From: Terriglobales bacterium
GTDB taxonomy: Bacteria; Acidobacteriota; Terriglobia; Bryobacterales; Bryobacteraceae
DNA length: 64,000 bases
Assembly: GCA_027485675.1 (NCBI GenBank)
Contig: JAIXQP010000033.1
Span: forward strand, 186,001 to 250,000
Direction of reading: 5' to 3'
The notes under the pieces: generated by a model
Databases searched by the model: none
Seen by the model: the letters and a program-made list of their open reading frames with translations, nothing else
Told to the model about the DNA's origin: nothing
Program-made: the position numbers and the translations under genes
Part shown: in pieces, positions 1 to 64,000 of the stretch
Layout of the letters: every line of letters starts with the position of its first letter
Numbering within the stretch: position 1 is the first letter of the stretch

Positions 1-1
1 C

Positions 2-562
2 TTCATTGTGCAGCGGGTGCTGGCCAATCGCCGGACGGAGCTCGCGATTCTCGAACGCGACGTTTCGAAGCTCGAAGCGATCACCGGGCCGTTCCCGCGG
101 ATCAGCTACGACGAGGCGGTGAAGATCCTGCAGCGCAAGGGCAGCGAGATCGAGTGGGGCAGCGACTTTGGCGGGACCGATGAGACGTTGCTGGCCGAAG
201 AGTTCGACCGGCCGGTGTTGGTTGAAAAGTATCCGGCGCAGGTGAAGGCGTTCTACTTCCAGCCGGATAGCGAGCGGCCGGAACTCGCGCTCGGCGTCGA
301 TATGCTGGCGCCGGAGGGATATGGCGAGATCATCGGCGGCGGGCAGCGGATCCACGACTATGACCTGTTGCTGAAGCGGATTGAAGAGCATCATCTGCCG
401 AAGGAAGCGTTTGACTGGTACTTGGACCTGCGCCGCTTCGGCAGCGTGCCGCACGCTGGTTTTGGCATGGGTATTGAGCGGTGCGTGGCGTGGATGTGCG
501 GCCTCGAACATATCCGGGAGACGATCGCTTATCCCCGGATGCTCTACCGGACGAGGCCCTAG
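2..562 (+). CDS. asnS: asparagine--tRNA ligase, C-terminal part (5' end outside window)
   Basis: This is the C-terminal part of a class II aminoacyl-tRNA synthetase that charges tRNA-Asn in the cytoplasm. The reading frame is open from base 2, and the GTG at 8 is an internal Val codon, so the gene starts upstream of the window. The fragment carries the class II core: the FPRISYDEA stretch, the E-x-D-x-L-A-P segment, the [10 protein letters not shown] block and motif 3 ([10 protein letters not shown]), which binds ATP through its Arg. The GGGQR and D-L-R-R-F-G-S segments fit AsnRS better than AspRS. The TAG stop shares its G with the GTG start of the arginase gene, so the two are probably translationally coupled. 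Confidence 0.93.
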
Positions 563-1479
563 TGCATTCGAAATCGACCATCGCCATTATCGGCGCGCCG
601 GTGGACCTGGGCGCGGGACGCCGCGGCGTCGACATGGGGCCTTCGGCGATTCGCGTCGCCGGCCTGGGGCGGCGTTTGGCCGCCCTTGGCTACACGATTG
701 AAGATCGGGGCAACGTGGCCGTGGAGCAGGCGGAGGCGATTCCGGCGGGGCCGGCGAACTCGCACCATCTGCCCGAGATCGCCGACGCCTGCGGGCGCGT
801 GGCCGCGTTGGTGACGGCGGTGCTCGAACAGGGGAAGCTGCCGCTGATCCTGGGCGGGGACCATTCGATTTCGGCCGGTTCGGTGAGCGGTGTGGCGCAG
901 TTTTACCAGCAACGAAACGAAGCCATTGGGATTATCTGGATGGATGCCCACGCGGATATGAACACGCCGGAGACGACGCCGAGCGGCAATGTGCATGGGA
1001 TGCCGCTGGCTTCGTTGATTGGCGATGGTCCGCCGGAGCTTGTGAATCTGGGCGGGTTTTCGCCGAAGGTGGATCCGCGGAACGTGGCGATTATTGGGCT
1101 GCGCGATGTGGATGCGCTGGAGGCCCGGCATGTGAAGGCGACGGGCGTCCGCGCGTTCACGATGCGGGATATTGACGAGCGGGGCATGCCGGCGGTGATG
1201 CAGGAGGCGATTGCGCTGGCGAGCGCCGGCACGGCCGGGATCCATCTGAGCTTTGATATGGACTCGATCGACCCGGACGAGGCCCCCGGCGTGGGCACGC
1301 CCGTGCGGGGCGGGCTGAGCTACCGGGAGATGCATCTGGCGATGGAGATTTTGGCTGACTCCGGCCAACTGGTGAGCCTCGAAGTGGTGGAAGTGAATCC
1401 GGTGCTCGATGTGGCTAACCGAACCGCTGATCTCGCCGTCGAAGTGTTGACGTCGGCCTTAGGAAAGAAAATTCTGTGA
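562..1479 (+). CDS. rocF: arginase
   Basis: Predicted arginase of the ureohydrolase family, 305 residues, hydrolysing L-arginine to ornithine and urea at a binuclear Mn site in the cytoplasm. All metal-binding motifs are present: GGDHS with His101, DAHAD with Asp128, His130 and Asp132, and SFDMD with Asp232 and Asp234. The GTG at 562 is preferred because it overlaps the asnS stop (TAGTG) and gives the usual length. An in-frame start at 481 would add 27 residues that merely overlap asnS. The 3' end overlaps ddl by 4 nt (GTGA). Arginase rather than agmatinase is favoured by the GVGTPVRGG segment and the C-terminal EVVEVNP motif. Confidence 0.93.
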   Translation: MHSKSTIAIIGAPVDLGAGRRGVDMGPSAIRVAGLGRRLAALGYTIEDRGNVAVEQAEAIPAGPANSHHLPEIADACGRVAALVTAVLEQGKLPLILGGDHSISAGSVSGVAQFYQQRNEAIGIIWMDAHADMNTPETTPSGNVHGMPLASLIGDGPPELVNLGGFSPKVDPRNVAIIGLRDVDALEARHVKATGVRAFTMRDIDERGMPAVMQEAIALASAGTAGIHLSFDMDSIDPDEAPGVGTPVRGGLSYREMHLAMEILADSGQLVSLEVVEVNPVLDVANRTADLAVEVLTSALGKKIL

Positions 1480-2456
1480 AAATGCGCGTTGCAGTTCTTC
1501 AAGGCGGCCGGAGCGGCGAACATGAGATTTCGCTGCGTTCGGCCAAATCCGTCTCGGCGGCGCTGGCCGCCAATGGCCACGAGGTTGTGCCGTACGTCAT
1601 CTCGCTCGAAGGCAGGTGGAGCCCGGCTCCGCTGCTGCCGGAGCCGGGGGCGAATCCGGGCATTGACGTCGTCTTCCCGGTGCTCCACGGCACCTTCGGC
1701 GAGGATGGCACCGTGCAGGGGCTGCTGGAGCTGGCTGATTTGCCGTACGTGGGGCCGGGGGTGATGGCGTCCGCGCTGGCGATGGATAAGGAGCTGCTGA
1801 AGCGGGTCTGCGCCGAGCGGGGGCTGCCGGTGACGGAGTACGTGACGCAGTACCGGGGCGCGTTGGACCCCTACGCGATCGAGGCCGTTTTTGCCTACCC
1901 GGTGTTTGTGAAGCCGGCGAACCTGGGCAGTTCGGTGGGCATCTCAAAGGCGCACGACCATGCCGAACTGGTGGCGGCGCTCGAGTTCGCGGCGCGTTAT
2001 GACTGGAAGATTCTGATTGAGCGGACGATCGTCGGCCGTGAGTTGGAGTGCGCGGTGCTTGGCAACTACGAGAGCGCCCGCGCCTCGACGCCGTGCGAGA
2101 TCCTGCCCTCGCGTGAGTTCTACGACTACGAGGACAAGTATCTTCTCGATGCGGCGAAGACGGAGCTGCCGGCCAACCTCGATCCGCTGACGACGGCGGA
2201 GATTCAGCGTCTCGCCGTCGAAGCCTACCTCGCCTGCAACTGCGAGGGCATGAGCCGCGTTGATTTCTTGATGGAAGCCTCGACGGGCCGGCTGTACCTG
2301 AACGAGATCAACACGATCCCCGGCTTTACTTCGATCAGCATGTACCCCAAGATGTGGGAGTACAGCGGCGTGCCGCTGAACGCGCTGGTGGAGGAACTGA
2401 TTCAGTTGGCGCTCGCCCGGCATGAGCGCAAGAAGGCGACGCAGTTTACCCGATGA
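1476..2456 (+). CDS. ddl: D-alanine--D-alanine ligase
   Basis: ATP-grasp ligase that joins two D-Ala for peptidoglycan precursors; 326 residues, normal Ddl length. Visible elements are the N-terminal GGRSGEHEISL motif, HGTFGEDG, the ATP-binding Lys146 in FVKPANLGSSVG, and the Mg-binding C-terminal block with Glu277 and Asn279 in NEINTIPG, followed by a SMYPKMWEYSG tail. The GTG at 1476 overlaps the arginase stop; an ATG two codons later (1482) is an equally possible start. The final TGA overlaps the ATGATG start of the downstream protease. It sits in a tightly coupled run with asnS, arginase, an S41 protease and an Old Yellow Enzyme. The GTFGEDG motif and final -Ala rather than -lactate specificity are inferred from the family. 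Confidence 0.95.
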   Translation: MKMRVAVLQGGRSGEHEISLRSAKSVSAALAANGHEVVPYVISLEGRWSPAPLLPEPGANPGIDVVFPVLHGTFGEDGTVQGLLELADLPYVGPGVMASALAMDKELLKRVCAERGLPVTEYVTQYRGALDPYAIEAVFAYPVFVKPANLGSSVGISKAHDHAELVAALEFAARYDWKILIERTIVGRELECAVLGNYESARASTPCEILPSREFYDYEDKYLLDAAKTELPANLDPLTTAEIQRLAVEAYLACNCEGMSRVDFLMEASTGRLYLNEINTIPGFTSISMYPKMWEYSGVPLNALVEELIQLALARHERKKATQFTR

Positions 2457-3913
2457 TGCCGCGCTGTCTTCTGGCCCTGTTTTTGGCGAGCCTGTTGCCG
2501 GCTCAGGAACCGGATGAACTGGCGTCCGCGGTGAAGAAGATTCTGGACGTCTACGCGATCGCCAGCGAGCATCATGCCGATCCCGTCGATTCTACCAAGC
2601 TGTTCTACGAAGGGATGATTCCGGGCTTACTGCGCCGGTTGGACCCGCATTCGGTGTTTCTCGATCCGGGCCAGTTCGATCAGTTGAAGCGGATGCAGCG
2701 GAGCGAATCGAAGGGGTTCGGCAGCGTGGTCAGCATTCTGCCGGGGCGGGTGCAGGTGCTGCAGGCCATTCCCGGCGCGCCGCTGGCGAAGGCGGGCATT
2801 TCGGCGGGGGACGAGATTCTGGCGATTAACAACATCGCTCTCGGCCCGCTGACGACGGAGCAGTTGACGCAGGTGCTGAGCCAGGCGCGGCAAGCTCCGG
2901 CGGTGGTCCACGTCCGCAAGCCGGGCAACGCGCGGCCCATCCAGTTCACGCTGATTCCGGAGGAGATGCAGTCGAGCTCCGTCGAGCGGGCGTTCCTGTT
3001 GAAGCCGGGGTACGGCTACCTGCGGGTGACGAGCTTCGACGATAAGACCGCCAAGGATATTCAGGCCGGGATTGAGAAGATTGGCGGCCATAGTTTGAAG
3101 GGCCTGGTGCTCGATCTGCGGAACAACCCCGGCGGCGTGGTCGCGAGCGCGATTGATACCGCGTCGCTGTTTCTCAATCCGGGGCAGACGATTTTGAGCG
3201 CCCGGGGCCGCCGCATGAATGGCGAGGAGAAGGTTCCGGCGACGGCGCAGCCATACAAGTTTCGGCTGGCGGTGCTCGTGAACGGCAAAAGCGCCAGCGC
3301 TTCCGAGATTGTCGCGGGCGCGCTGCAGGACCACGACCGGGCGACGATTCTGGGCGAGCCGACGTTTGGTAAAGGGCTCGTGCAGAATGTGCTTCCGATT
3401 TCGCAGGCGACGGGGTTGGCGCTGACGATGGCGTTTTACTATACGCCGAGCGGGCGGAGTATTCAGAAGCCGCTGGTTGATATGCAGCTCGAACACGTCA
3501 CGGCGGCGCCGCGGCAGGAGTATAAGACCGACGCCGGGCGCATTGTGCGCGGGGGCGGCGGGATTGATCCGGACCAGGGCGTGACGCCGCCGCCGTACAA
3601 GCGCCTCGAAATGGTGCTCGACGCCACCGGGGCGTACGCCGCCTTTGCCACCGAGTATCTTCGCGCGGAGCGTCCCGCGATTGCGCCGGGCTGGCAGTTG
3701 CCGAAGCCGCTGCTGGATCGGTTTCGATCGTGGCTGAGCCAGAACAAGATTCAGCCGGGCCTTGGGGAGTGGTTTGCGAGCTCCGATTGGATTGAATACC
3801 GGCTGCGGCAGGAGATTGTGAACCTGAGCCTCGGGGTGGAGGAGGGGGACAAGGTGGAAGCCGAGCGGGAGCCCTGGATCGTCGCGGCGCTGGCCAGCAT
3901 CGAAAAGGAGTGA
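2453..3913 (+). CDS. S41-family C-terminal processing peptidase with PDZ domain
   Basis: Exported tail-specific serine protease, 486 residues. Residues 1-17 form a short signal peptide (PRCLLALFLASLLPAQ). A PDZ domain follows at about 85-170 (VLQAIPGAPLAKAGISAGDEILAIN). The S41 catalytic core is at about 180-350: the nucleophile lies in the SASASE motif (probably Ser282) and the general base is Lys307 in GEPTFGKG, the usual Ser/Lys spacing of 25. The substrate-binding segment LVLDLRNNPGG is intact. An extra C-terminal region of about 110 residues follows the core. Start ATG overlaps the ddl stop; an adjacent ATG at 2456 is an alternative. It probably trims or degrades periplasmic proteins; its partner is unknown. 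Confidence 0.92.
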   Translation: MMPRCLLALFLASLLPAQEPDELASAVKKILDVYAIASEHHADPVDSTKLFYEGMIPGLLRRLDPHSVFLDPGQFDQLKRMQRSESKGFGSVVSILPGRVQVLQAIPGAPLAKAGISAGDEILAINNIALGPLTTEQLTQVLSQARQAPAVVHVRKPGNARPIQFTLIPEEMQSSSVERAFLLKPGYGYLRVTSFDDKTAKDIQAGIEKIGGHSLKGLVLDLRNNPGGVVASAIDTASLFLNPGQTILSARGRRMNGEEKVPATAQPYKFRLAVLVNGKSASASEIVAGALQDHDRATILGEPTFGKGLVQNVLPISQATGLALTMAFYYTPSGRSIQKPLVDMQLEHVTAAPRQEYKTDAGRIVRGGGGIDPDQGVTPPPYKRLEMVLDATGAYAAFATEYLRAERPAIAPGWQLPKPLLDRFRSWLSQNKIQPGLGEWFASSDWIEYRLRQEIVNLSLGVEEGDKVEAEREPWIVAALASIEKE

Positions 3914-4947
3914 GCGTTTCCCTCTTCTCCCCTCTCTCGGTCCGCGGCGTTACTTTTCCCAATCGAATCTTTGTTTCGCCGATGTGCCAGTATTCGGCGA
4001 TCGACGGGATGCCGAATGACTGGCACCTGGTCCACTTGGGCGGCCGGTCGCTGGGGGTAGGCGGCGTGATTGCGGAGGCTTCCGCGGTTCGTCCCGAAGG
4101 CCGCATCACCACAGGGTGTACCGGGATCTGGTCCGACGCGCAGATTGCGCCCTGGCGGCGCATTACGGACTTCATTCAGGCGCAGGGCGCTATCCCCGGC
4201 ATTCAACTCGCTCACGCGGGCCGGAAGGCGGCGACGGAGGCCCCGTGGCTGGGGGGCGCGCCTTTGCAAGAGGGCGCGTGGCCGATTGTTGGCCCCAGCC
4301 CCATCCCGTTTGATGAGGGCTACGCCACGCCGCACGAGTTGACGGCGGAGGAGATTGCGGGGCTGGTGGACTCCTATGCCGCCGCGACGCGCCGCGCCCT
4401 GGCCGCGGGGTTCGCGTTCCTTGAAATCCATGCGGCGCACGGCTACCTGCTTAACTCGTTTCTCTCGCCGCTTTCGAACCACCGGACGGACCGCTATGCC
4501 GATGGCCGGGAGCTGTTGCGCGAGGTGATCGCGGCGGTGCGCTCGGAGTGGACGGGGCCGCTATTTCTGCGGGTTTCGGCCTCGGATTGGGTGGAGGGCG
4601 GGTGGACGATCGAGGACACGGTGGCGTTGGCCCACCTGGTGAAGGCGCTCGGCATTGATCTGCTCGATTGCTCGTCCGGCGGCAACAGCCCGCGGCAGCA
4701 GATCGTTCTGGGGCCGGGCTACCAGGTGGCGTTCGCTGAGCGGGTGCGCCGCGACTCCGGCCTGGCGACGGGCGCGGTGGGGATGATTACTTCGCCCGAG
4801 CAGGCGGACACGATTATTCGGACCGGGCAGGCGGACATTGTGCTGCTGGCGCGGGAACTGCTGCGGCATCCCACCTGGGCGCTGCACGCGGCGAAGACGT
4901 TGCGCGCTACGCCGCGTACGCCCAATCAGTACTTGCGCGCGTTCTGA
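3910..4947 (+). CDS. Old Yellow Enzyme family NAD(P)H:flavin oxidoreductase (YqjM/NamA type)
   Basis: FMN-dependent ene-reductase, 345 residues, reducing activated C=C bonds (for example alpha,beta-unsaturated carbonyls) with NAD(P)H. The YqjM-subclass signature SPMCQYSA is present, with Cys26 and Tyr28 at the same positions as in YqjM. Other family motifs are QLAHAGRKA, the substrate-binding HAAHGYLL block with two His, the FLSPLSNHRTDRYADG loop, and C-terminal FMN phosphate-binding segments. GTG start overlaps the upstream TGA (GTGA). It is the last gene of the run starting with asnS; its 3' end overlaps the convergent symporter gene by 22 nt. The physiological substrate cannot be told from the sequence. 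Confidence 0.93.
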   Translation: MSVSLFSPLSVRGVTFPNRIFVSPMCQYSAIDGMPNDWHLVHLGGRSLGVGGVIAEASAVRPEGRITTGCTGIWSDAQIAPWRRITDFIQAQGAIPGIQLAHAGRKAATEAPWLGGAPLQEGAWPIVGPSPIPFDEGYATPHELTAEEIAGLVDSYAAATRRALAAGFAFLEIHAAHGYLLNSFLSPLSNHRTDRYADGRELLREVIAAVRSEWTGPLFLRVSASDWVEGGWTIEDTVALAHLVKALGIDLLDCSSGGNSPRQQIVLGPGYQVAFAERVRRDSGLATGAVGMITSPEQADTIIRTGQADIVLLARELLRHPTWALHAAKTLRATPRTPNQYLRAF

Positions 4948-6074
4948 TCGTTGCCCAGGATCGCGGTTGCCGCGCAGTTGCCTAGGACGTTGACGCCGGT
5001 GCGGATCATGTCGATGACGGCGTCGACGCCGAGCAGCATCGCCAGTCCTTCGAGGGGCAGGCCGAAGCCCGTGAAGAGACTCGACAGGATGACGAAGTTC
5101 GCGCGGGGAATGCCGGCCACGCCCTTGCTGGTCAGCTTGAGCGTGGCGAGGATCATCAGCTGCTGGCCGAGGGTTAAGGGGATGCCGGCGGCCTGCGCGA
5201 CGAACAGCGTCGCCATGGCGAGGTGGATGGTGCTGCCGCAGAGGTTGAAGCTGAGGCCGAGCGGCAGCGCCAGGCTGACGACTTCGCGGCGGACGCCGAA
5301 GGCCTCCATCGCGCCCATCGCCTTCGGCAGCGCGGCGGCGCTGGAGGTGGTGCCCAGCGCCACCAGGAAGGGTTCGCGCACGGCGGCGGCGAAGCGCCCC
5401 AGGGGAATCCGCGCCGCCCAGAGCGCGAGCGCGATGAGGCCGATGAAGATACCCTGCGCGAGCCAGGCGGCCAACGCGAAGGCGCTAAGCCCTTCGATGA
5501 CCGAGAAGCCGCCGGCGCCGACGGTGGCCGCCATGGAGGCGGCGACGCCCGCCGGGGCCAGCCACATGACATAGCCGATGTACTGATAGGAGACCGCCGC
5601 CACCGATTCGGCGAACCGCACGAAGCGCTCCTGCCCCTGCGCCGCAATGCCCACCAGTACGCTGAAGATGACGATCTGGAGCACGTTGCCTTTCGCCATG
5701 GCGTCGAAAATACTCGTGGGAAACAGGTTTACGAGCACCTGGCCGAAGCCCACGGGCGCCGCCGCGGCCACGGGTTCCGCCCGGAGCGTGACGCCCACTC
5801 CCGGTGCGAGCCACCAGACGATCCCCCAGCCCAGCAGCAGGGCCAGGGACGTCGCGACTTCAAAGAGCAGCACGGCGCGGAGTCCCAGCCGGCCGAGGCC
5901 GGACCCCCGCGCGCAGCCGGCCACGAGCGCCCCGAACAGCACGGGCGCGATGACAGACTGGATGAGCTTGAGAAAGATGCGGCCGATGGGCGCGAGACTT
6001 TGGGCGAACTCCGGCCAGAGCAGCCCGATGCCCGCACCCACCACCATGCTGAGCAACAGATAGACGCTAAGCAA
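4926..6074 (-). CDS. dicarboxylate/amino acid:cation symporter (DAACS, SLC1-like)
   Basis: Inner-membrane secondary transporter, 382 residues, with many hydrophobic helices from residue 1 onward. Family landmarks are the serine-rich re-entrant hairpin 1 (TTSSAAALPKAMGAMEAFG), the NLCGSTIHL segment equivalent to the NMDGT cation site, hairpin 2 (LTSKGVAGIPRANFV) and the last helix (MIRTGVNVLGNCAATAI). The NMDGT Asp is replaced by Cys and the helix-8 NxxxD Asp by Asn, so ion coupling or substrate may differ from GltP/DctA. The start is TTG, overlapping the stop of the small membrane-protein gene upstream by 8 nt, and no ATG offers a better start. The 3' end overlaps the convergent OYE gene. Confidence 0.88.
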   Translation of the reverse strand: MLSVYLLLSMVVGAGIGLLWPEFAQSLAPIGRIFLKLIQSVIAPVLFGALVAGCARGSGLGRLGLRAVLLFEVATSLALLLGWGIVWWLAPGVGVTLRAEPVAAAAPVGFGQVLVNLFPTSIFDAMAKGNVLQIVIFSVLVGIAAQGQERFVRFAESVAAVSYQYIGYVMWLAPAGVAASMAATVGAGGFSVIEGLSAFALAAWLAQGIFIGLIALALWAARIPLGRFAAAVREPFLVALGTTSSAAALPKAMGAMEAFGVRREVVSLALPLGLSFNLCGSTIHLAMATLFVAQAAGIPLTLGQQLMILATLKLTSKGVAGIPRANFVILSSLFTGFGLPLEGLAMLLGVDAVIDMIRTGVNVLGNCAATAILGNDQNARKY

Positions 6075-6261
6075 TCTTCCTGACCAGGCGCGCGGGGAGA
6101 CTGAAGAGCGACCAGATCAACTCGAGGACGCCCGACACAGCCACGCCAACCAGGCGGAACGGCAGCAGAATCAGCCAAACGACCGGGTAGAGCACCAGCG
6201 CCAGGATGGCCAGCGGCCAACACAGGATGAACAGGACGCACCACAGCAGAAATTTGAGCAT
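6067..6261 (-). CDS. small two-helix membrane protein
   Basis: Unrecognised small protein of 64 residues, almost wholly hydrophobic, with two probable membrane helices (LLWCVLFILCWPLAILALVLY and the segment after VVWLILLPFRLVGVAVSG) and a basic C-terminus (ARLVRKIA). The ATG at 6261 is chosen because a GGGGG-rich Shine-Dalgarno lies 7 nt upstream; an ATG at 6267 would sit too close to it. The stop overlaps the TTG start of the symporter by 8 nt, so the two are probably one operon and the protein could be an accessory subunit. That role is only inferred from position. Confidence 0.72.
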   Translation of the reverse strand: MLKFLLWCVLFILCWPLAILALVLYPVVWLILLPFRLVGVAVSGVLELIWSLFSLPARLVRKIA

Positions 6262-6290
6262 GATCATACCCCCTTCAACTGGAAGTACGC

Positions 6291-6299
6291 AGTTTATCA
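6291..6299 (-). promoter_or_regulatory. probable extended -10 for the small membrane protein/symporter operon
   Basis: On the minus strand this reads TGATAAACT, an extended -10 (TGn then TAAACT). The predicted start of transcription near 6284 leaves a leader of about 20 nt containing the GGGGG Shine-Dalgarno. No convincing -35 is visible, as is usual for extended -10 promoters. Confidence 0.4.
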
Positions 6300-6313
6300 G
6301 GCTGCAGTTCGGC

Positions 6314-6319
6314 TAAACT
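6314..6319 (+). promoter_or_regulatory. probable -10 box of the LACTB-like hydrolase gene
   Basis: TAAACT ends 8 nt before the ATG at 6328, so transcription would start at or next to the start codon and the message would be leaderless. No Shine-Dalgarno lies before the ATG, in keeping with this. It is back to back with the minus-strand -10 at 6291-6299. Confidence 0.35.
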
Positions 6320-6327
6320 CAAAAGCT

Positions 6328-7395
6328 ATGCGGTGGTCAGTAATTTTCTTGTTGGCCGCATCGCTCCGCGCCGAAGAGTGGTCCGCGGAGAAGGCGCGGC
6401 GGGTAGAACAGGCGATTGAGGCGGAGCGGCAGCGGCAGCAGGTGGTTGGGCTGAGTGTGGCGATTGCCGAGGGGGGACTGCTTCGTTTCGCCGATGGTTT
6501 TGGGAAGGCCGATCTCGAGCACGATATTGCCGCGACGCCCGACACGATGTACCGCCTGGCTTCGATCTCGAAGCCGATTACGGCCGTGGCCGCCCTGCAA
6601 CTGTACGAGCGGGGGAAGCTGAACCTGGACGCGCCGGTGCAGAACTACGTGCCGAGCTTTCCACAGAAGCAGTGGGGCGTGTCGGTCCGCGATCTGCTGA
6701 GTCACCTGGCCGGGGTGCGCCACTACCGGGGCGAGGAACTGGCCTCGACGACGCCCTATACCAACCTGACGGATCCGCTCCGGATTTTCGCGGAAGACCC
6801 GCTGCTGCACCAGCCGCGCTCGAAGTACCTCTACACAACGTACGGATACAACCTGATCGGCGCCGCGGTGGAGGCGGCGGCGGGTGTTCCCTTTCTGTAC
6901 TACCTGCGCGAAAACATCTTCAAACCGTCGGGCATGGTCACCATCCGGGCCGACCACCAGGCGGAGATCATCCGCCACCGCTCCCGCGGCTACGCCAAGA
7001 GTAAGGAGGGGCGGATCATCAACACGGGCCTGGCGGATACGAGCAACAAGATCCCCGGCGGCGGCCTGACGGCCACGGTGTTTGACCTGATCGGCTTCGC
7101 TAACTCCTTCGATTCCGGCCTACTGCTGAAGCGGCCCACGATGCGGATGATGACGCAGCGGCAGAAGATGCTCGATGGGAAGTTGACGGGCTACGGCCTG
7201 GGATGGAACGTCATGCCGCTGGCCGGGCGCCCGGCGATTTCGCATAGCGGCTCGCAACAGGGCGCGCGCACACTACTGGTGCTCTACCCGGAATCCAAGC
7301 TGACGATCGTCGTGCTGGCGAACTCCGATCACGCCGTGGTCAACGACTTTGTTTCGGCCATTTTGAAGGCGCTCGAAACGCCCTCGTCGGCGTGA
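6328..7395 (+). CDS. beta-lactamase-fold serine hydrolase (LACTB-like)
   Basis: Exported serine hydrolase or peptidase of the class C beta-lactamase/penicillin-binding fold, 355 residues. Residues 1-16 are a short signal peptide. The SxxK nucleophile motif is Ser79-Ile-Ser-Lys82. The second motif reads Tyr169-Thr-Thr rather than Tyr-x-Asn, followed by YGYNLIG, as in mitochondrial LACTB-type proteins. The third motif is HSGSQQG near the C-terminus, replacing KTG. This pattern suggests a peptidase or esterase rather than antibiotic resistance, but the substrate is unknown. The last 67 nt overlap the 3' end of lipA on the other strand. Confidence 0.9.
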   Translation: MRWSVIFLLAASLRAEEWSAEKARRVEQAIEAERQRQQVVGLSVAIAEGGLLRFADGFGKADLEHDIAATPDTMYRLASISKPITAVAALQLYERGKLNLDAPVQNYVPSFPQKQWGVSVRDLLSHLAGVRHYRGEELASTTPYTNLTDPLRIFAEDPLLHQPRSKYLYTTYGYNLIGAAVEAAAGVPFLYYLRENIFKPSGMVTIRADHQAEIIRHRSRGYAKSKEGRIINTGLADTSNKIPGGGLTATVFDLIGFANSFDSGLLLKRPTMRMMTQRQKMLDGKLTGYGLGWNVMPLAGRPAISHSGSQQGARTLLVLYPESKLTIVVLANSDHAVVNDFVSAILKALETPSSA

Positions 7396-8237
7396 TAGCT
7401 GCTGCGGACGAGCGGCCCGGCTTCGACGTGGGCGTAACCCATCTCGTAGCCTAGGCGGCGGTACTCGTTGAACTCTTCGACCGGGATGTAGCGAATGATG
7501 GGCAGGTGCTTGGGCGACGGCCGGAGGTATTGGCCGAGCGTCAGGATGTCGACGTGGTGGGCGCGGAGATCCTTCATCACTTGGATGACTTCCTCCTGCG
7601 TTTCGCCCAGGCCGAGCATAACCCCCGACTTGGTGGGCGTTTGCGGCCGCAGCTGCTTTGCGTAGGCGAGCATGTCGAGCGAGCGTTCGTAGCGGGCGCC
7701 GAGCCGGACCATGCGGTAGAGCCGGGGGACAGTTTCGGTGTTGTGATTGAGGACGTCCGGCGCAGCCTCCATCACGATGTCCATGGCTTCGTGCTTGCCT
7801 TGGAAGTCGGGTACGAGCACCTCCACCTGGCAGCCCGGGACGCGTTCGCGGATGGCCTCGATGGTCAGCTTGAACAGCAGCGCGCCGCCGTCTTTCCGGT
7901 CGTCGCGATTCACGCTGGTGACGACGGCGTAGCGGAGGCCCATCAGGGCGACGGCTTCGGCGACGCGGCGCGGTTCATCCATATCGACTTCGAGCGGCGC
8001 GCCTTTCTGGACGGCGCAGAAGCCACAGCGGCGGGTGCAGACGTTGCCGAGGATCATGAACGTCGCCGTCCGGCGGTTCCAGCAGTCGCCGATGTTGGGG
8101 CAGGCCGCCGACTCGCAAACGGTGTGGAGTTTGAGGTCGGTCACCAACTGTTTCAGCTCCCGGTAGTTGTCTCCAACCGGAGCCGGAGCGCGAAGCCACT
8201 TGGGCCGTTCAACCTTGGGTTCGATGGTAACCAGCAC
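7329..8237 (-). CDS. lipA: lipoyl synthase
   Basis: Radical SAM enzyme, 302 residues, inserting two sulfurs into octanoyl chains on lipoyl domains. The auxiliary cluster ligands are Cys41, Cys46 and Cys52 (CESAACPNIGDC); the radical SAM cluster is Cys67-x3-Cys71-x2-Cys74 (CTRRCGFC). The GGALLFK, NHNTETVPRLY and MLGLGETQEE motifs and the C-terminal RSSYHADE, whose Ser ligates the auxiliary cluster, are all present. The start is GTG at 8237. No lipB or lipoate-dependent complex lies beside it. The gene converges on the LACTB-like hydrolase, with 67 nt of antisense overlap. Confidence 0.97.
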   Translation of the reverse strand: MLVTIEPKVERPKWLRAPAPVGDNYRELKQLVTDLKLHTVCESAACPNIGDCWNRRTATFMILGNVCTRRCGFCAVQKGAPLEVDMDEPRRVAEAVALMGLRYAVVTSVNRDDRKDGGALLFKLTIEAIRERVPGCQVEVLVPDFQGKHEAMDIVMEAAPDVLNHNTETVPRLYRMVRLGARYERSLDMLAYAKQLRPQTPTKSGVMLGLGETQEEVIQVMKDLRAHHVDILTLGQYLRPSPKHLPIIRYIPVEEFNEYRRLGYEMGYAHVEAGPLVRSSYHADEGVSSAFKMAETKSLTTA

Positions 8238-8460
8238 TTTCTTTCAGGATACACCCGCCTGCGGGGTGGACGGTGGCCGGCCGGGGTGCGAAACGGACTT
8301 TTTGCGGGGGGAGAAGTTGGCCGTTCACGACCGATTGCACTTTTTTATTATCCCCGCAAGTCTATGAAAAAAAGAAGGTTGCTCGTTTTGTCGGACGGCC
8401 CGTGTTCCGGAATGCGTGGCGGGCCCGGATAAGTTTAAGTCAGCGAACGTAACGTTTGCG

Positions 8461-8495
8461 GCCTGCCCGGATCAAGAATCCGCCGGCAGGCTTTT
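8461..8495 (+). terminator. terminator-like hairpin in the leader of the tail-fibre-like gene
   Basis: A 7-bp perfect stem, 8461-8467 (GCCTGCC) with 8485-8491 (GGCAGGC), is followed directly by TTTT. It lies upstream of, not downstream of, a plus-strand gene: the nearest plus-strand gene before it ends 1 kb away at 7395. It ends 21 nt before the ATG at 8517, with a GGGAGG Shine-Dalgarno between. It therefore looks like an attenuator. A second hairpin, about 8444-8460 (GCGAACG/CGTTTGC), lies immediately before it. The whole 8238-8516 gap holds no convincing gene; a possible -10 (TATTAT) lies at 8346-8351. Confidence 0.5.
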
Positions 8496-8516
8496 CATTT
8501 CTGGGAGGCCCTGACA

Positions 8517-10676
8517 ATGCGAGGTTGGAAGCTGTGGACTTGCGTGTTCCACTTCATGCTATTTGGTTTGATCGCGGAGCGTGTAATCGCCGGTCCGCCG
8601 CTTACCACGATTCAAGATGTAATCTACAAGGCCGATGGGACCCGCTTTAACGGGGTCGCCTATATCGAATGGAAGTCGTTTGAGACTCCGAACCAGGTCC
8701 CGATTGGGACACAGAGCCTGACGGTGGCCATCGTGGATGGCAATCTGCGGGTGCGGTTGGTGCCGACGACGAACAGTTCCACCACTGGGTACTACCACGT
8801 GCGGTATCACAGCGACGGGAGGATTCAGTTCTCCGAGATGTGGGCGGTGCCGCCGAGCACAACGGCCATCAACTTATCGACGGTGCGGTCCGCGGCTACG
8901 CAACAGACCGGGGGTGGCATTCTGGCTCCGGCGGCGGTGAGCATCGGCGAAGTCACCGGCCTGACGGAGGAGTTGGCGGCGCGGCCGGTGCGCGGGGCGG
9001 GGTATGCGTCGAATCGGACGATTCGGTCGGGGGTGGCGGGGGCGCTCGAAGCGGTGACGGGCAACCTCACCGATTGTGTGCGGGTGGATGGCACGAGTGC
9101 GCCGTGCGGCACCGAAAGCGGCGGCTACACGGGACCCGGGTTTGTGGACGGAGAGACGCCATCGGGGGCGATCAACGGGTCCAATACCGTGTTCGGGCTC
9201 AGCAGTCAGCCGTCGCCGGCGTTGAGCTTGGAGCTGTATCGAAACGGGATCTACCTGACGCAGGGCGTGGATTACAATCTGAGCGCCAATTCGATCACGA
9301 TGTTGTCGGGCGCGGTGCCGTCGACGGGGGATGTGCTGACGGCGCGGTACCGGACGGCGGCGGCATCGAATCCGACTTCGGCGGCGGGAGGAGCGTTGAC
9401 GGGAAACTATCCGAATCCGCAGATTGCGGCCGGGGTGATTTCGAACGTCAACATTGCCGGGGTGGCGGGAATCGTCGAGAGCAAACTGGCGCTGAATTTC
9501 CCCACGCACACGAGTGCGAATGATCCGACGGCGGCGGAGAAGGCGGCCCTTTCGGGTACGGCCGGGGCGCCGTCGGCGACCAACAAATACGTGACGACGA
9601 GCGATGGCCGGTTGACCGATGCCAGAACCCCGTTGGCGCATTCGCTGCTGGGTGCCCAGCATAGCGATACGTCGGCGGGCACCGTGGCGCGAGGCGACCT
9701 GATTGTGGGCCAAGGGGCTTCGGCATCCTGGACCAAACTGGCGCTGGGCAGCGCGGGCCGTTGCTTGACCTCGAACGGAGTGGATGCGATCTGGAACACC
9801 TGCCTGTTCACGGGGTTTCAGCCGGGTGCGATTCCGTTTGTGAACGCGAGCGGTTCGCTGAGTGAGAACATCTTCCAACTGCGCTGGGATGGTTCGAACC
9901 GGCGGCTTTCGGTGGGTTCGAGCTTAGCGGATATGACGCTGAACGTGCAGGACCAGACGGGTACGACCGGGTTGCTGGTGCGAGCGGGAGCGCAGCAGGG
10001 GAATTCGCCGTTGACGCGGTGGCAGGATCCGTCGGGGGTGGACCTGGCGACGATTCAGCCGGATGGAGCCTGGGTGGGTACGGCGGTGCAGGTCAGTCCG
10101 TCGGTCGCGCGGGCGCCGTGGCGGGATGCCGGATTGGCGGTGGACCCGACGTCGCGCGTGGATGGCGATAGCTGGTACAACTCGGCGTCGAAGACGAGAA
10201 AAACCCATCAGGCCGGGCAATCTCATACGACGTCGCAGGTGATCTGCTCGGAGGAGGGTTCGGCGAATAGCACGACGACGGCGCAGGTGCTGGCGTCTTG
10301 TGCGCTGCCGGCGGGCTTTTTGCAAGCGGGTGACCGGATCGAGATTGCGGTGGACGCCGAGCAGACGGGTACTTTCGTGCCGTGGAACCTGCGGGTGCAG
10401 TGGGGTTCGACCCAGATGATGCAGCGAGCGATGGGCATCGGCGATGTCAGCCTGGCCGTGCGCGGCCAAGCGTCGCTGCACAGCGGGGGAACGACGTTGA
10501 CCGCGCAGCACCATAATGCCAACGGAGCGATGCTGGCGACGATTGTGCCGGCGAGTGATCCGTTTCAAGCGGGCTTGTCGGTGCTGGTCTCGGGTTGGCT
10601 GAACTCGACGGCGGCCGGCTCCGGAGTGGTTGTCCGGAGCATCACCATCATTCGACATCCGGTGCAGATCAATTAA
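8517..10676 (+). CDS. secreted phage tail-fibre-like protein
   Basis: Unrecognised 719-residue exported protein with tail-fibre character. A signal peptide covers about residues 1-27. Residues 30-120 form a beta-rich N-terminal domain. The middle has collar and fibre-type segments common in phage tail proteins: GGALTGNYPNPQIAAG, followed by VISNVNIAG repeats, then DTSAGTVARGDLIVGQG. The last 140 or so residues form a separate beta-rich domain. A GGGAGG Shine-Dalgarno lies 8 nt upstream of the ATG. No capsid, baseplate or chaperone genes are near, so this is not part of a prophage. It may be a trimeric surface fibre or adhesin; that is inference from the motifs. Confidence 0.72.
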   Translation: MRGWKLWTCVFHFMLFGLIAERVIAGPPLTTIQDVIYKADGTRFNGVAYIEWKSFETPNQVPIGTQSLTVAIVDGNLRVRLVPTTNSSTTGYYHVRYHSDGRIQFSEMWAVPPSTTAINLSTVRSAATQQTGGGILAPAAVSIGEVTGLTEELAARPVRGAGYASNRTIRSGVAGALEAVTGNLTDCVRVDGTSAPCGTESGGYTGPGFVDGETPSGAINGSNTVFGLSSQPSPALSLELYRNGIYLTQGVDYNLSANSITMLSGAVPSTGDVLTARYRTAAASNPTSAAGGALTGNYPNPQIAAGVISNVNIAGVAGIVESKLALNFPTHTSANDPTAAEKAALSGTAGAPSATNKYVTTSDGRLTDARTPLAHSLLGAQHSDTSAGTVARGDLIVGQGASASWTKLALGSAGRCLTSNGVDAIWNTCLFTGFQPGAIPFVNASGSLSENIFQLRWDGSNRRLSVGSSLADMTLNVQDQTGTTGLLVRAGAQQGNSPLTRWQDPSGVDLATIQPDGAWVGTAVQVSPSVARAPWRDAGLAVDPTSRVDGDSWYNSASKTRKTHQAGQSHTTSQVICSEEGSANSTTTAQVLASCALPAGFLQAGDRIEIAVDAEQTGTFVPWNLRVQWGSTQMMQRAMGIGDVSLAVRGQASLHSGGTTLTAQHHNANGAMLATIVPASDPFQAGLSVLVSGWLNSTAAGSGVVVRSITIIRHPVQIN

Positions 10677-10695
10677 GACCTGGCCGGGTGTTCGA

Positions 10696-11208
10696 TTACT
10701 TCTTCTTGGCGGCGCGTGCGGTGGAGGGCGGAACCACGCCCTTCATTCGCATGTAGCCGACCATGTTGCCGTAGTGAGCGTTGAGGTTGGCGATGTAGCC
10801 GATCATCGAATCCACCGGGAGGACTTTCCGATTGCCGATGGTGACTTCGGTCAACGCCTTGGCGTCCGTCATGGATTGAATGACGGAGTCGCAGTAGGCG
10901 AAGGATTCCCGGATCACTTTCTCGATCGCTGGTTTGGTGGTTGCCTTCGCGGCTTCGTGGGCCGGGGTGGGCTGGCCGGCCATGGCGGCGCAAGTGCTAT
11001 AGTTCATTCCGGCGGTGTGGCTGACCCAGTCGCCGAAGCTGCGCTGGACCGGGGTCAGTTTGTAATCCATCGCATCGGCGGGCATGGCGGTGGCCGATTC
11101 AATGAAGTTCATCTTGGCGGTCTCGTAGCGGGTTTTGAACGCCGAGACGATGGGATCGGCGCCCAGCAAGCTGCCGGCGATGAGAAGAGAAAGGGGAAGG
11201 AAGCGCAT
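10696..11208 (-). CDS. secreted DinB-like four-helix protein
   Basis: A 170-residue DinB/YfiT-superfamily protein with a signal peptide (MRFLPLSLLIAGSLLGA). The ATG at 11208 is chosen because it begins this signal; the 15 residues before it in the same frame lack family character. The fold is recognisable from the WVSHTAGMNY segment (His64) and the NAHYGNMVGYMRMKGVVPPS tail (His145). The usual HxxxH metal pair in the last helix reads Asn141-x3-His145, so metal binding may be altered. It lies convergent to the fibre-like gene and 11 nt downstream of ftsK, so it may be cotranscribed with ftsK. Function unknown. Confidence 0.8.
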   Translation of the reverse strand: MRFLPLSLLIAGSLLGADPIVSAFKTRYETAKMNFIESATAMPADAMDYKLTPVQRSFGDWVSHTAGMNYSTCAAMAGQPTPAHEAAKATTKPAIEKVIRESFAYCDSVIQSMTDAKALTEVTIGNRKVLPVDSMIGYIANLNAHYGNMVGYMRMKGVVPPSTARAAKKK

Positions 11209-11219
11209 ACCCCCGAATT

Positions 11220-13643
11220 CTATCGAAGTTGGTCGTCGACCTCGTCGAGCCACGCCGGGCTCTTGAGAACTTCGCGCGGGCGGCTGCCATCGGGCGGGCC
11301 GATGATGCCGTCGCGGTGCATCATGTCGAGGATGCGGGCGGCGCGGCCGTAGCCGAGACGAAGTCGCCGCTGCAGGACCGACGTCGAGGCCTTGCCCAGT
11401 TCGCAGACGACGCGGACGGCATCCCGGTATTGCGGATCTTCGGCGCCGTCGACGATCTCCTCACCGCCGTCGGCTTCGCCGTCTTCACTCGGCGGAGCCA
11501 TCAGGAAGCTCTGATCGTAGTCCGGTTCGGCCTGCTGCTTCCAATAGTCGACCACCGTGGAGGTCTCGGTTTCGCTGACGTAGGCGCCGTGGACGCGGAT
11601 GAGGCGCGCAGTTCCCGGCGGCAGGAAGAGCATGTCGCCTTTGCCGAGCAGGGAGTGGGCGCCCATGTTGTCGAGAATGGTGCGCGAGTCCACGCGGGTG
11701 GCCACGCGGAAGCTGATGCGCGTGGGGAAGTTGGCTTTGATGAGACCCGTGATGACGTCGACGCTCGGGCGCTGCGTGGCCAGCACCAGATGGATGCCGA
11801 CGGCGCGGGCCATTTGGGCGAGGCGCGTCACGCTCTCCTCCACCCCGGCCCGTTCGAGCATCATCAGGTCGGCCAACTCGTCGATGATGATGACGAGGAA
11901 GGGAAGCGGCCGCAACTCCTCGAGCTCCGGATTGGCCTCTTCCTGATCAAACAGGCTTCGGGGCGTGGCCATCAACTGGCGCACTTTCTTGTTGTACTGC
12001 TCAATGTTGCGGACGCTCTGCGCCGCCAGCAGTTTCAACCGGCGCTCCATTTCGAGCACGGCGTTGCGCAGGGCATAGGTCGCTTTTTTCGGTTCGGTGA
12101 TGACCGGCGTCAGCAGATGGGGGATGCCCTCATAGATGCCGAGTTCCACTCGCTTGGGGTCCACCATGATCAGCCGGACATCTTCGGGCGTGGCCTTATA
12201 GAGCAGCGACATGATCAGGGTATTGAGCATGACGCTCTTGCCGGCGCCGGTGGAGCCGGCGATCAGGACGTGCGGCATGGTTTCGAGCGTCGCCACCTTG
12301 ATGCGGCCGCTGATATCCTTCCCCATCGTGATGGTGAGCTTGGAGGCGGAGCTTTGGAACTCCTCGCTCTCCAACACCTGGCGGAGGCTGATGAGTTCCC
12401 GCCGCTTGTTCGGCACTTCAATGCCCACCGTCGGCTTGCCGGGAATGCGCTCAATCAGGACGCTTTCGCACTGCAAGCCGAGACAGAGGTCTTCGGCCAG
12501 ATTGGTGATCTTGTTGTACTTGATGCCGGCGTCGGGCTTGTATTCAAACGTCGTCACCACGGGGCCGGGGTTGATCTGGACGACCGAGCCGAGAACGTTG
12601 AACTCTTCAAACTTCGACTTGATCTTGGAGGCGGTCTCTTTCAGCTCCTGTTCATCGTAGGGGTTGCGCGGCGGCACCTCGTTGAGCAAGGAAGTGGCCG
12701 GCATAATGTACGCCCGCCCGGTGCGCTCTTTGCGGCGGCGCCCGGTCTCCGGTTCGGCCACCGGGGCCGGCGCCAGCGGCTTCTCCCAGGGCGGTTCTTC
12801 GAGGGCGCGAATGGGAATCTCGTCCTCTTCTACCTCGTCGTCCGCGGACTCTTCGACCGGTGCCTCTGCTTCCACGGCGGAGCGCTTGGTGGTCATCCAC
12901 GGTGGGGCCTCGTCGTGCAGGGGAACCACGGGAATGCCGTCGACTTCGGCCGCCGGCTCGTTCCGCTGCCTTTCCGCCGCGCGGCGTTCCGGCCGGGGTT
13001 TGGCCGCTTTGGCCTCGGCGACCTTGGCCGCGGCGGCGCGGCGCTCGCGCCGCTCCTCTCTCCACTCCTGCCAGGCGTCCACGCGGGCGCGCCACCAGGC
13101 GAGCGGGCCCTCTGCCCAGCCGTACACCAACTCCATCGAGAAGCGGGACACCAGATAGAGCGAGAGGAAGATGGTGGTGAGGCTGATCATCGCCGCGCCC
13201 GCCACGTTGAAGTTCGCAATCAGCGCGTTGGCGAGCGCCAAGCCCGCCACCCCGCCCGCGGGAATGGTGCCTTCAAAGGGCCGCCACACGGGAAACAGAG
13301 AGAGCAACGTGCAGATGCCGGCGACCAGCAGAATGGCTCCGGCCACTCGCACGAAAGGCGCTCCGATGGGGCGATGGCGCAGCCGCTGAACGCCCGCGGC
13401 GACGACCAACAACGGCAGGCTGAGCGCGGCGAGCCCCAGCGCGCTATAGATCAGGTCGGCCAGCGTGGAGCCGACCCGGCCGGTCCAGTTGCCGGCGCGC
13501 ACGAGACCCGTGGCGGTATTCCAGGAAGGGTCGCCGGGGTGGTAACTCACCAGGCTGAGCAGCAGGAAGGCTCCTGCGGCCAGGAACACCACGCCCGTTA
13601 CTTCATTCAGCCGATTGTTGGCCGAGGGTTTCAAGATGTCCAT
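11220..13643 (-). CDS. ftsK: DNA translocase FtsK/SpoIIIE
   Basis: Septum-associated DNA pump, 807 residues, moving chromosome ends during division. Four membrane helices occupy about residues 18-165. A charged Ala/Glu/Pro/Arg-rich linker runs to about 300. The motor follows, with Walker A GSTGAGKS at about 462-469 and Walker B FLVIIIDELADL near 580. The C-terminal winged-helix gamma domain (about 735-800, ASTSVLQRRLRLGYGRAARILD) reads KOPS-like polarity sequences. RecA-fold motifs are complete, so it should be active. The linker is short compared with E. coli FtsK, as in SpoIIIE-type proteins. It precedes the DinB-like gene by 11 nt. Confidence 0.96.
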   Translation of the reverse strand: MDILKPSANNRLNEVTGVVFLAAGAFLLLSLVSYHPGDPSWNTATGLVRAGNWTGRVGSTLADLIYSALGLAALSLPLLVVAAGVQRLRHRPIGAPFVRVAGAILLVAGICTLLSLFPVWRPFEGTIPAGGVAGLALANALIANFNVAGAAMISLTTIFLSLYLVSRFSMELVYGWAEGPLAWWRARVDAWQEWREERRERRAAAAKVAEAKAAKPRPERRAAERQRNEPAAEVDGIPVVPLHDEAPPWMTTKRSAVEAEAPVEESADDEVEEDEIPIRALEEPPWEKPLAPAPVAEPETGRRRKERTGRAYIMPATSLLNEVPPRNPYDEQELKETASKIKSKFEEFNVLGSVVQINPGPVVTTFEYKPDAGIKYNKITNLAEDLCLGLQCESVLIERIPGKPTVGIEVPNKRRELISLRQVLESEEFQSSASKLTITMGKDISGRIKVATLETMPHVLIAGSTGAGKSVMLNTLIMSLLYKATPEDVRLIMVDPKRVELGIYEGIPHLLTPVITEPKKATYALRNAVLEMERRLKLLAAQSVRNIEQYNKKVRQLMATPRSLFDQEEANPELEELRPLPFLVIIIDELADLMMLERAGVEESVTRLAQMARAVGIHLVLATQRPSVDVITGLIKANFPTRISFRVATRVDSRTILDNMGAHSLLGKGDMLFLPPGTARLIRVHGAYVSETETSTVVDYWKQQAEPDYDQSFLMAPPSEDGEADGGEEIVDGAEDPQYRDAVRVVCELGKASTSVLQRRLRLGYGRAARILDMMHRDGIIGPPDGSRPREVLKSPAWLDEVDDQLR

Positions 13644-13706
13644 GCGCGTTATGGCCGCGTCATTGCCAGAGCCTTACCAGTATCGCAGAACCGGCGGCCG
13701 GGCGGG

Positions 13707-14522
13707 TTAGCGGCCGGAGAGCGCCAGAGCAAGCACGAAAGCGCCAAAGGCGATCCGGTAGATGACGAAGGGACGGATGGAATTGGTGCGCAGGAAGCGC
13801 AGGAAGAACGCGATGACGGCCAGACCCGTGAGCGCGCTGACGGCGATCCCGATCAGCATGGGCGCTTGCATATCCTCGGCCATGCCGTGCTTGCGGAGGT
13901 CGAGAACGGCCTTGGCGGCCGCGGCGCCGACGGCCGGGGTGGACAACAGAAAGCTGAAGCGCGCGGCGGCCGCCCGGTCGAGATGGCGGAACAGGCCGGC
14001 GGCCAGGGTGATGCCGCTGCGCGACGTGCCTGGGACAATGGCGAGCGCCTGGGCGGTCCCGATGAAGAGGCAGTCGGTGAGCGTTACTTCCCCTAAGTCC
14101 CGCTTGGCGCTGGAGTAGCGCTCCGCGGCATACATAACCAGTCCGATGACGATGGCCATCACCCCGACGACATAGGGGCTCCGCAGGGTAGTTTCGACGG
14201 CATCCTTGAAGAGCAATCCGGCGACGGCCACCGGGACGCTACCGGCCATCAGATACCAGAGGAGACGAGGATTCTTGTTTAACTGGATATCATTGCCGGT
14301 GCGGAAGCCGGCGGCTTGGGAAAGAATCTGCACCCAATCCTTGAAGAAATACACGAGCACGGAAAACAGCGTGCCAATGTGGAGTGCGACGTCGAATTCG
14401 AGGCCTTGGTCTTTCCAACCTAAAAGCCAGGGCGCCATGGCGAGATGGGCGGAACTCGAAACTGGCAGAAACTCGGTCAGGCCTTGGAGAATGGCCAGGA
14501 CGAGCGCTTGGTAAATCGGCAT
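13707..14522 (-). CDS. uppP: undecaprenyl-diphosphatase
   Basis: Membrane phosphatase of the BacA/UppP family, 271 residues, recycling undecaprenyl pyrophosphate for peptidoglycan and other glycans. The catalytic motifs are [17 protein letters not shown] near the N-terminus and [14 protein letters not shown] in the second half; multiple hydrophobic helices span the rest. The ATG at 14522 gives exact family length and places the first motif at residue 9 onward; a longer frame reaching 14723 overlaps the divergent pyk gene. It lies 63 nt downstream of the start of ftsK on the same strand and is divergent from pyk across 54 nt. Confidence 0.96.
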
Positions 14523-14576
14523 AATGGAAAGATCAGAGTAGCGTAGATCCCACTCCTCGACCAAAAAACATCCAGC

Positions 14577-16001
14577 ATGAGAACAACCAAGATCGTAGCG
14601 ACGCTCGGGCCAGCGAGTGACAGCAAAGAGATGATTGCGAAGTTGTTTGCAGCGGGAGTCGATGTTTTTCGGCTCAACGCTTCTCATGGCGTTCATGAGG
14701 ATCACGCCCGGCGCTTGCGCCATGTGCGCGAACTGGGGCGCGAGTTAAACGTCCCGGTTGGGGTGCTGCTCGACTTGCAGGGTCCGAAGATCCGGCTCGG
14801 TCTGTTCGACGGCGGGAAGGTGTTCCTTGAGACCGGAGCGGATTTCGAAGTTACGACCGAAGAATGCCTCGGGACGAAGGAACGGGCATCGACCGTTTAT
14901 CAGAACTTTGCCCGGGACGTGAGCCCCGGGGATCGGGTGTTGATTGCCGATGGAACGGTGGAACTGCGCGTCCGTTCCACCGACGGCGTTTCGGCCCGGT
15001 GTGTCGTGCATGCGGGCGGTTGGATTGGGGACAAGAAGGGCATCAACTTGCCCGGCGTCAATGTTTCCACCCCGTCACTGACGCGGAAGGACATGGCCGA
15101 TCTGCAGTGGGGGATTGAGAACGGCGTTGACTACGTCGCCCTTTCGTTTGTGCGAAAACCCACCGATGTGATCCGGCTGCGGCTCTACCTCGAAGAGAAG
15201 GAGCATATGCTCCCCATCATCGCCAAGATCGAAAAGCCGGAGGCCTGGGAGCAGTTGAACGAGATTCTGGCCGAATCGGACGGGGTGATGGTTGCTCGGG
15301 GTGATCTCGGCGTGGAGATGGCGTTTGAGAAGGTACCGTTCATTCAGAAGTCGATCATTGAACGGGCCCGCCAAACCGGAAAGTTTGTGATTACGGCCAC
15401 GCAGATGCTCGAGTCGATGATCGAAAGCCCGGTGCCGACCCGCGCGGAGGTCAGCGACGTCGCCAACGCGATTTTTGATGGGACCGATGCGGTCATGCTT
15501 TCGGCGGAGACGTCGGCCGGGAAGTTTCCGGTGGAGTCCGCGGCGACGATGGCGCGAATTGCCGTGGAGGCGGAGTCGTCCATCCGCCCGCGCGGGTACC
15601 AGGACCTTCCGCCCCGTTCGAATCCAACTATTGCGGAAATTCTGGCCGATGCGGCCTACCACTCCGCCCGGTCGGCCAATGTCGCCGCGATCGTTGTGAT
15701 GACCACTTCCGGCTCGACGGCCCGGCTTATCGCCCGTTACCGGCCGCCGGTTCCGATCTACGCCTTCACGAATTCGGAGACCGTGGCGCGCCAATTGTCC
15801 TTGATTTACGGGGTCCGCGTGTTAGTCACGCCGACGGAGCCTTCGACGGAGCAGATGCTCGCCGTGATGGACCGGACCTTGCTCGACCGGGGACTTTTGA
15901 AGGCCCGCGACACGGTGATTCTGGTGGCCGGCCAGCCGATGTGGCGGTCCGGAACAACGAACATGATGATCCTCCACCGGGTGGGAGAGATTCGGACCTA
16001 G
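14577..16001 (+). CDS. pyk: pyruvate kinase
   Basis: Glycolytic enzyme, 474 residues, converting phosphoenolpyruvate and ADP to pyruvate and ATP. Diagnostic elements are the N-terminal [18 protein letters not shown], the beta-barrel B domain (about 70-170), the catalytic Lys region [12 protein letters not shown], the divalent-cation motif [18 protein letters not shown], and the C-terminal regulatory domain (about 345-474). No PEP-utilising extension is fused. No clear Shine-Dalgarno precedes the ATG. It is transcribed divergently from uppP. Confidence 0.97.
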
Positions 16002-16042
16002 GACTTTTGTGCAAGTTCCAGCCGTGCCAGAACAGCGGGGAC

Positions 16043-16056
16043 TATGATTAACTAAG
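16043..16056 (+). promoter_or_regulatory. putative -10 and Shine-Dalgarno of the exosortase operon
   Basis: TATGAT at 16043-16048 is a good -10 candidate and AAGGA lies about 9 nt upstream of the ATG at 16066. No convincing -35 lies at the right distance. The position suggests that exosortase/EpsI have their own promoter, independent of pyk. Confidence 0.3.
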
Positions 16057-16065
16057 GATTAACGT

Positions 16066-16962
16066 ATGCCGTTGCCAGCCGAGAAAAGCCCCGATACGCA
16101 ATCAGCGGCTTCAACGAACCCCATCCCGTGGCTCTTGCTGCTGTGGTGTTCGGCCTTACTTATCGCCACCTATCTACCGATTCTGACCCTCATGGTCAAT
16201 CAGTGGAACAACGACGACGACATGGGTCATGGCTTTTTTGTGCCCATCGTTGCCCTCTACGTCGTTTGGCAAATGCGCGACTCTCTCCTCGCCCTGAAAC
16301 CAAAACCAAGCTGGCTGGGAGTTCCCCTTCTGGTTTGGGGCGCGTTACAGATGGCGGTGGGCATGCTGGGCGCCGAACTGTTTCTGCAGCGCACGGCGTT
16401 TCTGATCTCCGTTGTGGGATCCATCGTGATGCTGGGCGGCTGGACCATGCTGCGCGCCTTGCAGTTTCCGCTGGCTATGCTCGTGTTCATGATCCCGATT
16501 CCAGCGGTGATCTATAACCAGATCACGTTTCCGCTGCAGCTGCTCGCTAGCCGCGTGGCGGAGGTCGCTCTGCTGGCGATTGGGATCCCGGTGCTCCGCG
16601 ATGGAAACGTGCTCGAACTGGCCAGCCAGAAGCTTTCCGTCGTCGAAGCGTGCAGCGGCATTCGATCGCTGCTGTCGTTGTCGTTCCTCTCGCTTGTCTA
16701 CGGTTACTTTTTTGAAGAACGCCGCCTGGTGATTCGCTGGGCGTTGTTTCTTTCCACCGTTCCCATTGCCATTGCGGCGAACTCTTTCCGCGTCTCGCTG
16801 ACCGGCGTCTTGAGCGAGTACAACCCCGAACTCGCGCAAGGCTTCTTCCATAGTCTGGAAGGTTGGGTCATTTTCGTTTTTGCGCTGGTACTCCTCGTCG
16901 GTTGCCATCGCCTGATCGTCCGGGTTGCTTCTCTACTCTCATCCTCGAAGGTCTCAGCGTGA
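16066..16962 (+). CDS. exosortase (archaeo/exosortase family transpeptidase)
   Basis: Multi-pass inner-membrane cysteine transpeptidase, 298 residues, that processes proteins with C-terminal PEP-CTERM-like tails and is usually tied to exopolysaccharide production. About eight hydrophobic helices are visible. The catalytic triad is conserved: Cys196 in EACSGIRSL, Arg242 in NSFRVSL and His262 in FFHSLEGW. The N-terminal periplasmic loop with MGHGFFVP is also typical. The stop overlaps the GTG of epsI (GTGA). I see no protein with a PEP-CTERM tail in this window, so its substrates lie elsewhere. Confidence 0.93.
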   Translation: MPLPAEKSPDTQSAASTNPIPWLLLLWCSALLIATYLPILTLMVNQWNNDDDMGHGFFVPIVALYVVWQMRDSLLALKPKPSWLGVPLLVWGALQMAVGMLGAELFLQRTAFLISVVGSIVMLGGWTMLRALQFPLAMLVFMIPIPAVIYNQITFPLQLLASRVAEVALLAIGIPVLRDGNVLELASQKLSVVEACSGIRSLLSLSFLSLVYGYFFEERRLVIRWALFLSTVPIAIAANSFRVSLTGVLSEYNPELAQGFFHSLEGWVIFVFALVLLVGCHRLIVRVASLLSSSKVSA

Positions 16963-17615
16963 AACTCAGCTCCAGGACTCTGACTCTCCTCTTTTCCAGC
17001 CTGATCGGTTTGCAGGGCTTAGGGGCCTATTTCCTCGCGAATCGAAAGGAGTACCAGCCGAGCCCTCCTCCGCTGACCACTCTGGCCAACCAGTTTGGCT
17101 CTTGGACCGTAGCGGGCGAGTATCCGATCGAAAAAGAGGTCCAGGACGTGCTGAAGGCATCAGACACGCTCAGCCGGATCTACAAGGACTCCACCTCTCC
17201 CTACGCGATCAGCCTCTTTATCGCCTTTTTCAAGAGCCAGCGGAGTGGCGTTGCCCCGCATTCGCCGAAGAACTGTCTTCCGGGCAATGGCTGGGTTCCC
17301 GAGCGGAGTGAGATCGTCCGTTTCCCGGTTCCCGGGGTCCCGGAAGGGATTGAAGTGAATCAATACATCGTGCAGAAGGGCGACATCAAAAACGTAGTCG
17401 TCTACTGGTATCAGTCGCGGGGCCGGGTGGTTGCGAGCGAGTACAAAGCGAAGGCTTATGTCATGGCTGACGCGATCACGACGAACCGGACAGATACCTC
17501 CCTCGTGAAAGTGATTGCCCCGGTGGTGGAAAACGACGTCGAGGCCGCGGTGCAAGCCGCCCGCCGCTTTGTCAGCGATTCCTTTCCGCACGTTTCAGGC
17601 GCATTGCCGAACTAG
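16959..17615 (+). CDS. epsI: EpsI family exosortase-associated protein
   Basis: Exosortase partner of the EpsI family, 218 residues. It has one N-terminal membrane anchor (TLTLLFSSLIGLQGLGAYFL) and a periplasmic domain with the family signature PHSPKNCLPGNGW and the YWYQSRGRVVASEY segment. The GTG at 16959 overlaps the exosortase stop by 4 nt; upstream in-frame codons only overlap the exosortase coding region. In other species EpsI is fused to the C-terminus of exosortase or encoded beside it, and is required for exopolysaccharide or sorting functions. The biochemical activity is not established. Confidence 0.9.
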   Translation: MKLSSRTLTLLFSSLIGLQGLGAYFLANRKEYQPSPPPLTTLANQFGSWTVAGEYPIEKEVQDVLKASDTLSRIYKDSTSPYAISLFIAFFKSQRSGVAPHSPKNCLPGNGWVPERSEIVRFPVPGVPEGIEVNQYIVQKGDIKNVVVYWYQSRGRVVASEYKAKAYVMADAITTNRTDTSLVKVIAPVVENDVEAAVQAARRFVSDSFPHVSGALPN

Positions 17616-17627
17616 CCGGCGGCCCGT

Positions 17628-18170
17628 TTACAACCGGCGGGCGAAAAACGGATGCCCGGCGGCCGTTAGCACCGCCTCGAACTCCCGTTTCTGGGCGGCG
17701 TCCCTAACTGGACCCACCAACAGGCGATGTTTGCCTTCGATCAGCACAACTTCCAAAGGCAGCCCGTCCTTTTCGAGATTCGAGCGCAGGGGCTGAAAGT
17801 CGGACACCTCACCGGCGGCAACCTGGAGGAACAGGCGTTGCCCCTCGGAGGCCACGGACGCCGGGGCGGCCTGCGGTGCGGCAGCGGGAGCAGCAAACGG
17901 GGTGGAAGCCGGGACGGAAGCTGGAATGGGCGCCGGAACGGCGGCTGCAACGGGAACCGGACTCTTTTCCACGACGACGGGTGGGGGCAGCACGGCCGGA
18001 GCGGCCTGCTGGGCTCGAATTCCGGTCACGGACCGGCCCGCCAGATAGGCCAGGCAGGCGACCAGGCCCATCAACAACGTCATACCCATGACCACAGTGA
18101 CGAGTTTGCGGTTCGCGAGCGCCAGTTCGTAGCTGGCGGCGTTCGGAGTGGATAACGGAGTATCTCCCAT
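17628..18170 (-). CDS. membrane-anchored SPOR-domain protein
   Basis: A 180-residue protein with a short cytoplasmic N-terminus, one membrane helix (LVTVVMGMTLLMGLVACLAYL), an Ala/Pro-rich periplasmic linker, and a C-terminal SPOR-like domain of about 70 residues (FLQVAAGEVSDFQPL to the end). SPOR domains bind glycan strands stripped of stem peptides, typically at the division septum. The ATG at 18170 is taken; a TTG three codons upstream (18179) is possible. It converges on epsI, with 12 nt between stop codons, and diverges from the XdhC gene. Confidence 0.78.
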   Translation of the reverse strand: MGDTPLSTPNAASYELALANRKLVTVVMGMTLLMGLVACLAYLAGRSVTGIRAQQAAPAVLPPPVVVEKSPVPVAAAVPAPIPASVPASTPFAAPAAAPQAAPASVASEGQRLFLQVAAGEVSDFQPLRSNLEKDGLPLEVVLIEGKHRLLVGPVRDAAQKREFEAVLTAAGHPFFARRL

Positions 18171-18186
18171 ATCCAGCAAGATCGGC

Positions 18187-18218
18187 TATATAGGGAAAAA
18201 GCTTTAGAGTGTTAAAAT
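18187..18218. promoter_or_regulatory. divergent -10 boxes between SPOR and XdhC genes
   Basis: TATATA at 18187-18192, palindromic, is placed correctly for the minus-strand SPOR gene. TAAAAT at 18213-18218 ends 7 nt before the GTG at 18226, so the XdhC message would be leaderless. No clear -35 elements are seen. The whole gap is AT-rich relative to its surroundings. Confidence 0.4.
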
Positions 18219-18225
18219 TCAAGGC

Positions 18226-19062
18226 GTGGATTTATTTGACGAAATCGTAAGGTTGCGCAAGTTGGGGCAGAAGTGCGCGCTCGCGACGATCGTGCAGGTG
18301 AACGGGTCAATTCCCAGCTATGAGAGCGCCAAGCTGCTGGTTCGCGAGGACGGCTCGATGGCCGGCACCATCGGCGGCGGCTGCGTCGAAGCTGAGGTTT
18401 GGAACGCCGCCCGCGAGGTGATCGCCACCGAGAAGCCGCGTCAGATGAAGTTCTCGTTGGGCCAGGACGCGGCGTACGACAACGGGTTGATCTGCGGGGG
18501 GCAATTGGAAGTTTTCGTCGAAGCGATCGTTCCGCAGCCGAAGGCCTACATCTTTGGCGCGGGCCACATCTCGAAGAGCCTGGCCAAGGCGGCCGGCATG
18601 GCGGGCTTCGCCGTTACGGTGATTGACAACCGCGAAACCTACGCCAATCGCGAGCGGTTTCCGGATGCCGAGGACGTGATTGCCGCCGAGTACGAAGAGG
18701 TGTTCCCCAAGCTGACGGTGACCGATACGACGTATCTCATCATCGTGACCCGGGGGCACCGGGACGATATGCGCGTGCTCGAATGGGCCGCGCAGACGAA
18801 TGCCCGGTATCTGGCGATGATCGGCAGCAAGCGGAAGGTGATTGGGGTGGTGGAGGAGTTGGCGAAGGAGGGGTTTCCCGCCCTCGCGCTCGAGCGCCTC
18901 TACGCGCCCATGGGTTTCGATATTGGCGCGATCACGCCCGAGGAGATCGCCATTTCGGTGGTGGCCGAGATGATCGCCGTACGACGCAATCCGGAGACCG
19001 GCTGGCGAGCACTCTCGAAGACCGTCGCGGGGCATCAGAAGGTTCAAGAGTTAGCCCGGTGA
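18226..19062 (+). CDS. XdhC/CoxI family molybdenum-hydroxylase maturation factor
   Basis: A 278-residue protein of the family that binds molybdenum cofactor and inserts it, with its sulfido ligand, into xanthine dehydrogenase or CO-dehydrogenase-type enzymes. It has the N-terminal XdhC_CoxI domain (GSMAGTIGGGCVEAEVW) and a C-terminal Rossmann domain (IFGAGHIS starting near residue 109, then VIDNRETYANRERFP). The C-terminal MGFDIGAITPEEIAISV segment is typical. Start is GTG. The downstream mocA-like gene overlaps by 4 nt. No hydroxylase structural gene lies in the window. Confidence 0.9.
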   Translation: MDLFDEIVRLRKLGQKCALATIVQVNGSIPSYESAKLLVREDGSMAGTIGGGCVEAEVWNAAREVIATEKPRQMKFSLGQDAAYDNGLICGGQLEVFVEAIVPQPKAYIFGAGHISKSLAKAAGMAGFAVTVIDNRETYANRERFPDAEDVIAAEYEEVFPKLTVTDTTYLIIVTRGHRDDMRVLEWAAQTNARYLAMIGSKRKVIGVVEELAKEGFPALALERLYAPMGFDIGAITPEEIAISVVAEMIAVRRNPETGWRALSKTVAGHQKVQELAR

Positions 19063-19598
19063 ATCTAACTGGCGTGGTTCTTGCCGCCGGGGCGTCCCGG
19101 CGCATGGGTTTTCCCAAGACGCAGTTGCAGTGGAAAGGCGAAACGTACCTGGCCCGGCTCGTCCGGCTCTTTGGCGCCTGCTCGCGAGTGGTCGTGGTGC
19201 TGCGTGAGGCGGCGCCGGTGGACGGGGCGGAGGTGGTGGTGAACCCGGAGCCGGAGCGCGGCATGTTGAGTTCGTTGCAGCTGGGGCTGGCCGGCGCGGG
19301 GGGGCCCGTGATCTTCACCCCGGTCGACTTTGGCCACATCCGGGAGGAAACCGTGAAGGGCCTGATGGCGGCTTACCAGGGGCAGCCCGTCTTCAATCCC
19401 CGTTGTGACGGCCGGCGCGGCCATCCGACGATCATCAGCCACCAGACCGCCGAAGGCCTGTTGGCGATGGCGCCGACCAGCAATCCGAAGGATCTCCTCC
19501 GGACGCTGCCGCCCGCGTGGTTTGACTGCGATGATCCGGGGGTGTTGCGGGACGTGGATGATCCGGAGGCGTATCGCCGCGTGGTGGCTGAACTATGA
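19059..19598 (+). CDS. MobA/MocA-like nucleotidyltransferase (molybdenum cofactor cytidylyltransferase-like)
   Basis: A 179-residue NTP-transferase-3 family protein that probably joins CMP (or GMP) to molybdopterin cofactor. The nucleotide-binding loop VVLAAGASRRMGFPK is complete at the N-terminus. The Asp of the metal site is in FTPVDFGHI, and the RRGHP loop is present. The GTG at 19059 overlaps the XdhC stop; a longer frame back to 18783 lies inside that gene. XdhC with MocA is a standard pair for delivering molybdopterin cytosine dinucleotide to a hydroxylase. Confidence 0.88.
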   Translation: MNLTGVVLAAGASRRMGFPKTQLQWKGETYLARLVRLFGACSRVVVVLREAAPVDGAEVVVNPEPERGMLSSLQLGLAGAGGPVIFTPVDFGHIREETVKGLMAAYQGQPVFNPRCDGRRGHPTIISHQTAEGLLAMAPTSNPKDLLRTLPPAWFDCDDPGVLRDVDDPEAYRRVVAEL

Positions 19599-21907
19599 CG
19601 AAACGACGGATCTGGCTGGGGCTGCTGTTCCTTCTGGTGGCCGTGGTGGCGGCGCCGTTCTGGAAAGCGGACCAGTTTTCGCCCGCGCTGGCGGCGAGTC
19701 TGGAGCGGGCGCTGCAGCGGAAGGTGGAGGTGGGCGCGGTGCGACTGCACCTGCTCACCGGGCCGGGATTCACCCTCAGTGACGTGGTCATCCACGAAGA
19801 CCCCGCCGTTTCGGCCGAGCCCCTCGCGTATGTCACCTCACTGGTTGTCCGGTTGCGTCTACTAGCGCTCCTGCGGGGCACTATTGAGTTTTCGGCGCTC
19901 CGCCTCGAAGAGCCGTCGGTGAATCTGATGCAGACGGGCAGCGGCCTCTGGAACGTTCAGGCGCTGCTGCGGAATTCGTCCCCGACGACGGGCGGCGACC
20001 TGCCTGACCTCGAAGTGCGGGGCGGGCGATTAAACATCAAACTGGACGGAACCAAGTCGGTTTACTACTTCACGAGCACGGACCTGGACTTCTCCGCCCA
20101 AACGGGTGGCCAGTCGTTTGATATCTGGTTTCGCGGGGAGCCGGCGCGAACCGACCGTCCGGCGCAGGGCTTTGGACAGCTGACGGGCCGCGGCCGCTGG
20201 CTGCGGCCGGAGTCGGGCGAGCCGCGGCTCGAGATGGACTTCCAACTGGAGCCTTCGGCCGTCGAGGAGTTGACCACGCTGCTGGCCAGCCGCGACATCG
20301 GTCTGCACGGGGTGGTGACGTCGCGGGGGCGCCTGGCCGGACCGGTGTCCGCGATGGAGTTGAGCGGTTATCTCGAATTGAACGACCTTCACTACTGGAA
20401 TCTGCCGCCGCGGCCCGGCAAACTGCGGGTGGGGTACAAGGGTCTGTGGAACCTGTTGAATCAGGAGTTCCGCGTGTCGACCGACGATGGGGCGGAGACG
20501 CCGTTGCCGTTGCGCGCCTCGGTTCAACTGCAATCCTATCTGGCTGCGCCGCGCTGGCGAGTGGAGTTGGAGCCGCGCCGGATGCCTCTGGCGCTGGCCA
20601 TCGGCTGGCTGCGTCCCGGCGCCGAGCACTTCGCCGATTTGCAGGCCGAAGGGTTTCTCTCGGGGAAGCTGGAGGTAGCGCACGACCGGGCGGCGGAAGG
20701 CCGTCTGGAGGTGGAAGGGATTTCGCTGGCGGACAAAGGCGCTGAGTTTTTGAAGGCCGCCAATCTGGCAGTTCTGATTGAGGGCGGCAAGCTACGCTTG
20801 CAGGCCCCGGCGATTGAGATGGGTCCGCGGGGCGCCGCTTCGCTCGAGTACGAGTGGAACTGGACGGGCCGGGAGGTTTCGGGTTCCTTGCAGGCGAAGT
20901 CCCTGAGCGTCGAGCAACTGCAGCAGTTGGCGGCGCTGGCCGCTGAGAAGCCGCCGCTGGTGGGGGAGTTGAAGCGGGGACAGATCCGGGGGCAGATCCG
21001 GGTCCGGCGATTGGCGGAGGGTGCGCCGGAATGGAGCGGGACATTGCAGTTGAGCGATGCGCTGGTCGCGGTGCCGGAGTTCGCCGAGCCGCTTGAGATC
21101 AATCAGGCGTCGGTGGAGTTGCGCGGGGACCGTCTGGCCGCGCGGAGCATCACGGCGCGGGCCGGTACCGTGGCATGGACGGGCGACTACCAGTACGATC
21201 CAAGTCAGCGGCGTCCGCACCGCTTTCAGGCACGTCTCGAGACCGTGGAGGCGGCGAGTCTTGAGAAGCTGCTGGCCCCGGCGCTGCTGCGGGAACGCGG
21301 CTTCCTGGCGCGTACGCTTGGCATTGGGGAGGGTTCGGTGCCGGACTGGCTGGCGTCCCGCCGGGCGGAGGGCCGGTTGTCCATCGGCCGCATGAACATT
21401 GGGCCGGAGACGCTCCGCGATCTCGGCGCTACGGTGCAGTGGGATGCCTCGCGCGTCAGCTTGAGTCAGCTTCGCTTCGACTGGGAGGAGGCGACGGTGG
21501 AGGGCGACCTGGGAATCGATCTGCAGAAGGCGAAGCCGATTTATACGGCGAACGGCCGGGCGACGGGGATCTCCTGGCAGGGGGGCCGCGTGGGTTTGCA
21601 ATGGAAGGCGGAATCGCGCGGGATGGGCCTGGAGATTGCGCGGAACGCGAAGGTGAGCGGAGAGGTGGCGGGCGAACAGGCGCAAGCCGGTGCTCTCACG
21701 GCGAAGCGGTTGCGGGCTAAGTTTGGCCTGCGCGCGGAGTCGGGCAACCTGCTGCTCGACCTGGACGGCATTGAATTGGAGACCGCGGAGGGAACCTGGA
21801 CCGGCCGGGGCCGGACGCAACGCGACGGCAAACTGGTGGTGGACCTGACCGATGACGGACGCGAAGTCAAACTGAGCGGAAAGGTGTTCCCGCTCGAATT
21901 GCACTAG
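19595..21907 (+). CDS. AsmA-like inner-membrane-anchored envelope protein
   Basis: A 770-residue AsmA/DUF748-type protein. It has an N-terminal membrane anchor (IWLGLLFLLVAVVAAPFW) followed by a long, repetitive beta-rich periplasmic region. Related proteins form rods bridging inner and outer membranes and are linked to phospholipid transport. The N-terminal FSPALAASLERALQRKVEVGAV segment is typical. The ATG overlaps the mocA stop (ATGA), so it is coupled to XdhC/MocA although there is no obvious functional link. The 3' end overlaps the convergent histidine kinase gene by 4 nt. Confidence 0.82.
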   Translation: MTKRRIWLGLLFLLVAVVAAPFWKADQFSPALAASLERALQRKVEVGAVRLHLLTGPGFTLSDVVIHEDPAVSAEPLAYVTSLVVRLRLLALLRGTIEFSALRLEEPSVNLMQTGSGLWNVQALLRNSSPTTGGDLPDLEVRGGRLNIKLDGTKSVYYFTSTDLDFSAQTGGQSFDIWFRGEPARTDRPAQGFGQLTGRGRWLRPESGEPRLEMDFQLEPSAVEELTTLLASRDIGLHGVVTSRGRLAGPVSAMELSGYLELNDLHYWNLPPRPGKLRVGYKGLWNLLNQEFRVSTDDGAETPLPLRASVQLQSYLAAPRWRVELEPRRMPLALAIGWLRPGAEHFADLQAEGFLSGKLEVAHDRAAEGRLEVEGISLADKGAEFLKAANLAVLIEGGKLRLQAPAIEMGPRGAASLEYEWNWTGREVSGSLQAKSLSVEQLQQLAALAAEKPPLVGELKRGQIRGQIRVRRLAEGAPEWSGTLQLSDALVAVPEFAEPLEINQASVELRGDRLAARSITARAGTVAWTGDYQYDPSQRRPHRFQARLETVEAASLEKLLAPALLRERGFLARTLGIGEGSVPDWLASRRAEGRLSIGRMNIGPETLRDLGATVQWDASRVSLSQLRFDWEEATVEGDLGIDLQKAKPIYTANGRATGISWQGGRVGLQWKAESRGMGLEIARNAKVSGEVAGEQAQAGALTAKRLRAKFGLRAESGNLLLDLDGIELETAEGTWTGRGRTQRDGKLVVDLTDDGREVKLSGKVFPLELH

Positions 21908-22572
21908 GCAGAAAGCGGGAAGCGGAGGGTGAAGGCCGTCCCTTGCCCCGGCGCCGATTCGACGCTCAGGATGCCCTGATGCGCTTCGACGAAGGCCTTG
22001 ACGCTCGACAGTCCCAGGCCGGTGCCGTGAGAGTCCGTTCCGGTGGAGAAGAACGGTTCGAACAGCCGGCTGCGGACCGCCTCGTCCATGCCGCGGCCAT
22101 TGTCGCGGACGAGCAGGGCTACGGAGGTGGAGTCCGCGGCGGTTTCGATGGTGATCCGGCCGGAATCACGAACCGCCGCCCGGGCATTGAGCAGGAGATT
22201 GATTACGGCATGGCGGAGCTGATGCGGGTCGACGGTAATGGCGGCCCCCGGGGCGCCATCGTGCAGCAGGAAGCGCACCCGCGGACCCAACAGTTGGCGA
22301 AGATCGCCGCCAACGAAACGAAGCCATTCATCGAGCAGCAGGCGTTCGCTCGCCGGTGGGGATTGCCGGAGGTAGCCGAGTAGCTGCCGGGGGAGCGCCG
22401 CCGCTTCGGCGAGGGAAGCCGCCAGGGTGTCGGCCGCCTCGCTGCGCGGCAGTTCGGCGCACTGGGCTTGCAAGAGAGTCAGGACGTTATTCCAGTCGTG
22501 GATCAGGTGTGCGGTCTGCAGTCCAAGCAGGAGTAGCTTCTCCTGTTGTTCCGCCGGTACAATAGCGCCCAT
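21904..22572 (-). CDS. orphan cytoplasmic sensor histidine kinase
   Basis: A 222-residue kinase without membrane helices or a recognisable sensor domain. The H-box is HLIHDWNNVL, with phosphorylatable His25 in an HDWNN context like the HDFNN of some hybrid kinases. The ATPase domain has an N-box (HAVINLLLNARAAV), G1 (VRDNGRGMD), F-box (FEPFFSTG) and G2 (GTGLGLS). The ATG at 22572 is chosen; a longer frame to 22719 would overlap the divergent gene and has no domain character. No response regulator is adjacent, and the input signal is unknown. Confidence 0.87.
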   Translation of the reverse strand: MGAIVPAEQQEKLLLLGLQTAHLIHDWNNVLTLLQAQCAELPRSEAADTLAASLAEAAALPRQLLGYLRQSPPASERLLLDEWLRFVGGDLRQLLGPRVRFLLHDGAPGAAITVDPHQLRHAVINLLLNARAAVRDSGRITIETAADSTSVALLVRDNGRGMDEAVRSRLFEPFFSTGTDSHGTGLGLSSVKAFVEAHQGILSVESAPGQGTAFTLRFPLSA

Positions 22573-22595
22573 TGGACCTATACTACAAGCAGAGT

Positions 22596-24365
22596 ATGTC
22601 CAATAGCCAATTGGGTTCGGAGAAACTACGGGATTACCTGAAATCCTCTCGGCTGGAATGGCTGGCCGCCAATGGAGAAGGTGCTTACGCCATGGGGGCG
22701 GTGGCTGGTTCGAACACACGCCGGTATCATGCCTTGTTGGTGGCGCCGTGGGGGGAGAGCGGGGAGCGTCATGTGCTCTTGCCGAGGGTGGAGGAGGAGA
22801 TCTTTGTCGGCGGCCGCTGGGTGGAGTTGGGGGCTTGTCAATATCCCGGGGTGGTTACGCCGCGAGGGTTTGAACATCTCGCGGGATTCACCCCCGCGCC
22901 CGAGCCGGAATGGACCTGGGAGGTGGACGGGGTACGGGTGACGCGGCGCCTCACACTACTCCGGCGGCCGGCCGGGGTGCGGCTGACTTACTCCGCCACC
23001 GAGGCTTGCCCGCTGCGCGTCCGTATCTTCACGGCGACCCGGGGATATCACGCGCTCGGAACCGATGCCTGGTCGCCGCTGCAGTTTTCGATGACGGGAG
23101 CGGCCTGGGAGCCGGCCGGTGTTTGGTACCGGAACCTGGAGTATCTCGAGGAGTTAGGCCGCGGCTTTCCCTTCCGGGAAGACCTTTGGAGTCCGGGTTC
23201 GTTTTTGGGAACCGCCAATGCTCAGTTCACCGCCTCACTCGGCGAACCGGGCGAGCCGCACACGCAGACCGGCGCTGACGTTTTCCTTTGCCGCAAGGAC
23301 GGCCGGCTAACGCTGCTGGCCGGTTACCCCTGGTTCACCGACTGGGGCCGCGATACGTTTATCGCCCTGCCGGGACTGCTGATCGAGACCGGGCGGCTGG
23401 CCGAGGCCAAGGAGATCTTCGCGGGCTTTCTGGCGCACCGGCGGGACGGGCTGCTACCGAACCGGTTTCCGGACCAGGGCGCGGAGCCGGAGTACAACAC
23501 CGTCGACGGTACACTGTGGGCGTTTGAAGCCGCCAGCCGTCTGGCCGAGGCGGGAGAACGGGATTGGGTGCTTACCGCCTTCTATCCGGTGGCCGTCGAG
23601 ATTCTCGAGTGGCATCGGCGCGGAACGATGTACGGGATCGGCATGGATCCGGGCGACGGGCTGCTCCGCTGCGGCGACGAGAACACGCAGTTGACCTGGA
23701 TGGACGCCCGCAGCGAGGGCAAGCCGGTGACCCCGCGCCACGGCAAGCCGGTGGAGGTGAACGCGCTGTGGTACAACGCTCTCCGGTTGATGGCGGCGTG
23801 GGCCGGGCTCCGCGGCGAAGGGTCGCGGCACATGCAGTATTCCGCCTGGGCCGACTGGGCGGGCCGCAGTTTCGCTACGGCCTTCTGGAATGCCGAGGCG
23901 GATTGCCTGTTCGACCTGCCGGGATGCGCCGAGATCCGGCCGAATCAGATTTTCGCGGCGGCCTTGACCTATCCGCTGCTCGATGCGGACCGGCGGCGCG
24001 CCCTGCTCAACACCGTGCGGCGCCACCTCGTGACTCCCTATGGTCTGCGGACGCTCTCGCCCGAAGATGCCGCCTATTGCGGCCGATACGAGGGCGGGCC
24101 GGCCGAACGCGATGCGGCGTACCATCAAGGCACCGTGTGGCCGTGGCTGGCGGCGCCATTTGCCCTGGCCTGGGAGCGGGAGTTCGGCGAGCCTTACCGG
24201 TTCCCGGATCTCGAAGCCGAGTTAGCCGAAGGGTGCCTTGGCTCAGTGGCTGAAATTTATGATGGTGATGCACCGCATCACCGGCGCGGCGCCCCAGCTC
24301 AGGCCTGGAGCATGGCCGCGTACCTGACGCTCAAGAGTCGCCAGCCGCGGCCGCCCGCGGCTTAG
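22596..24365 (+). CDS. amylo-alpha-1,6-glucosidase, archaeal-type glycogen debranching enzyme (GH133)
   Basis: A 589-residue enzyme predicted to remove alpha-1,6 branches from glycogen-like glucans. The N-terminal domain begins LEWLAANGEGAYAMGAV, followed by SNTRRYHALLVA. The catalytic (alpha/alpha)6 domain starts near 235 with GYPWFTDWGRDTFIALPGL and includes EYNTVDGTLWAFEA, LTWMDARS and the C-terminal YHQGTVWPWL. No signal peptide is present, so it acts on intracellular glycogen. The ATG at 22596 is preferred; a TTG at 22574 cannot serve in this frame, though one at 22572 can. The last 35 nt overlap the convergent DUF2520 gene. Confidence 0.9.
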   Translation: MSNSQLGSEKLRDYLKSSRLEWLAANGEGAYAMGAVAGSNTRRYHALLVAPWGESGERHVLLPRVEEEIFVGGRWVELGACQYPGVVTPRGFEHLAGFTPAPEPEWTWEVDGVRVTRRLTLLRRPAGVRLTYSATEACPLRVRIFTATRGYHALGTDAWSPLQFSMTGAAWEPAGVWYRNLEYLEELGRGFPFREDLWSPGSFLGTANAQFTASLGEPGEPHTQTGADVFLCRKDGRLTLLAGYPWFTDWGRDTFIALPGLLIETGRLAEAKEIFAGFLAHRRDGLLPNRFPDQGAEPEYNTVDGTLWAFEAASRLAEAGERDWVLTAFYPVAVEILEWHRRGTMYGIGMDPGDGLLRCGDENTQLTWMDARSEGKPVTPRHGKPVEVNALWYNALRLMAAWAGLRGEGSRHMQYSAWADWAGRSFATAFWNAEADCLFDLPGCAEIRPNQIFAAALTYPLLDADRRRALLNTVRRHLVTPYGLRTLSPEDAAYCGRYEGGPAERDAAYHQGTVWPWLAAPFALAWEREFGEPYRFPDLEAELAEGCLGSVAEIYDGDAPHHRRGAPAQAWSMAAYLTLKSRQPRPPAA

Positions 24366-25196
24366 GCGCGGAGGCGTCAGCGGGCGCTTCGTCCTCGAGC
24401 GCCCGCAGCCAGTCCGCATCGTGGCCGAACAGTTCGAGCGCCATGTAAGCGGTCTCCGAAAAGTAGGCGCCCAGGATGGTGTTCTCTTCCTCAAGCGCCG
24501 CCAACTGGCGCCGCACGGATTCGAGATCCCGCTGGGGCAGCACGCCGGTCCAGCCCTGGCGACCGGCCTTTTGCCAGGCGCGCAGGGTGTGGAGCAGGGT
24601 TCGTTCGGCAATGACTGCCGCTTCTTTGGGGTCGAGTCCCGCCTTGCGGAAGCAGTCCACGGCGGCCGCGAGCAGGGGGGTGGCCAAGGTTCCCGTGAAG
24701 GCGAGGCCAGCCGCGAAGACCTGCTTTTTTCCTTGTTCGACAGTAAAGTAAGGGGTGCGGACGGCGGCGAGGAATTTCTTTAGCTTGCGGAGGGCGGCGG
24801 GATCGCCTTCGGCGCAGAATCGAACGTCGCCAAAGCCTTCGACGGGGTCAAGCGTCGCCACCTCGGCGCCGCGGGCGGCGAACTCCGCGAGGTCCATGCT
24901 ATCGAGTCGAGTATCCACCAGCACGATGGCGCGATTGTCCCAGTCGAGTGCCGCGTTCCGGGCGAGATCGAGCAAGGAGGGAAGTGCGGCGTCCGGTCCG
25001 GAGACGAGCAGCAGCGGCGCGGCCCCCATCTCTTCGACCTTGGCGGCTCGTCCGGCCTTGAGCTGATTCGCGATGCGGCTGGCCACCCGGAGGCTGGCCG
25101 CCGCAACCGGGCCCAACTGCGTGTGGAGGTCCGGCAGACGTCCCAGCGCCGGGCTGATAGGACCAGCGGCGATCAGGCCAACCCATAGCGGGAATT

Positions 25197-25200
<4 letters not shown>
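24331..25200 (-). CDS. Rossmann-like/DUF2520 domain protein
   Basis: A 289-residue protein of probable Rossmann plus DUF2520 architecture. The N-terminus reads [17 protein letters not shown], a degenerate dinucleotide-binding start lacking a full GxGxxG. The C-terminal half is helical, with [22 protein letters not shown] and a [15 protein letters not shown] segment typical of DUF2520. Enzymatic activity is unknown. The ATG overlaps the uvrB stop (ATGA), so it ends the long minus-strand run. The 3' end overlaps the debranching-enzyme gene by 35 nt. Confidence 0.62.
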
Positions 25201-27176
<1,976 letters not shown>

Positions 27177-27185
27177 CCCCTTAGT

Positions 27186-28001
27186 TTATCGGGCGCGGAG
27201 GAGCCGTTCCCGTTCGGCGTTGTACTCGCAGCCGAACAGCGCGATGGCGGCCAGCAGATACATCCAGACGAGCATGGCGATGACGCCGCCGACGGTGCCG
27301 TACATCACGTTGTAGTTGGCCAGGTTCTGCACATACCAGCTGAAAATCAAGGTGACGATGAACCACAGGACCGAGGCGATCCACGCGCCGGGCCAGACAT
27401 CGCTCCACCGCATGGGCCGGTTGGGCGCAATGAAATAGAGCAGCGCCACCACCAGCACAACCGTGCAAAACGAGATGGCCGAAGTAAGCCACTGGGCGGC
27501 GATGTGCGCCAAACTCCCCGCGGGGAACAGGTAGTTCTGCAGGCGGCTGCCGGATAAGATCAGCACCGAAGCGGCCACGGCCGGCACGGCGGCGACAAAG
27601 ACCAGGACCATGGCCACGAGCCGGTCTTTGATGATTCCCCGGCCGGTGGGCAGGCGGTAGGCGGCGCGAAACCCTTCCATGAGAGACTCCATCAGCGAGG
27701 CCGCGGCCCAGACGGAGAGTAGCGTGGCGCCGATGATCAGCCAGAAGGGCCGCTGGCCGCGGGCGGTGAACTGATACTGCACCATGTCCGCCGTGCCCGG
27801 CGGGACCACCTGTAAGAGAAATCGCGCGAGATACTCACTCACCGCTTCGGCGTTCGCCTGCACCAGGATCGCGGCCAAAGACGAGAGGAAGGGAAACAGG
27901 CTGAGGAGTCCGGAGTAGGCCGCGGCCTTGGCGATTCCGAAGCAGCCGTCCATCATGGCGTTGAAAAAAGCGCGACGGAGGAGAAGCAGAAACTCACGCA
28001 T
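27186..28001 (-). CDS. YihY/BrkB family membrane protein
   Basis: A 271-residue inner-membrane protein with about six hydrophobic helices and the family hallmark near the N-terminus (MMDGCFGIAKAAAYSGLLSLFPFLSSL). The C-terminal part has PMRWSDVWPGAWIASVLWF, SWYVQNLANYNVMYGTVGGVIAMLVWMYL, the most conserved YihY segment. Members are sometimes misannotated as RNase BN; the true role is unclear. The start overlaps the upstream PTPS-related gene by 8 nt (ATGCGTGA). Confidence 0.9.
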   Translation of the reverse strand: MREFLLLLRRAFFNAMMDGCFGIAKAAAYSGLLSLFPFLSSLAAILVQANAEAVSEYLARFLLQVVPPGTADMVQYQFTARGQRPFWLIIGATLLSVWAAASLMESLMEGFRAAYRLPTGRGIIKDRLVAMVLVFVAAVPAVAASVLILSGSRLQNYLFPAGSLAHIAAQWLTSAISFCTVVLVVALLYFIAPNRPMRWSDVWPGAWIASVLWFIVTLIFSWYVQNLANYNVMYGTVGGVIAMLVWMYLLAAIALFGCEYNAERERLLRAR

Positions 28002-29967
28002 GGGTTCGCCGGGAACGCAGCCAGAACAACAGACAGCTTATCCAGCATAACGCGCTCACCCCAGCGGCCAGCCGGGTCTCGAGCGGCGCCCGGTAGCGGA
28101 GGGAGATCGTGGTCTGCGCGGCGGCGCGCGGAACGACCATGAAAAAACCCAGCTGCGTGCGTTGGATCGGGATCGCCGCACCGTCCTGCCAGGCCTCCCA
28201 GCCGTCCTCGAAGCTGATGGCGACGGCGATCAGTTGGCCCGGCGGCACGGGTCCCGAAATCGTTGCCGCGGAGGGCCCCTGCCAGGTGAAGTTGAGGGCG
28301 GGACGCGCCGGATCGTCCATCGCCGCGACATACGGGGCTATGGCTCGTAACTTGTTGCCCCGCGGAGGTTGGCCCGGTAGCTCCGAGGGAGAAACCAGAT
28401 GGGCGTAACGGACCGGCTGCAGGCGGTAGATCCGGTCGTCCCCTTCGCTCCAGACCTTTTCGAGAACCCCTTCAAACTTGTCGGGGTACTTCATGTCGCG
28501 ATAGAACTCCTGCGACTTGGGGCCGTGCACGACGATGTACTCGACGCCCAGCGCCCGGAGTTGCAGCACGGCGTCGGCGGCCTCCTCGCCGCGCCGGGAT
28601 TCCAGATCGGTGCGCACCTGGTAGGAGATGTCCACCGGAATCCGGTTGCGCAGCCCGGTTTCAAAAACACCCCCGACCTGTGGATGGAGAAACCACGAGT
28701 TGAAACGGAATCGGCTGCCGCCCGACAGGAAGAGCCGGCCGGTGGGCTGCCGTTCGGCCAAAGCGGAGGCTACGCGGAACTCGGAGGTCTCCTCCCGCGG
28801 TGCCGGCACCCACAGCTGATACCGGTGGGTCAGGAAGCGAGTGAATTGAGGTGTCGCCTGGAGGAGTACAACCAACACAACCGCGCGCGTCAGCCAAGGA
28901 TAGCGTTGCCCCAGCAATCGGAGCGATTCCACCGCGAGGAGTAGGAGAAACAGCTCATACTCCAGGGCGTATCGCCGCGACTCCGGCAGCGCGTTCAACC
29001 CGTAGGCATAGAAGCAGCTGACGAGAAACCCGAAGCAGTAAGTCGCCAGCAGCAGCAGCGAAAAGTAGCGAAGTTCGCCGAAGCGCCAGCGGCAAAGAAG
29101 CCAGAGGATCAGCAGACCGCCGACCCAAAGCAAAATGGCCATGCGTTCCTGACCCTGCAATTGATAGCCGAAGGCATCCTGGGGCCAATTGCCGAGCATG
29201 CGCAGGACAAACGATGGGGTAAGCCAAAAGGCGGCCAGCAGATACCCGAGCGCGCCGGCCGCCAGTACGCGCCCGACGGAGAAGTCAGGGGCGGGGAAGT
29301 AGACCGCCAGCAGCAGCACCACCAGCAGCGCCAGAGCGAGGCCGGCCACCCAGTTCGTTAGCACCACCGCGGCCAGAGCCACGGCAGCCAGCCACAGGGA
29401 GCCGAACGTCCGCCGGACCGCGCACCGGTGCACGGCGATCAAGGCCAGGGGCAGAAGCGCCAGGCCGACGGTGTGCGGCCCCTCTCCGTACTTGATCAGT
29501 ACCTGAATGCGCCAGGGCACTTGCATCATGCCTTGGTCGTTCCGGATGGTATCGATTAGACGGTAGAGCGGGCTGCAAAAGGTAACCGCCAAGCCGGCAC
29601 AAACGGCGACGCGGCGCGCTCCGCCAAAGTAGCGTGCGAAGAGATAAGCCGAAACGACGCCGAGGCACAGTGCCGCGAAGCTGGTGGCGCGATGCACCTC
29701 GTTGGCATCGACGGCGGGGAAGAGACGCACCCAAATCGCATTCCAGTACGGCAGCACCGGGAGATACATGAAATGCGTGGGCAGACCGCAGTATTGTAAG
29801 GGGTTCCACCCCCACGGGTCCGGCTGGTGCGCTACCCATTTCGCCATATAGGCATAGCCGCTGCTGATGGAACCGCGGTAGGGCGGGACCCCCGGCAGCA
29901 GGAGCCGCCAGTTCAGCACGACGTTCAACAGCAGCAGCAGCAGGGCCCAGAAGGCATCCGTTCGCAT
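27994..29967 (-). CDS. multi-pass membrane protein, PTPS-related/GT-C-like, copy 2
   Basis: A 657-residue membrane protein with more than ten hydrophobic helices and a C-terminal periplasmic domain. The first loop contains DPWGWNPLQYCGLPTHFMYLP-like residues and a later cytoplasm-proximal block reads IKYGEGPHTVGLALLPL. These features fit the 6-pyruvoyl-tetrahydropterin-synthase-related membrane family, thought to be GT-C-fold glycosyltransferases using polyprenyl-linked sugars. The ATG at 29967 lies 2 nt after the stop of the paralogue. Copy 1, immediately upstream, shares the IRYGEGPHMSALAVLPF block, so the two arose by tandem duplication. The donor and acceptor are unknown. Confidence 0.75.
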   Translation of the reverse strand: MRTDAFWALLLLLLNVVLNWRLLLPGVPPYRGSISSGYAYMAKWVAHQPDPWGWNPLQYCGLPTHFMYLPVLPYWNAIWVRLFPAVDANEVHRATSFAALCLGVVSAYLFARYFGGARRVAVCAGLAVTFCSPLYRLIDTIRNDQGMMQVPWRIQVLIKYGEGPHTVGLALLPLALIAVHRCAVRRTFGSLWLAAVALAAVVLTNWVAGLALALLVVLLLAVYFPAPDFSVGRVLAAGALGYLLAAFWLTPSFVLRMLGNWPQDAFGYQLQGQERMAILLWVGGLLILWLLCRWRFGELRYFSLLLLATYCFGFLVSCFYAYGLNALPESRRYALEYELFLLLLAVESLRLLGQRYPWLTRAVVLVVLLQATPQFTRFLTHRYQLWVPAPREETSEFRVASALAERQPTGRLFLSGGSRFRFNSWFLHPQVGGVFETGLRNRIPVDISYQVRTDLESRRGEEAADAVLQLRALGVEYIVVHGPKSQEFYRDMKYPDKFEGVLEKVWSEGDDRIYRLQPVRYAHLVSPSELPGQPPRGNKLRAIAPYVAAMDDPARPALNFTWQGPSAATISGPVPPGQLIAVAISFEDGWEAWQDGAAIPIQRTQLGFFMVVPRAAAQTTISLRYRAPLETRLAAGVSALCWISCLLFWLRSRRTHA

Positions 29968-29969
29968 CG

Positions 29970-31931
29970 TCAGCGCCGTCCCTTCCACCCGAGCCCGATC
30001 AGGATCAGGAAACTGGCTCCGAACAGCAGGCGGCCGATCTGGTTTTCCCGCGGGGTTTCCCAGTAGAGGTCGATCTGGTGGGTGCCGGGAGGCGCCAGGA
30101 TCCGGGTCTGTCCGAAGGCGTCGCGCACGACGGGGAACTCCTGCCCGCCCGACTTGGCCCGCCACGCGGTATCGTAACTGACCAGAACGGCCAAAGCCTC
30201 ACCGGCAGCCACCGTCGCTTCGATGTGCAAGGTGCGCGGGTTCAACCAGCGGGCGGGCGCTGGGGAGTCCGGGCCTTCTTCGAGGGCCTTCACGTACGGC
30301 GCCAGGCGCTCCACGTCCTCCCCGTTGCGGGCCGGCTGCAGCGGTTCGACTTCCGCGAGGCGGACCACCCGCGCGAGAGAGCGCCAGCGGCGTGGGATCT
30401 CATGGATCCAGTTGCCCTTGCCGTCGTCGAAGACGATCGGCAACCGGTTCCGAAAGCGCTCGGGAAACTGATAGTCCTGGAGAGGCAAAGCGGAGGTGGC
30501 GTTGTTCATTACGATCAGGTCATTGCCAGTAGCCTGCAGCCAGAGGACGGCGGGTTCGGGGTTATCCCCGAGCAGCACGGACCAGTAGAGGTTCATCAGG
30601 TCGAAATTGGTCAGGCCCTGCTCGCTCCCCCCGCCGATTTGGGCTTCGTTGAACCAACCGTTCCACCAGAAGCGGACGGTGCCCGTGACGAACGAACGGG
30701 CGCCGGGCCGGTTCTTGGCGACCCACTCCGCCGTCTGGTATTCGATACGATCCGTCCAGGCCGGGGTGCGGTGAATGTGCCGCCACGGGTAGGTGAGGTA
30801 CCCCCAGGCCGGAAGGAAACAGGCCAGCACGAGCAGCGCCGCGATCATGCGTTCGCGCTGCCAGACGCGGCGGAGGATCTCGGCTCCGGCCAGAACCAGG
30901 AACAGGTCCAACTCCGGCACCAGGCGCTCCGGCTCGCCGGCCACGCGGAAGGCCCGGTTGGTAAAGTGGTGACCCAGCACGTTCAGACTGATGAGGGCCG
31001 CCCCGCCCCAAACAAAGATCGACCAGGCATGCTCCGGCGCGCCGGCCGCTTTCCGCCAACTGACCACCCCGATCACGAGGGCCAACAGGATCGCCAGGCC
31101 CAACGACCAAAGATTGCCCGGCTGCGAAACGATGGCCAGATTCCGGCTGGTGATGGCGAGATAGGACGGCGTCAGCCAGAAAGCCGTCAGGCCGTACGCC
31201 AGCAGCGCAATGGCGGCCGCCCGCACCCAGACCATCCAATCCCGCGTGGTGACGAAGATGGCCCAGGTGAGCACCGGAAAGAAGATCGCCAGCGCCGTGG
31301 CGCCGTAGAAGTTGTTCGAGACCACCAGCGCCGCCGCCACGCTAGCGAGCGCCAACCGGCCCGGATAGCCCCGGCGAAGCCCCCACCACGCCGCCGCGAA
31401 GACGAAGGGCAGCACCGCGAGCGCGGACATATGCGGGCCCTCGCCGTAGCGAATGAGCACGTTGAAGCGCTGCGGCATGTACGGAATCACGTCGCCGCGA
31501 ATATGGGCCAGGAACAGGAAACTCGGCGAGAGCAGCGCCGCCCCGGCCGCCGCCAGCCAGGCCCGGGTTCGTGTTTCGGTGGCCACCCAAACGCATAGCC
31601 AGACTCCGGCGATGCCCAGCACGTAGAGGATCGCGGTGTAGAGGTGATAGCCGCGGGCCGGGGTGACGCCCGTGTATTTGGAGAGCGCGGCCGAACCGTA
31701 GCGCAGGGCGGGCGGGTAGATGTAGTCGAAGCGGGTTCCGCCGTACCAGAGGGGTTGCCAGCCGGGATGGGGCCAGTTTTCCGACAGATACCGGGCGTCG
31801 GCGATGAAGGTGGCGTCGATCGACGTCCAGTTCTCTAAATACTTCGTTTTGAACAGTGGCCAGATGAGCACCATGGCCAACAGCAAGACGAGAGTAAAGT
31901 GAAGAGCGGGCGACGAGCGGCGATCGTTCAA
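29970..31931 (-). CDS. multi-pass membrane protein, PTPS-related/GT-C-like, copy 1
   Basis: A 653-residue homologue of the following gene. The N-terminus has one helix and then a periplasmic loop (GWQPLWYGGTRFDYIYPPALRY-like residues) typical of these GT-C-like proteins; the HIRGDVIPYMPQRFNVLIRYGEG segment carries the block shared with copy 2. The C-terminal 230 or so residues form a soluble domain, followed by a final helix. TTG start overlaps the GT2 stop (TTGA), a start preferred because it needs no intergenic gap. Predicted to transfer or remodel sugar from a lipid carrier on the outer face of the inner membrane. Confidence 0.75.
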   Translation of the reverse strand: MNDRRSSPALHFTLVLLLAMVLIWPLFKTKYLENWTSIDATFIADARYLSENWPHPGWQPLWYGGTRFDYIYPPALRYGSAALSKYTGVTPARGYHLYTAILYVLGIAGVWLCVWVATETRTRAWLAAAGAALLSPSFLFLAHIRGDVIPYMPQRFNVLIRYGEGPHMSALAVLPFVFAAAWWGLRRGYPGRLALASVAAALVVSNNFYGATALAIFFPVLTWAIFVTTRDWMVWVRAAAIALLAYGLTAFWLTPSYLAITSRNLAIVSQPGNLWSLGLAILLALVIGVVSWRKAAGAPEHAWSIFVWGGAALISLNVLGHHFTNRAFRVAGEPERLVPELDLFLVLAGAEILRRVWQRERMIAALLVLACFLPAWGYLTYPWRHIHRTPAWTDRIEYQTAEWVAKNRPGARSFVTGTVRFWWNGWFNEAQIGGGSEQGLTNFDLMNLYWSVLLGDNPEPAVLWLQATGNDLIVMNNATSALPLQDYQFPERFRNRLPIVFDDGKGNWIHEIPRRWRSLARVVRLAEVEPLQPARNGEDVERLAPYVKALEEGPDSPAPARWLNPRTLHIEATVAAGEALAVLVSYDTAWRAKSGGQEFPVVRDAFGQTRILAPPGTHQIDLYWETPRENQIGRLLFGASFLILIGLGWKGRR

Positions 31932-32719
31932 ATCTTGCGGTCCTGCGGCTTGGCTGGCGTGTTGTAGCGGCCCAGGATGCTATCGAACTGGAGCGAGCGG
32001 CGCAGGCCGCTGCGATGCAGCAAGTACCGCATCAGCACCCAAAGAATGGAGAGACCGTAGCGCGTACTCTGCACGAACGAGGCGGACGACGCCTGCGGGA
32101 AGTAGCGCGTGGGGACGGGAACTTCGGCGATGCGCAGCCGGGCTTCCACGAATTGCGCCATGATCTCCTGGTCGAAGACGAAGTTGTCGGAGTTCATGTC
32201 GACATTCACGGTTTCGAGCGCGGAGCGGCGGTAGGCGCGGTAGCCGGTGTGGTATTCGGCCAGTTTCAAGCCGAAGACGGAGTTTTCGAGTTCCGTCAGG
32301 AAGCGGTTGGAGATGAACTTCCACCACGGCATCCCTTGTTTCATCACGTCGCCGCCGAGCAGCCGGGAGCCGAGCACGACATCGGCGGTCCCCGCCTGGA
32401 TGGGGGCGATGATCTGCGGTACGAGGGTGGGGTCGTATTGATAGTCCGGATGGACCATCACGACAATGTCGGCCCCGGCCCGCAACGCTTCGCGGTAACA
32501 GGTTTTCTGATTGGCGCCGTAGCCGTAGTTCCGGTTGTGGACGAAAATTTCAAGGCCCAGTTCCCGGGCAATTTGAATGGTCTCGTCCTTACTGCCATCG
32601 TCGACCAGAATTACGAGATCGACGACATCCCGCGGAAGCTCCTGATAGGTCATCCGCAGGGTCTTGGCGGCGTTGTAAGCCGGCATTACGACAACGACTT
32701 TCGATTTGGCGTCAGTCAT
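31928..32719 (-). CDS. family 2 glycosyltransferase (polyprenyl-phosphate sugar synthase-like)
   Basis: A 263-residue GT-A-fold enzyme of the DPM1/polyprenyl-phosphate glycosyltransferase type. The start of the domain is VVVVMPAYNAAKTL, with VDDGSKDET nucleotide-sugar motif, NYGYGANQKTCYREAL, and a metal-binding region at MVHPDYQYDP. The C-terminus lacks obvious membrane helices. It would make polyprenyl-phosphate-linked sugar, a likely donor for the two GT-C-like proteins encoded directly downstream. It overlaps the methyltransferase gene by 8 nt and the GT-C-like gene by 4 nt. Confidence 0.92.
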   Translation of the reverse strand: MTDAKSKVVVVMPAYNAAKTLRMTYQELPRDVVDLVILVDDGSKDETIQIARELGLEIFVHNRNYGYGANQKTCYREALRAGADIVVMVHPDYQYDPTLVPQIIAPIQAGTADVVLGSRLLGGDVMKQGMPWWKFISNRFLTELENSVFGLKLAEYHTGYRAYRRSALETVNVDMNSDNFVFDQEIMAQFVEARLRIAEVPVPTRYFPQASSASFVQSTRYGLSILWVLMRYLLHRSGLRRSLQFDSILGRYNTPAKPQDRKI

Positions 32720-33407
32720 GCGAGCGTTCCAGGATGCAAATGAACTGGTAGGCGAATAGGGTCTTCCACAAAAGCGATAATCTCCAAAAGAGCCACTCCA
32801 GACTCCGCGCCACCGCGTTCTGCGAATTCAGAAATACGCTGAAGGGAACCGGCGTAACGAGAACTGATTTAACAGTATAGCCAGACTGCAGGAAGAGTTC
32901 CCGCCAGCCCGACCAGACCCGGAAGTGGATATGGGTCCGGTCGAACAGTCCCTTTTCGTCCTGCGGGAACCGGCCGGAGAGCACGACGGCCCGAAAATAG
33001 AGGTTGCCGCTATTCGGGACGGAGACGATCAGCCGGCCGCCGGGCTTTAATAGCGAGCGCAACTGGCGAAGTACCTTGCCATTTTCGAGCAGATGTTCAA
33101 TGACGTCGGCGCACAGGATATAGTCAAATCTGTCGGCGAGTTCGGGGATTCCGTGGTGCAGATCGGCCACGATCAACCGGACATTTGCGGGGAACTGTCC
33201 CGGGGGCCAGGATTGGCGTTCGAGCCCGGTGACCTCGTAGCCGCGATTGGCCAGGCGGGCGGCCATGCTGCCGTCCCAACATCCGACGTCGAGCAGCGAC
33301 TTCCCGGCGCCACTCTCCGGAATGAACTCTAGAATTTGGGAATGGCTGCTCCATGGGCTAGCCTTGAAGGAATAAGTTTGCTCCGCTATCGCTTCGGCTG
33401 TTCCCAT
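32712..33407 (-). CDS. SAM-dependent class I methyltransferase
   Basis: A 231-residue methyltransferase. Motif I LLDVGCWDG is at about 38-46; the acidic motif II is VTGLER, motif III is YILCADVIEHLLE, and LKPGGRLIVSVPN follows. The C-terminus contains a hydrophobic stretch (FWRLSLLWKTLFAYQFICIL) that may associate with the membrane. It is the first gene of the minus-strand glycan run and probably modifies a sugar or lipid-linked intermediate; the substrate is not evident. Confidence 0.85.
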   Translation of the reverse strand: MGTAEAIAEQTYSFKASPWSSHSQILEFIPESGAGKSLLDVGCWDGSMAARLANRGYEVTGLERQSWPPGQFPANVRLIVADLHHGIPELADRFDYILCADVIEHLLENGKVLRQLRSLLKPGGRLIVSVPNSGNLYFRAVVLSGRFPQDEKGLFDRTHIHFRVWSGWRELFLQSGYTVKSVLVTPVPFSVFLNSQNAVARSLEWLFWRLSLLWKTLFAYQFICILERSHD

Positions 33408-33426
33408 GCCCCGACCCTCGTAACCA

Positions 33427-33456
33427 TTGACTCGATTTTCACGCCATCCCTAGGTT
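33427..33456 (+). promoter_or_regulatory. putative promoter of the adaptor lipoprotein gene
   Basis: TTGACT at 33427-33432, an 18-nt spacer, and TAGGTT at 33451-33456. The -10 ends 5 nt before the ATG at 33462, so the transcript would be leaderless or nearly so. There is no Shine-Dalgarno. The 54-nt gap also has to hold the divergent promoter of the methyltransferase-led run. Confidence 0.35.
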
Positions 33457-33461
33457 AACCC

Positions 33462-34673
33462 ATGAACTCTCGCGTCGTACTATTCCCTCTACCCCTACTG
33501 TTCGTCCTCCTCATTGGCTGCAACAAGCAGGCCGGTCCTGTGCAAGCCAAGCAGGAGTCGGGCCCCTTGGCTGTCCGCATGACCGATGTCAAGGTGCGAG
33601 ACATTACGCGCGTTGTCGAAACCACGGGCACCCTGTTCCCGTTCGAAGAGGCCGTCATCAGTGCTGAAATCGACGGGAAGGCGGAGGATGTCCGTTTCGA
33701 CCTCGGCGACGTGGTCGAAGCCGGCCAGGTGCTGGTCCGGATCAATGATGAAGAGCAGCGGTATCAGGTGCAGCAGAGCGAGGCCCAACTGCGCCAATCG
33801 CTCGAACGGCTGGGGCTGAAGGCGGAAAACGAGAAGGTTGCCGACATTCGCGAGACGCCGGACGTCCGCCGGGCGAAGGCCGACCTCACCGAGGCCGAGC
33901 AGCGGTTTAAGCGTACCCGGCAGTTGGTGGACCAGAATATCGGCGCTAAATCCGAGTTGGACCAGGCGAGTTCCCGCTTTCAGGCCGCGCAGGCCGCCTA
34001 CGATTCCACCATCAACCAAACGCGCAATCTGGTGCAGGAAGTCGAGCGGTTCCGCGCCAACCTGGAGTTGCAGCGCAAGAAGCTGCGGGATACCACCGTC
34101 AAGGCTCCCTTCCGGGCGATTGTGAAGGAGCGGCAGGTGAGCCGTGGGCAGTTCGTGCGGACCAATACGCCGCTGTTCGTGCTCGTGAAGATCGATCCGA
34201 TCCGTCTTCGCATCGAAATACCGGAGCGCATGGCGCCGTGGATCAAGGTGAACCAGCAGGTGGACGTGTCGCTCGAAGCCTTCGAGGGGCGGAAGTTTAT
34301 CGGCAAGATCTGGCGCATCTCCCCCACGGTGGACCAGAGCAAGCGGACGTTCGTGGCCGAAGCGCTCATCGATAACAAGGCCGGCGAGTTGAAGCCGGGA
34401 TCGTACGCCAAAGCGCATGTCCCCACCAGCAAGAACGAGCGGATTGTTGTGGTGCCGCAGCGCGCCGTTTACTACGTGCTGGGTTCGAACAAGGCCTTTG
34501 TGGTGAAGGATGGGGTGATTGACGCGCGGGACGTGCGGTTGGGCGACCGGATCGATCAGGATGTGGAGGTTCTGGAGGGAGTGGCGGAAGGCGAACGGTT
34601 GGCCGTCAGCCAGCTTGCCCGTCTCGATACCGGAACGAAGGTCAAGCTGGCTGCGGATACTCCGAAGAAGTAA
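33462..34673 (+). CDS. RND/HlyD-type periplasmic adaptor lipoprotein
   Basis: A 403-residue membrane-fusion protein. A lipoprotein signal ends in the lipobox LLIG-Cys20. The order is barrel-sandwich/lipoyl half (about 45-95), a coiled-coil hairpin (about 95-205, rich in E/A/R/Q), second lipoyl half, beta-barrel domain and C-terminal membrane-proximal domain. Such adaptors connect an inner-membrane pump with TolC. No RND, MFS or ABC pump and no TolC gene lies next to it: the next gene is convergent, 5 nt away. It may work with a pump encoded elsewhere. Confidence 0.9.
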   Translation: MNSRVVLFPLPLLFVLLIGCNKQAGPVQAKQESGPLAVRMTDVKVRDITRVVETTGTLFPFEEAVISAEIDGKAEDVRFDLGDVVEAGQVLVRINDEEQRYQVQQSEAQLRQSLERLGLKAENEKVADIRETPDVRRAKADLTEAEQRFKRTRQLVDQNIGAKSELDQASSRFQAAQAAYDSTINQTRNLVQEVERFRANLELQRKKLRDTTVKAPFRAIVKERQVSRGQFVRTNTPLFVLVKIDPIRLRIEIPERMAPWIKVNQQVDVSLEAFEGRKFIGKIWRISPTVDQSKRTFVAEALIDNKAGELKPGSYAKAHVPTSKNERIVVVPQRAVYYVLGSNKAFVVKDGVIDARDVRLGDRIDQDVEVLEGVAEGERLAVSQLARLDTGTKVKLAADTPKK

Positions 34674-34678
34674 GGGAC

Positions 34679-35566
34679 TTAGCGGGCGTTTTGCACTTTC
34701 GGCGTGGCCAGGTAGCCGCTGATCGTGTCTTTCCCGATGGAGTTGATCACGAGTTCATAGGGCTGGCGGGCCTTCGAGGTGTAGAACTGGAGCGGTTCGT
34801 TGAGCGTCTTATCCTTCTTCTCCATCTTCTTGTCGTCGAAGGTCAGGTCCACGGTGAAGCGGTTCTTCTTAACATCGGCCTTTTTGAGCTGCAGCATGAT
34901 GTCGCCCACGCGGCGGGCCGTCTTTTCCTTGGGCAGCGTGAACTCGAAGTAGTTCCGGTCGCCCAGAGCCTTCAGCGCCTGGAACTCCTTATAGTTGGTG
35001 GCGATCAGACCGCTCTGCTCGCCAAGGTCTCCGCGCGTCCGCTTCAGGTCGGCGATGGTTTTGTCGAGTTCGGTCTTCGTGTTGGCCACTTCCGTCTTCA
35101 CGGAGCCCACTTCCGAGGAGACGGCGGCGATCTTGGTGTTCGCGGTGCTCGCTTCCTGCTTCACTTCCGTGATCTGGCTGGCCATCTGCTGCTGGGCGGC
35201 CTTCGTTTCCCGCTCGAGCTTGGCGGTTAGCTCGACCGCCTTTTTCTCGGCATCCACCTTGGCTTGGCCGGCGGCCATGGCCGATTGCCGCCGGGCGGCT
35301 TCCAATTCGTCCTTCAACTCGCTGATGTACCGCTTGCTGGTGGCTGTCGTGACGTTGGAGGTCTCCTTAACACTCGAAATCTCGCGCGTCATCGCCTCTT
35401 TGAGCCCGGCTACTTCCGTCTTGGTCTTGTCCAACTGCAGGAACAGGTAGACGTTCGCCCCCAGAAGAGCAAGCACCGATCCGAAAAGAATCGGGATCTT
35501 GATGCCTCCACCGGAAGGGGGCGGGGGGGGCGGCGGCATGTACATCGGGTTTGGATTGGGGTTCAT
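34679..35566 (-). CDS. membrane-anchored coiled-coil protein
   Basis: Unrecognised 295-residue protein. The first 20 residues are Asn/Pro-rich with seven Pro in a row, followed by one membrane helix at about 24-44. A long coiled coil of Ala/Glu/Lys/Thr-rich heptads spans about 48-190. The C-terminal 100 or so residues form a compact domain (NYFEFTLPKEKTARRVGDIMLQL onwards). The coiled coil and anchor suggest a periplasmic structural or scaffold role. It sits between tdk (same strand, 78 nt upstream) and the convergent adaptor gene. An AGGAG lies about 12 nt before the start codon. Confidence 0.7.
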   Translation of the reverse strand: MNPNPNPMYMPPPPPPPSGGGIKIPILFGSVLALLGANVYLFLQLDKTKTEVAGLKEAMTREISSVKETSNVTTATSKRYISELKDELEAARRQSAMAAGQAKVDAEKKAVELTAKLERETKAAQQQMASQITEVKQEASTANTKIAAVSSEVGSVKTEVANTKTELDKTIADLKRTRGDLGEQSGLIATNYKEFQALKALGDRNYFEFTLPKEKTARRVGDIMLQLKKADVKKNRFTVDLTFDDKKMEKKDKTLNEPLQFYTSKARQPYELVINSIGKDTISGYLATPKVQNAR

Positions 35567-35644
35567 TGGGGGTTCAGTCTCCTGCGTTGCAACTTAGAAT
35601 AACATTCGTCTTGACAACTATATGCGACAGGTGTCAGGTGGGTT

Positions 35645-36259
35645 TCAGGTTTCCGTCCGGAGCGGTTTTGCCGTGGCAAACTCGAACCGCTCCTGCTTGG
35701 GAATTCCCGGTTCGAAACACCGGCGGCAGCGGGCTTCGTACATACCCGTAGCGCCCACTACGATTAGATCCTCGCTTTCCACCAAGCGTTGCGTATGCTT
35801 CGCCGGATTTCCACAGCGCATGCAGATCGCCAGGGTCTTGGTGATCGATTCGGCCCGCGCGAGCAGATCCGGGATGGGGGGGAACGGCCGGCCCAGGTAG
35901 TCCGTGTCGAGCCCGGCGATGATCACCTGCTTGCCGCTATCGGCCAGTTGCTCGGCTAACTCCACCAGCGCCGGACCCATGAAGTTGGCTTCGTCGATCC
36001 CCACCACCTGCGTCCGCCAGTCGAGAATGCCCAGAATGTCCTGGGCGCCGTCCACCACCTCGGAAGCCATGCGCTGGTCGGCATGAGAGACTATCTCTTC
36101 GTGCGAATAACGGATGTCGATACGCGGTTTAAAAACCTGGACCCGCTTCCTGGCGATGCGAGCCCGGCGCAGACGCCGGATCAACTCTTCACTTTTGCCC
36201 GAAAACATCGGCCCGCACACCACCTCGATCCAACCGGTGTGTCCGGTAAAAATATCCAT
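35645..36259 (-). CDS. tdk: thymidine kinase (type II)
   Basis: Salvage enzyme, 204 residues, phosphorylating thymidine with ATP. The P-loop GPMFSGKS is at 16-23, the catalytic-base region is VVGIDEANFM, and a lasso with TRYS-like flexible loop follows. A structural zinc site is formed by CMRCG and CRRC pairs. The start ATG at 36259 cannot move inward without losing the first strand (WIEVVCGPM). It is head to head with a methyltransferase gene, with only 8 nt between the two start codons, so promoters must overlap coding sequence or each other. Confidence 0.96.
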   Translation of the reverse strand: MDIFTGHTGWIEVVCGPMFSGKSEELIRRLRRARIARKRVQVFKPRIDIRYSHEEIVSHADQRMASEVVDGAQDILGILDWRTQVVGIDEANFMGPALVELAEQLADSGKQVIIAGLDTDYLGRPFPPIPDLLARAESITKTLAICMRCGNPAKHTQRLVESEDLIVVGATGMYEARCRRCFEPGIPKQERFEFATAKPLRTET

Positions 36260-36267
36260 ATCGCTTT

Positions 36268-36921
36268 ATGATGCCATGGCCCCCCGCGCTCACCCACCGG
36301 AACATTGAGCCCGAACTGCTCGCCGACGCCACCCCGGAGCAGGTGGCCGCCAATCTTGGCGACCTGCGCCGGTTGAACCGCTACTTCGGCGGGCGGCAGA
36401 CGCTCCAAACGGTCCTGGGCCCGCTGCTCCGGCCGGGCAGCCGGGTGCTCGACGTCGGCGCGGCGTCGGGCGACCACGCCGCGACGTTCGCGCAGGCAAA
36501 AGTGATCAGTATTGATATCGCGGAGTCCCATTTGCGGACCGCCGCCGGGGATCGGGTGGTGGCCGATGCGTTCGTCCTGCCCTTCGCGGCGAAGTCGTTT
36601 GATATCGTCATGGCCAACCTCTTCCTGCACCATTTCGAGGACGCCGCCATTGTCTCTCTGCTGGCCCAATTCGCCCGGCTGGCCCGGGTGGCGGTGGTCG
36701 TGAATGATCTCGAACGCAGCCGGATGGCCTGGAGCTTTCTGCCCCTCACCGCCCCGCTGCTCGGCTGGCATCCCCTGACGATTCACGATGGGACGGTGAG
36801 CGTGGCGGCGGCCTTCCAGCCGGCTGAACTCGCCGCGCTGTTCGATCGCGCGGGCCTCGCCGGCGTGCAGGTTCGCCGCCACCGGCCGTGGTTCCGTCTC
36901 TCGGCCGTCTGGCGGGCCTAA
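36268..36921 (+). CDS. SAM-dependent methyltransferase (UbiE-like)
   Basis: A 217-residue class I methyltransferase. Motif I VLDVGAASGDHA, acidic motif ISIDIAESHL, DAFVLPFAAKSFDIVMANLFLHHF in the middle, and a C-terminal SAWRA-type tail. The N-terminal DLRRLNRYFGGRQTL segment is common in acidobacterial small-molecule methyltransferases. Start ATGATG; either codon could be used. No Shine-Dalgarno is seen. It faces tdk at the 5' end and overlaps the convergent PQQ dehydrogenase by 4 nt. Substrate unknown. Confidence 0.85.
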   Translation: MMPWPPALTHRNIEPELLADATPEQVAANLGDLRRLNRYFGGRQTLQTVLGPLLRPGSRVLDVGAASGDHAATFAQAKVISIDIAESHLRTAAGDRVVADAFVLPFAAKSFDIVMANLFLHHFEDAAIVSLLAQFARLARVAVVVNDLERSRMAWSFLPLTAPLLGWHPLTIHDGTVSVAAAFQPAELAALFDRAGLAGVQVRRHRPWFRLSAVWRA

Positions 36922-38750
36922 GGCAGCGCGAACGCGATATAGGCGCCGTCGATCGGCTTCTGCGTCGCCGGAATCAGACCCACCTGCGCCGAGGCGCAAA
37001 AGACGATGTACTGCTTCCCGTTGACCTCGTAGACCGAAGGAATGCCCTCAATCGCCATCGGCACCTCCTGTTCGAACAGCAGCTTGCCGTTTTCGATGTC
37101 GAACGCGCGCACCTTCCGGTCCCGCGTCCCGGTGAAGATCAGCCCGCTGGCCGTCACCACGGGCCCGACTTTCGGGTAATGCGTCCCGGTGTTCTTAATC
37201 CCCTTCGCCGCCAGCTCCGGCACCTCGCCCAGCGGAATCTTCCACTTGATGGACCCGTCGTTCAGGTCATAAACCGTCAACGAGGTCCACGGCGGCTTGA
37301 TCGCCGCTAGCCCGTCACTGGCGATCATAAAGCCGAACTGGCTTTCGTAGCGCTCTTCGGCCGTCAGCCCGGGCACTTCGTCCATCTTCCGGTCGAGCTT
37401 CAGCAGGCAGGGCACGTCCTTGCTCACCACGACAAGCGTGCCGCGAAACGGATCCACGGCCGCGCCGCCCCAGTTGGCGCCGCCATTGTTGCCCGGCATC
37501 TGGATGGCGCCGCGCGCCGCCGGCGGGGTGAAGAGCCCTTCGTTGCGGGCGCTCAGAATCTGGTCGCGGAACTTGGCCCGGTCGGCCGGGCTCAAAAAGG
37601 GGCTCAGGTCGTCCACGGTGAACGTCTGCCGGGCGAACGGCTCGGGCTTGGTGGGAAACGGCTGGGTTGGCCAGGTGGTCTCGCCGGGCATGTCGGTTTT
37701 GGGTACGGGGCGCTCCTCGATGGGCCACAGCGGCTTCCCGTTCGTCCGGTCAAACACCCAGACGAAACCCTGCTTCGAGACCTGCGCCACGGCGTCGATG
37801 GTTTTGCCGCTTTGCTTTACGGTGAGCAGTTTGGGCGCCGTCGAATCGTCGTAGTCCCAAATGTCGTGGTGCACCATCTGGTAGTGCCAGATGCGTTTTC
37901 CGGTGCGGGCGTCGAGGGCGAGCAGGGAATCGGCGAACAGATTGTGCCCGGCGCGGTCCTTGCCGTAGAAGTTGTATTTGGCGCTGGCCGTCGGCGCGAA
38001 CAGGATGCCGCGCTTCTCGTCAACCGACATCTCGGACCAGACGTTCGCTCCGCCGACGGTCTTCCAGGCGTCCTTCGCCCAGCCATCGTAGCCGAACTCG
38101 CCGGGGCGGGGAATCGTGTGAAAGGTCCAAACCAGTTTCCCGGTGCGCACGTTGTACGCCCGGATGTCCCCCGGCGCGGAACCGTACCCCTGATTCGTCG
38201 CCGAGCCCAGAATGATCAGATCCTCGAAGACCCGGCCCGGCGACATCGACTGCAGCACCGTCAGCAGCTTCGGATCGCGATCGAGACCCACGCGCAGGTC
38301 CACGCTGCCGCCCGTGCCGAAGCTCTCGATGGTCTTGCCGGTGGCGGCGTCGATGGCGCGCAGGGCGTGGTTGCTGGCCAGCAGCAGGCGCCGTTCCTTG
38401 CGGTCCTTGCTCTCCCAGTAGTTGATGCCGCGGTTGGTGATCACCTTGGTATCGGCCGGCGGCGTCCACGTCCACACCGGCTTGCCCGTCGCCGCTTCGA
38501 GGGCGACAATCGTGTTGCCGGCGCCCATGACGTACATACGGTCATCGACAATCACGGGATTGAAGTTGTACTTCTTGTTCTCGCCGATCCGGTAGCTCCA
38601 GGCCACTTTCAGTTGGGAGACGTTCTCTTTCGTAATCTGCCGGAGCGAGGAGTACTGGCTTGAATCGGGGCCGCCTCCGTAGTCGGACCAGGTCTTGTAA
38701 TCCTGAGCAAATGCCGCCGCCGCAACTGCAAAACCAAGAAGAATGCGCAT
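36918..38750 (-). CDS. PQQ-dependent dehydrogenase (quinoprotein)
   Basis: A 610-residue periplasmic dehydrogenase with an eight-bladed propeller. A signal peptide (residues 1-15, ending AFAQ) is followed by repeated Trp-docking strands (GKPVWTWTPP, GKLVWTFHT, GKRIWHYQ, GSIKWKIP). MVHHDIWDYD and GANWGGAAVDP are characteristic of membrane-type glucose/quinate-related quinoproteins. Neither an attached cytochrome domain nor membrane helices are present, so it is soluble. Substrate is probably a sugar or alcohol; no PQQ biosynthesis genes are nearby. A Shine-Dalgarno-like GAGGG lies just before the ATG. Confidence 0.9.
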   Translation of the reverse strand: MRILLGFAVAAAAFAQDYKTWSDYGGGPDSSQYSSLRQITKENVSQLKVAWSYRIGENKKYNFNPVIVDDRMYVMGAGNTIVALEAATGKPVWTWTPPADTKVITNRGINYWESKDRKERRLLLASNHALRAIDAATGKTIESFGTGGSVDLRVGLDRDPKLLTVLQSMSPGRVFEDLIILGSATNQGYGSAPGDIRAYNVRTGKLVWTFHTIPRPGEFGYDGWAKDAWKTVGGANVWSEMSVDEKRGILFAPTASAKYNFYGKDRAGHNLFADSLLALDARTGKRIWHYQMVHHDIWDYDDSTAPKLLTVKQSGKTIDAVAQVSKQGFVWVFDRTNGKPLWPIEERPVPKTDMPGETTWPTQPFPTKPEPFARQTFTVDDLSPFLSPADRAKFRDQILSARNEGLFTPPAARGAIQMPGNNGGANWGGAAVDPFRGTLVVVSKDVPCLLKLDRKMDEVPGLTAEERYESQFGFMIASDGLAAIKPPWTSLTVYDLNDGSIKWKIPLGEVPELAAKGIKNTGTHYPKVGPVVTASGLIFTGTRDRKVRAFDIENGKLLFEQEVPMAIEGIPSVYEVNGKQYIVFCASAQVGLIPATQKPIDGAYIAFALP

Positions 38751-38764
38751 GAACCCTCAACGAT

Positions 38765-38793
38765 ATCATGCAGATCTGCCGCCCGATCGCCAA
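38765..38793 (-). promoter_or_regulatory. putative promoter of the PQQ dehydrogenase gene
   Basis: On the minus strand TTGGCG (38793-38788) and CATGAT (38770-38765) are separated by 17 nt, suggesting transcription start near 38758. The match to sigma-70 consensus is moderate. The opposite strand has TAGACT at 38800-38805, 9 nt before the GTG of the DoxX gene, which may be its -10. Confidence 0.35.
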
Positions 38794-38814
38794 ACTCTGT
38801 AGACTCTAGAAGAA

Positions 38815-39222
38815 GTGATCGACATCGGCTTACTCTGCCTGCGGCTCGGCTTCGGATTCGGCATGGCGTGGCTGCACGGCGCGGAAAAAATCGCCGGAGC
38901 GTGGGCCTACCTCCGCCACGGCGCGGCGTGGGATCTCCTGCCCGAGGTTGCACTGATCGGCTTCCCTGTACCGGTGGTTTTTGCCCTGGCGGCGACGGCC
39001 GCGGAGTCCGGGGCGGCGATCCTCCTGGGATGCGGCCTGTTCACGCGCTGGTGCGCCGTGGCGCTGGCTTTCACGATGCTGATGGCGGTCCGATACCATA
39101 CTCTCGCCGGTGGTCTGGGCGAACCCGCGGCAGCTTATGGCCTCGTCTACCTCAGCCTCGCCTGCGCCGGGGGCGGCCGCTACGCCGGGGACCATTACCG
39201 GCGCCGGACCGCTAAGCGCTAA
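38815..39222 (+). CDS. DoxX family membrane protein
   Basis: A 135-residue protein with four hydrophobic helices of the DoxX type: LGFGFGMAWLHGAEKIAG at the N-terminus, then VPVVFALAATAAESGAAILL, an interior CAVALAFTMLMAVRYH and a C-terminal helix with GDHYRRR. DoxX proteins are small respiratory or redox-associated membrane proteins with unclear activity. GTG start. Its stop lies 2 nt before the first ABC-ATPase gene, so it is the first gene of the ten-gene run up to 49251. Confidence 0.85.
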   Translation: MIDIGLLCLRLGFGFGMAWLHGAEKIAGAWAYLRHGAAWDLLPEVALIGFPVPVVFALAATAAESGAAILLGCGLFTRWCAVALAFTMLMAVRYHTLAGGLGEPAAAYGLVYLSLACAGGGRYAGDHYRRRTAKR

Positions 39223-39224
39223 GC

Positions 39225-39899
39225 ATGGCCGCCCTGCTGCAGATCGCCAACCTGCGCGTCACCTACCCCGGCGCGGTATCCCCCCTTGCCGGCGTGGCGC
39301 TCGAAGTCGCCGCCGGCGAGGCCGTGGGCGTCTTCGGCCCCTCCGGCGCCGGAAAATCGACCCTCTTGCGGTCGATTCCCCGCCTGCTCCCGGCCGGGAC
39401 CCGGATCGAAGGAACCATCCGGTTCGATGGCATGGAGCTGCTCGATCAACCGGAGTCGGCGATGCGCCGGCTGCGCGGCCGCCGGGTCGCCTACATCCCG
39501 CAGGCTCCGGCCGAAGCGCTGAACCCCGTGCTGCCGGTGGAGACGCAGGTGGCCGAAGTGCTCCGCGTCCACTTCCCCATGGCCCGCACGGCGCTCCGCG
39601 CGGCCGTGATGGAACGCCTCGTTCGCTACTTTCCGGAGAATGCCGCCCGCATCGCCCGCGCCTACCCGCATGAGTTGAGCGGCGGAGAGCGGCAGCGCGT
39701 CGTTATCTGCCAGGTTCTCTGCGCCTCGCCCAGTCTGCTACTGGCCGACGAGCCGACTTCGGCGCTCGACTCGGTCGCCCAACTGGACTTTCTGCGGCTC
39801 CTGCGGCAGACGCAGGAGCAAACCGGTATGAGCCTGATCTTCGTCAGCCACGACCGCGCCGTTCTCCGTTTCGTCACCACCCGGCAGGTGTCGCTGTGA
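39225..39899 (+). CDS. ABC transporter ATPase, DppD/OppD-type (short)
   Basis: A 224-residue ATPase. Walker A GPSGAGKS at 38-45, Q-loop YIPQAP, signature LSGGERQR, Walker B LLLADEP and switch VSHD are all intact. It resembles OppD/DppD in gene order, and its SALDSVAQLDFL segment is typical of that family, but it lacks the roughly 100-residue C-terminal oligopeptide domain (usual length about 330). Its stop overlaps the second ATPase start by 4 nt. Together with the next four genes it makes a complete peptide/nickel-type importer. Confidence 0.9.
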   Translation: MAALLQIANLRVTYPGAVSPLAGVALEVAAGEAVGVFGPSGAGKSTLLRSIPRLLPAGTRIEGTIRFDGMELLDQPESAMRRLRGRRVAYIPQAPAEALNPVLPVETQVAEVLRVHFPMARTALRAAVMERLVRYFPENAARIARAYPHELSGGERQRVVICQVLCASPSLLLADEPTSALDSVAQLDFLRLLRQTQEQTGMSLIFVSHDRAVLRFVTTRQVSL

Positions 39900-40597
39900 C
39901 GATCGCGATGTCCGGCGCCGGCAAAGTGTACGCGGAGCGCGGGCGGGTCCGGGCCTTTGGGCCAGTTGATTTGACCCTGCAGGAAGGCGAATCGGTGGCG
40001 CTGGTTGGGCGGTCCGGCACGGGGAAGAGCACGCTCGCCCGATGCCTGGCCGGGTTGGAGCCGCTGACGGAAGGGCGGTTGGACGGGGGCGGCCGCGCGG
40101 TCCAGCTCGTCTTTCAGGACTCTCCGTTAGCGCTGCCGCGGCAGTGGACGGTGGCCGCGATCCTTGCCGAGCCCCTCGAACTCGCCGGGCAGCGGGAGAC
40201 GCCGAGGCAGTTGGCGGAACGCCTGGAACAGGTGGGCCTGCCCCCGGCGCTGCTTTCCCGCACGGCGGCCACCCTGAGCGGCGGTGAGCGGCAGCGGGTG
40301 GCGCTCGCCCGGACTTTGGCCGTACCGGAGTTGCGCCTGCTCTTGCTCGACGAGCCCTTTGCTGGCCTCGACCCCAGCGCCGCGGAGGGTCTGGCCGCCC
40401 TGCTGGCCGAGTGGCGCCGGCGGCGCGGGTTGGGTTTGCTGCTGATCACGCATGATTTGGCGGGCGCACGCCGCCTGGCGGATCGGGTGCTGGTGATGGC
40501 GGATGGGCGAATTGTCGAAACGAAGCCAATGGCGGAGTTCTTCGACTACGCGGCCCATCCGGCCAGCCGTGCGCTGCTGGAGGCGATGCTCCCATGA
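39896..40597 (+). CDS. ABC transporter ATPase, DppF/OppF-type (short)
   Basis: A 233-residue ATPase paired with the previous one. Walker A GRSGTGKS at 38-45, Q-loop VFQDSP, signature LSGGERQR, Walker B LLLLDEPFAGLDP and the switch ITHD are present. Like its partner it lacks the C-terminal oligopeptide-transporter extension. GTG start overlaps the upstream stop, and the stop overlaps the permease ATG. The KTKPMAEFFDYAAHPASRALLEAML-like end is typical of OppF/DppF. Confidence 0.9.
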   Translation: MTIAMSGAGKVYAERGRVRAFGPVDLTLQEGESVALVGRSGTGKSTLARCLAGLEPLTEGRLDGGGRAVQLVFQDSPLALPRQWTVAAILAEPLELAGQRETPRQLAERLEQVGLPPALLSRTAATLSGGERQRVALARTLAVPELRLLLLDEPFAGLDPSAAEGLAALLAEWRRRRGLGLLLITHDLAGARRLADRVLVMADGRIVETKPMAEFFDYAAHPASRALLEAMLP

Positions 40598-41502
40598 CCT
40601 TCCTGCTGCGGCGCCTGGGCGGGGCGCTTGTCCAATTGGTTGCCGTCTCGGCGCTGGCCTTCGCCTTGATGGAGCTGGCGCCGGGGGACTACCTCGAAGA
40701 CATGCGCGTGAACCCGCAGATTCCGGCCGCGACCGTCGCTCGCTGGCGCGCCGAGTTCGGGCTGGACCAGCCGGCCATCGTGCGCTATGGCCGCTGGGTT
40801 CGGTCGGTGGCGAGCGGCGAGTTCGGCGTGTCGATGGCCTATGGCATCCCGGTCTCGGAGCTGATCGCCGGACGCCTGGGCCGTACGGTGGCGCTGTCGT
40901 TGCTGGCGCTCGGCCTCACCTGGCTGCTGGCGCTGCCCTGCGGGGTCTGGTGCGCCGCCTACCGCGGCGGTTGGCTGGACCGGCTCCTCGGCGGCGGAGC
41001 CACGGTTGCCCTGGCGCTGCCGGAACTGTTGGTGGGGTTGCTGGTCCTGCAAGGCGCGTTGTGGGCCGGTTGGGGACCCGTCAGCGGGCGGATCGGGCCC
41101 GCCGTGGCGGTGCTGGCGGCCGTCTCCTTTCCCTCCGTCTTCCGGCATACGCGCAGCAGCGTCGGGCAGTCCCTGCGGCTGCCGTTCGTCGATCACTTGC
41201 GCGCCGCGGGCCTGAGCGAAACGCGGATCCTGTTCCGCCACGTTCTGCCCGCCAGTTTGAATCCGCTGGTAAGCCTGCTGAGTCTCTCGCTGGCCGGGAT
41301 CACCAGCGCGTCGCTGGTGGTGGAGGTCACGCTTAGTTGGCCGGGGATGGGCCAATTGCTGCTCGAGGCGATCCTGGCCCGCGACGTCGCGGTGGTCCTG
41401 GCCGCGGTGATGGTGGCGGCCACCCTGCTCCAGGTGGCGAACCTGATTGGCGATGGCTTGCTCTATCTGGCCGATCCCCGCATCCGGAGGCGCCCGGCGT
41501 GA
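40594..41502 (+). CDS. ABC transporter permease, DppB-type
   Basis: A 302-residue inner-membrane permease with about six helices. The N-terminal LLRRLGGALVQLVAVSALAF, the GLDQPAIVRYGRWV loop and the EAA-like coupling loop (HLRAAGLSETRILFRHVLPASLNPL) are all typical of DppB/OppB. The cytoplasmic loop after it has the ATP-binding contact region. ATG overlaps the ATPase stop (ATGA). It pairs with the next permease. Confidence 0.92.
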   Translation: MTFLLRRLGGALVQLVAVSALAFALMELAPGDYLEDMRVNPQIPAATVARWRAEFGLDQPAIVRYGRWVRSVASGEFGVSMAYGIPVSELIAGRLGRTVALSLLALGLTWLLALPCGVWCAAYRGGWLDRLLGGGATVALALPELLVGLLVLQGALWAGWGPVSGRIGPAVAVLAAVSFPSVFRHTRSSVGQSLRLPFVDHLRAAGLSETRILFRHVLPASLNPLVSLLSLSLAGITSASLVVEVTLSWPGMGQLLLEAILARDVAVVLAAVMVAATLLQVANLIGDGLLYLADPRIRRRPA

Positions 41503-42305
41503 AAGCCTGCCTTGTGTTCCTCCTGGCCATCCACCTGCTGGCCGCGATGGCCGGCTTCGTGACGGCCTATCCCCCGGCCGAGCAGCATCGTGAAAATGCC
41601 TGGGAAGCCCCCGGCGCCCGCTTCCCGCTGGGCACCGATGGGCTGGGGCGCGATCAGTGGTCGCGGCTGGTCCACGGGGCGCGGATCTCCCTCTGTTCCG
41701 GACTGGCGGCGGGCGTTCTCTCCGCCGGATTAGGCCTGTTGCTGGGCGGGGTGGCCGGCCTGGCGGGAGGTTGGGTAGACCGGATGGTCACACGCCTGAT
41801 GGAACTGTTTTTGGCCCTGCCCTGGATGTATCTTCTGTTAGCGGCGCGGGCGTTTTTCCCCTTGGAAACGGACGCCCGCGTGGTGTTCACGGCCCTGTTG
41901 CTCCTGCTCGGAGCCATCGGCTGGGCGCGGCCGGCGCGTCTCGTCCGGGGCATCGTGATGAGCGTCAAGGAGCGGGAGAGCGTGCTGGCGGCGCGAGGGT
42001 TCGGGGCGGGGCAGTGGTACCTGCTGCGGCGGCACATCGTGCCGGAGACGCTGCCGGCGCTGGCTACCTATTTGAGCCTGGCGATTCCGCAGTACGTCGC
42101 CGCCGAAGTGACGCTTTCGTTCCTGGGCCTGGGGTTCAGCGGGTCCACGCCGAGTTGGGGTTCGCTGGTGGGCAGCATGGGCAGTCTCGACGTGTTGACT
42201 GACGCCTGGTGGATGGGCCTGCCGGTGGTGGTGCTGGCTGTGGTGTTCGGATGTTATTCTATTGTTTCCAGCGCTTTAGCGGAAACACAACGCCAAGGAA
42301 GGTGA
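41499..42305 (+). CDS. ABC transporter permease, DppC-type
   Basis: A 268-residue permease. After a first helix, the DppC hallmark FPLGTDGLGRDQWSRLVHGARISL is present, then the coupling loop ESVLAARGFGAGQWYLLRRHIVPE and the C-terminal SFLGLGFSGSTPSWGSLV. The GTG at 41499 overlaps the DppB stop; earlier in-frame codons only overlap that gene. The protein is a little shorter at the N-terminus than many DppC proteins. Stop is 2 nt before the binding-protein gene. Confidence 0.92.
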   Translation: MKACLVFLLAIHLLAAMAGFVTAYPPAEQHRENAWEAPGARFPLGTDGLGRDQWSRLVHGARISLCSGLAAGVLSAGLGLLLGGVAGLAGGWVDRMVTRLMELFLALPWMYLLLAARAFFPLETDARVVFTALLLLLGAIGWARPARLVRGIVMSVKERESVLAARGFGAGQWYLLRRHIVPETLPALATYLSLAIPQYVAAEVTLSFLGLGFSGSTPSWGSLVGSMGSLDVLTDAWWMGLPVVVLAVVFGCYSIVSSALAETQRQGR

Positions 42306-42307
42306 GG

Positions 42308-43963
42308 ATGGAGATGCGATTGGCCAAGCTGTGGCGGGAACTGCTGCTGGCAACTCTCATTCTCGTGCCGGCGTGGTCGCAAAGCGGGGGGCGGGCGATC
42401 GTCGTGCAGCGCTCGGAACCGAGGGGATTCCAGCCCGTTTATTCGGTTGACGAACCCTCGCGCGCCGTCATCGGCCTGCTGCATGCGCCCTTGCTGCGGA
42501 TCCATTCCGAGACGCAGGAAACGGAGGCGGTGCTGGCGGCATCGTGGAAGGTGAGCCCGGACGGGCGCACCATCACGGTGAACCTGCGCGAAAACCTCCG
42601 CTTCTCCGACGGCGCTCCCCTGACCGTAGCCGATGTTCTGTTCACCTTCGCGGTGCATCAGGACGCTGCGGTCGCTTCGCCGTTGCGCGAGGTGTTGCAG
42701 GTGGGCGGGAAGCCGCTGGTGGTGACCGCGGCCGGGCCGCGCCGCGCGCAGTTTCAAATGGCGGAGCCCTACGCCGCCGGCGAACGGCTGCTGGCCGGCG
42801 TCGCCATTCTGCCGCGGCACCGGATGGAAGCCGCCTACCAACAGGGGCAGTTCCGGAGCCTGTGGGGGCTCGGCGCCAAGCCCAGCGAACTCGCCGGCGC
42901 CGGACCGTTCCGGCTGAAACTGGTCGAACCGGGCCGGCGGATGGTGCTCGAACGCAATCTGCATTACTGGAAGCGGGACAAAGCCGGCAAGCCGCTGCCG
43001 TATCTGGACGAAATGGAGTTTCTCTTCACCGCCGGAGAGGACGCCCAGGTGGCGCGCCTGCTGGCCGGGGAAGGCGACCTTGCCGCGAGCTTCGGCGGCG
43101 GCAGCTACCGCGCCATCGAGTCCCATCGCGAACGCCGCGGCATTCGGCTGCTCGATGCGGGGCCCAGCCTCGATTACACCTTTCTGCTGTTCAACCTCAA
43201 CCCCGGCGGCAAGCGCCCGTGGTTCGCGCAGACCGCGTTTCGCCAGGCGGTCTCCGCGGCCATGGATCGCGAATCCATCGCCCGCCTCGTCTACCGGGGC
43301 CGCGCCTCGCCCATCCGCGGACCCGTCACCCCGGCCCGCCTCAAGTGGTACGCCGGGCCGGCCGCCCCAGCCGCCGAACCCCGCAGGCTGCTCTCCGCCG
43401 CCGGGTACCGGTGGAATGGCGAAGGCCGTCTGCTGGATCCCACGGGCGCGCCGGTCTCCTTCACCTTACTGGTCAACGCGGCCAATCCCGCCTACACGCA
43501 AACGGGCGCGATCGTCGAAGAAGACTTGAAGAAAATCGGTATCGCCGTTCAAGTGGTGCCGATGGAGTTCCGCAGTCTTGTCGACCGTGTCGTCAACCGC
43601 AAGGATTATGACGCTGCTCTGATGGCTCTCCGCCCCGGCGATGTGGATCCGGCGGCCGACGTGAACGCCTGGGTCTCCGCCGGGCGGACGCGCCTGTGGA
43701 ACCTGAGCGGGCAGGCTCTCCATCCCTGGGAGGCCAGCGTGGATGAGAAGATGCGCGCTCTGATGGCGACCCGCGACCAGGCCCGGCGACGCCGGCTCTT
43801 CCATGAGGTTCAGCGCATCCTGGAGCAAGAGGCGCCCATGGTCTGCCTGGTTAGTCCGAATCTCCTGCTGGCTTCCCGGGCCGGACTAGAAAACGTTCGC
43901 CCGGGTACCATCGGCGATCTCGTACTCTGGAACGCGGATGAGTGGTATTGGCGGCGGCAGTGA
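42308..43963 (+). CDS. ABC transporter substrate-binding protein, SBP_bac_5 (peptide/nickel family)
   Basis: A 551-residue periplasmic binding protein with an N-terminal signal peptide (LLLATLILVPAWSQ) and no lipobox. Family landmarks are LLHAPLLRI near the start, VNLRENLRFSDGAPLTVADVLFTF, the GAGPFRLKLVEPG region, FRQAVSAAMDRESIARLVY, and the C-terminal QRILEQEAPMVCLV. A Shine-Dalgarno AAGGAAGG precedes the ATG at 42308. Ligand could be a peptide, glycan or metal chelate. Its stop overlaps the sigma-factor GTG. Confidence 0.92.
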   Translation: MEMRLAKLWRELLLATLILVPAWSQSGGRAIVVQRSEPRGFQPVYSVDEPSRAVIGLLHAPLLRIHSETQETEAVLAASWKVSPDGRTITVNLRENLRFSDGAPLTVADVLFTFAVHQDAAVASPLREVLQVGGKPLVVTAAGPRRAQFQMAEPYAAGERLLAGVAILPRHRMEAAYQQGQFRSLWGLGAKPSELAGAGPFRLKLVEPGRRMVLERNLHYWKRDKAGKPLPYLDEMEFLFTAGEDAQVARLLAGEGDLAASFGGGSYRAIESHRERRGIRLLDAGPSLDYTFLLFNLNPGGKRPWFAQTAFRQAVSAAMDRESIARLVYRGRASPIRGPVTPARLKWYAGPAAPAAEPRRLLSAAGYRWNGEGRLLDPTGAPVSFTLLVNAANPAYTQTGAIVEEDLKKIGIAVQVVPMEFRSLVDRVVNRKDYDAALMALRPGDVDPAADVNAWVSAGRTRLWNLSGQALHPWEASVDEKMRALMATRDQARRRRLFHEVQRILEQEAPMVCLVSPNLLLASRAGLENVRPGTIGDLVLWNADEWYWRRQ

Positions 43964-44529
43964 GCGCGAACACACCGGTTGCCCAATGGGATGATGCGGC
44001 GCTTGTCGAAGCCTGCTTGGCGGGTGATGAGCGGGCGTGGGATGCGCTCATCGAAAAATACAAGCGGCTGATTTATGGGGTGCTGATGCGGTACCGTATG
44101 CCGGAAGAGGATGCGGCGGACATCTTTCAAGCCGTGTGCGTGGATCTGTACACCGAGTTGGGGAAATTGCGGGAGGTCGGGGCGCTGCGCGGATGGCTGG
44201 CCCGGGTGGCGGCGAACAAATGCTTCCATTGGCGGCAACGGGGGATCAGCCGGCCGGAGGAGTGGCTCGACGAGCAGGCGCACGGGGCGCCTCCCGCCGG
44301 GGATCCGGCCTGGCTGCAAACCTTTGAACGGGAGCAGCTCGTTCAGCAAGGTATCGGGCGGCTGAGCGGCCGGTGCCAGAAACTCGTTCGGATGCTCTTT
44401 TTTGAGGATCCGCCGCGGCCTTATGACGAAGTGGCCCGGCAACTGGGAGTGGCCACCGGTTCGATCGGGTTCCTGCGGGGCCGCTGCCTCGAGAAGCTGG
44501 CCGCGGCGCTCGAGGAGGTGGGGCTGTGA
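43960..44529 (+). CDS. ECF-type RNA polymerase sigma factor
   Basis: A 189-residue extracytoplasmic-function sigma factor. Sigma2 region: CLAGDERAWDALIEKYKRLIYGV and then MPEEDAADIFQAVCVDLY and the RGWLARVAANKCFHWRQR promoter-melting/recognition part. Sigma4 helix-turn-helix: LVRMLFFEDPPRPYDEVARQLGV-like residues, then GSIGFLRGRCLEKL. The GTG at 43960 overlaps the binding-protein stop (GTGA), matching the local pattern; a GTG at 43942 is an alternative. No transmembrane anti-sigma is adjacent; the zinc-finger protein two genes on may serve. Confidence 0.93.
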   Translation: MSANTPVAQWDDAALVEACLAGDERAWDALIEKYKRLIYGVLMRYRMPEEDAADIFQAVCVDLYTELGKLREVGALRGWLARVAANKCFHWRQRGISRPEEWLDEQAHGAPPAGDPAWLQTFEREQLVQQGIGRLSGRCQKLVRMLFFEDPPRPYDEVARQLGVATGSIGFLRGRCLEKLAAALEEVGL

Positions 44530-47240
44530 CCGCCGCGGAGGTGATGGCGCTTTGTGAAGAGGCCCGGCAGGCGATGCGGACCGACCTGGTCCGTGCCGGT
44601 GAACTGGCCGAGACCGCTCTGGCCGCCGCTCGCAAGCTGGGAGACCGGGCGGCCCGCGCCGAAGCGCTGCGGATGAAGGGGCACGTAGCCTATTCCGTCG
44701 GGCAGTATCGCAAGGCCATGGCCGCCTACCGCCCGGCCGTCCGCCTGCTCGAACAGTTAGGGCAGACCGTCGATGCGGGCCGCACCCGGAGCAGCGCCCT
44801 GCAGAGCCTGATTTACCTGGGCCGCTACGAAGAAGCGCTGGCCTGGGCCGTCGAAGCCCGGCGCGTGTTCGCGGCATGCGGCGATGGGCTGCGCCTCGCC
44901 CGGCTCGATAGTAACGAAGCCAACATCCTCCACCGGCAGGACCGTCATGACGAGGCTCTCGCGCAGTATCAACGGGCCGCCGAGGGTCTGCGCCAATACG
45001 GCGATCTCGATTCGCTGGCCATCACGGTTCGGAACCTGGCCGTCTGCCATGCGGCGCGGTATGAGTTGAAAGAGGCGCTGGCCTGTTATGAAGAGGCCGC
45101 CCGTCTGTATCGGGAACGGAATCTGAAGCTGCTGGCCGCCGAAGTCGGCGACAATATCGCCCAATTGCATCACCTGCGGGGGGACTACATCGTCGCACTC
45201 GAAACCTACCGGGCTTCGAACGTGGACGGCCGCGCCAACACCTTTCATGCCGCCGTGGCGCGTCTCGACCAAAGCGAACTCCTCTGCGAACTGAATCTGT
45301 TCAGTGAAGCTGCCGACCTGGCCGAGGCGGCCATCGACCGCTTCCAGCGGCTTGGCGTCCACTACGAGCGGGGCAAAGCGCTTCTGACGCTGGCCGCCGC
45401 GGTGTTTCGTCTGGGGGAAAGCCATCGGGCGCTGCGCCTGTTGCGCGACGCCGAAAAACTGTTCCGGCGCGAGGCCAATCCGGGCTGGCTTGCCGTCGCC
45501 GGGCTCTACCGCGCCACGATGCTGCTGGACTTGGGCGATCCCGCCGGCGCCCGGCTGGCCGCCGAATCGGTGCTCGAACGCCTCGAAGGCGCTCAGCATA
45601 TGGCGGCGCTGCTGCTGTTGACGCGGATCGCCATCCGCGAAGAGCGTCTGGTGGAGGCCCGGGCCTATCTCGAGTGGGCGGAGACGGCGAGCCAAAAGGC
45701 CGCCACGCTGCCGGTACGATACCAGGTGGCGATGGTGGCTGCCGAGTTTCGGGAGGCCCGCGAAGAGCCCGCGGCGGCCTGGGCGCACTATCAGCGCGCC
45801 CATGAGATCCTCGAAGTGCTTCGGGGGCAGTTCGGAGGCGACGGCCTGCGCATCTCCTTCCTCGAAGACAAAAGCGGCTGCTATGAGGCGCTCGCCGGGA
45901 TGGCCCTGCGGGGGGCGGTGGACTGTCCGCTCGAGCAGGCCTTTCTGTATATTCAACAGGCCAAATCGCGCAGTCTCGCCGACGGCATGCTGCAGGAGGA
46001 TTCCGCGGAGGAGCCGGAGGAGACCCGGGCGCGGCGGGGCGCGTTGTCGTGGTGTTACCGCGAACTGGAACGCGCCGATACTCCCAGCCTCCGTGCGCGC
46101 ATCGAGGGATTGGAGCGCCAGTTAACCGCCGAGTGGGCGCTGCGCTATGGCTACGGCGGCCGGGCAGGCATCTCGGTCGCGCAGGTGCAGGCGTGCCTGG
46201 CGCCCGGCGAATCGCTGGTTGAGTATTTCGCCGCCAAGGGGTGGCTGTATGCCTTCGTGCTCACCCGAAACTCGCTGTGCGCCAAACGGGTAGCCCCGTG
46301 GGCGGACGTGGAACATACCTGTCATCTGCTTCGCTTCCAGATCTCGCGGGGCCTCTGGGCCGGGGAACATCCGGGCGGGCGGACGTGGCTCGCGGCCACC
46401 GAACATCATTTGCGGCAGTTGTACCGTCTGCTCGTCGAGCCGTTGGAAGCGGAGTTGACCGGTGGACATTGGACCTTCGCTCCGCATGGGGTCCTGCACC
46501 AGGTTCCCTTTCCCGCCCTGCTCTCCGCCGAAGGCCACTTGATCGAGCGGCGGACCATCAGCTATGCGCCCAGCGCGTTGGTCCATCAGTTGTGTCAGCA
46601 CCGGCCGCTCGGCGGCGGAGCGGGGGTGGCCCTCTTTAGCGTTCCCGACGCCCAGGCGCCGGAGATCGCCAGCGAAGCGCGGGAGTTGGCCGGGATTCTC
46701 GATCCGGCGGAAGTCTTCGCCGAAGAGGCGGCTTCCTTACAGAACTGGACGCAGGCGATGGGGCGCCGTCGGGTGGTCCACCTGGCGACCCACGGCCTCT
46801 TCCGGCAGGATAATCCGCTCTTCTCTTCGGTGCGCCTGCACGATGGACGGTTCTGCCTCTATGACCTCTCTTCGATGCGGGTGGAGGCCGATCTGGTGAC
46901 GCTGAGCGGCTGCGCCACCGGCATGTTGGAGACGACGGGAGCCGGCGAGGTGATGGGGCTCGCGCGGGGCCTGCTCACCGCCGGGGCCCGCGCGGCGCAT
47001 CTGTCCCTTTGGGACGTCAACGACGGCTCCACGGCCTGCTACATGGCCCATTTCTATCGTTCGCTCCGCGCCGGCTCTACCGTCGCCGCCGCCGGCCGCA
47101 CCGCCATGCTGGCCACCCGCGAGCGGTCGCCGCATCCTTACTACTGGTCTGCATTTTTTTTGACGGGCCAAGTAAGAAATTCCATCGGCCCTCTATTTTC
47201 TGGCGCTCCTGCAGACCCTAATGGGATAGCACTCCCGTGA
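44526..47240 (+). CDS. TPR-CHAT protein (caspase-like CHAT protease)
   Basis: A 904-residue cytoplasmic protein. Tetratricopeptide-type helical repeats cover about 1-470 (for example RAEALRMKGHVAYSVGQYRKAM and YDALAQYQRAAEGL-like units). The CHAT peptidase domain covers about 560-895, with the catalytic His756 in HLATHG and Cys796 in LSGCATG; NPLFSSVRL and GLARGLLTAGARAAHLSLWDV are further CHAT landmarks. CHAT proteases are related to caspases and separase. The GTG overlaps the sigma-factor stop and the stop overlaps the zinc-finger gene, so expression is coupled to both. Confidence 0.93.
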   Translation: MTAAEVMALCEEARQAMRTDLVRAGELAETALAAARKLGDRAARAEALRMKGHVAYSVGQYRKAMAAYRPAVRLLEQLGQTVDAGRTRSSALQSLIYLGRYEEALAWAVEARRVFAACGDGLRLARLDSNEANILHRQDRHDEALAQYQRAAEGLRQYGDLDSLAITVRNLAVCHAARYELKEALACYEEAARLYRERNLKLLAAEVGDNIAQLHHLRGDYIVALETYRASNVDGRANTFHAAVARLDQSELLCELNLFSEAADLAEAAIDRFQRLGVHYERGKALLTLAAAVFRLGESHRALRLLRDAEKLFRREANPGWLAVAGLYRATMLLDLGDPAGARLAAESVLERLEGAQHMAALLLLTRIAIREERLVEARAYLEWAETASQKAATLPVRYQVAMVAAEFREAREEPAAAWAHYQRAHEILEVLRGQFGGDGLRISFLEDKSGCYEALAGMALRGAVDCPLEQAFLYIQQAKSRSLADGMLQEDSAEEPEETRARRGALSWCYRELERADTPSLRARIEGLERQLTAEWALRYGYGGRAGISVAQVQACLAPGESLVEYFAAKGWLYAFVLTRNSLCAKRVAPWADVEHTCHLLRFQISRGLWAGEHPGGRTWLAATEHHLRQLYRLLVEPLEAELTGGHWTFAPHGVLHQVPFPALLSAEGHLIERRTISYAPSALVHQLCQHRPLGGGAGVALFSVPDAQAPEIASEARELAGILDPAEVFAEEAASLQNWTQAMGRRRVVHLATHGLFRQDNPLFSSVRLHDGRFCLYDLSSMRVEADLVTLSGCATGMLETTGAGEVMGLARGLLTAGARAAHLSLWDVNDGSTACYMAHFYRSLRAGSTVAAAGRTAMLATRERSPHPYYWSAFFLTGQVRNSIGPLFSGAPADPNGIALP

Positions 47241-47887
47241 AACACTACTCGCTAGCGGAATGGACAGACTTCGTTCGTGACTTAACGAACGAGTCGCAAC
47301 GCTCTGAAATGAAGCGTCATCTGGAATCTTCGTGCCCGGCCTGCTCCCGCGTGGTGACCCTGCTGGGCGCCGTGTGGGAGTGCCGTGCGCCGGTCGAGGT
47401 GCCGGATGATTTGACGGCGCGGGCGCGGTCCATCTTCCCCCGGCGGCGTCCGGCGCCGGCGGCGGAGTCCCTGGCCGAGCGCCTGGTGGCGGCCCTTAAG
47501 TTCGATAGCTTCGCCGCCGCCGCCCCCCAGGGCGCCCGGGCGGTTCCGGCCTCGGTACGGCGCCTGCGCTTCGGCACGGCCAGTGTCGACGTAGAACTCG
47601 TGGTGGATGCCCCGCGCGGGAGAGCGGTCAGCCTGACCGGCCTATCCTCCGCCAACGGCGGAGAGGTCCATCTTTTCGAGCGGCAAAAACTGGTGCAGAC
47701 CGTCGCCGCCAGTCCTTTCGGGGAGTTTCATCTCCAGTTCGACCAGCGCAAAGGAATGCGCCTGTTGATCACCGGCGCTCCGGGTAGCGCGTCGATCGAG
47801 GTGCCACTAGATTTTTTGCAACCCTTGAAACAGAAATCGCTAAAACTAAATCCTAAGGACTTACCTGGTTCATCGGAGGAACTATGA
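47237..47887 (+). CDS. zinc-finger (anti-sigma-like) protein with beta-rich C-terminus
   Basis: A 216-residue protein. The N-terminus has an H-x4-C-x2-C pattern (His28, Cys33, Cys36 in HLESSCPACSRV), resembling the zinc-binding region of anti-sigma factors, though typical spacing is H-x3-C-x2-C. No membrane helix is visible, so it would be a soluble regulator. A beta-rich domain follows at about 105-200. GTG start overlaps the CHAT stop. The likely partner is the ECF sigma factor two genes upstream; this is inferred from position and motif. Confidence 0.72.
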   Translation: MKHYSLAEWTDFVRDLTNESQRSEMKRHLESSCPACSRVVTLLGAVWECRAPVEVPDDLTARARSIFPRRRPAPAAESLAERLVAALKFDSFAAAAPQGARAVPASVRRLRFGTASVDVELVVDAPRGRAVSLTGLSSANGGEVHLFERQKLVQTVAASPFGEFHLQFDQRKGMRLLITGAPGSASIEVPLDFLQPLKQKSLKLNPKDLPGSSEEL

Positions 47888-49251
47888 AGTTGCTTCTATC
47901 CCTGTGCTTCCTGCTCTTGTTCGGCCCGCTTGCCCTGGCGGGCAACCAGCTCATCATCCGCGCCGAACCGACTTACCTGCGTGAGTTGGCGTCTCGTTTT
48001 CGCCTCACGATCCTCAAGCAGATCCCCGGCCACAATATCTTTCTGGTGGAGGGGCCGGCGGGGGTGCCGAGTGAGCAGCTCATCCGGCGTCTGAAAAACT
48101 GGGACCACGGAAAGGATCCTGCGGAAGACGATGAAGACGATGACGACGACGATGATGATGATGTCTCGGTCGAAGCGGACGTAACCGTGACCCTGGCGGA
48201 TACCCCGCCCGGCGCACCGGCCCTGAATACCGATCAGTCGCCGGTTTGGCAGGCCCTGCAGGACCGGCGGATGGTGGACTTTGGCGGGCGCCCGGCCTGG
48301 ACCGGTTTCGTCAATCAACCGGCTCTGCGGACGATTCGCGTGGCGGAGGCTCATCAGGAGCTGGGGACCGCTGCGGTGACCGTGGCCGTGATCGATACGG
48401 GAATCGACCCTGAACATCCTCTCCTGCAAGGTTTCGTGGTGGATGGCTACGATTTCGTGCGGGATCGTCCCGGTCCTCCCTCGGAGCTGAACGACCTCGA
48501 TGCGGAAACCCGTCAGATTTTCAATCCCTACACGACGGCGATTCTCGACACATTTGGCGAGGCCAATCCCTACACGACCGCAATTTTGGATCAAGTCACC
48601 GCCTCGCGCCTGGACCCCCGGCGCCTACCCCCGCAGTTCGGTCACGGCACGATGGTGGCCGGGGTCATCCGGCTGGTGGCGCCCGGCGCGAGAATCATGC
48701 CGCTGAAACCCTTTGGCGGCGATGGCCGGGCGAAACTGTTCAACCTGCTGGAGGCCGTCTATTACGCGGTTGACCGGCAAGTGAAGGTGATCAATATGAG
48801 TCTGAGCTTCGTGGCCTCTTCCCGCGAGTTGGAGTTGGCCATGCAGTATGCAGCCGTCAAGGGTTCCATCGTCGTGGCCTCGGTCGGCAACAGCGGCCGG
48901 GAGACCGTAACGTATCCGGCCGGCTACCCGGAGGTGATCGGTGTCGCCTCCATCAATGCCGCCGGCCGGCGCAGCGTCTTCTCCAACTTTGGCAGTAACG
49001 TCACGACCCTGGCGGCGCCCGGCGAGGCCGTGATCACGCTGTACCCCGGCGGCCGCTACGCCGCGGCGTGGGGAACTTCGTTCAGCGCTCCCATGGTCTC
49101 CGGCACGGTCGCTCTGATGGCGCGCCTCTACAGTCAGTTGAACTGGGAGACGGCCAAGGGTGGCTTGCAGGAGGCTGCCCCGCTCGAGAGTGGTTTGGGC
49201 AGCGGCCGCCTCGATGTGTTCCGGGCCGTCCGCAAAGCCCGGGAATTCTAG
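47884..49251 (+). CDS. secreted S8 family subtilisin-like protease
   Basis: A 455-residue exported protease. A signal peptide covers 1-19; an inhibitor-like propeptide follows (about 20-75) and then an Asp-rich run (about 79-97). The catalytic triad is intact: Asp171 in VIDTGID, His254 in FGHGTMVAG and Ser399 in GTSFSAPMVSG, with the oxyanion Asn in VASVGNSG. Between the Asp and His motifs NPYTTAILD occurs twice (214-222, 228-236). ATG overlaps the zinc-finger stop. It ends the ten-gene run from DoxX. Confidence 0.95.
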   Translation: MKLLLSLCFLLLFGPLALAGNQLIIRAEPTYLRELASRFRLTILKQIPGHNIFLVEGPAGVPSEQLIRRLKNWDHGKDPAEDDEDDDDDDDDDVSVEADVTVTLADTPPGAPALNTDQSPVWQALQDRRMVDFGGRPAWTGFVNQPALRTIRVAEAHQELGTAAVTVAVIDTGIDPEHPLLQGFVVDGYDFVRDRPGPPSELNDLDAETRQIFNPYTTAILDTFGEANPYTTAILDQVTASRLDPRRLPPQFGHGTMVAGVIRLVAPGARIMPLKPFGGDGRAKLFNLLEAVYYAVDRQVKVINMSLSFVASSRELELAMQYAAVKGSIVVASVGNSGRETVTYPAGYPEVIGVASINAAGRRSVFSNFGSNVTTLAAPGEAVITLYPGGRYAAAWGTSFSAPMVSGTVALMARLYSQLNWETAKGGLQEAAPLESGLGSGRLDVFRAVRKAREF

Positions 49252-49313
49252 TACGCCCGGGCGGCTTCCGGGTCTAACCGGTTAGGGTTCGTCTTTTTCC
49301 ACCGAATCCACCC

Positions 49314-49342
49314 TTGACACCGTGGTTCATCTCTTATAGAGT
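49314..49342 (+). promoter_or_regulatory. putative sigma-70 promoter of the first TonB-dependent receptor gene
   Basis: TTGACA (49314-49319), a 17-nt spacer and TAGAGT (49337-49342). A perfect -35 compensates for a modest -10. Transcription would start near 49350, leaving a leader of about 90 nt. Confidence 0.5.
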
Positions 49343-49365
49343 CCCCCGATATTGATGAGGGGGAC
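49341..49365 (+). repeat. perfect inverted repeat at the predicted transcription start
   Basis: GTCCCCC (49341-49347) and GGGGGAC (49359-49365) form a perfect 7-bp inverted repeat around an 11-nt loop. It overlaps the predicted -10 and start site, so it could be an operator or a 5' stabilising stem-loop. No U-run follows, which argues against a terminator. The rest of the 49252-49441 gap holds no gene. Confidence 0.5.
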
Positions 49366-49441
49366 TCGCCCTCGGGATCTTCCCAGTTCCCAGGGCGCCC
49401 TTTCGATACCAAGGCTGAACTACCTCGCAAGGGAGATCGAA

Positions 49442-52400
49442 ATGAATAAGAGAACCATTGCTGGATTTCTTCTATCGCTGTCCTTATCCGCTAGCGCGCT
49501 CTTTGCGCAGATCGGAACTTCCACCATCACCGGAACCGTCGTCGATCCCTCCGGCGCGGCGATCCCTAACGTTTCGGTGACCGTCGTGCAAACCGGCACG
49601 CAATTCACGACGACGACCACCACCAATACCGAAGGGATCTACCGGGTGCTGTCCCTGCAGCCTGGGTCTTATCGCATTACTTTCGAGGCGCAGGGGTTTA
49701 ACCGGGCCGTGCGGGACAATATCGAACTCCGCACGGGCGACACGCTGGCCGTCGACGTTCCCCTGCGCGTCGGCAGCGTCACCGAGACCGTCGAGGTCTC
49801 CGGCTCAACGCAACTGCTCGAAACGGAAACGTCCGCCACTGGTTCCGTGGTCAACGGCGGCGTGCTGTACGAATTGCCGCTCTATCAGCGCTTCGTCAAC
49901 TCCACGTTGAATATCGTCCCCGGCCTCACCACCGGCGGCTTTGCTTATGGCGGCGCCCTAGGGAACTACAATATCGCCGGTCAGCGCGCCACCACCACCG
50001 GCTTCTTTGAAGACGGCGTCAGCGGCAACGACCAACTCGGCGGCACGAACAACGTCAAGACTCTCCAAAACTCCATTGCCGAGGTCAAGGTCATCACCAC
50101 CGTACCGCCCGCCGAGTATGGCCACACGGCCGGCGGCGTCATCAGCGTCGTCAAACGCTCCGGCACGAACGAACTCCACGGCATGGGTTCGTTTTTCGGC
50201 CGTACCCGCCGCATGCAGCACCGGCTCTTCTTCGACCGCCTTCGCGATAGCCAAGCGCGCGCCGGGCGTCCCGATGGCTTTCCGGCCTTCTTTATGATGC
50301 CCGACGCCACCTTGTCGGGACCCGTCGTGATCCCGAAGGTTTACGATGGCCGCAACAAGACCTTCTTCTTCTTCGGCTATCAACGCCTCCACGAGAAGAA
50401 GGTGGCGCAGGTGCAGGCCACTACCCCGACGCTCGCCATGAAGCAGGGCGACTTCAATTTCCCCGGGGTCGCCAATCCCAACCAGATCTTCGACCCCGCC
50501 ACCACCCGCCTCGTCAATGGTCAATGGCAACGGGATCCCTTCCCGGGCAACCGCATCCCCCTCGCCCGCTTCGACCCGGTCGCGCGCAAGGTGCTCGAGT
50601 TCGATCCCTGGGTCTCCCCCAACCAGGCTGGGACCTTCAATGCCCTCGGCCCGAACGGGAACCTGATGGCCGACGAGTTCGCCCGCGTGTTTTTCAATGA
50701 CTACAACCTGCGGTTGGACCATCAGTTTAACTCCGCGTTTAAGATCTACGGCTCCTACACCTACAACGGCCAGTCCGGCTACCTGCGCCCCATCAACATC
50801 CGGGAGGACCGCGCCGAGTTCGACCACCAGCAGGGCAACTACGCCCCGTTTGCCAACGCCAACTATTCGCTCGGGAAGACGTGGATCGTCTCTCCTACCG
50901 TCGTCAACGATGCCCGCGTCGGCTACTACCGTCGCGAGAACAGAACCGAAGTGCCCAGCTTTGGCGGCAACTGGGCGCAGCAGTTGGGCATCCCCAACAT
51001 GGATGGCTCCGTCATGCCGGCCTTCGGCTCCGGTGGCCGCGATACGCCCGGCGCGCTCTACGGCATAACCGGCGCCACCCCGAGCCGTCTTCTTACCGAG
51101 ACAGTGTCGTTCCGCAACGACACAACCGTCATCCGCGGCCGGCACGCCCTCAAGTTCGGCTATGAGCTCCTCCGCTTCCGGCTGAACTCGGCCAACCTCG
51201 CCCGTCCCGCGATCCTCTCCTTCGATGGCGTCACCTCCGGCGTCCTGCCGACCGGCGCGCTGCAGCCCAACACGGGCAACTACTTCGCCGGCTTCCTCAC
51301 CGGCCAGGTCTCGAACGCCGAATTCTTCTCGGAGTTGACCAGTTGGCTGCCCCGCTCCTCCATCCACAGCTTCTACCTGCAGGATGACTGGAAGGTGACC
51401 TCCCGGTTGACCCTGAACGTCGGCCTCCGCTACTCGAACGAATCGCCCTTCAGCGCCAAGTACGGTGGCCTGTCGAACTTCAGCCCCACGGCTACTGACG
51501 ATGTCACCGGCCGGCCCGGCGGTCTCGTCTTCGGCTCCGGCCTCAGCCAGCGCGACAATAACAACTTCAACCCCCGCATCGGCGCGGCATGGCAGTTCCG
51601 CGACAAGTGGGTGCTCCGCGGCGGCTTCGGCATGTACACGATCGATACGAAGTTCCCCGGCGCGCGCATCCAGTTTGACGAATGGGTGGCCCAGACCAAC
51701 CAGCAGGCCGCGCCCGGCAATCCCTCGCCCGTTTGGGGCCTGAGCCGCGGTCCGGACCCGGTGCAGTTCAACGTGCGTTCGAATGGCACCTCGCCCTTCC
51801 GCGGCCAGAACTTCAGCGCCCGCAACGTCGCCTACTGGGATCCGAACCTCCGCAACGCCTATTCCATGAACTGGAACGGCACCGTGCAGCGGGAGCTTTC
51901 GCAGAACTATCTGCTTGAAGTCAGCTACCAGGGTTCGGCCGGCATCGGCCTGCTCGAAAACTGGAACATCAACACCTTCCCCATCGATTTCGCACGCGGC
52001 AATGTCGCGCTGCAGAATCAGGTGCTGGCCGCTTCGCAGAACTTCCGCCCGTTCCCGCACTTCGGCAACGTGATGATGCGCTCGAACTTCGGCCACTCCA
52101 CCTTCCACTCCGGAACGGCCAAGCTCGAACGCCGCTACGCCAACGGCATGTTCTTCAGCACGTTCTACACGTTCTCGAAGGCCATCAACAGCCAGGACAC
52201 CGACAACGCCGGCTCGGGCGTAGCGCCCATTCAGAACCGGGGCCTCGAGAAAGGCCGCGCCAGCTACGACCGCAACCACCGCTGGATCTCCACCATCAAC
52301 TGGGAGCTGCCCATGGGCAAGAACAAGAAGTTCTCCCCGTCCAACCGGACGCTGAACTGGCTCGTGAGCGGCTTCGAAGTCTCCTGGATCCAGACCTTCG

Positions 52401-52936
52401 AATCCGGCAATCCGCTGAACTTCACCTTCCAGAACTCGCCGTATAACTACTACCCCGGCTTCGCCGGCAACCGGCGCCCCGACGTCATCAGCACCCCGAC
52501 CATCCGGGATAACTGGCGCGACATCGGCGGCGACCGCTTCAACGTGCAGAATACGAATCCGGTCGTCGAGATGAGTCACTTCGCTCTACCCGGCGGCTGC
52601 CCGCAAACGCTGCCCGCCGCCGGCACCCCGGCGCGGACGGATCTCATCAACGCCTGCAGCTTCCTGGTCGGCAACGCTGGCCGGAACATCATGACGGGCC
52701 TCCCGCTCGTCTGGTCGCAGGTTTCGGCGCAGAAGAACTTCCAGATCCGCGAACGAGTCAAAGCGCAGCTGCGCTGGGACTTCCAGAACGCGCTCAAAAC
52801 CTATAACTTCAACCCGCCCACCACGGCCGTGGACTTCCAGAATCCGCGGACGTTTGGCAAGGTATCGTCCGATCCCCGGACGGCCTCGCTGGGCGGCCAG
52901 CCGCTGATGAACATCACCGTCATGCTGCAGTTCTGA
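49442..52936 (+). CDS. TonB-dependent receptor with carboxypeptidase-regulatory-like N-terminus
   Basis: Outer-membrane receptor of 1164 residues. Signal peptide 1-22 (ending LFAQ). A Cna-B/carboxypeptidase-regulatory-like beta domain covers about 24-108 (ITGTVVDPSGAAIPNVSVTV, then GIYRVLSLQPGSYRITFEAQGF). A plug domain follows at about 120-245 and a large beta-barrel to the C-terminus, which ends in an aromatic residue (VMLQF) as outer-membrane barrels do. The ATG at 49442 is preceded by AAGGGAG. Acidobacteria carry many such receptors for polymers or chelates; the substrate is unknown. No TonB box stands out. Confidence 0.9.
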   Translation: MNKRTIAGFLLSLSLSASALFAQIGTSTITGTVVDPSGAAIPNVSVTVVQTGTQFTTTTTTNTEGIYRVLSLQPGSYRITFEAQGFNRAVRDNIELRTGDTLAVDVPLRVGSVTETVEVSGSTQLLETETSATGSVVNGGVLYELPLYQRFVNSTLNIVPGLTTGGFAYGGALGNYNIAGQRATTTGFFEDGVSGNDQLGGTNNVKTLQNSIAEVKVITTVPPAEYGHTAGGVISVVKRSGTNELHGMGSFFGRTRRMQHRLFFDRLRDSQARAGRPDGFPAFFMMPDATLSGPVVIPKVYDGRNKTFFFFGYQRLHEKKVAQVQATTPTLAMKQGDFNFPGVANPNQIFDPATTRLVNGQWQRDPFPGNRIPLARFDPVARKVLEFDPWVSPNQAGTFNALGPNGNLMADEFARVFFNDYNLRLDHQFNSAFKIYGSYTYNGQSGYLRPINIREDRAEFDHQQGNYAPFANANYSLGKTWIVSPTVVNDARVGYYRRENRTEVPSFGGNWAQQLGIPNMDGSVMPAFGSGGRDTPGALYGITGATPSRLLTETVSFRNDTTVIRGRHALKFGYELLRFRLNSANLARPAILSFDGVTSGVLPTGALQPNTGNYFAGFLTGQVSNAEFFSELTSWLPRSSIHSFYLQDDWKVTSRLTLNVGLRYSNESPFSAKYGGLSNFSPTATDDVTGRPGGLVFGSGLSQRDNNNFNPRIGAAWQFRDKWVLRGGFGMYTIDTKFPGARIQFDEWVAQTNQQAAPGNPSPVWGLSRGPDPVQFNVRSNGTSPFRGQNFSARNVAYWDPNLRNAYSMNWNGTVQRELSQNYLLEVSYQGSAGIGLLENWNINTFPIDFARGNVALQNQVLAASQNFRPFPHFGNVMMRSNFGHSTFHSGTAKLERRYANGMFFSTFYTFSKAINSQDTDNAGSGVAPIQNRGLEKGRASYDRNHRWISTINWELPMGKNKKFSPSNRTLNWLVSGFEVSWIQTFESGNPLNFTFQNSPYNYYPGFAGNRRPDVISTPTIRDNWRDIGGDRFNVQNTNPVVEMSHFALPGGCPQTLPAAGTPARTDLINACSFLVGNAGRNIMTGLPLVWSQVSAQKNFQIRERVKAQLRWDFQNALKTYNFNPPTTAVDFQNPRTFGKVSSDPRTASLGGQPLMNITVMLQF

Positions 52937-52946
52937 CGGTCTACCG

Positions 52947-52980
52947 CGGCGCCTCCCGCCCCACCGGACGGGAGGCGCCG
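52947..52980. terminator. bidirectional intrinsic terminator
   Basis: A perfect 12-bp GC-rich stem, 52947-52958 with 52969-52980, with a 10-nt loop lies between the convergent receptor and PhoD-like genes. A pyrimidine-rich tail (TTCCCTT) follows on the plus strand. Confidence 0.75.
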
Positions 52981-52985
52981 TTCCC

Positions 52986-55466
52986 TTACAGCGGCTGCGC
53001 TTCCAGCCGCCGGTGGAACTGTTCATACCGCGTGGCCGGATCGTGGAACCGGACCGTATAGTCACCCGGCCCCGGCACCGGAGCGGCGAACTTGTTGCCC
53101 GTCAGCCGCAAGCTGTAGAGCACCCGTCCCTCGGCGTCCTGCACCTCCGCCACGCACCGTGTCCGTCCCGTCAACTCCGGCAGCCGGTAGCCCGACTTCG
53201 GCACATCGCTCACCGTGATGGGCCACCCCGGATAGGGCTTGTCGCCCTTGGCAATGCTCGCCCACCGCGGCCAGTTGGTGAGCGTGATCTTGTGGTCGGT
53301 GCGCGACACCTCCGCCACGCCAAACCCCGGCGCCCGGTTGTTCAACGCCGTCGGGAGCATTCCGAACTGCATCGGATTCGCCACCGCATGCACCGTGATC
53401 TTGTTCCCGAATCCGTCGGTGAACTCGCCCGTATTGCGTGGACTGTGGGGAAGGGGATTGCGCCCCGGTTTGGGCGGAAACCACCGCCGCGGAAAGATGT
53501 TCGAAATGGCCGGGGTACACAGCGCAAACGGCCCGTCGTTCCAGTCGTCGATGCCATATTGCACGGTGCTGCCCAGGTGCTGGTCCCCGGCGATATGAAA
53601 CGCGCTTGCCTGCCGGATCAGCCGCAGCGCCTTGTTCCGCGCGTGTTGCGGCCAGCCGTTTGAATCGTGGTCCATCGTCGGGATCTCGCCTTCGCCGTAC
53701 TCGCCGGGCTTCAGCACCGGCAGCTTCGTGGTCACGGCGTCGGTGAGCGCCGGAGCCGGCAGCGTGGCGAGCGTGCAGAAGATGGTCGCGCTCACGGCGC
53801 ACTTCATCCAGATGCCGTTCGACCAATCCATCGCCCAATCGGCGAGGAACTGCTCCTGCCGCGGCCCGAGCAGTTCGGCAGTGGGCGCGTCGAGGCCTTT
53901 CCAATCCGGATTCTGCGGGAAGCCGTTCACAATCCGGGCGTCTGGCAGGACGGTCTTCGGCGCGGTCTTCCACTTCCGGTCTTCGAGCAGGGCGAAGCTG
54001 ACGCCGCCCCACACCAGATGGCTATAGAGCACCGCGATGCCCTGTTCGATGGGGGTCTTCTCCGGCGGATCCGGCAGGTGGCTCGATTGCGTCCGCTGCA
54101 CCAGGTTCACCCACGGGGCCGGCATCGTATAGCCGCCCGAATCCTGACCCGGCTGCCCCTGGCCCTCCGCCTTGCGGCCGCCGGAGCCCCACACGTTGCC
54201 GTGGAAGACGTCATGATCGTCCGGCAGGCAGACGCACGGAATGTTCCGCGTGAGTTCGCCCCAGGCCCAGCCGAACAGATACCACTTCCGCAGGTAGTCC
54301 AGGCGCGCGGCCAGGGCCGGCGTCCGTTGAATGCCGTAGTCCCCGTTCCGTTCGTAGATCTGGTCGCCGGTGAAGAAGAGAATGTCCGGCTGCACCGTTT
54401 TCAGGTTCGCGAAGATTGGCGTGTGCGGATAGCCGTAGTCGCCCTGGCAGGTCAAGGCTCCAATGGTCAGCTTCGGCTTGTCCACCGGGTCGTGCGGGAT
54501 GGTCCCGGTCAGGCGCGCCGCGCCGTAGCGGACCTCGTAGGGGGTATCGGCCGTCGCGGTCCAGGCCACGCGGAACGTCGCCGTGGCCGAATCCCGGTCC
54601 ACGGTTGCCGAGGCCAGCTTCCGCTGTCCGGCGAACAGCTCGACGGTGGCGCCGGGATCCTCCACCGGCGCCAGTTGCACGGTCATCTTCAGCACTTGAT
54701 TCGACACGGTGAACTGGTTGAACAGCAGCGGCCCCCAGGCGCGCTCCGGCCGGGCCGCCGTCTGGGTCCCGGAGACCTTCAGGTTGCGAAACCAGTAGCG
54801 GACGTTGCCACCGCGTTCGGTAAACGGGCGCGCCGCGAAACCGAAGTCGGCCGCGGTGGACCGTTCCGGCGAGCGCCGCACCGGGCCGTGCGAACAGACC
54901 ACCGCCACCAGGCCCGGCAGCCAATCCGCGGGGACCCGTTCGCGCTTGTACTCGGAGAGCACCGGCCCGGTGGGGTCGAAGGCCGTCAGCGTCAGCACGC
55001 CCGGTTCGGCGGTGAGCCGCAGGCGGATCGGTTTGGTGGGATCCAGGGTCGCGGTGGAGTTCGACAGGTCGGCGATAAACAGGCGGCCATCGGTGGTGAC
55101 GCCGCAGTTCACCCCGCGGCCGAAGATGGCGTCGTCGCGGTAGTCGCCGAAGTTGCCGCGCATGCCGATCCGCAGGCCGGCCCAGCCCTCGTCCATTTTC
55201 AAGGCGGCGTCCAGCGGGCCCATTTCGACTTCGACGAGCACGGTGCCGGGCGTGGGAAGAATCTCTTGCGTCAGCAGCGCGACGGACCGGTCTCCGCCCG
55301 AGACGATGCACTCCATCCGGCCGTCGCGGAGTTGCCAATCCTGCAGCGGGTTGGCCCAGTAGTCGGGTCCGATCCAGGGGCGGGTGACCCCATTCGGAAG
55401 GTTGGTTTGGGCGAGGGCGGGCGTGGCGAGGGCGATGGTCCGGAGGAGTTCGCGGCGGGTAGGCAT
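52986..55466 (-). CDS. PhoD-like metallophosphatase (alkaline phosphatase D family)
   Basis: An 826-residue exported phosphatase or phosphodiesterase. The N-terminus has a Tat-type signal (PTRRELLRTIALATPALA). Residues about 25-330 form accessory beta domains. The calcineurin-like PhoD catalytic core shows FFTGDQIYERN, LPDDHDVFHGN and SAFHIAGDQHLG, the metal ligands. It would hydrolyse phosphate esters in the periplasm or outside. It lies convergent with the first receptor gene; the stop is 6 nt from the terminator stem. The start is close to a terminator upstream (55489-55516), leaving little room for a promoter. Confidence 0.88.
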   Translation of the reverse strand: MPTRRELLRTIALATPALAQTNLPNGVTRPWIGPDYWANPLQDWQLRDGRMECIVSGGDRSVALLTQEILPTPGTVLVEVEMGPLDAALKMDEGWAGLRIGMRGNFGDYRDDAIFGRGVNCGVTTDGRLFIADLSNSTATLDPTKPIRLRLTAEPGVLTLTAFDPTGPVLSEYKRERVPADWLPGLVAVVCSHGPVRRSPERSTAADFGFAARPFTERGGNVRYWFRNLKVSGTQTAARPERAWGPLLFNQFTVSNQVLKMTVQLAPVEDPGATVELFAGQRKLASATVDRDSATATFRVAWTATADTPYEVRYGAARLTGTIPHDPVDKPKLTIGALTCQGDYGYPHTPIFANLKTVQPDILFFTGDQIYERNGDYGIQRTPALAARLDYLRKWYLFGWAWGELTRNIPCVCLPDDHDVFHGNVWGSGGRKAEGQGQPGQDSGGYTMPAPWVNLVQRTQSSHLPDPPEKTPIEQGIAVLYSHLVWGGVSFALLEDRKWKTAPKTVLPDARIVNGFPQNPDWKGLDAPTAELLGPRQEQFLADWAMDWSNGIWMKCAVSATIFCTLATLPAPALTDAVTTKLPVLKPGEYGEGEIPTMDHDSNGWPQHARNKALRLIRQASAFHIAGDQHLGSTVQYGIDDWNDGPFALCTPAISNIFPRRWFPPKPGRNPLPHSPRNTGEFTDGFGNKITVHAVANPMQFGMLPTALNNRAPGFGVAEVSRTDHKITLTNWPRWASIAKGDKPYPGWPITVSDVPKSGYRLPELTGRTRCVAEVQDAEGRVLYSLRLTGNKFAAPVPGPGDYTVRFHDPATRYEQFHRRLEAQPL

Positions 55467-55488
55467 GAGTTTTTAAGCTAGCAAAGAA

Positions 55489-55516
55489 GAAGGCCGCCCC
55501 GGTGGGGGCGGCCTTC
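55489..55516 (-). terminator. intrinsic terminator of the second TonB-dependent receptor gene
   Basis: A 12-bp stem, 55489-55500 with 55505-55516, and a 4-nt loop. On the minus strand it is followed by TTCTTTGC, U-rich. It lies 27 nt beyond the receptor's stop codon and 22 nt before the PhoD-like start. Confidence 0.8.
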
Positions 55517-55543
55517 GGTTAGAGTTGCGTTGGCTTCGTTTCG

Positions 55544-58500
55544 TTACCAGATCAAGCGGAGAACCATGGTGATGTTCCGCGTGTTGGTATCGGTGTCCTG
55601 ATAGTAGCCGAAGGCCTGCGGGCCGGCGAGCGTGACACCAGGACGGCTGAACTGCGTGTTGTTGAAGAAGTTGAAGAACTGGCTCTGGGCCTGCAAACGG
55701 ATCCGTTCGGTCAGCACGAAGTCCTTCTGCAGGGTAGCGTCGTACTGCGTCAGTCCGTTGATCCGAATCACGTTCCGGCCCAAGGTGCCGAAGTTGCCGA
55801 TCAGCGGCTGCGACAGACCCGAGTTGGTGGTCTTGAACTGCGCGGCCGTGACGGTGCCAGGGTTCGGTTCGAACTTCAGGTTCAGCGGACCGTCCAGGTT
55901 CGGACGCAGCGCGCCACCGCCGCCGAGCAGCAGCGGGTCCGGCAGGGCCAGACGAGCGCCGCTCAGGAGGTTGATGGGGTTGCCGCTCTGCGTCTGGAAG
56001 ACGCCCGAGAGGTTCCATCCACCGATCACCGTACGGACAAACTTGTTGGTGTTGGTGAACTTCGGCAGATCGTAAGAGTGGGTGAAGACAAACCGGTGAG
56101 GCACGTCGAAGGCCGAAACCGCACGGTTGTCGCGGTTGTTGAACGGGTTCTGCTGGGCAGGGGTATCCGTGGCGAGCACACCGAGTACGTCGCTGACGTC
56201 GTCAATCGACTTGGACCAGGTATAAGCCGCCGTGAAGCCGAAGCCGCTCCGGAAGGTCCGGGCCAGGAAGGCCTGGAAGGAGTGGTAGTTCGAGTTCGCC
56301 GAAGACTCATTCAGCGTAACCCCGGTGAAGCGGGGGTCGATGCGGTTGGTCTGCCCGGTGGGCGGCGCGTTCAATCCGGCATTGATGGTCCGGAAGTCGG
56401 CAATGCGAGCGTTCTCGTCCGCAATCGAGGTAGCCGGAACAACGAGACCGGGCCGAACGGTGTTGAGCGGACGGGCGCGCTGCAGGAAGTTGCTCTTGGT
56501 GCCCACGTAGCCAATCCGGCCGACGAAGCCGTTGCCGATCTGCCGTTCAATGTTCAAGCTCCACTGCTGCGTCTGCGGGTTGCGCAGCGCGTAGTCCACC
56601 GGCGAGATGGCGCCGAAGTTGCGCACCGTGGTGCCGAAGTTGCCGACCGTCGCGTTGCCGGTCTGCTGGAACGCCGAGGTCCCCGCCACCAGGTTCGCTA
56701 GCGTGTTGGCGCCGGTGAATTCGGTGGTTGTGAACTGATACATGAAGGGCGGAGCGAAACGGAGGTTGGTGATGGGGTTCAGGAAGATGAAGTCATACGC
56801 CCAGCCGTAGCCGCCGCGGACGCTCCACTTGCCGGAGTTGCCCGGGCTCCAGGCGAAGCCGAAGCGAGGCGCCCAGTTATAAACGGTGTTGAAGGCGGTG
56901 GGCGTGACCTCCATCGAACCCAGTGCGCCCGTACCGGCGCCACCCAGAGCGACCTGGCGATCGAGATTCAGGTTCGAGAGCAGACCATTCACTTCCGAGA
57001 CGCCACCGGCGATCTCGACGCGAAGGCCCAGGTTCAGCGTCAGGTTGCGGCGAACCCGCCAGTCATCCTGCACGAACAGACCCTGATTGCTCACGCGGTT
57101 GCCGCGGATGGAGCCGCCGAAGCGCTGGGTGTAGATGACCGGAATGCCCTGCTGAAACTGTTCAAAGTTGGCGAACGTGAACGTGCCGCGAGTGTTCGAA
57201 TCAAATACCGAGTTCGCCTGCGTCCGTTCGAAGTTGTAGCCGCCCTTGAAGGTGTGGGTGCCGAAGGTCTTCGTCAACGTGGTCAACGAGTTGAATACGT
57301 TCTGCGTCCGGCCCTGGGGAAGGCCGGCCCAGGAGCCGAGCTCCGCGAGGCCATTCTGGAAGCCCACCGAGGCAGCGCCGATGGCCGCGAGCGGCGTAAA
57401 GTTCGGGGTGCTGCGCTGGAATCCGCCGAGCTGGTTCAGCACCAGGGTCGGGGAGAAGATGCGGGTGTAGCCCAGGGTGATGGACTGCGGGCGGTTGGTC
57501 GAACTGGCGCCGTTCACCGGCAGGTTCGATGAGATAAAGGTCAGGCCAGGGCTGCGCGTTTCTGAATCCTGGTACGCATAGCGGCCCCAGAGAGTATCCT
57601 TCTCCGTCATGTTGTAGTCGATCTTGCCGGAGTAGGCGATGGAGTTGGTGCCCAACGGAGCGGCGTTCGAAACGGTCCCCGAATCGGAAGCGACGCCCTG
57701 GACTGCCTGCCACAACGTGCGGGCGGCGGGACTGGTGATGCCGGCCACCTGCGCGTTGGTCGGCACCACCGCGATGCGGGTGCCGCCGGAGCCGCGGATC
57801 TTCTGCTGCTCGTAGGTACCGAAGTAGAAAAGCTTGTCGCGGATGATGCGGCCACCGATGGCCGCGCCCCACTGGTTGTCCCGCAGAATCGCGGCCTTGC
57901 CCGTGCGGTCGAAGTAGTCGCGCGAGTTCAGCTTGTCATTGCGGAAGAACTCAAACAGACGGCCGTGGAAATCGTTGGTACCGCTCTTGGTGATGATCTG
58001 GTACTGCGAGCTGCCGTTCCGGCCATACTCGGCACTGAAGTTGTTCGAAATGACGTTGACTTCCTTGATGCCGTCGATCGGTACCGTCCCGATGCCGGCG
58101 CCGCCGGTGGTCGAAACGTCGGTGGCGTTCGCGTTGTCAATCGTGATGTTGTTCGCGCGGCCGCGGCCGCCGTTGGCGTTGTAGCTGCCCAGACCCAGGA
58201 AGGGGTTCCGCACACTGACGGGCGTGACGCCGGGCGTCGTGCCGGCCAGGGCGAGCGGCCCGCCCTGCAGGGGGAGCTGCGTGATGGCTTTCGATTCCAC
58301 GCTGGTCTGCATCTGCGCGGAGGCCGTCGAAATCGTCAAGGCCGATTCTTCAATCACCACTTCGGACTTGGTCGCGGAGACCTCCAAAGTGACCTTCAAT
58401 TCCTTGGTGGCGCCGGAGTTGATCAGCGCTGTCGTCACCAGGCTCGAAAAGCCGGTGTTCTCCACGCGAACGGAGTAGTCCCCGATATTGAGCAGCGAAA

Positions 58501-58702
58501 ATCGTGCTGCTCCGCTCGAGTCGGTTACCGCGTCGCGGGTGAATCCTTGAGTGGAACTGCGAATAGAGACCTTAGCCCCGACAACGGCGGCGTCCGAAGA
58601 GTCGCTAACGCGAATGACGAGATCACCAGTGATCTGCGCCAGAGAAGGCAAGGCAACGCTTGCGAGTGCAAGCAGCAACCTTGCGGTGGTGCTGTGTTTC
58701 AT
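55544..58702 (-). CDS. TonB-dependent receptor with carboxypeptidase-regulatory-like N-terminus
   Basis: A 1052-residue outer-membrane receptor. Signal peptide 1-22 (ending PSLAQ), a carboxypeptidase-regulatory-like domain at about 24-110 (DLVIRVSDSSDAAVVGAKVSI), a plug domain with PLQGGPLALAGTTPGV and ITKSGTNDFHG, and a long barrel. The C-terminus ends in Trp (MVLRLIW). This is a different subgroup from the first receptor, with plug N-terminus TSVESKAITQLPLQ. A strong -10 is 60 nt upstream and a terminator follows. Probably imports products from the extracellular enzymes around it. Confidence 0.9.
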   Translation of the reverse strand: MKHSTTARLLLALASVALPSLAQITGDLVIRVSDSSDAAVVGAKVSIRSSTQGFTRDAVTDSSGAARFSLLNIGDYSVRVENTGFSSLVTTALINSGATKELKVTLEVSATKSEVVIEESALTISTASAQMQTSVESKAITQLPLQGGPLALAGTTPGVTPVSVRNPFLGLGSYNANGGRGRANNITIDNANATDVSTTGGAGIGTVPIDGIKEVNVISNNFSAEYGRNGSSQYQIITKSGTNDFHGRLFEFFRNDKLNSRDYFDRTGKAAILRDNQWGAAIGGRIIRDKLFYFGTYEQQKIRGSGGTRIAVVPTNAQVAGITSPAARTLWQAVQGVASDSGTVSNAAPLGTNSIAYSGKIDYNMTEKDTLWGRYAYQDSETRSPGLTFISSNLPVNGASSTNRPQSITLGYTRIFSPTLVLNQLGGFQRSTPNFTPLAAIGAASVGFQNGLAELGSWAGLPQGRTQNVFNSLTTLTKTFGTHTFKGGYNFERTQANSVFDSNTRGTFTFANFEQFQQGIPVIYTQRFGGSIRGNRVSNQGLFVQDDWRVRRNLTLNLGLRVEIAGGVSEVNGLLSNLNLDRQVALGGAGTGALGSMEVTPTAFNTVYNWAPRFGFAWSPGNSGKWSVRGGYGWAYDFIFLNPITNLRFAPPFMYQFTTTEFTGANTLANLVAGTSAFQQTGNATVGNFGTTVRNFGAISPVDYALRNPQTQQWSLNIERQIGNGFVGRIGYVGTKSNFLQRARPLNTVRPGLVVPATSIADENARIADFRTINAGLNAPPTGQTNRIDPRFTGVTLNESSANSNYHSFQAFLARTFRSGFGFTAAYTWSKSIDDVSDVLGVLATDTPAQQNPFNNRDNRAVSAFDVPHRFVFTHSYDLPKFTNTNKFVRTVIGGWNLSGVFQTQSGNPINLLSGARLALPDPLLLGGGGALRPNLDGPLNLKFEPNPGTVTAAQFKTTNSGLSQPLIGNFGTLGRNVIRINGLTQYDATLQKDFVLTERIRLQAQSQFFNFFNNTQFSRPGVTLAGPQAFGYYQDTDTNTRNITMVLRLIW

Positions 58703-58759
58703 AGATCGAGATACCCCTAACGGTGGTGGCCAGAGTTTGCGGCCGCGTGTATCAATTTC

Positions 58760-58765
58760 AATTAT
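58760..58765 (-). promoter_or_regulatory. consensus -10 box of the second TonB-dependent receptor gene
   Basis: The minus strand reads TATAAT, a perfect consensus -10, predicting a start near 58753 and a leader of about 50 nt. No good -35 lies at the right distance. It gives this gene its own promoter inside the 131-nt gap after the nuclease gene. Confidence 0.5.
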
Positions 58766-58833
58766 AGATGGTTAAGGGGCTATGAAAGATGCACTTCTTC
58801 AGGAGACCGGCATGGAGCACGGGGCGGCGCCGG

Positions 58834-61551
58834 TTAGCGGCGGCGGCCGCCGGGCGGCAGGACGCTGAAGTAGGCGACGGCGGGGTCGTGGTCGGAGACC
58901 CGCTCGGTCCGGTTGAAGTCCGTCCGCCAGGCTGACGGGAAGTCCGCATTCACCCGGCCGATGGCGAACCGGCGGAGACGCTGCTGGAGGGCGGCGTTGA
59001 CGAGAATGTGATCGAGCGTCTGCGCGTTGCCTTCAAACGAGTAGGAGTACCGGTCGGCCGCGGGCAGGGTATCGACCAGGACATTCAGGTCGGGATTCAC
59101 GAGGTCGGCGCTGGCCAGGGTGACCTGCGTGGACGGGGTGGGGACCCCGCGGACGGTACCGAGAACGTCGACATAGCCATCGTTGAACTGGAATGCGTTG
59201 AAATCGCCGACCACGGCGATGGGCTCCTGCGGCTTCGTGGTCTGGATGTTCTGGATGAGATTGGCGAGGAACTCGGCCTGGGCCCGGCGCTTGGCGCGGG
59301 GGTTCTCACCCGAGGTGGTGGTGCTGGACACATCAATCAAGCTGCGGAGATGGTTCACGATGACCGTGAAGTTGTTGCCGCTGATGGTGGCCGAGAGGAC
59401 GACCGGCGGGCGGTCGTTCAGGATCTGTGGCGAGCCGATGGGCGGCGAGTACTGCGTATCCTTGCCCACCTGCGCCACCGAGTTGACCGTGACGCGGGAC
59501 TTCACGAGGAAGCCGACGTTGATCTTGCTGGGGTCGTTGCCTTCAAAGATGTAGGGCGTATAGCCGGCGGCGAGTTCGTTGGCCAAGCCCTGCAGGGCGT
59601 TGAGGTTTTCCACTTCGACCACGCCGATGACGTCGGGGAGGCGCATGACATCGCGGATGACGCGGGCGGCCTTGGCGCGGCGGGAGGGGAAGCTGGCGTC
59701 GTTGTCGGAAGCGCTGGTGTCGGAGACGTTGTCGTAGAAGCGCTCGAGGTTGATGGTGCCGATGGTGAATTCAAAGGCGTCGGGAACCGGGACCGGGGTG
59801 AGCGTGGCGAGCGAACTGAGGCTGGGCGCCGGGGAGGCGTCCGGCAGGAGGGTGTAGCGGGCCGAGGAGAAGTCGAGGACGCCGGTGATGTTGTTGATGG
59901 TGACGTTCGAGGTAACGGTGAGGACCGGGGCGCCGGGCTGGGCGTCGGAGTCAACGCGGATCATTTCGGGGTTGTCGTCAAAGGACGGGGCGCCGACGGG
60001 GGTGGCGGAGGGGCGATTGAGCGTGACTTCGATGCCGGGTTCGCGGAAGGGGCGGTTGATGCCTTGGGGGACAGCGTAGAAGACGCCACCGGTTTCGGTG
60101 GGGGAGACCGAAACGAGAGAGGCGAACTGGACGCGCATGCCTTCAAATTTTTCGAGCTGATAGAGGCCGCCCGAGGGGGTGACGTCGGAGCTCGAAAGGA
60201 GCACCGGGGTGGGCAGCGTGGTGGTGCCCAGCCGGAAGAAGGTAGGCGAGCCGGAGAGCTGGGTGAGGCCGAAATCGGAGGGGACGGCGGAGGAGCTGCT
60301 GGGGAATTCGCTAACGGTGCCGGTGACGCAGAGGCGGTCGCCGGGGGTGGCGGCGGGGGTGCTGCTGGTGAAAACGAAGAGGGCGTCCGAGGTGGCGGTG
60401 TTGTTATCGCTCGCGCCCTGGAGGAAGAAGCCGTTGGACTTCAGGGCGGTGACGGTGCCTTCGACGGTGTGGGTCTGCGCGAGGAGGGTGGATTGGTTGG
60501 CCGTGCCCTGGATGGCGCTGATCGTCGAGGTGGTGGTGCAGGTGGGGTTGGCGGCGGTGACGGTGAGCGAAACGTTGAAGGTGCCGGTGCGGGCCTGGTC
60601 GTCGGTGACGGTCAGCGGGATGGACTTCGAACCGGTCGTGGTGGCGAGGGCGACGGTGATGTTGTTGAGGGCGTAGTTGAGGCCGGAGGAGAGGGGGACG
60701 CTGGTGTTGGCGCTGCCGCCGATGGCGGTGAGGTCGGCGGTGACGGTGTAGCTGGTGGAGGCGGGGTTGGCGCCGGGGGCGACGGTGGCGGCGAGGTTAA
60801 AGTTCTGGCCCTGGGCGACGGAGCCGGGGGAGGCGGCGCCGGAGATGGTGGGGTTGGTGGGGCCGCTGGCGGTGCCGGTGACGGAGATGTCGTCGATGCC
60901 GACCCACTCGTCGCTGCCGGCGGCGTTGGTGGTCATGATGCGGAGGTAGACGACGGATTGGTTTTCGGCGGCGGTGGGGAGGGTCACGTCGACGGCGGTG
61001 ACTTTGGTGGCGAGACTGGCTTCGGTGGCGTCGGCGACGTAAGCCGCGCTGACGTTGGTGAAGTTGCCGGAGTCGCCGACGCGGTAGTGGAGGGCGACCT
61101 GCTGGATAGCGTTGTCGGCGGTGCTATCGAGGTCGCGGACGTTGTACTGGACGCGGATGCCGGTGCGGCCGGTGGTGGCGATTTTGATGAGGATATGGGG
61201 GGCGTCGGCGGTGCCGGAGCCGTTGAGGGCGATGGTGGGATTGGTGATGCCGTCGAATTCGGCCACGCCGCCGGCGGTGAGGGTGTTGGGGTTGGTTTGA
61301 TTGGCGATGACGTCGACCAGGGTGGAGGAGGAGTAGTCGGCGAGGAGGGTTTGGGGGTCGACGCCGGTGGGGGAGTTGCCGGTGTAGTCGCCGAGATAGC
61401 CGACGATGCCCGGGACTCCGGACCAATCGTCGTTGGCGGTGATGAGGCTGGCGGTGGACCAGGCTTGGGAGAAGGGGAGGGATTGGGTAGTCGAGTCCGC
61501 GAAGAGGAGGGCGGCGACGGAGGCGAGAAGGAGGGGGCGCTTGCGGAACAT
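58834..61551 (-). CDS. secreted endonuclease/exonuclease/phosphatase family protein (ExeM/NucH-like)
   Basis: A 905-residue exported nuclease-like protein. Signal peptide 1-19 or so (RPLLLASVAALLFADS). Residues about 25-310 contain lectin-like and Ig-like beta regions; about 310-590 have a segment resembling the OB-like region of bacterial extracellular nucleases. The catalytic EEP fold is at about 594-900: Glu in VVEVEN, His in VNHLRS, Asp/Asn in GDFNAF, LDHILVN and SDHDP, all required residues. The ATG at 61551 replaces a longer frame because it begins the signal. Probably degrades extracellular DNA. Confidence 0.88.
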   Translation of the reverse strand: MFRKRPLLLASVAALLFADSTTQSLPFSQAWSTASLITANDDWSGVPGIVGYLGDYTGNSPTGVDPQTLLADYSSSTLVDVIANQTNPNTLTAGGVAEFDGITNPTIALNGSGTADAPHILIKIATTGRTGIRVQYNVRDLDSTADNAIQQVALHYRVGDSGNFTNVSAAYVADATEASLATKVTAVDVTLPTAAENQSVVYLRIMTTNAAGSDEWVGIDDISVTGTASGPTNPTISGAASPGSVAQGQNFNLAATVAPGANPASTSYTVTADLTAIGGSANTSVPLSSGLNYALNNITVALATTTGSKSIPLTVTDDQARTGTFNVSLTVTAANPTCTTTSTISAIQGTANQSTLLAQTHTVEGTVTALKSNGFFLQGASDNNTATSDALFVFTSSTPAATPGDRLCVTGTVSEFPSSSSAVPSDFGLTQLSGSPTFFRLGTTTLPTPVLLSSSDVTPSGGLYQLEKFEGMRVQFASLVSVSPTETGGVFYAVPQGINRPFREPGIEVTLNRPSATPVGAPSFDDNPEMIRVDSDAQPGAPVLTVTSNVTINNITGVLDFSSARYTLLPDASPAPSLSSLATLTPVPVPDAFEFTIGTINLERFYDNVSDTSASDNDASFPSRRAKAARVIRDVMRLPDVIGVVEVENLNALQGLANELAAGYTPYIFEGNDPSKINVGFLVKSRVTVNSVAQVGKDTQYSPPIGSPQILNDRPPVVLSATISGNNFTVIVNHLRSLIDVSSTTTSGENPRAKRRAQAEFLANLIQNIQTTKPQEPIAVVGDFNAFQFNDGYVDVLGTVRGVPTPSTQVTLASADLVNPDLNVLVDTLPAADRYSYSFEGNAQTLDHILVNAALQQRLRRFAIGRVNADFPSAWRTDFNRTERVSDHDPAVAYFSVLPPGGRRR

Positions 61552-61698
61552 AGAGATCACACGGATGGATAGCACGAAATAAATGACGATGGTATTAATT
61601 GTTTGGTCGGATTTACAGACCGAAGACGAAGCGGCCCCTGCAGGCTCTGGCAAAGCGAACGGCATTGATGGGTGGCGCGGTGCTTTACACTTGGGTTT

Positions 61699-62049
61699 GT
61701 GCGTTTGGCGATGGATCGGGTGTGCGAGGGTTTGGTGGCGCTGCTACTGCTTGCCCAAGTTGGGGGCGTGGTGCGGCAGCTATTCGTCGAAGACCGTTTT
61801 TTCGCCTGGTCGCCGCATGATTCGCGGAACGAGTACCGCATCACGGCATTTGCCGGGGAGCAGCCCGTTGCCGCCGCTGCCATCCAGGCCCGGTACGGCC
61901 TGCTGGCCATGGATTGGCACGCCCTGGACAACGTGAAGACAGTGATCCGCGTGGCCGAGGAGCGCGCGGAGCCGCGGGAGCGGTGGCGCGTAGTGGTGAC
62001 CTTCCGGCGGAACCTGGGCGCGCCGTTCGTTTGGACGTATCCGGAATGA
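61699..62049 (+). CDS. small hypothetical protein with N-terminal hydrophobic segment
   Basis: Unrecognised protein of about 116 residues. One hydrophobic segment at the N-terminus (CEGLVALLLLAQVGGVV) is followed by a soluble domain ending with WRVVVTFRRNLGAPFVWTYPE. Starts are uncertain: GTG at 61672, GTG at 61699 or ATG at 61711. TACACT at 61686-61691 ends 7 nt before 61699, which suits a leaderless start there. The stop overlaps the downstream ATG (ATGA), so it is coupled with the HTTM-like gene and is probably real. The 61552-61698 gap has nothing else clear. Confidence 0.65.
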   Translation: MRLAMDRVCEGLVALLLLAQVGGVVRQLFVEDRFFAWSPHDSRNEYRITAFAGEQPVAAAAIQARYGLLAMDWHALDNVKTVIRVAEERAEPRERWRVVVTFRRNLGAPFVWTYPE

Positions 62050-63032
62050 AGTATCCCGGCCGGCTTCCGACCGAGGTCTCGAGCCTCGCTACCTTAGTTG
62101 TCTTGATGCTGCTGGCCCGCCTGGGGATGGATCCGATCCCGCGGCACCTGCCCTATGCTCCGTTTCCGGAGGGCCTGAGCGAGGCGGCGCCGTGGCTGTT
62201 CCTGGGCGGGGCGTTGCTCGTGCTCAGCCAACGATACGTGCAGATGGGGGCTTTGCTGGCCGGGGCGGGGCTGCTGCTGAAGGTGCTGGGGAATATGCCG
62301 CTGTTTAGTAACGGTCGGTTACTCGACGGACTGACTCTGCTGCTGATTGGGTTGTATACGCCGCGCTGGGGCTTGGGGCCCTTGCGGGCGCAGTACTGCC
62401 TCGTGTATTTCGGAGCGGTGCTGAGTAAATTGATCGACGGCGATTGGTGGAACGGGGCGTTTGTGAACGCGACGCTGGACTATCACCGGCCGGGGGCGGT
62501 GGCGGAGGCGCTGGCGCCGCTGGCGCCGTGGGCGGGATGGGTGACGATGGCGACGGAGGCGGCGATCGGGACGGGCCTGGCGATTCCGGCGCTGCGGCCG
62601 GCGGCGGTGGTGCTGACCGCGGTGTTTCATACCGGGCTGCTGGTGCTGCTGCGGGAGGATTTCGCCACCTTCTACTACACGGTTTCGTTGAGCGCCTGCC
62701 TGCTGTTTTTGGAGTGGCCGGCGGTGCTGGCGGTGCGGATTCCGCGAGAGGGGTTCGTGTTTCTTGCGCGGAGGTCGGTGTTTACGAGCTTGCAGGCCGC
62801 GCCGGTGGAGCGGGGCAGTTGGCAGGTGCGGTTTGCGAACTACCGGTATGAAGGCCCAGCCGCGTTGGGGCTGCTGTTGTTCGCCAATTTCCCGGTGTTG
62901 GCGTTGCTGGTGGCGGGGGTGGCGTTGGTCAGCCGGCGCGGGTACGGCACGGTGCGGGAGGTGGTGCTGGTGGCATGTGTTGGGTTGGCGGTGGGGGTGT
63001 GGCGGTGGCGGAAGCAGGAGAAACGGACTTGA
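62046..63032 (+). CDS. HTTM-like multi-pass membrane protein
   Basis: A 328-residue protein with about eight hydrophobic helices. The YCLVYFGAVLSKLIDGDWWNGAFVNATLDY segment, and AVVLTAVFHTGLLVLLREDFATFYYTVSL, resemble the horizontally transferred transmembrane (HTTM) family, related to vitamin-K-dependent gamma-carboxylase. A basic C-terminus follows the last helix. The role is not known. It overlaps the small protein gene by 4 nt and the epimerase gene by 4 nt (TTGA), placing it in an envelope or glycan operon. Confidence 0.68.
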   Translation: MKYPGRLPTEVSSLATLVVLMLLARLGMDPIPRHLPYAPFPEGLSEAAPWLFLGGALLVLSQRYVQMGALLAGAGLLLKVLGNMPLFSNGRLLDGLTLLLIGLYTPRWGLGPLRAQYCLVYFGAVLSKLIDGDWWNGAFVNATLDYHRPGAVAEALAPLAPWAGWVTMATEAAIGTGLAIPALRPAAVVLTAVFHTGLLVLLREDFATFYYTVSLSACLLFLEWPAVLAVRIPREGFVFLARRSVFTSLQAAPVERGSWQVRFANYRYEGPAALGLLLFANFPVLALLVAGVALVSRRGYGTVREVVLVACVGLAVGVWRWRKQEKRT

Positions 63033-63946
63033 CGCGGGTGCTGGTGACCGGGGCGGGCGGATTCGTGGGGTCGCGGCTGGTGCGGCGATTGCAGGAGACG
63101 GGCGGCTACGATCCGTTTGCGATGGTGCGGCCGGGCGGGGCGCGGTCGCCGCTCGCCGAGAGCCGGACGCTGGTTTGCGACGTGACGGACCGGGGGGCGA
63201 CGGAGGCGGCGGTGCGGGCGTGCCGGCCGGAGGTGATCCTCCACGGGGCGATGGCCGGCGGGCATCCGGCGACGGCGGAGGACCGGCTGCGGTTTGCGGC
63301 GGTGGCGATTAGCGGGACGCTGCACCTGGCCGAGGCGGCGTTGGCGGTGGGGGTGCGGCGGTTCGTGCATCTGGGGAGTTTCTTGAGCTACCAGGCGCAG
63401 GAGCGGCCGGTGAGCGAGCAGGACCCGCTCGCACCGCGGACGTTTCGGGGAGCGGCGAAGACGGGGGCCGCGGTGCTGCTGCACCAGTACGCGGCTACCT
63501 GCGGGTTGCCGCTGACGAAGCTGCGGATCTTCTCGGTGTACGGGCCGGGGGAGGGGGCGCGGCGGTTTATTCCGGCCGTTCTGCGGGCGGCGCGGGAGGG
63601 GACGACGCTACCGCTGGCGCCGCTGCCGCGGCATGACTTTGTGTATGTCGAAGATGTAGTGGACGCTTGCCTGGCGGCGGCGGAGCGGGAGGTGGAGGCC
63701 GGAGCGATTTACAACATCGGCGGGGGCGTGAGCTACCGGAACGAGGAAGTCGTGGCCGAGGCGGAGGCGGCGACGGGGCGGCGGATTGCGACGGACCGGG
63801 ACGCGTATCCGCCGTCGCCCGCGGACGGTTCCTTCTGGCAGGCGGAGATCGGGAAGGCGGAGCGGGAACTGGGATGGCGGCCGCGCCACTCCTTGCGGCA
63901 GGGGCTGGAGGCGTATTGGGAATGGATGCGATCGACATCAGCGTAG
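63029..63946 (+). CDS. NAD-dependent epimerase/dehydratase-like SDR with altered active site
   Basis: A 305-residue extended SDR. The Rossmann motif VTGAGGFVGSRLV is intact, as are the D-V-T-D region, LHLAEAALAVGVRRFVHLGS, and a C-terminal substrate domain (VYGPGEGARRFIPAVL). The catalytic YxxxK reads Arg140-x3-Lys144 (TFRGAAK), so the usual Tyr is missing. TTG start at 63029 overlaps the upstream TGA and is preceded by AGGAG at 9 nt. The 3' end overlaps the GT2 gene by 25 nt. Probably acts on nucleotide sugars, but activity is doubtful. Confidence 0.85.
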   Translation: MTRVLVTGAGGFVGSRLVRRLQETGGYDPFAMVRPGGARSPLAESRTLVCDVTDRGATEAAVRACRPEVILHGAMAGGHPATAEDRLRFAAVAISGTLHLAEAALAVGVRRFVHLGSFLSYQAQERPVSEQDPLAPRTFRGAAKTGAAVLLHQYAATCGLPLTKLRIFSVYGPGEGARRFIPAVLRAAREGTTLPLAPLPRHDFVYVEDVVDACLAAAEREVEAGAIYNIGGGVSYRNEEVVAEAEAATGRRIATDRDAYPPSPADGSFWQAEIGKAERELGWRPRHSLRQGLEAYWEWMRSTSA

Positions 63947-64000
63947 TGCTGCCGCTTTACCGGACGGCGGCAACGCTCGAGGAGCTGCATCGGCGATTGA
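63922..64000 (+). CDS. family 2 glycosyltransferase, N-terminal part (continues beyond window)
   Basis: The frame from the ATG at 63922 reads MDAIDISVVLPLYRTAATLEE-like residues, the typical first strand and helix of GT-A glycosyltransferases (ISVVLPLYRT). It runs open to the end of the window, 26 codons. It overlaps the epimerase gene by 25 nt in another frame, consistent with the coupled layout upstream. Too short to say which sugar. Confidence 0.7.
   Translation, partial: MDAIDISVVLPLYRTAATLEELHRRL

Follow-up and report, generated by a model that had tools for sequence, protein, structure and literature searches.

A candidate octapeptide-signalling cassette with an ABC importer, ECF factor, TPR-CHAT protease and subtilase in Acidobacteriota

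Described relatives and the coupled run

ECF54 sigma factors have conserved carboxypeptidase-, subtilase- and CHAT-domain neighbours; proteolytic control has been proposed for them, and their description is of a system without an anti-sigma factor (PMC8999054). In Craspase the TPR-CHAT protein Csx29 stands beside the CASP-sigma ECF factor and its inhibitor Csx30, activation is by target RNA through Cas7-11, and cutting of the inhibitor relieves the sigma factor (PMC10028731). The RRNPP and Rap-Phr systems of the Bacillota comprise an exported precursor, an extracellular protease, import and, in the cytoplasm, a TPR receptor whose Asn is conserved and whose specificity residues covary, and several pheromones within one Phr precursor are known (PMC3601965, PMC11343458).

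The DNA analysed here, hereafter the window, is a stretch of 64,000 nucleotides from a Terriglobales bacterium (GCA_027485675.1, contig JAIXQP010000033.1, positions 186,001-250,000, forward strand). The initial annotation had claimed a ten-gene coupled run at 38815..49251, and this was confirmed, all nine junctions reading as described (Table 1). They had been given as 2-nt gaps or 4-nt overlaps; the exact tally is one 2-nt gap, between the genes for DoxX and the first ATPase, and eight 4-nt overlaps (GTGA or ATGA, from 39896, 40594, 41499, 42302, 43960, 44526, 47237 and 47884). The starts of the binding protein (GTG 42302 or ATG 42308) and of the ECF factor (GTG 43960 or GTG 43942) are ambiguous. 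The names first assigned to the genes agree with Pfam (DoxX, ABC_tran twice, BPD_transp_1 twice, SBP_bac_5, Sigma70_r2, TPR with CHAT, and Peptidase_S8), and the zinc-finger protein of the window gave no Pfam match at E 0.001 or 0.05. A simple scan, which is weak evidence, found no promoter-like or terminator-like site at 43900-44000, where an internal terminator and promoter would speak against one coupled run. No common promoter upstream of the operons was found among 93 upstream sequences, the best dyads occurring in 9 loci versus 7 in shuffles. The run is beyond chance, since the same order recurs in related genomes.

Table 1. Features of the coupled run and positions in the window
Feature	Position	Strand	Basis
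DoxX family protein, first of run	38815..39222	+	PF07681 1.5e-10
ABC ATPase 1 (OppD/NikD-like)	39225..39899	+	PF00005 1.7e-26
ABC ATPase 2 (OppF/NikE-like)	39896..40597	+	PF00005 5.4e-23
DppB/OppB-type permease	40594..41502	+	PF00528 4.3e-31, PF19300 5.3e-9
DppC/OppC-type permease	41499..42305	+	PF00528 6e-21
Family-5 peptide-type binding protein	42308..43963 (GTG 42302 possible)	+	PF00496 3.6e-69
ECF sigma factor	43960..44529	+	PF04542 6e-11, TIGR02937 4.8e-20; core family of profile A1
TPR-CHAT protease	44526..47240	+	PF12770 4.7e-51, TPR_12 1.5e-17
N-terminal TPR block, residues 1-277, predicted octapeptide receptor	44526..45356	+	Covariation; TPR phase
Covarying TPR residues	R86 44781-44783; S129 44910-44912; I166 45021-45023; R169 45030-45032; H241 45246-45248	+	
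Zinc-finger protein, anti-sigma-like, H28-x4-C33-x2-C36; C-terminal part carboxypeptidase-regulatory-like	47237..47887	+	
S8 subtilase, octapeptide carrier, triad D171, H254, S399	47884..49251	+	PF00082 3.1e-41; alignments A3, A6
Octapeptide PYTTAILD, copy 1	48526..48549	+	
Octapeptide PYTTAILD, copy 2	48568..48591	+	4/8 codons and 0 residues differ from copy 1

With ECF54 the locus shares CHAT, subtilase and carboxypeptidase(-regulatory) neighbours, a likeness compared by neighbourhood alone and weak in the last (2/12 zinc-finger homologues); the peptide importer, the octapeptide and the TPR receptor role proposed here are absent from its description. The ECF/CHAT/subtilase context is already known in this way (PMC8999054), while the remainder of the system was not found in print. 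In common with Craspase, the locus places its TPR-CHAT protease next to an ECF factor and a putative inhibitor (PMC10028731); among the window's ten proteins there was no Pfam or NCBIfam match to Cas7-11 and no recognised relative of Csx30. A search with PADLOC for a defence system gave only family-level matches (TPR, BovA; subtilase 2.1e-13, IetS 5.6e-9), and none for the ECF factor, the zinc-finger protein or the binding protein.

Like OppABCDF, DppABCDF and NikABCDE systems, the importer has its full set of family-5 binding protein, two BPD permeases and two ATPases, here in one operon. What sets it apart is its binding protein, a member of a group linked to the signalling cassette and separate from ordinary Dpp binding proteins. 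The models do not name a substrate, because the Opp, Dpp and Nik NCBIfam matches were all under cut-off: the best relatives of ATPase 1 were YejF, CntF, CntD and NikD, and ATPase 2 matched NikE.

The zinc-finger protein looks like a putative anti-sigma factor. The zinc motif of ZAS (zf-HC2) is H-x3-C-x2-C; in 12 aligned homologues H28, C33 and C36 are invariant, with H-x4-C-x2-C in 10, including that of the window, and H-x3 in 2. Matches to zf-HC2 were obtained for 3/12 at E up to 0.05 (best 4.6e-6), and weak ones to CarboxypepD_reg for two (best 0.0057).

Gene order and the octapeptide repeat

Within the ECF core family the binding-protein gene lies directly upstream of the ECF gene in 101 of the 127 loci with enough upstream contig, in several acidobacterial groups, and 26 loci have no adjacent copy. 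Among the 97 core loci with downstream reach, 91 have the CHAT gene, 87 the zinc-finger gene, 84 the subtilase and 77 a subtilase with the repeated octapeptide, 7/84 giving no qualifying repeat; an HD-GYP-like protein is present in some loci. Outside the core family the binding protein was adjacent in 3/26 loci and anywhere in the locus in 8/26. Four genomes whose core cassette has no adjacent binding protein were examined, and a strong copy was found elsewhere in three (G422, G545 and G755) and none in G093.

Relatives of the binding protein were matched in 48/101 genomes, part of which were fetched, giving 29 loci besides the window's own. Among the 14 most alike of these, ECF and CHAT genes follow directly downstream in 13, and in one the cassette is present within the locus. 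The remaining 15 resemble standard Dpp operons: about 1.5 kb to either side contains neither an ECF nor a CHAT gene. In the nearest relatives, then, the ABC genes and the CHAT cassette are not usually apart; their separation would have spoken against a joint system. Treatment of all ten genes as one system holds for the link between importer and cassette and not for DoxX, whose gene, outside the window, turned up in a single sibling (L037, out of 15 annotated linked loci) and probably does not belong to the conserved system.

Between its catalytic Asp and His the subtilase of the window carries PYTTAILD twice, a repeat missed in the initial annotation; the repeat period is eight residues. Its N-terminus is signal-peptide-like by eye, and D171, H254 and S399 are, from the family, presumably the catalytic residues. 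A unit was counted when it had at least 5/8 matches to the commonest octapeptide of its protein, and three low-complexity picks (L058, L065, L086) were replaced by hand. Copies in one protein are nearly always identical despite differing DNA: 217 of 232 units are identical to the commonest octapeptide of their protein, and copies show a mean of 3.9 differing codons out of 8. From locus to locus the peptide changes, only 54/1762 between-locus pairs being identical; the 104 located core subtilases contain 41 distinct octapeptides. The commonest residues are Q-S-T-x-x-x-L-D/E, with the final Asp/Glu conserved. All 104 have copies in the Asp-His loop of the folded domain, and 29 also have copies before the catalytic domain. 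Where a cassette has more than one subtilase, one octapeptide is common to all of them (10/10).

In six frames the octapeptide (at least 6/8) occurred in the tested loci only within subtilases (219 inside, 0 outside). PYTTAILD occurs twice in its own genome, both times in the window's subtilase, and among the 6 of nine S8 loci of that genome extracted as a control a repeated 8-mer was present in this protein only. A hidden octapeptide site was also sought elsewhere: in the zinc-finger protein, ECF factor, binding protein and permeases the locus's own peptide fits no better than foreign peptides, in the CHAT protein the result is near even (own better in 28/53), and the HD-GYP protein (7/9) and ATPase 2 (17/22) lean to the own peptide with no match of at least 6 residues. 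No octapeptide-like site marking the zinc-finger protein as a CHAT substrate was found.

Covariation with the TPR groove

The TPR-CHAT protein has a TPR array and a CHAT domain with a His/Cys dyad; H756 and C796, which from the family we take to be catalytic, are kept in no fewer than 96% of the 89 cassettes. N130, N170 and N210 are conserved in the TPR block, and both the repeat phase and an alignment to consensus TPRs put columns 86, 126, 129, 166 and 169 at positions 2 and 5 of TPR helix A. The groove geometry of the block is predicted from alignment. The TPR profile matches RapF (1.8e-9) and RapJ (1.6e-7), a repeat-family match that is no proof of common descent. RRNPP receptors have an HTH or Rap-type effector part; the protein here has the CHAT domain in its place.

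Covariation was computed on a discovery set of 42 cassettes and a second set of 47, after removal of 19/108 complete cassettes whose CHAT protein was at least 90% alike to another. L061, L105 and L131 were dropped by hand from the discovery set. The 47 cassettes of the second set come in three lots, of 33, of six and of eight, the last from named loci that were outside the discovery test (L061 twice, L073, L085, L097, L101, L105 and L129).

When all CHAT-protein columns are compared, octapeptide sites 2, 4, 6 and 8 pair best with columns 241, 169/166, 129 and 86, each exceeding the highest of 200 tree-simulated maxima. Columns 241, 166/169 and 129 are first or second among about 950 in either set on its own; the pairing of site 8 with R86 is weaker in the second set (rank 36 of 955 by MI, 45 of 882 by contrasts). 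Volume contrasts gave r -0.82 both for 166 versus site 4 and for 129 versus site 6, both being the top-ranked of 882 columns. By set the values are -0.69 and -0.90 for column 166 and -0.83 and -0.80 for column 129, and with a tree made without residues 1-277 they are -0.83 and -0.83. These negative contrasts are size compensation. The residue pairings are chemically plausible: F6 with G129 (7/7), V6 with I/L129 (27/27), E2 with R241 (2/2) and E8 with I/L/V86 (7/7). Site 2 shows no size relation to column 241 (contrast r -0.11, rank 220 of 882). For the variable site 5 no partner in the groove emerged, its best column (I428) being reached by 5/200 null maxima, nor did one for site 3 (44/200).

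The simulated null is lenient, as the top columns of the binding protein, zinc-finger protein, subtilase and ECF factor also pass (<=5/100) in 13/16 tests, with values up to 0.45; these linked proteins, used as controls, give lower values than the TPR groove columns. A block-level test of the TPRs was chosen after a local-window scan had been seen; when it is fixed in advance, it holds at 42/1000 only. In that scan a binding-protein window (r 0.31) and a subtilase window just behind the catalytic His (r 0.30, 1 of 200 permutations) also stood out; as wholes neither protein covaries with the octapeptide, nor at block level do the CHAT domain or the subtilase's own catalytic part, where the one local window was all that appeared. 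Covariation with the zinc-finger protein, seen in the discovery set, was absent in the second (563/1000).

Because octapeptide residues covary with TPR groove residues, in the second set too, the TPR-CHAT protein is very probably the receptor of the octapeptide, with its N-terminal groove as the likely sensor.

Predicted pathway and competing readings

Three things come directly from computation: the conservation of gene order, the identity of the repeats in spite of diverged codons, and the covariation of octapeptide and TPRs. With reasonable though not high confidence we read the cassette as a self-contained peptide-signalling system, in which an octapeptide from the subtilase would act by way of the importer, the TPR-CHAT protein and the zinc-finger protein upon the ECF factor. 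The S8 subtilase would be exported with its identical, locus-specific octapeptides in the Asp-His loop, in some loci also behind the prodomain, and either its own activity or a different protease would free them, the cut falling most likely behind Asp/Glu. Import of the octapeptide would be through the family-5 binding protein and Opp-type ABC system; once in the cytoplasm it may sit within the groove on the concave side of the N-terminal TPRs, its C-terminal Asp/Glu towards the N-terminal repeats. Predicted contacts are position 8 at R86, 6 at R126/S129, 4 at I166/R169 and 2 near H241, and the conserved Asn130, 170 and 210 may hold the backbone. Binding would switch the caspase-like CHAT domain, so that the anti-sigma-like zinc-finger protein would be cut or released and the ECF factor, set free, would drive the response, in some loci with the HD-GYP-like protein. 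Release, import, protease switching, cleavage, the anti-sigma role and the direction of output are steps that we infer.

The earlier working model, of extracellular peptides imported and sensed by a CHAT/sigma module, fits these findings in outline; its signal and parts need correction. The signal had been taken for peptides of general proteolysis, and is likely instead a dedicated octapeptide carried in the subtilase. The likeness to RRNPP and Rap-Phr, as those are outlined in the sources above, lies in a precursor that would be exported, a role for an extracellular protease, and a probable TPR receptor in the cytoplasm with conserved Asn and covarying specificity residues, import being inferred here; the differences are that the precursor would be a subtilase, the probable receptor has a caspase-like domain, the output would go by way of an ECF factor and the phylum is another.

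An alternative that deserves weight, although we think it unlikely, is a check on secretion or folding without import, the TPR-CHAT protein reading the octapeptide on the cytoplasmic subtilase precursor; enzyme that fails to be secreted would then set off the sigma response, and the importer would be coupled for nutrition, taking up the products of proteolysis. Covariation shows recognition and not its place, every located core subtilase has copies in a loop of its folded domain, 11 of the 47 second-set cassettes have repeats and no binding protein directly upstream, and the whole binding protein does not covary with the peptide. A nutrition importer, however, needs no tie to the cassette, whereas the binding protein comes from the cassette-tied group and is present elsewhere in three of the four genomes where it is not adjacent; multiple identical copies and the conserved last Asp/Glu also suit a released peptide better.

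It is improbable that the octapeptide is a cleavage site, at which the CHAT protease or the subtilase would cut the subtilase with the TPRs as exosite, controlling its activity and giving no signal. A caspase-like enzyme could cut after the Asp/Glu that ends the units, the copies before the catalytic domain lie in the usual region of subtilase self-processing, and the local stretch of the subtilase just behind the catalytic His covaried. CHAT protein and subtilase, though, should not meet outside, because only the subtilase has an export signal (by eye); at block level neither the CHAT domain nor the catalytic part of the subtilase covaries with the peptide, and the strongest partners lie in the TPR groove.

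Very improbable is a structural repeat, a beta-rich insert whose octapeptides packing keeps alike, the TPR covariation reflecting shared history of linked genes. The units are hydrophobic, the genes are linked with agreeing histories and the simulated null is lenient; yet copies about 100 residues apart are identical while their codons diverge, and the linked control proteins score lower while groove positions rank first in contrasts in both sets. That a nutrient peptide importer and an ECF/CHAT stress module simply became joined in one operon, each part being of a known kind (the cassette ECF54-type) and the two mostly apart outside the core family, is hardly credible and already disfavoured by synteny, given their adjacency in the core family across several acidobacterial groups with a linked binding-protein group.

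An octapeptide evolving in step with the groove of a CHAT protein points to a peptide-signalling system in Acidobacteriota; TPR-based peptide signalling of such a sort has been described in Bacillota (PMC11343458). We think it slightly more probable than the contrary that this is a new class of bacterial peptide communication, in which a subtilase-borne, multi-copy pheromone of dozens of pherotypes would be taken back into the cell, where a peptide-gated caspase-like protease would read it and release an ECF factor, with a specificity code in the TPR groove readable from sequence. If so, TPR peptide signalling would extend to a phylum common in soil, with a protease as precursor, a peptide-gated caspase-like receptor and an ECF output; TPR-CHAT proteins outside CRISPR would gain a testable function; and the ligand-receptor specificity code would predict which mutants exchange partners.

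The ten-gene run and the ECF family

The initial annotation described ten genes joined by nine couplings, and the sequence bears these out: a single gap of 2 nt, with 4-nt overlaps at the other eight junctions. Its family names were recovered with Pfam and NCBIfam, except that the zinc-finger protein of the window matched neither. No internal promoter or terminator, which had been set against a coupled run, was detected by scanning nucleotides 43900–44000, such scans being weak. Close relatives of this locus belong by their records to Acidobacteriota; among the best 80 of 424, the nearest is recorded as Candidatus Sulfopaludibacter (ECF 83% identical).

An ECF profile (A1) was run against named genomes, where the best 80 of 424 relatives were kept, and against two larger sets: 396 phylum genomes, of which 44 matched at E 1e-40, and 399 class genomes, of which 83 matched at E 1e-65. 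It splits the family: among the matches listed for 101 genomes, 26 score at least 184 bits versus no more than 93.4 for the next ECFs. In all, 198 ECF loci were annotated, or 175 once identical ECF ends were removed; A1 favours importer-linked loci since it was built mainly from these. The second ECF of the genome itself (L147) is possibly part of a sigma/anti-sigma pair without a receptor.

Location of features in the window and in two further loci
Feature	Location	Observation
Sigma-70-like promoter match	window, 49314-49342	10/12; directly ahead of the long ORF
Long ORF	window, 49352-52936	TonB-dependent receptor-like by eye, with a carboxypeptidase-regulatory-like start; coupled run stops upstream
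Acidic run (Asp/Glu)	window, 48124-48162	Ahead of subtilase catalytic domain; likewise in loci L058 and L065
Second ECF of the same family in own genome	G000:C49:13370-13933 (L147)	Zinc-finger match next to it, downstream; the 20 kb fetched contain no match to CHAT or subtilase
Relative of the cassette binding protein	L053:8620-15918 (G095:C1)	Adjoins a 1827-residue protein, Ser/Thr-kinase-like start by eye; no permease match in locus

Linkage of the importer to the cassette

A search of 101 genomes, including its own, with the binding protein gave matches in 48, and 30 loci were fetched. Besides the original locus these fell into two classes. Among the 14 most alike (at least 37% identity), 13 carried the ECF and TPR-CHAT genes directly downstream and L018 held the cassette in the same locus; the other 15 resembled common Dpp-type operons, and neither ECF nor CHAT lay within about 1.5 kb. 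The order of importer and cassette recurs in related genomes, as ATPase-ATPase-permease-permease-binding protein-ECF-CHAT-zinc finger-subtilase in the larger regions, some with gaps and rearrangements.

That the ABC genes might usually lie apart from the CHAT cassette proved untrue of core members (ECF loci of 220 bits or more) but true outside the core. With enough upstream reach in 127 of 146 core members, the binding protein was directly upstream in 101 and somewhere in the locus in 106; outside the core it was adjacent in 3/26 and anywhere in the locus in 8/26. Among 97 core members with downstream reach, CHAT was found in 91, the zinc finger in 87, the subtilase in 84 and an HD-GYP-like match in 37. 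Three genomes whose core cassette lacks an adjacent binding protein (G422, G545 and G755) have a strong copy elsewhere (795–904 bits), about 15 kb from the cassette in G422; the same check placed it inside the cassette locus in G171 and G081, and found no strong copy (best 161 bits) in G093, which is 88% complete and also lacks an adjacent one. From the adjacency counts and the copies elsewhere, importer-cassette coupling is a conserved feature in one branch of the wider ECF/CHAT/subtilase family.

In many loci (e.g. L039, L048, L050 and L051) a gene with HD-GYP-like motifs, read by eye, lies downstream of the cassette, which suggests a cyclic-di-GMP part of the output. Two cassettes (L091, L104) are on contigs filed under Anaerolineae and Steroidobacteraceae, which reflects either transfer or the misbinning of metagenomic contigs. 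In L055 and L056, S8 proteins encoded close to common Dpp operons show only weak similarity to the cassette subtilase (26–28% identity).

An octapeptide repeat in the subtilase

Alignment revealed an insertion of repeats between the catalytic Asp and His of the subtilases. A repeated 8-mer was present in 60 of 62 (the window and 61 from named loci), the exceptions being L133, without one, and L100, cut off by the contig end; three of the automatic picks had landed on low-complexity runs, and substitutes were chosen by hand. The window protein has two copies of PYTTAILD, and units elsewhere include QSTVAILD, QETTPILD, QSTTSILD, QSVTPILE and QSTVGVVD. With units counted when at least 5/8 residues match the commonest one, so that weaker units are missed, 217/232 are the commonest octapeptide of their own protein. 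Between loci identity occurs in only 54/1762 pairs; a typical pair differs by three residues, and most of the differences fall at positions 4, 5 and 6. The DNA of each copy is distinct, low-complexity picks aside, with 3.9/8 codons differing on average; since the copies are identical in peptide and different in codons, their identity looks to be kept by selection rather than recent duplication.

Where a cassette has more than one subtilase, they have one common octapeptide (10/10). The 104 core subtilases with a placeable octapeptide, 41 distinct ones in all, carry a copy in the Asp-His loop in every case and an additional one before the catalytic Asp in 29. L061 and L050 have two cassettes per contig; those of L061 differ (QSTVSLLN and QSTVAFLD), as expected if cassettes are separate channels.

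No match of six or more residues was found outside subtilases in the loci tested, nor PYTTAILD elsewhere in its own genome, and five other subtilases of that genome lack a repeated 8-mer. The QSTVAILD pattern gave eight matches in 101 genomes, six in subtilases of G006 and G057 and two reading QTTVAIFD owing to codon degeneracy. By the same rule, 5/15 more distant cassettes with a subtilase qualify (4/6 and 1/9); in the examples read the repeats, QRSQAFID and QISHAFLD, each occur twice behind the prodomain.

Covariation with the TPR domain and a predicted pathway

Octapeptide distances were compared with the distances for each protein of the cassette, conditional on the overall mean, and the null came from simulating octapeptides along the tree. 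Across 42 loci the clearest signal was that of the N-terminal TPR part (r 0.362, 0/1000 simulations); the zinc finger was weaker (8/1000), and nothing stood out for the ECF, the binding protein, the middle TPRs, the CHAT domain or the catalytic part of the subtilase. The block limits came from a window scan in which single binding-protein and subtilase windows also stood out; for this reason 60 more regions were fetched and 47 further cassettes tested with the block fixed (residues 1–277). The TPR signal was r 0.175 (42/1000) in this second set and r 0.287 (0/500) in the 89 pooled, while that of the zinc finger was not recovered in the second (563/1000).

A column test of sites 2, 3, 4, 5, 6 and 8 was much sharper. 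Site 6 paired with residue 129, site 4 with 169 and 166, site 2 with 241 and site 8 with 86, each of the four exceeding the highest of 200 simulated maxima, a null that is lenient because other linked proteins pass in 13/16 tests; their values are at most 0.45 versus 0.78 and 0.64. Sites 3 (44/200 null maxima reach the best value) and 5 (5/200) had no groove partner. Phe6 accompanies Gly129 in 7/7 and Val6 Ile/Leu129 in 27/27; Val4 Ala/Gly/Ser166 in 33/33 and Ala/Gly4 Val/Ile166 in 38/39; Glu2 Arg241 in 2/2; Glu8 Ile/Leu/Val86 in 7/7 and Asp8 Arg86 in 75/78. Analysed separately, each set ranks 241, 166/169 and 129 at 1–2 of about 950 columns; residue 86 ranks 1 in the discovery set and 36 in the second. 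Independent contrasts of side-chain volume gave r -0.82 for both 166 and 129 (each rank 1/882), holding in each set and with a tree omitting residues 1–277; that for 86 was weak in the second set (rank 45), and site 2 showed no volume relation.

Positions 2, 5, 9, 12 and 13 of a TPR face the ligand groove. By alignment to consensus TPR proteins and repeat phase, position 2 of helix A is occupied by 86 and 126 and position 5 by 129; in the following repeat 166 takes position 2 and 169 position 5. Asn130, 170 and 210 are at position 6, and 241 is two residues ahead of position 1 of its helix. The predicted groove presumably resembles the carboxylate clamp of Hop. Peptide sites in the order 8-6-4-2 match residues 86-129-166-241 along the repeats, the arrangement expected of an extended peptide lying in such a groove. 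RapF and RapJ are matched by the same TPR profile. In the part of PMC3601965 available, RapJ Asn225, conserved in B. subtilis Rap proteins, holds the PhrC backbone, and Rap specificity residues covary.

The step with the strongest support is octapeptide recognition by TPR-CHAT, which on these sequence patterns is very likely. Release of the peptide from the subtilase and uptake by the importer are fairly probable, in view of an export signal read by eye in the subtilase, the importer itself and a binding-protein group linked to the cassette. That CHAT would act on the zinc-finger protein, itself a putative anti-sigma factor, we rate at slightly better than even, from the zinc motif, zf-HC2 matches in 3/12 homologues, the location of its gene next to those for ECF and CHAT, and the analogy to Csx29-Csx30-CASP-sigma (PMC10028731, as far as its accessible text goes). 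The ECF/subtilase/CHAT context is already published as ECF54 (accessible portion of PMC8999054); no published account of the octapeptide, importer link or TPR recognition was found in the open-access literature. Classed as a member of neither, the proposed system would combine Rap-Phr-like signalling with Craspase-like sigma release.
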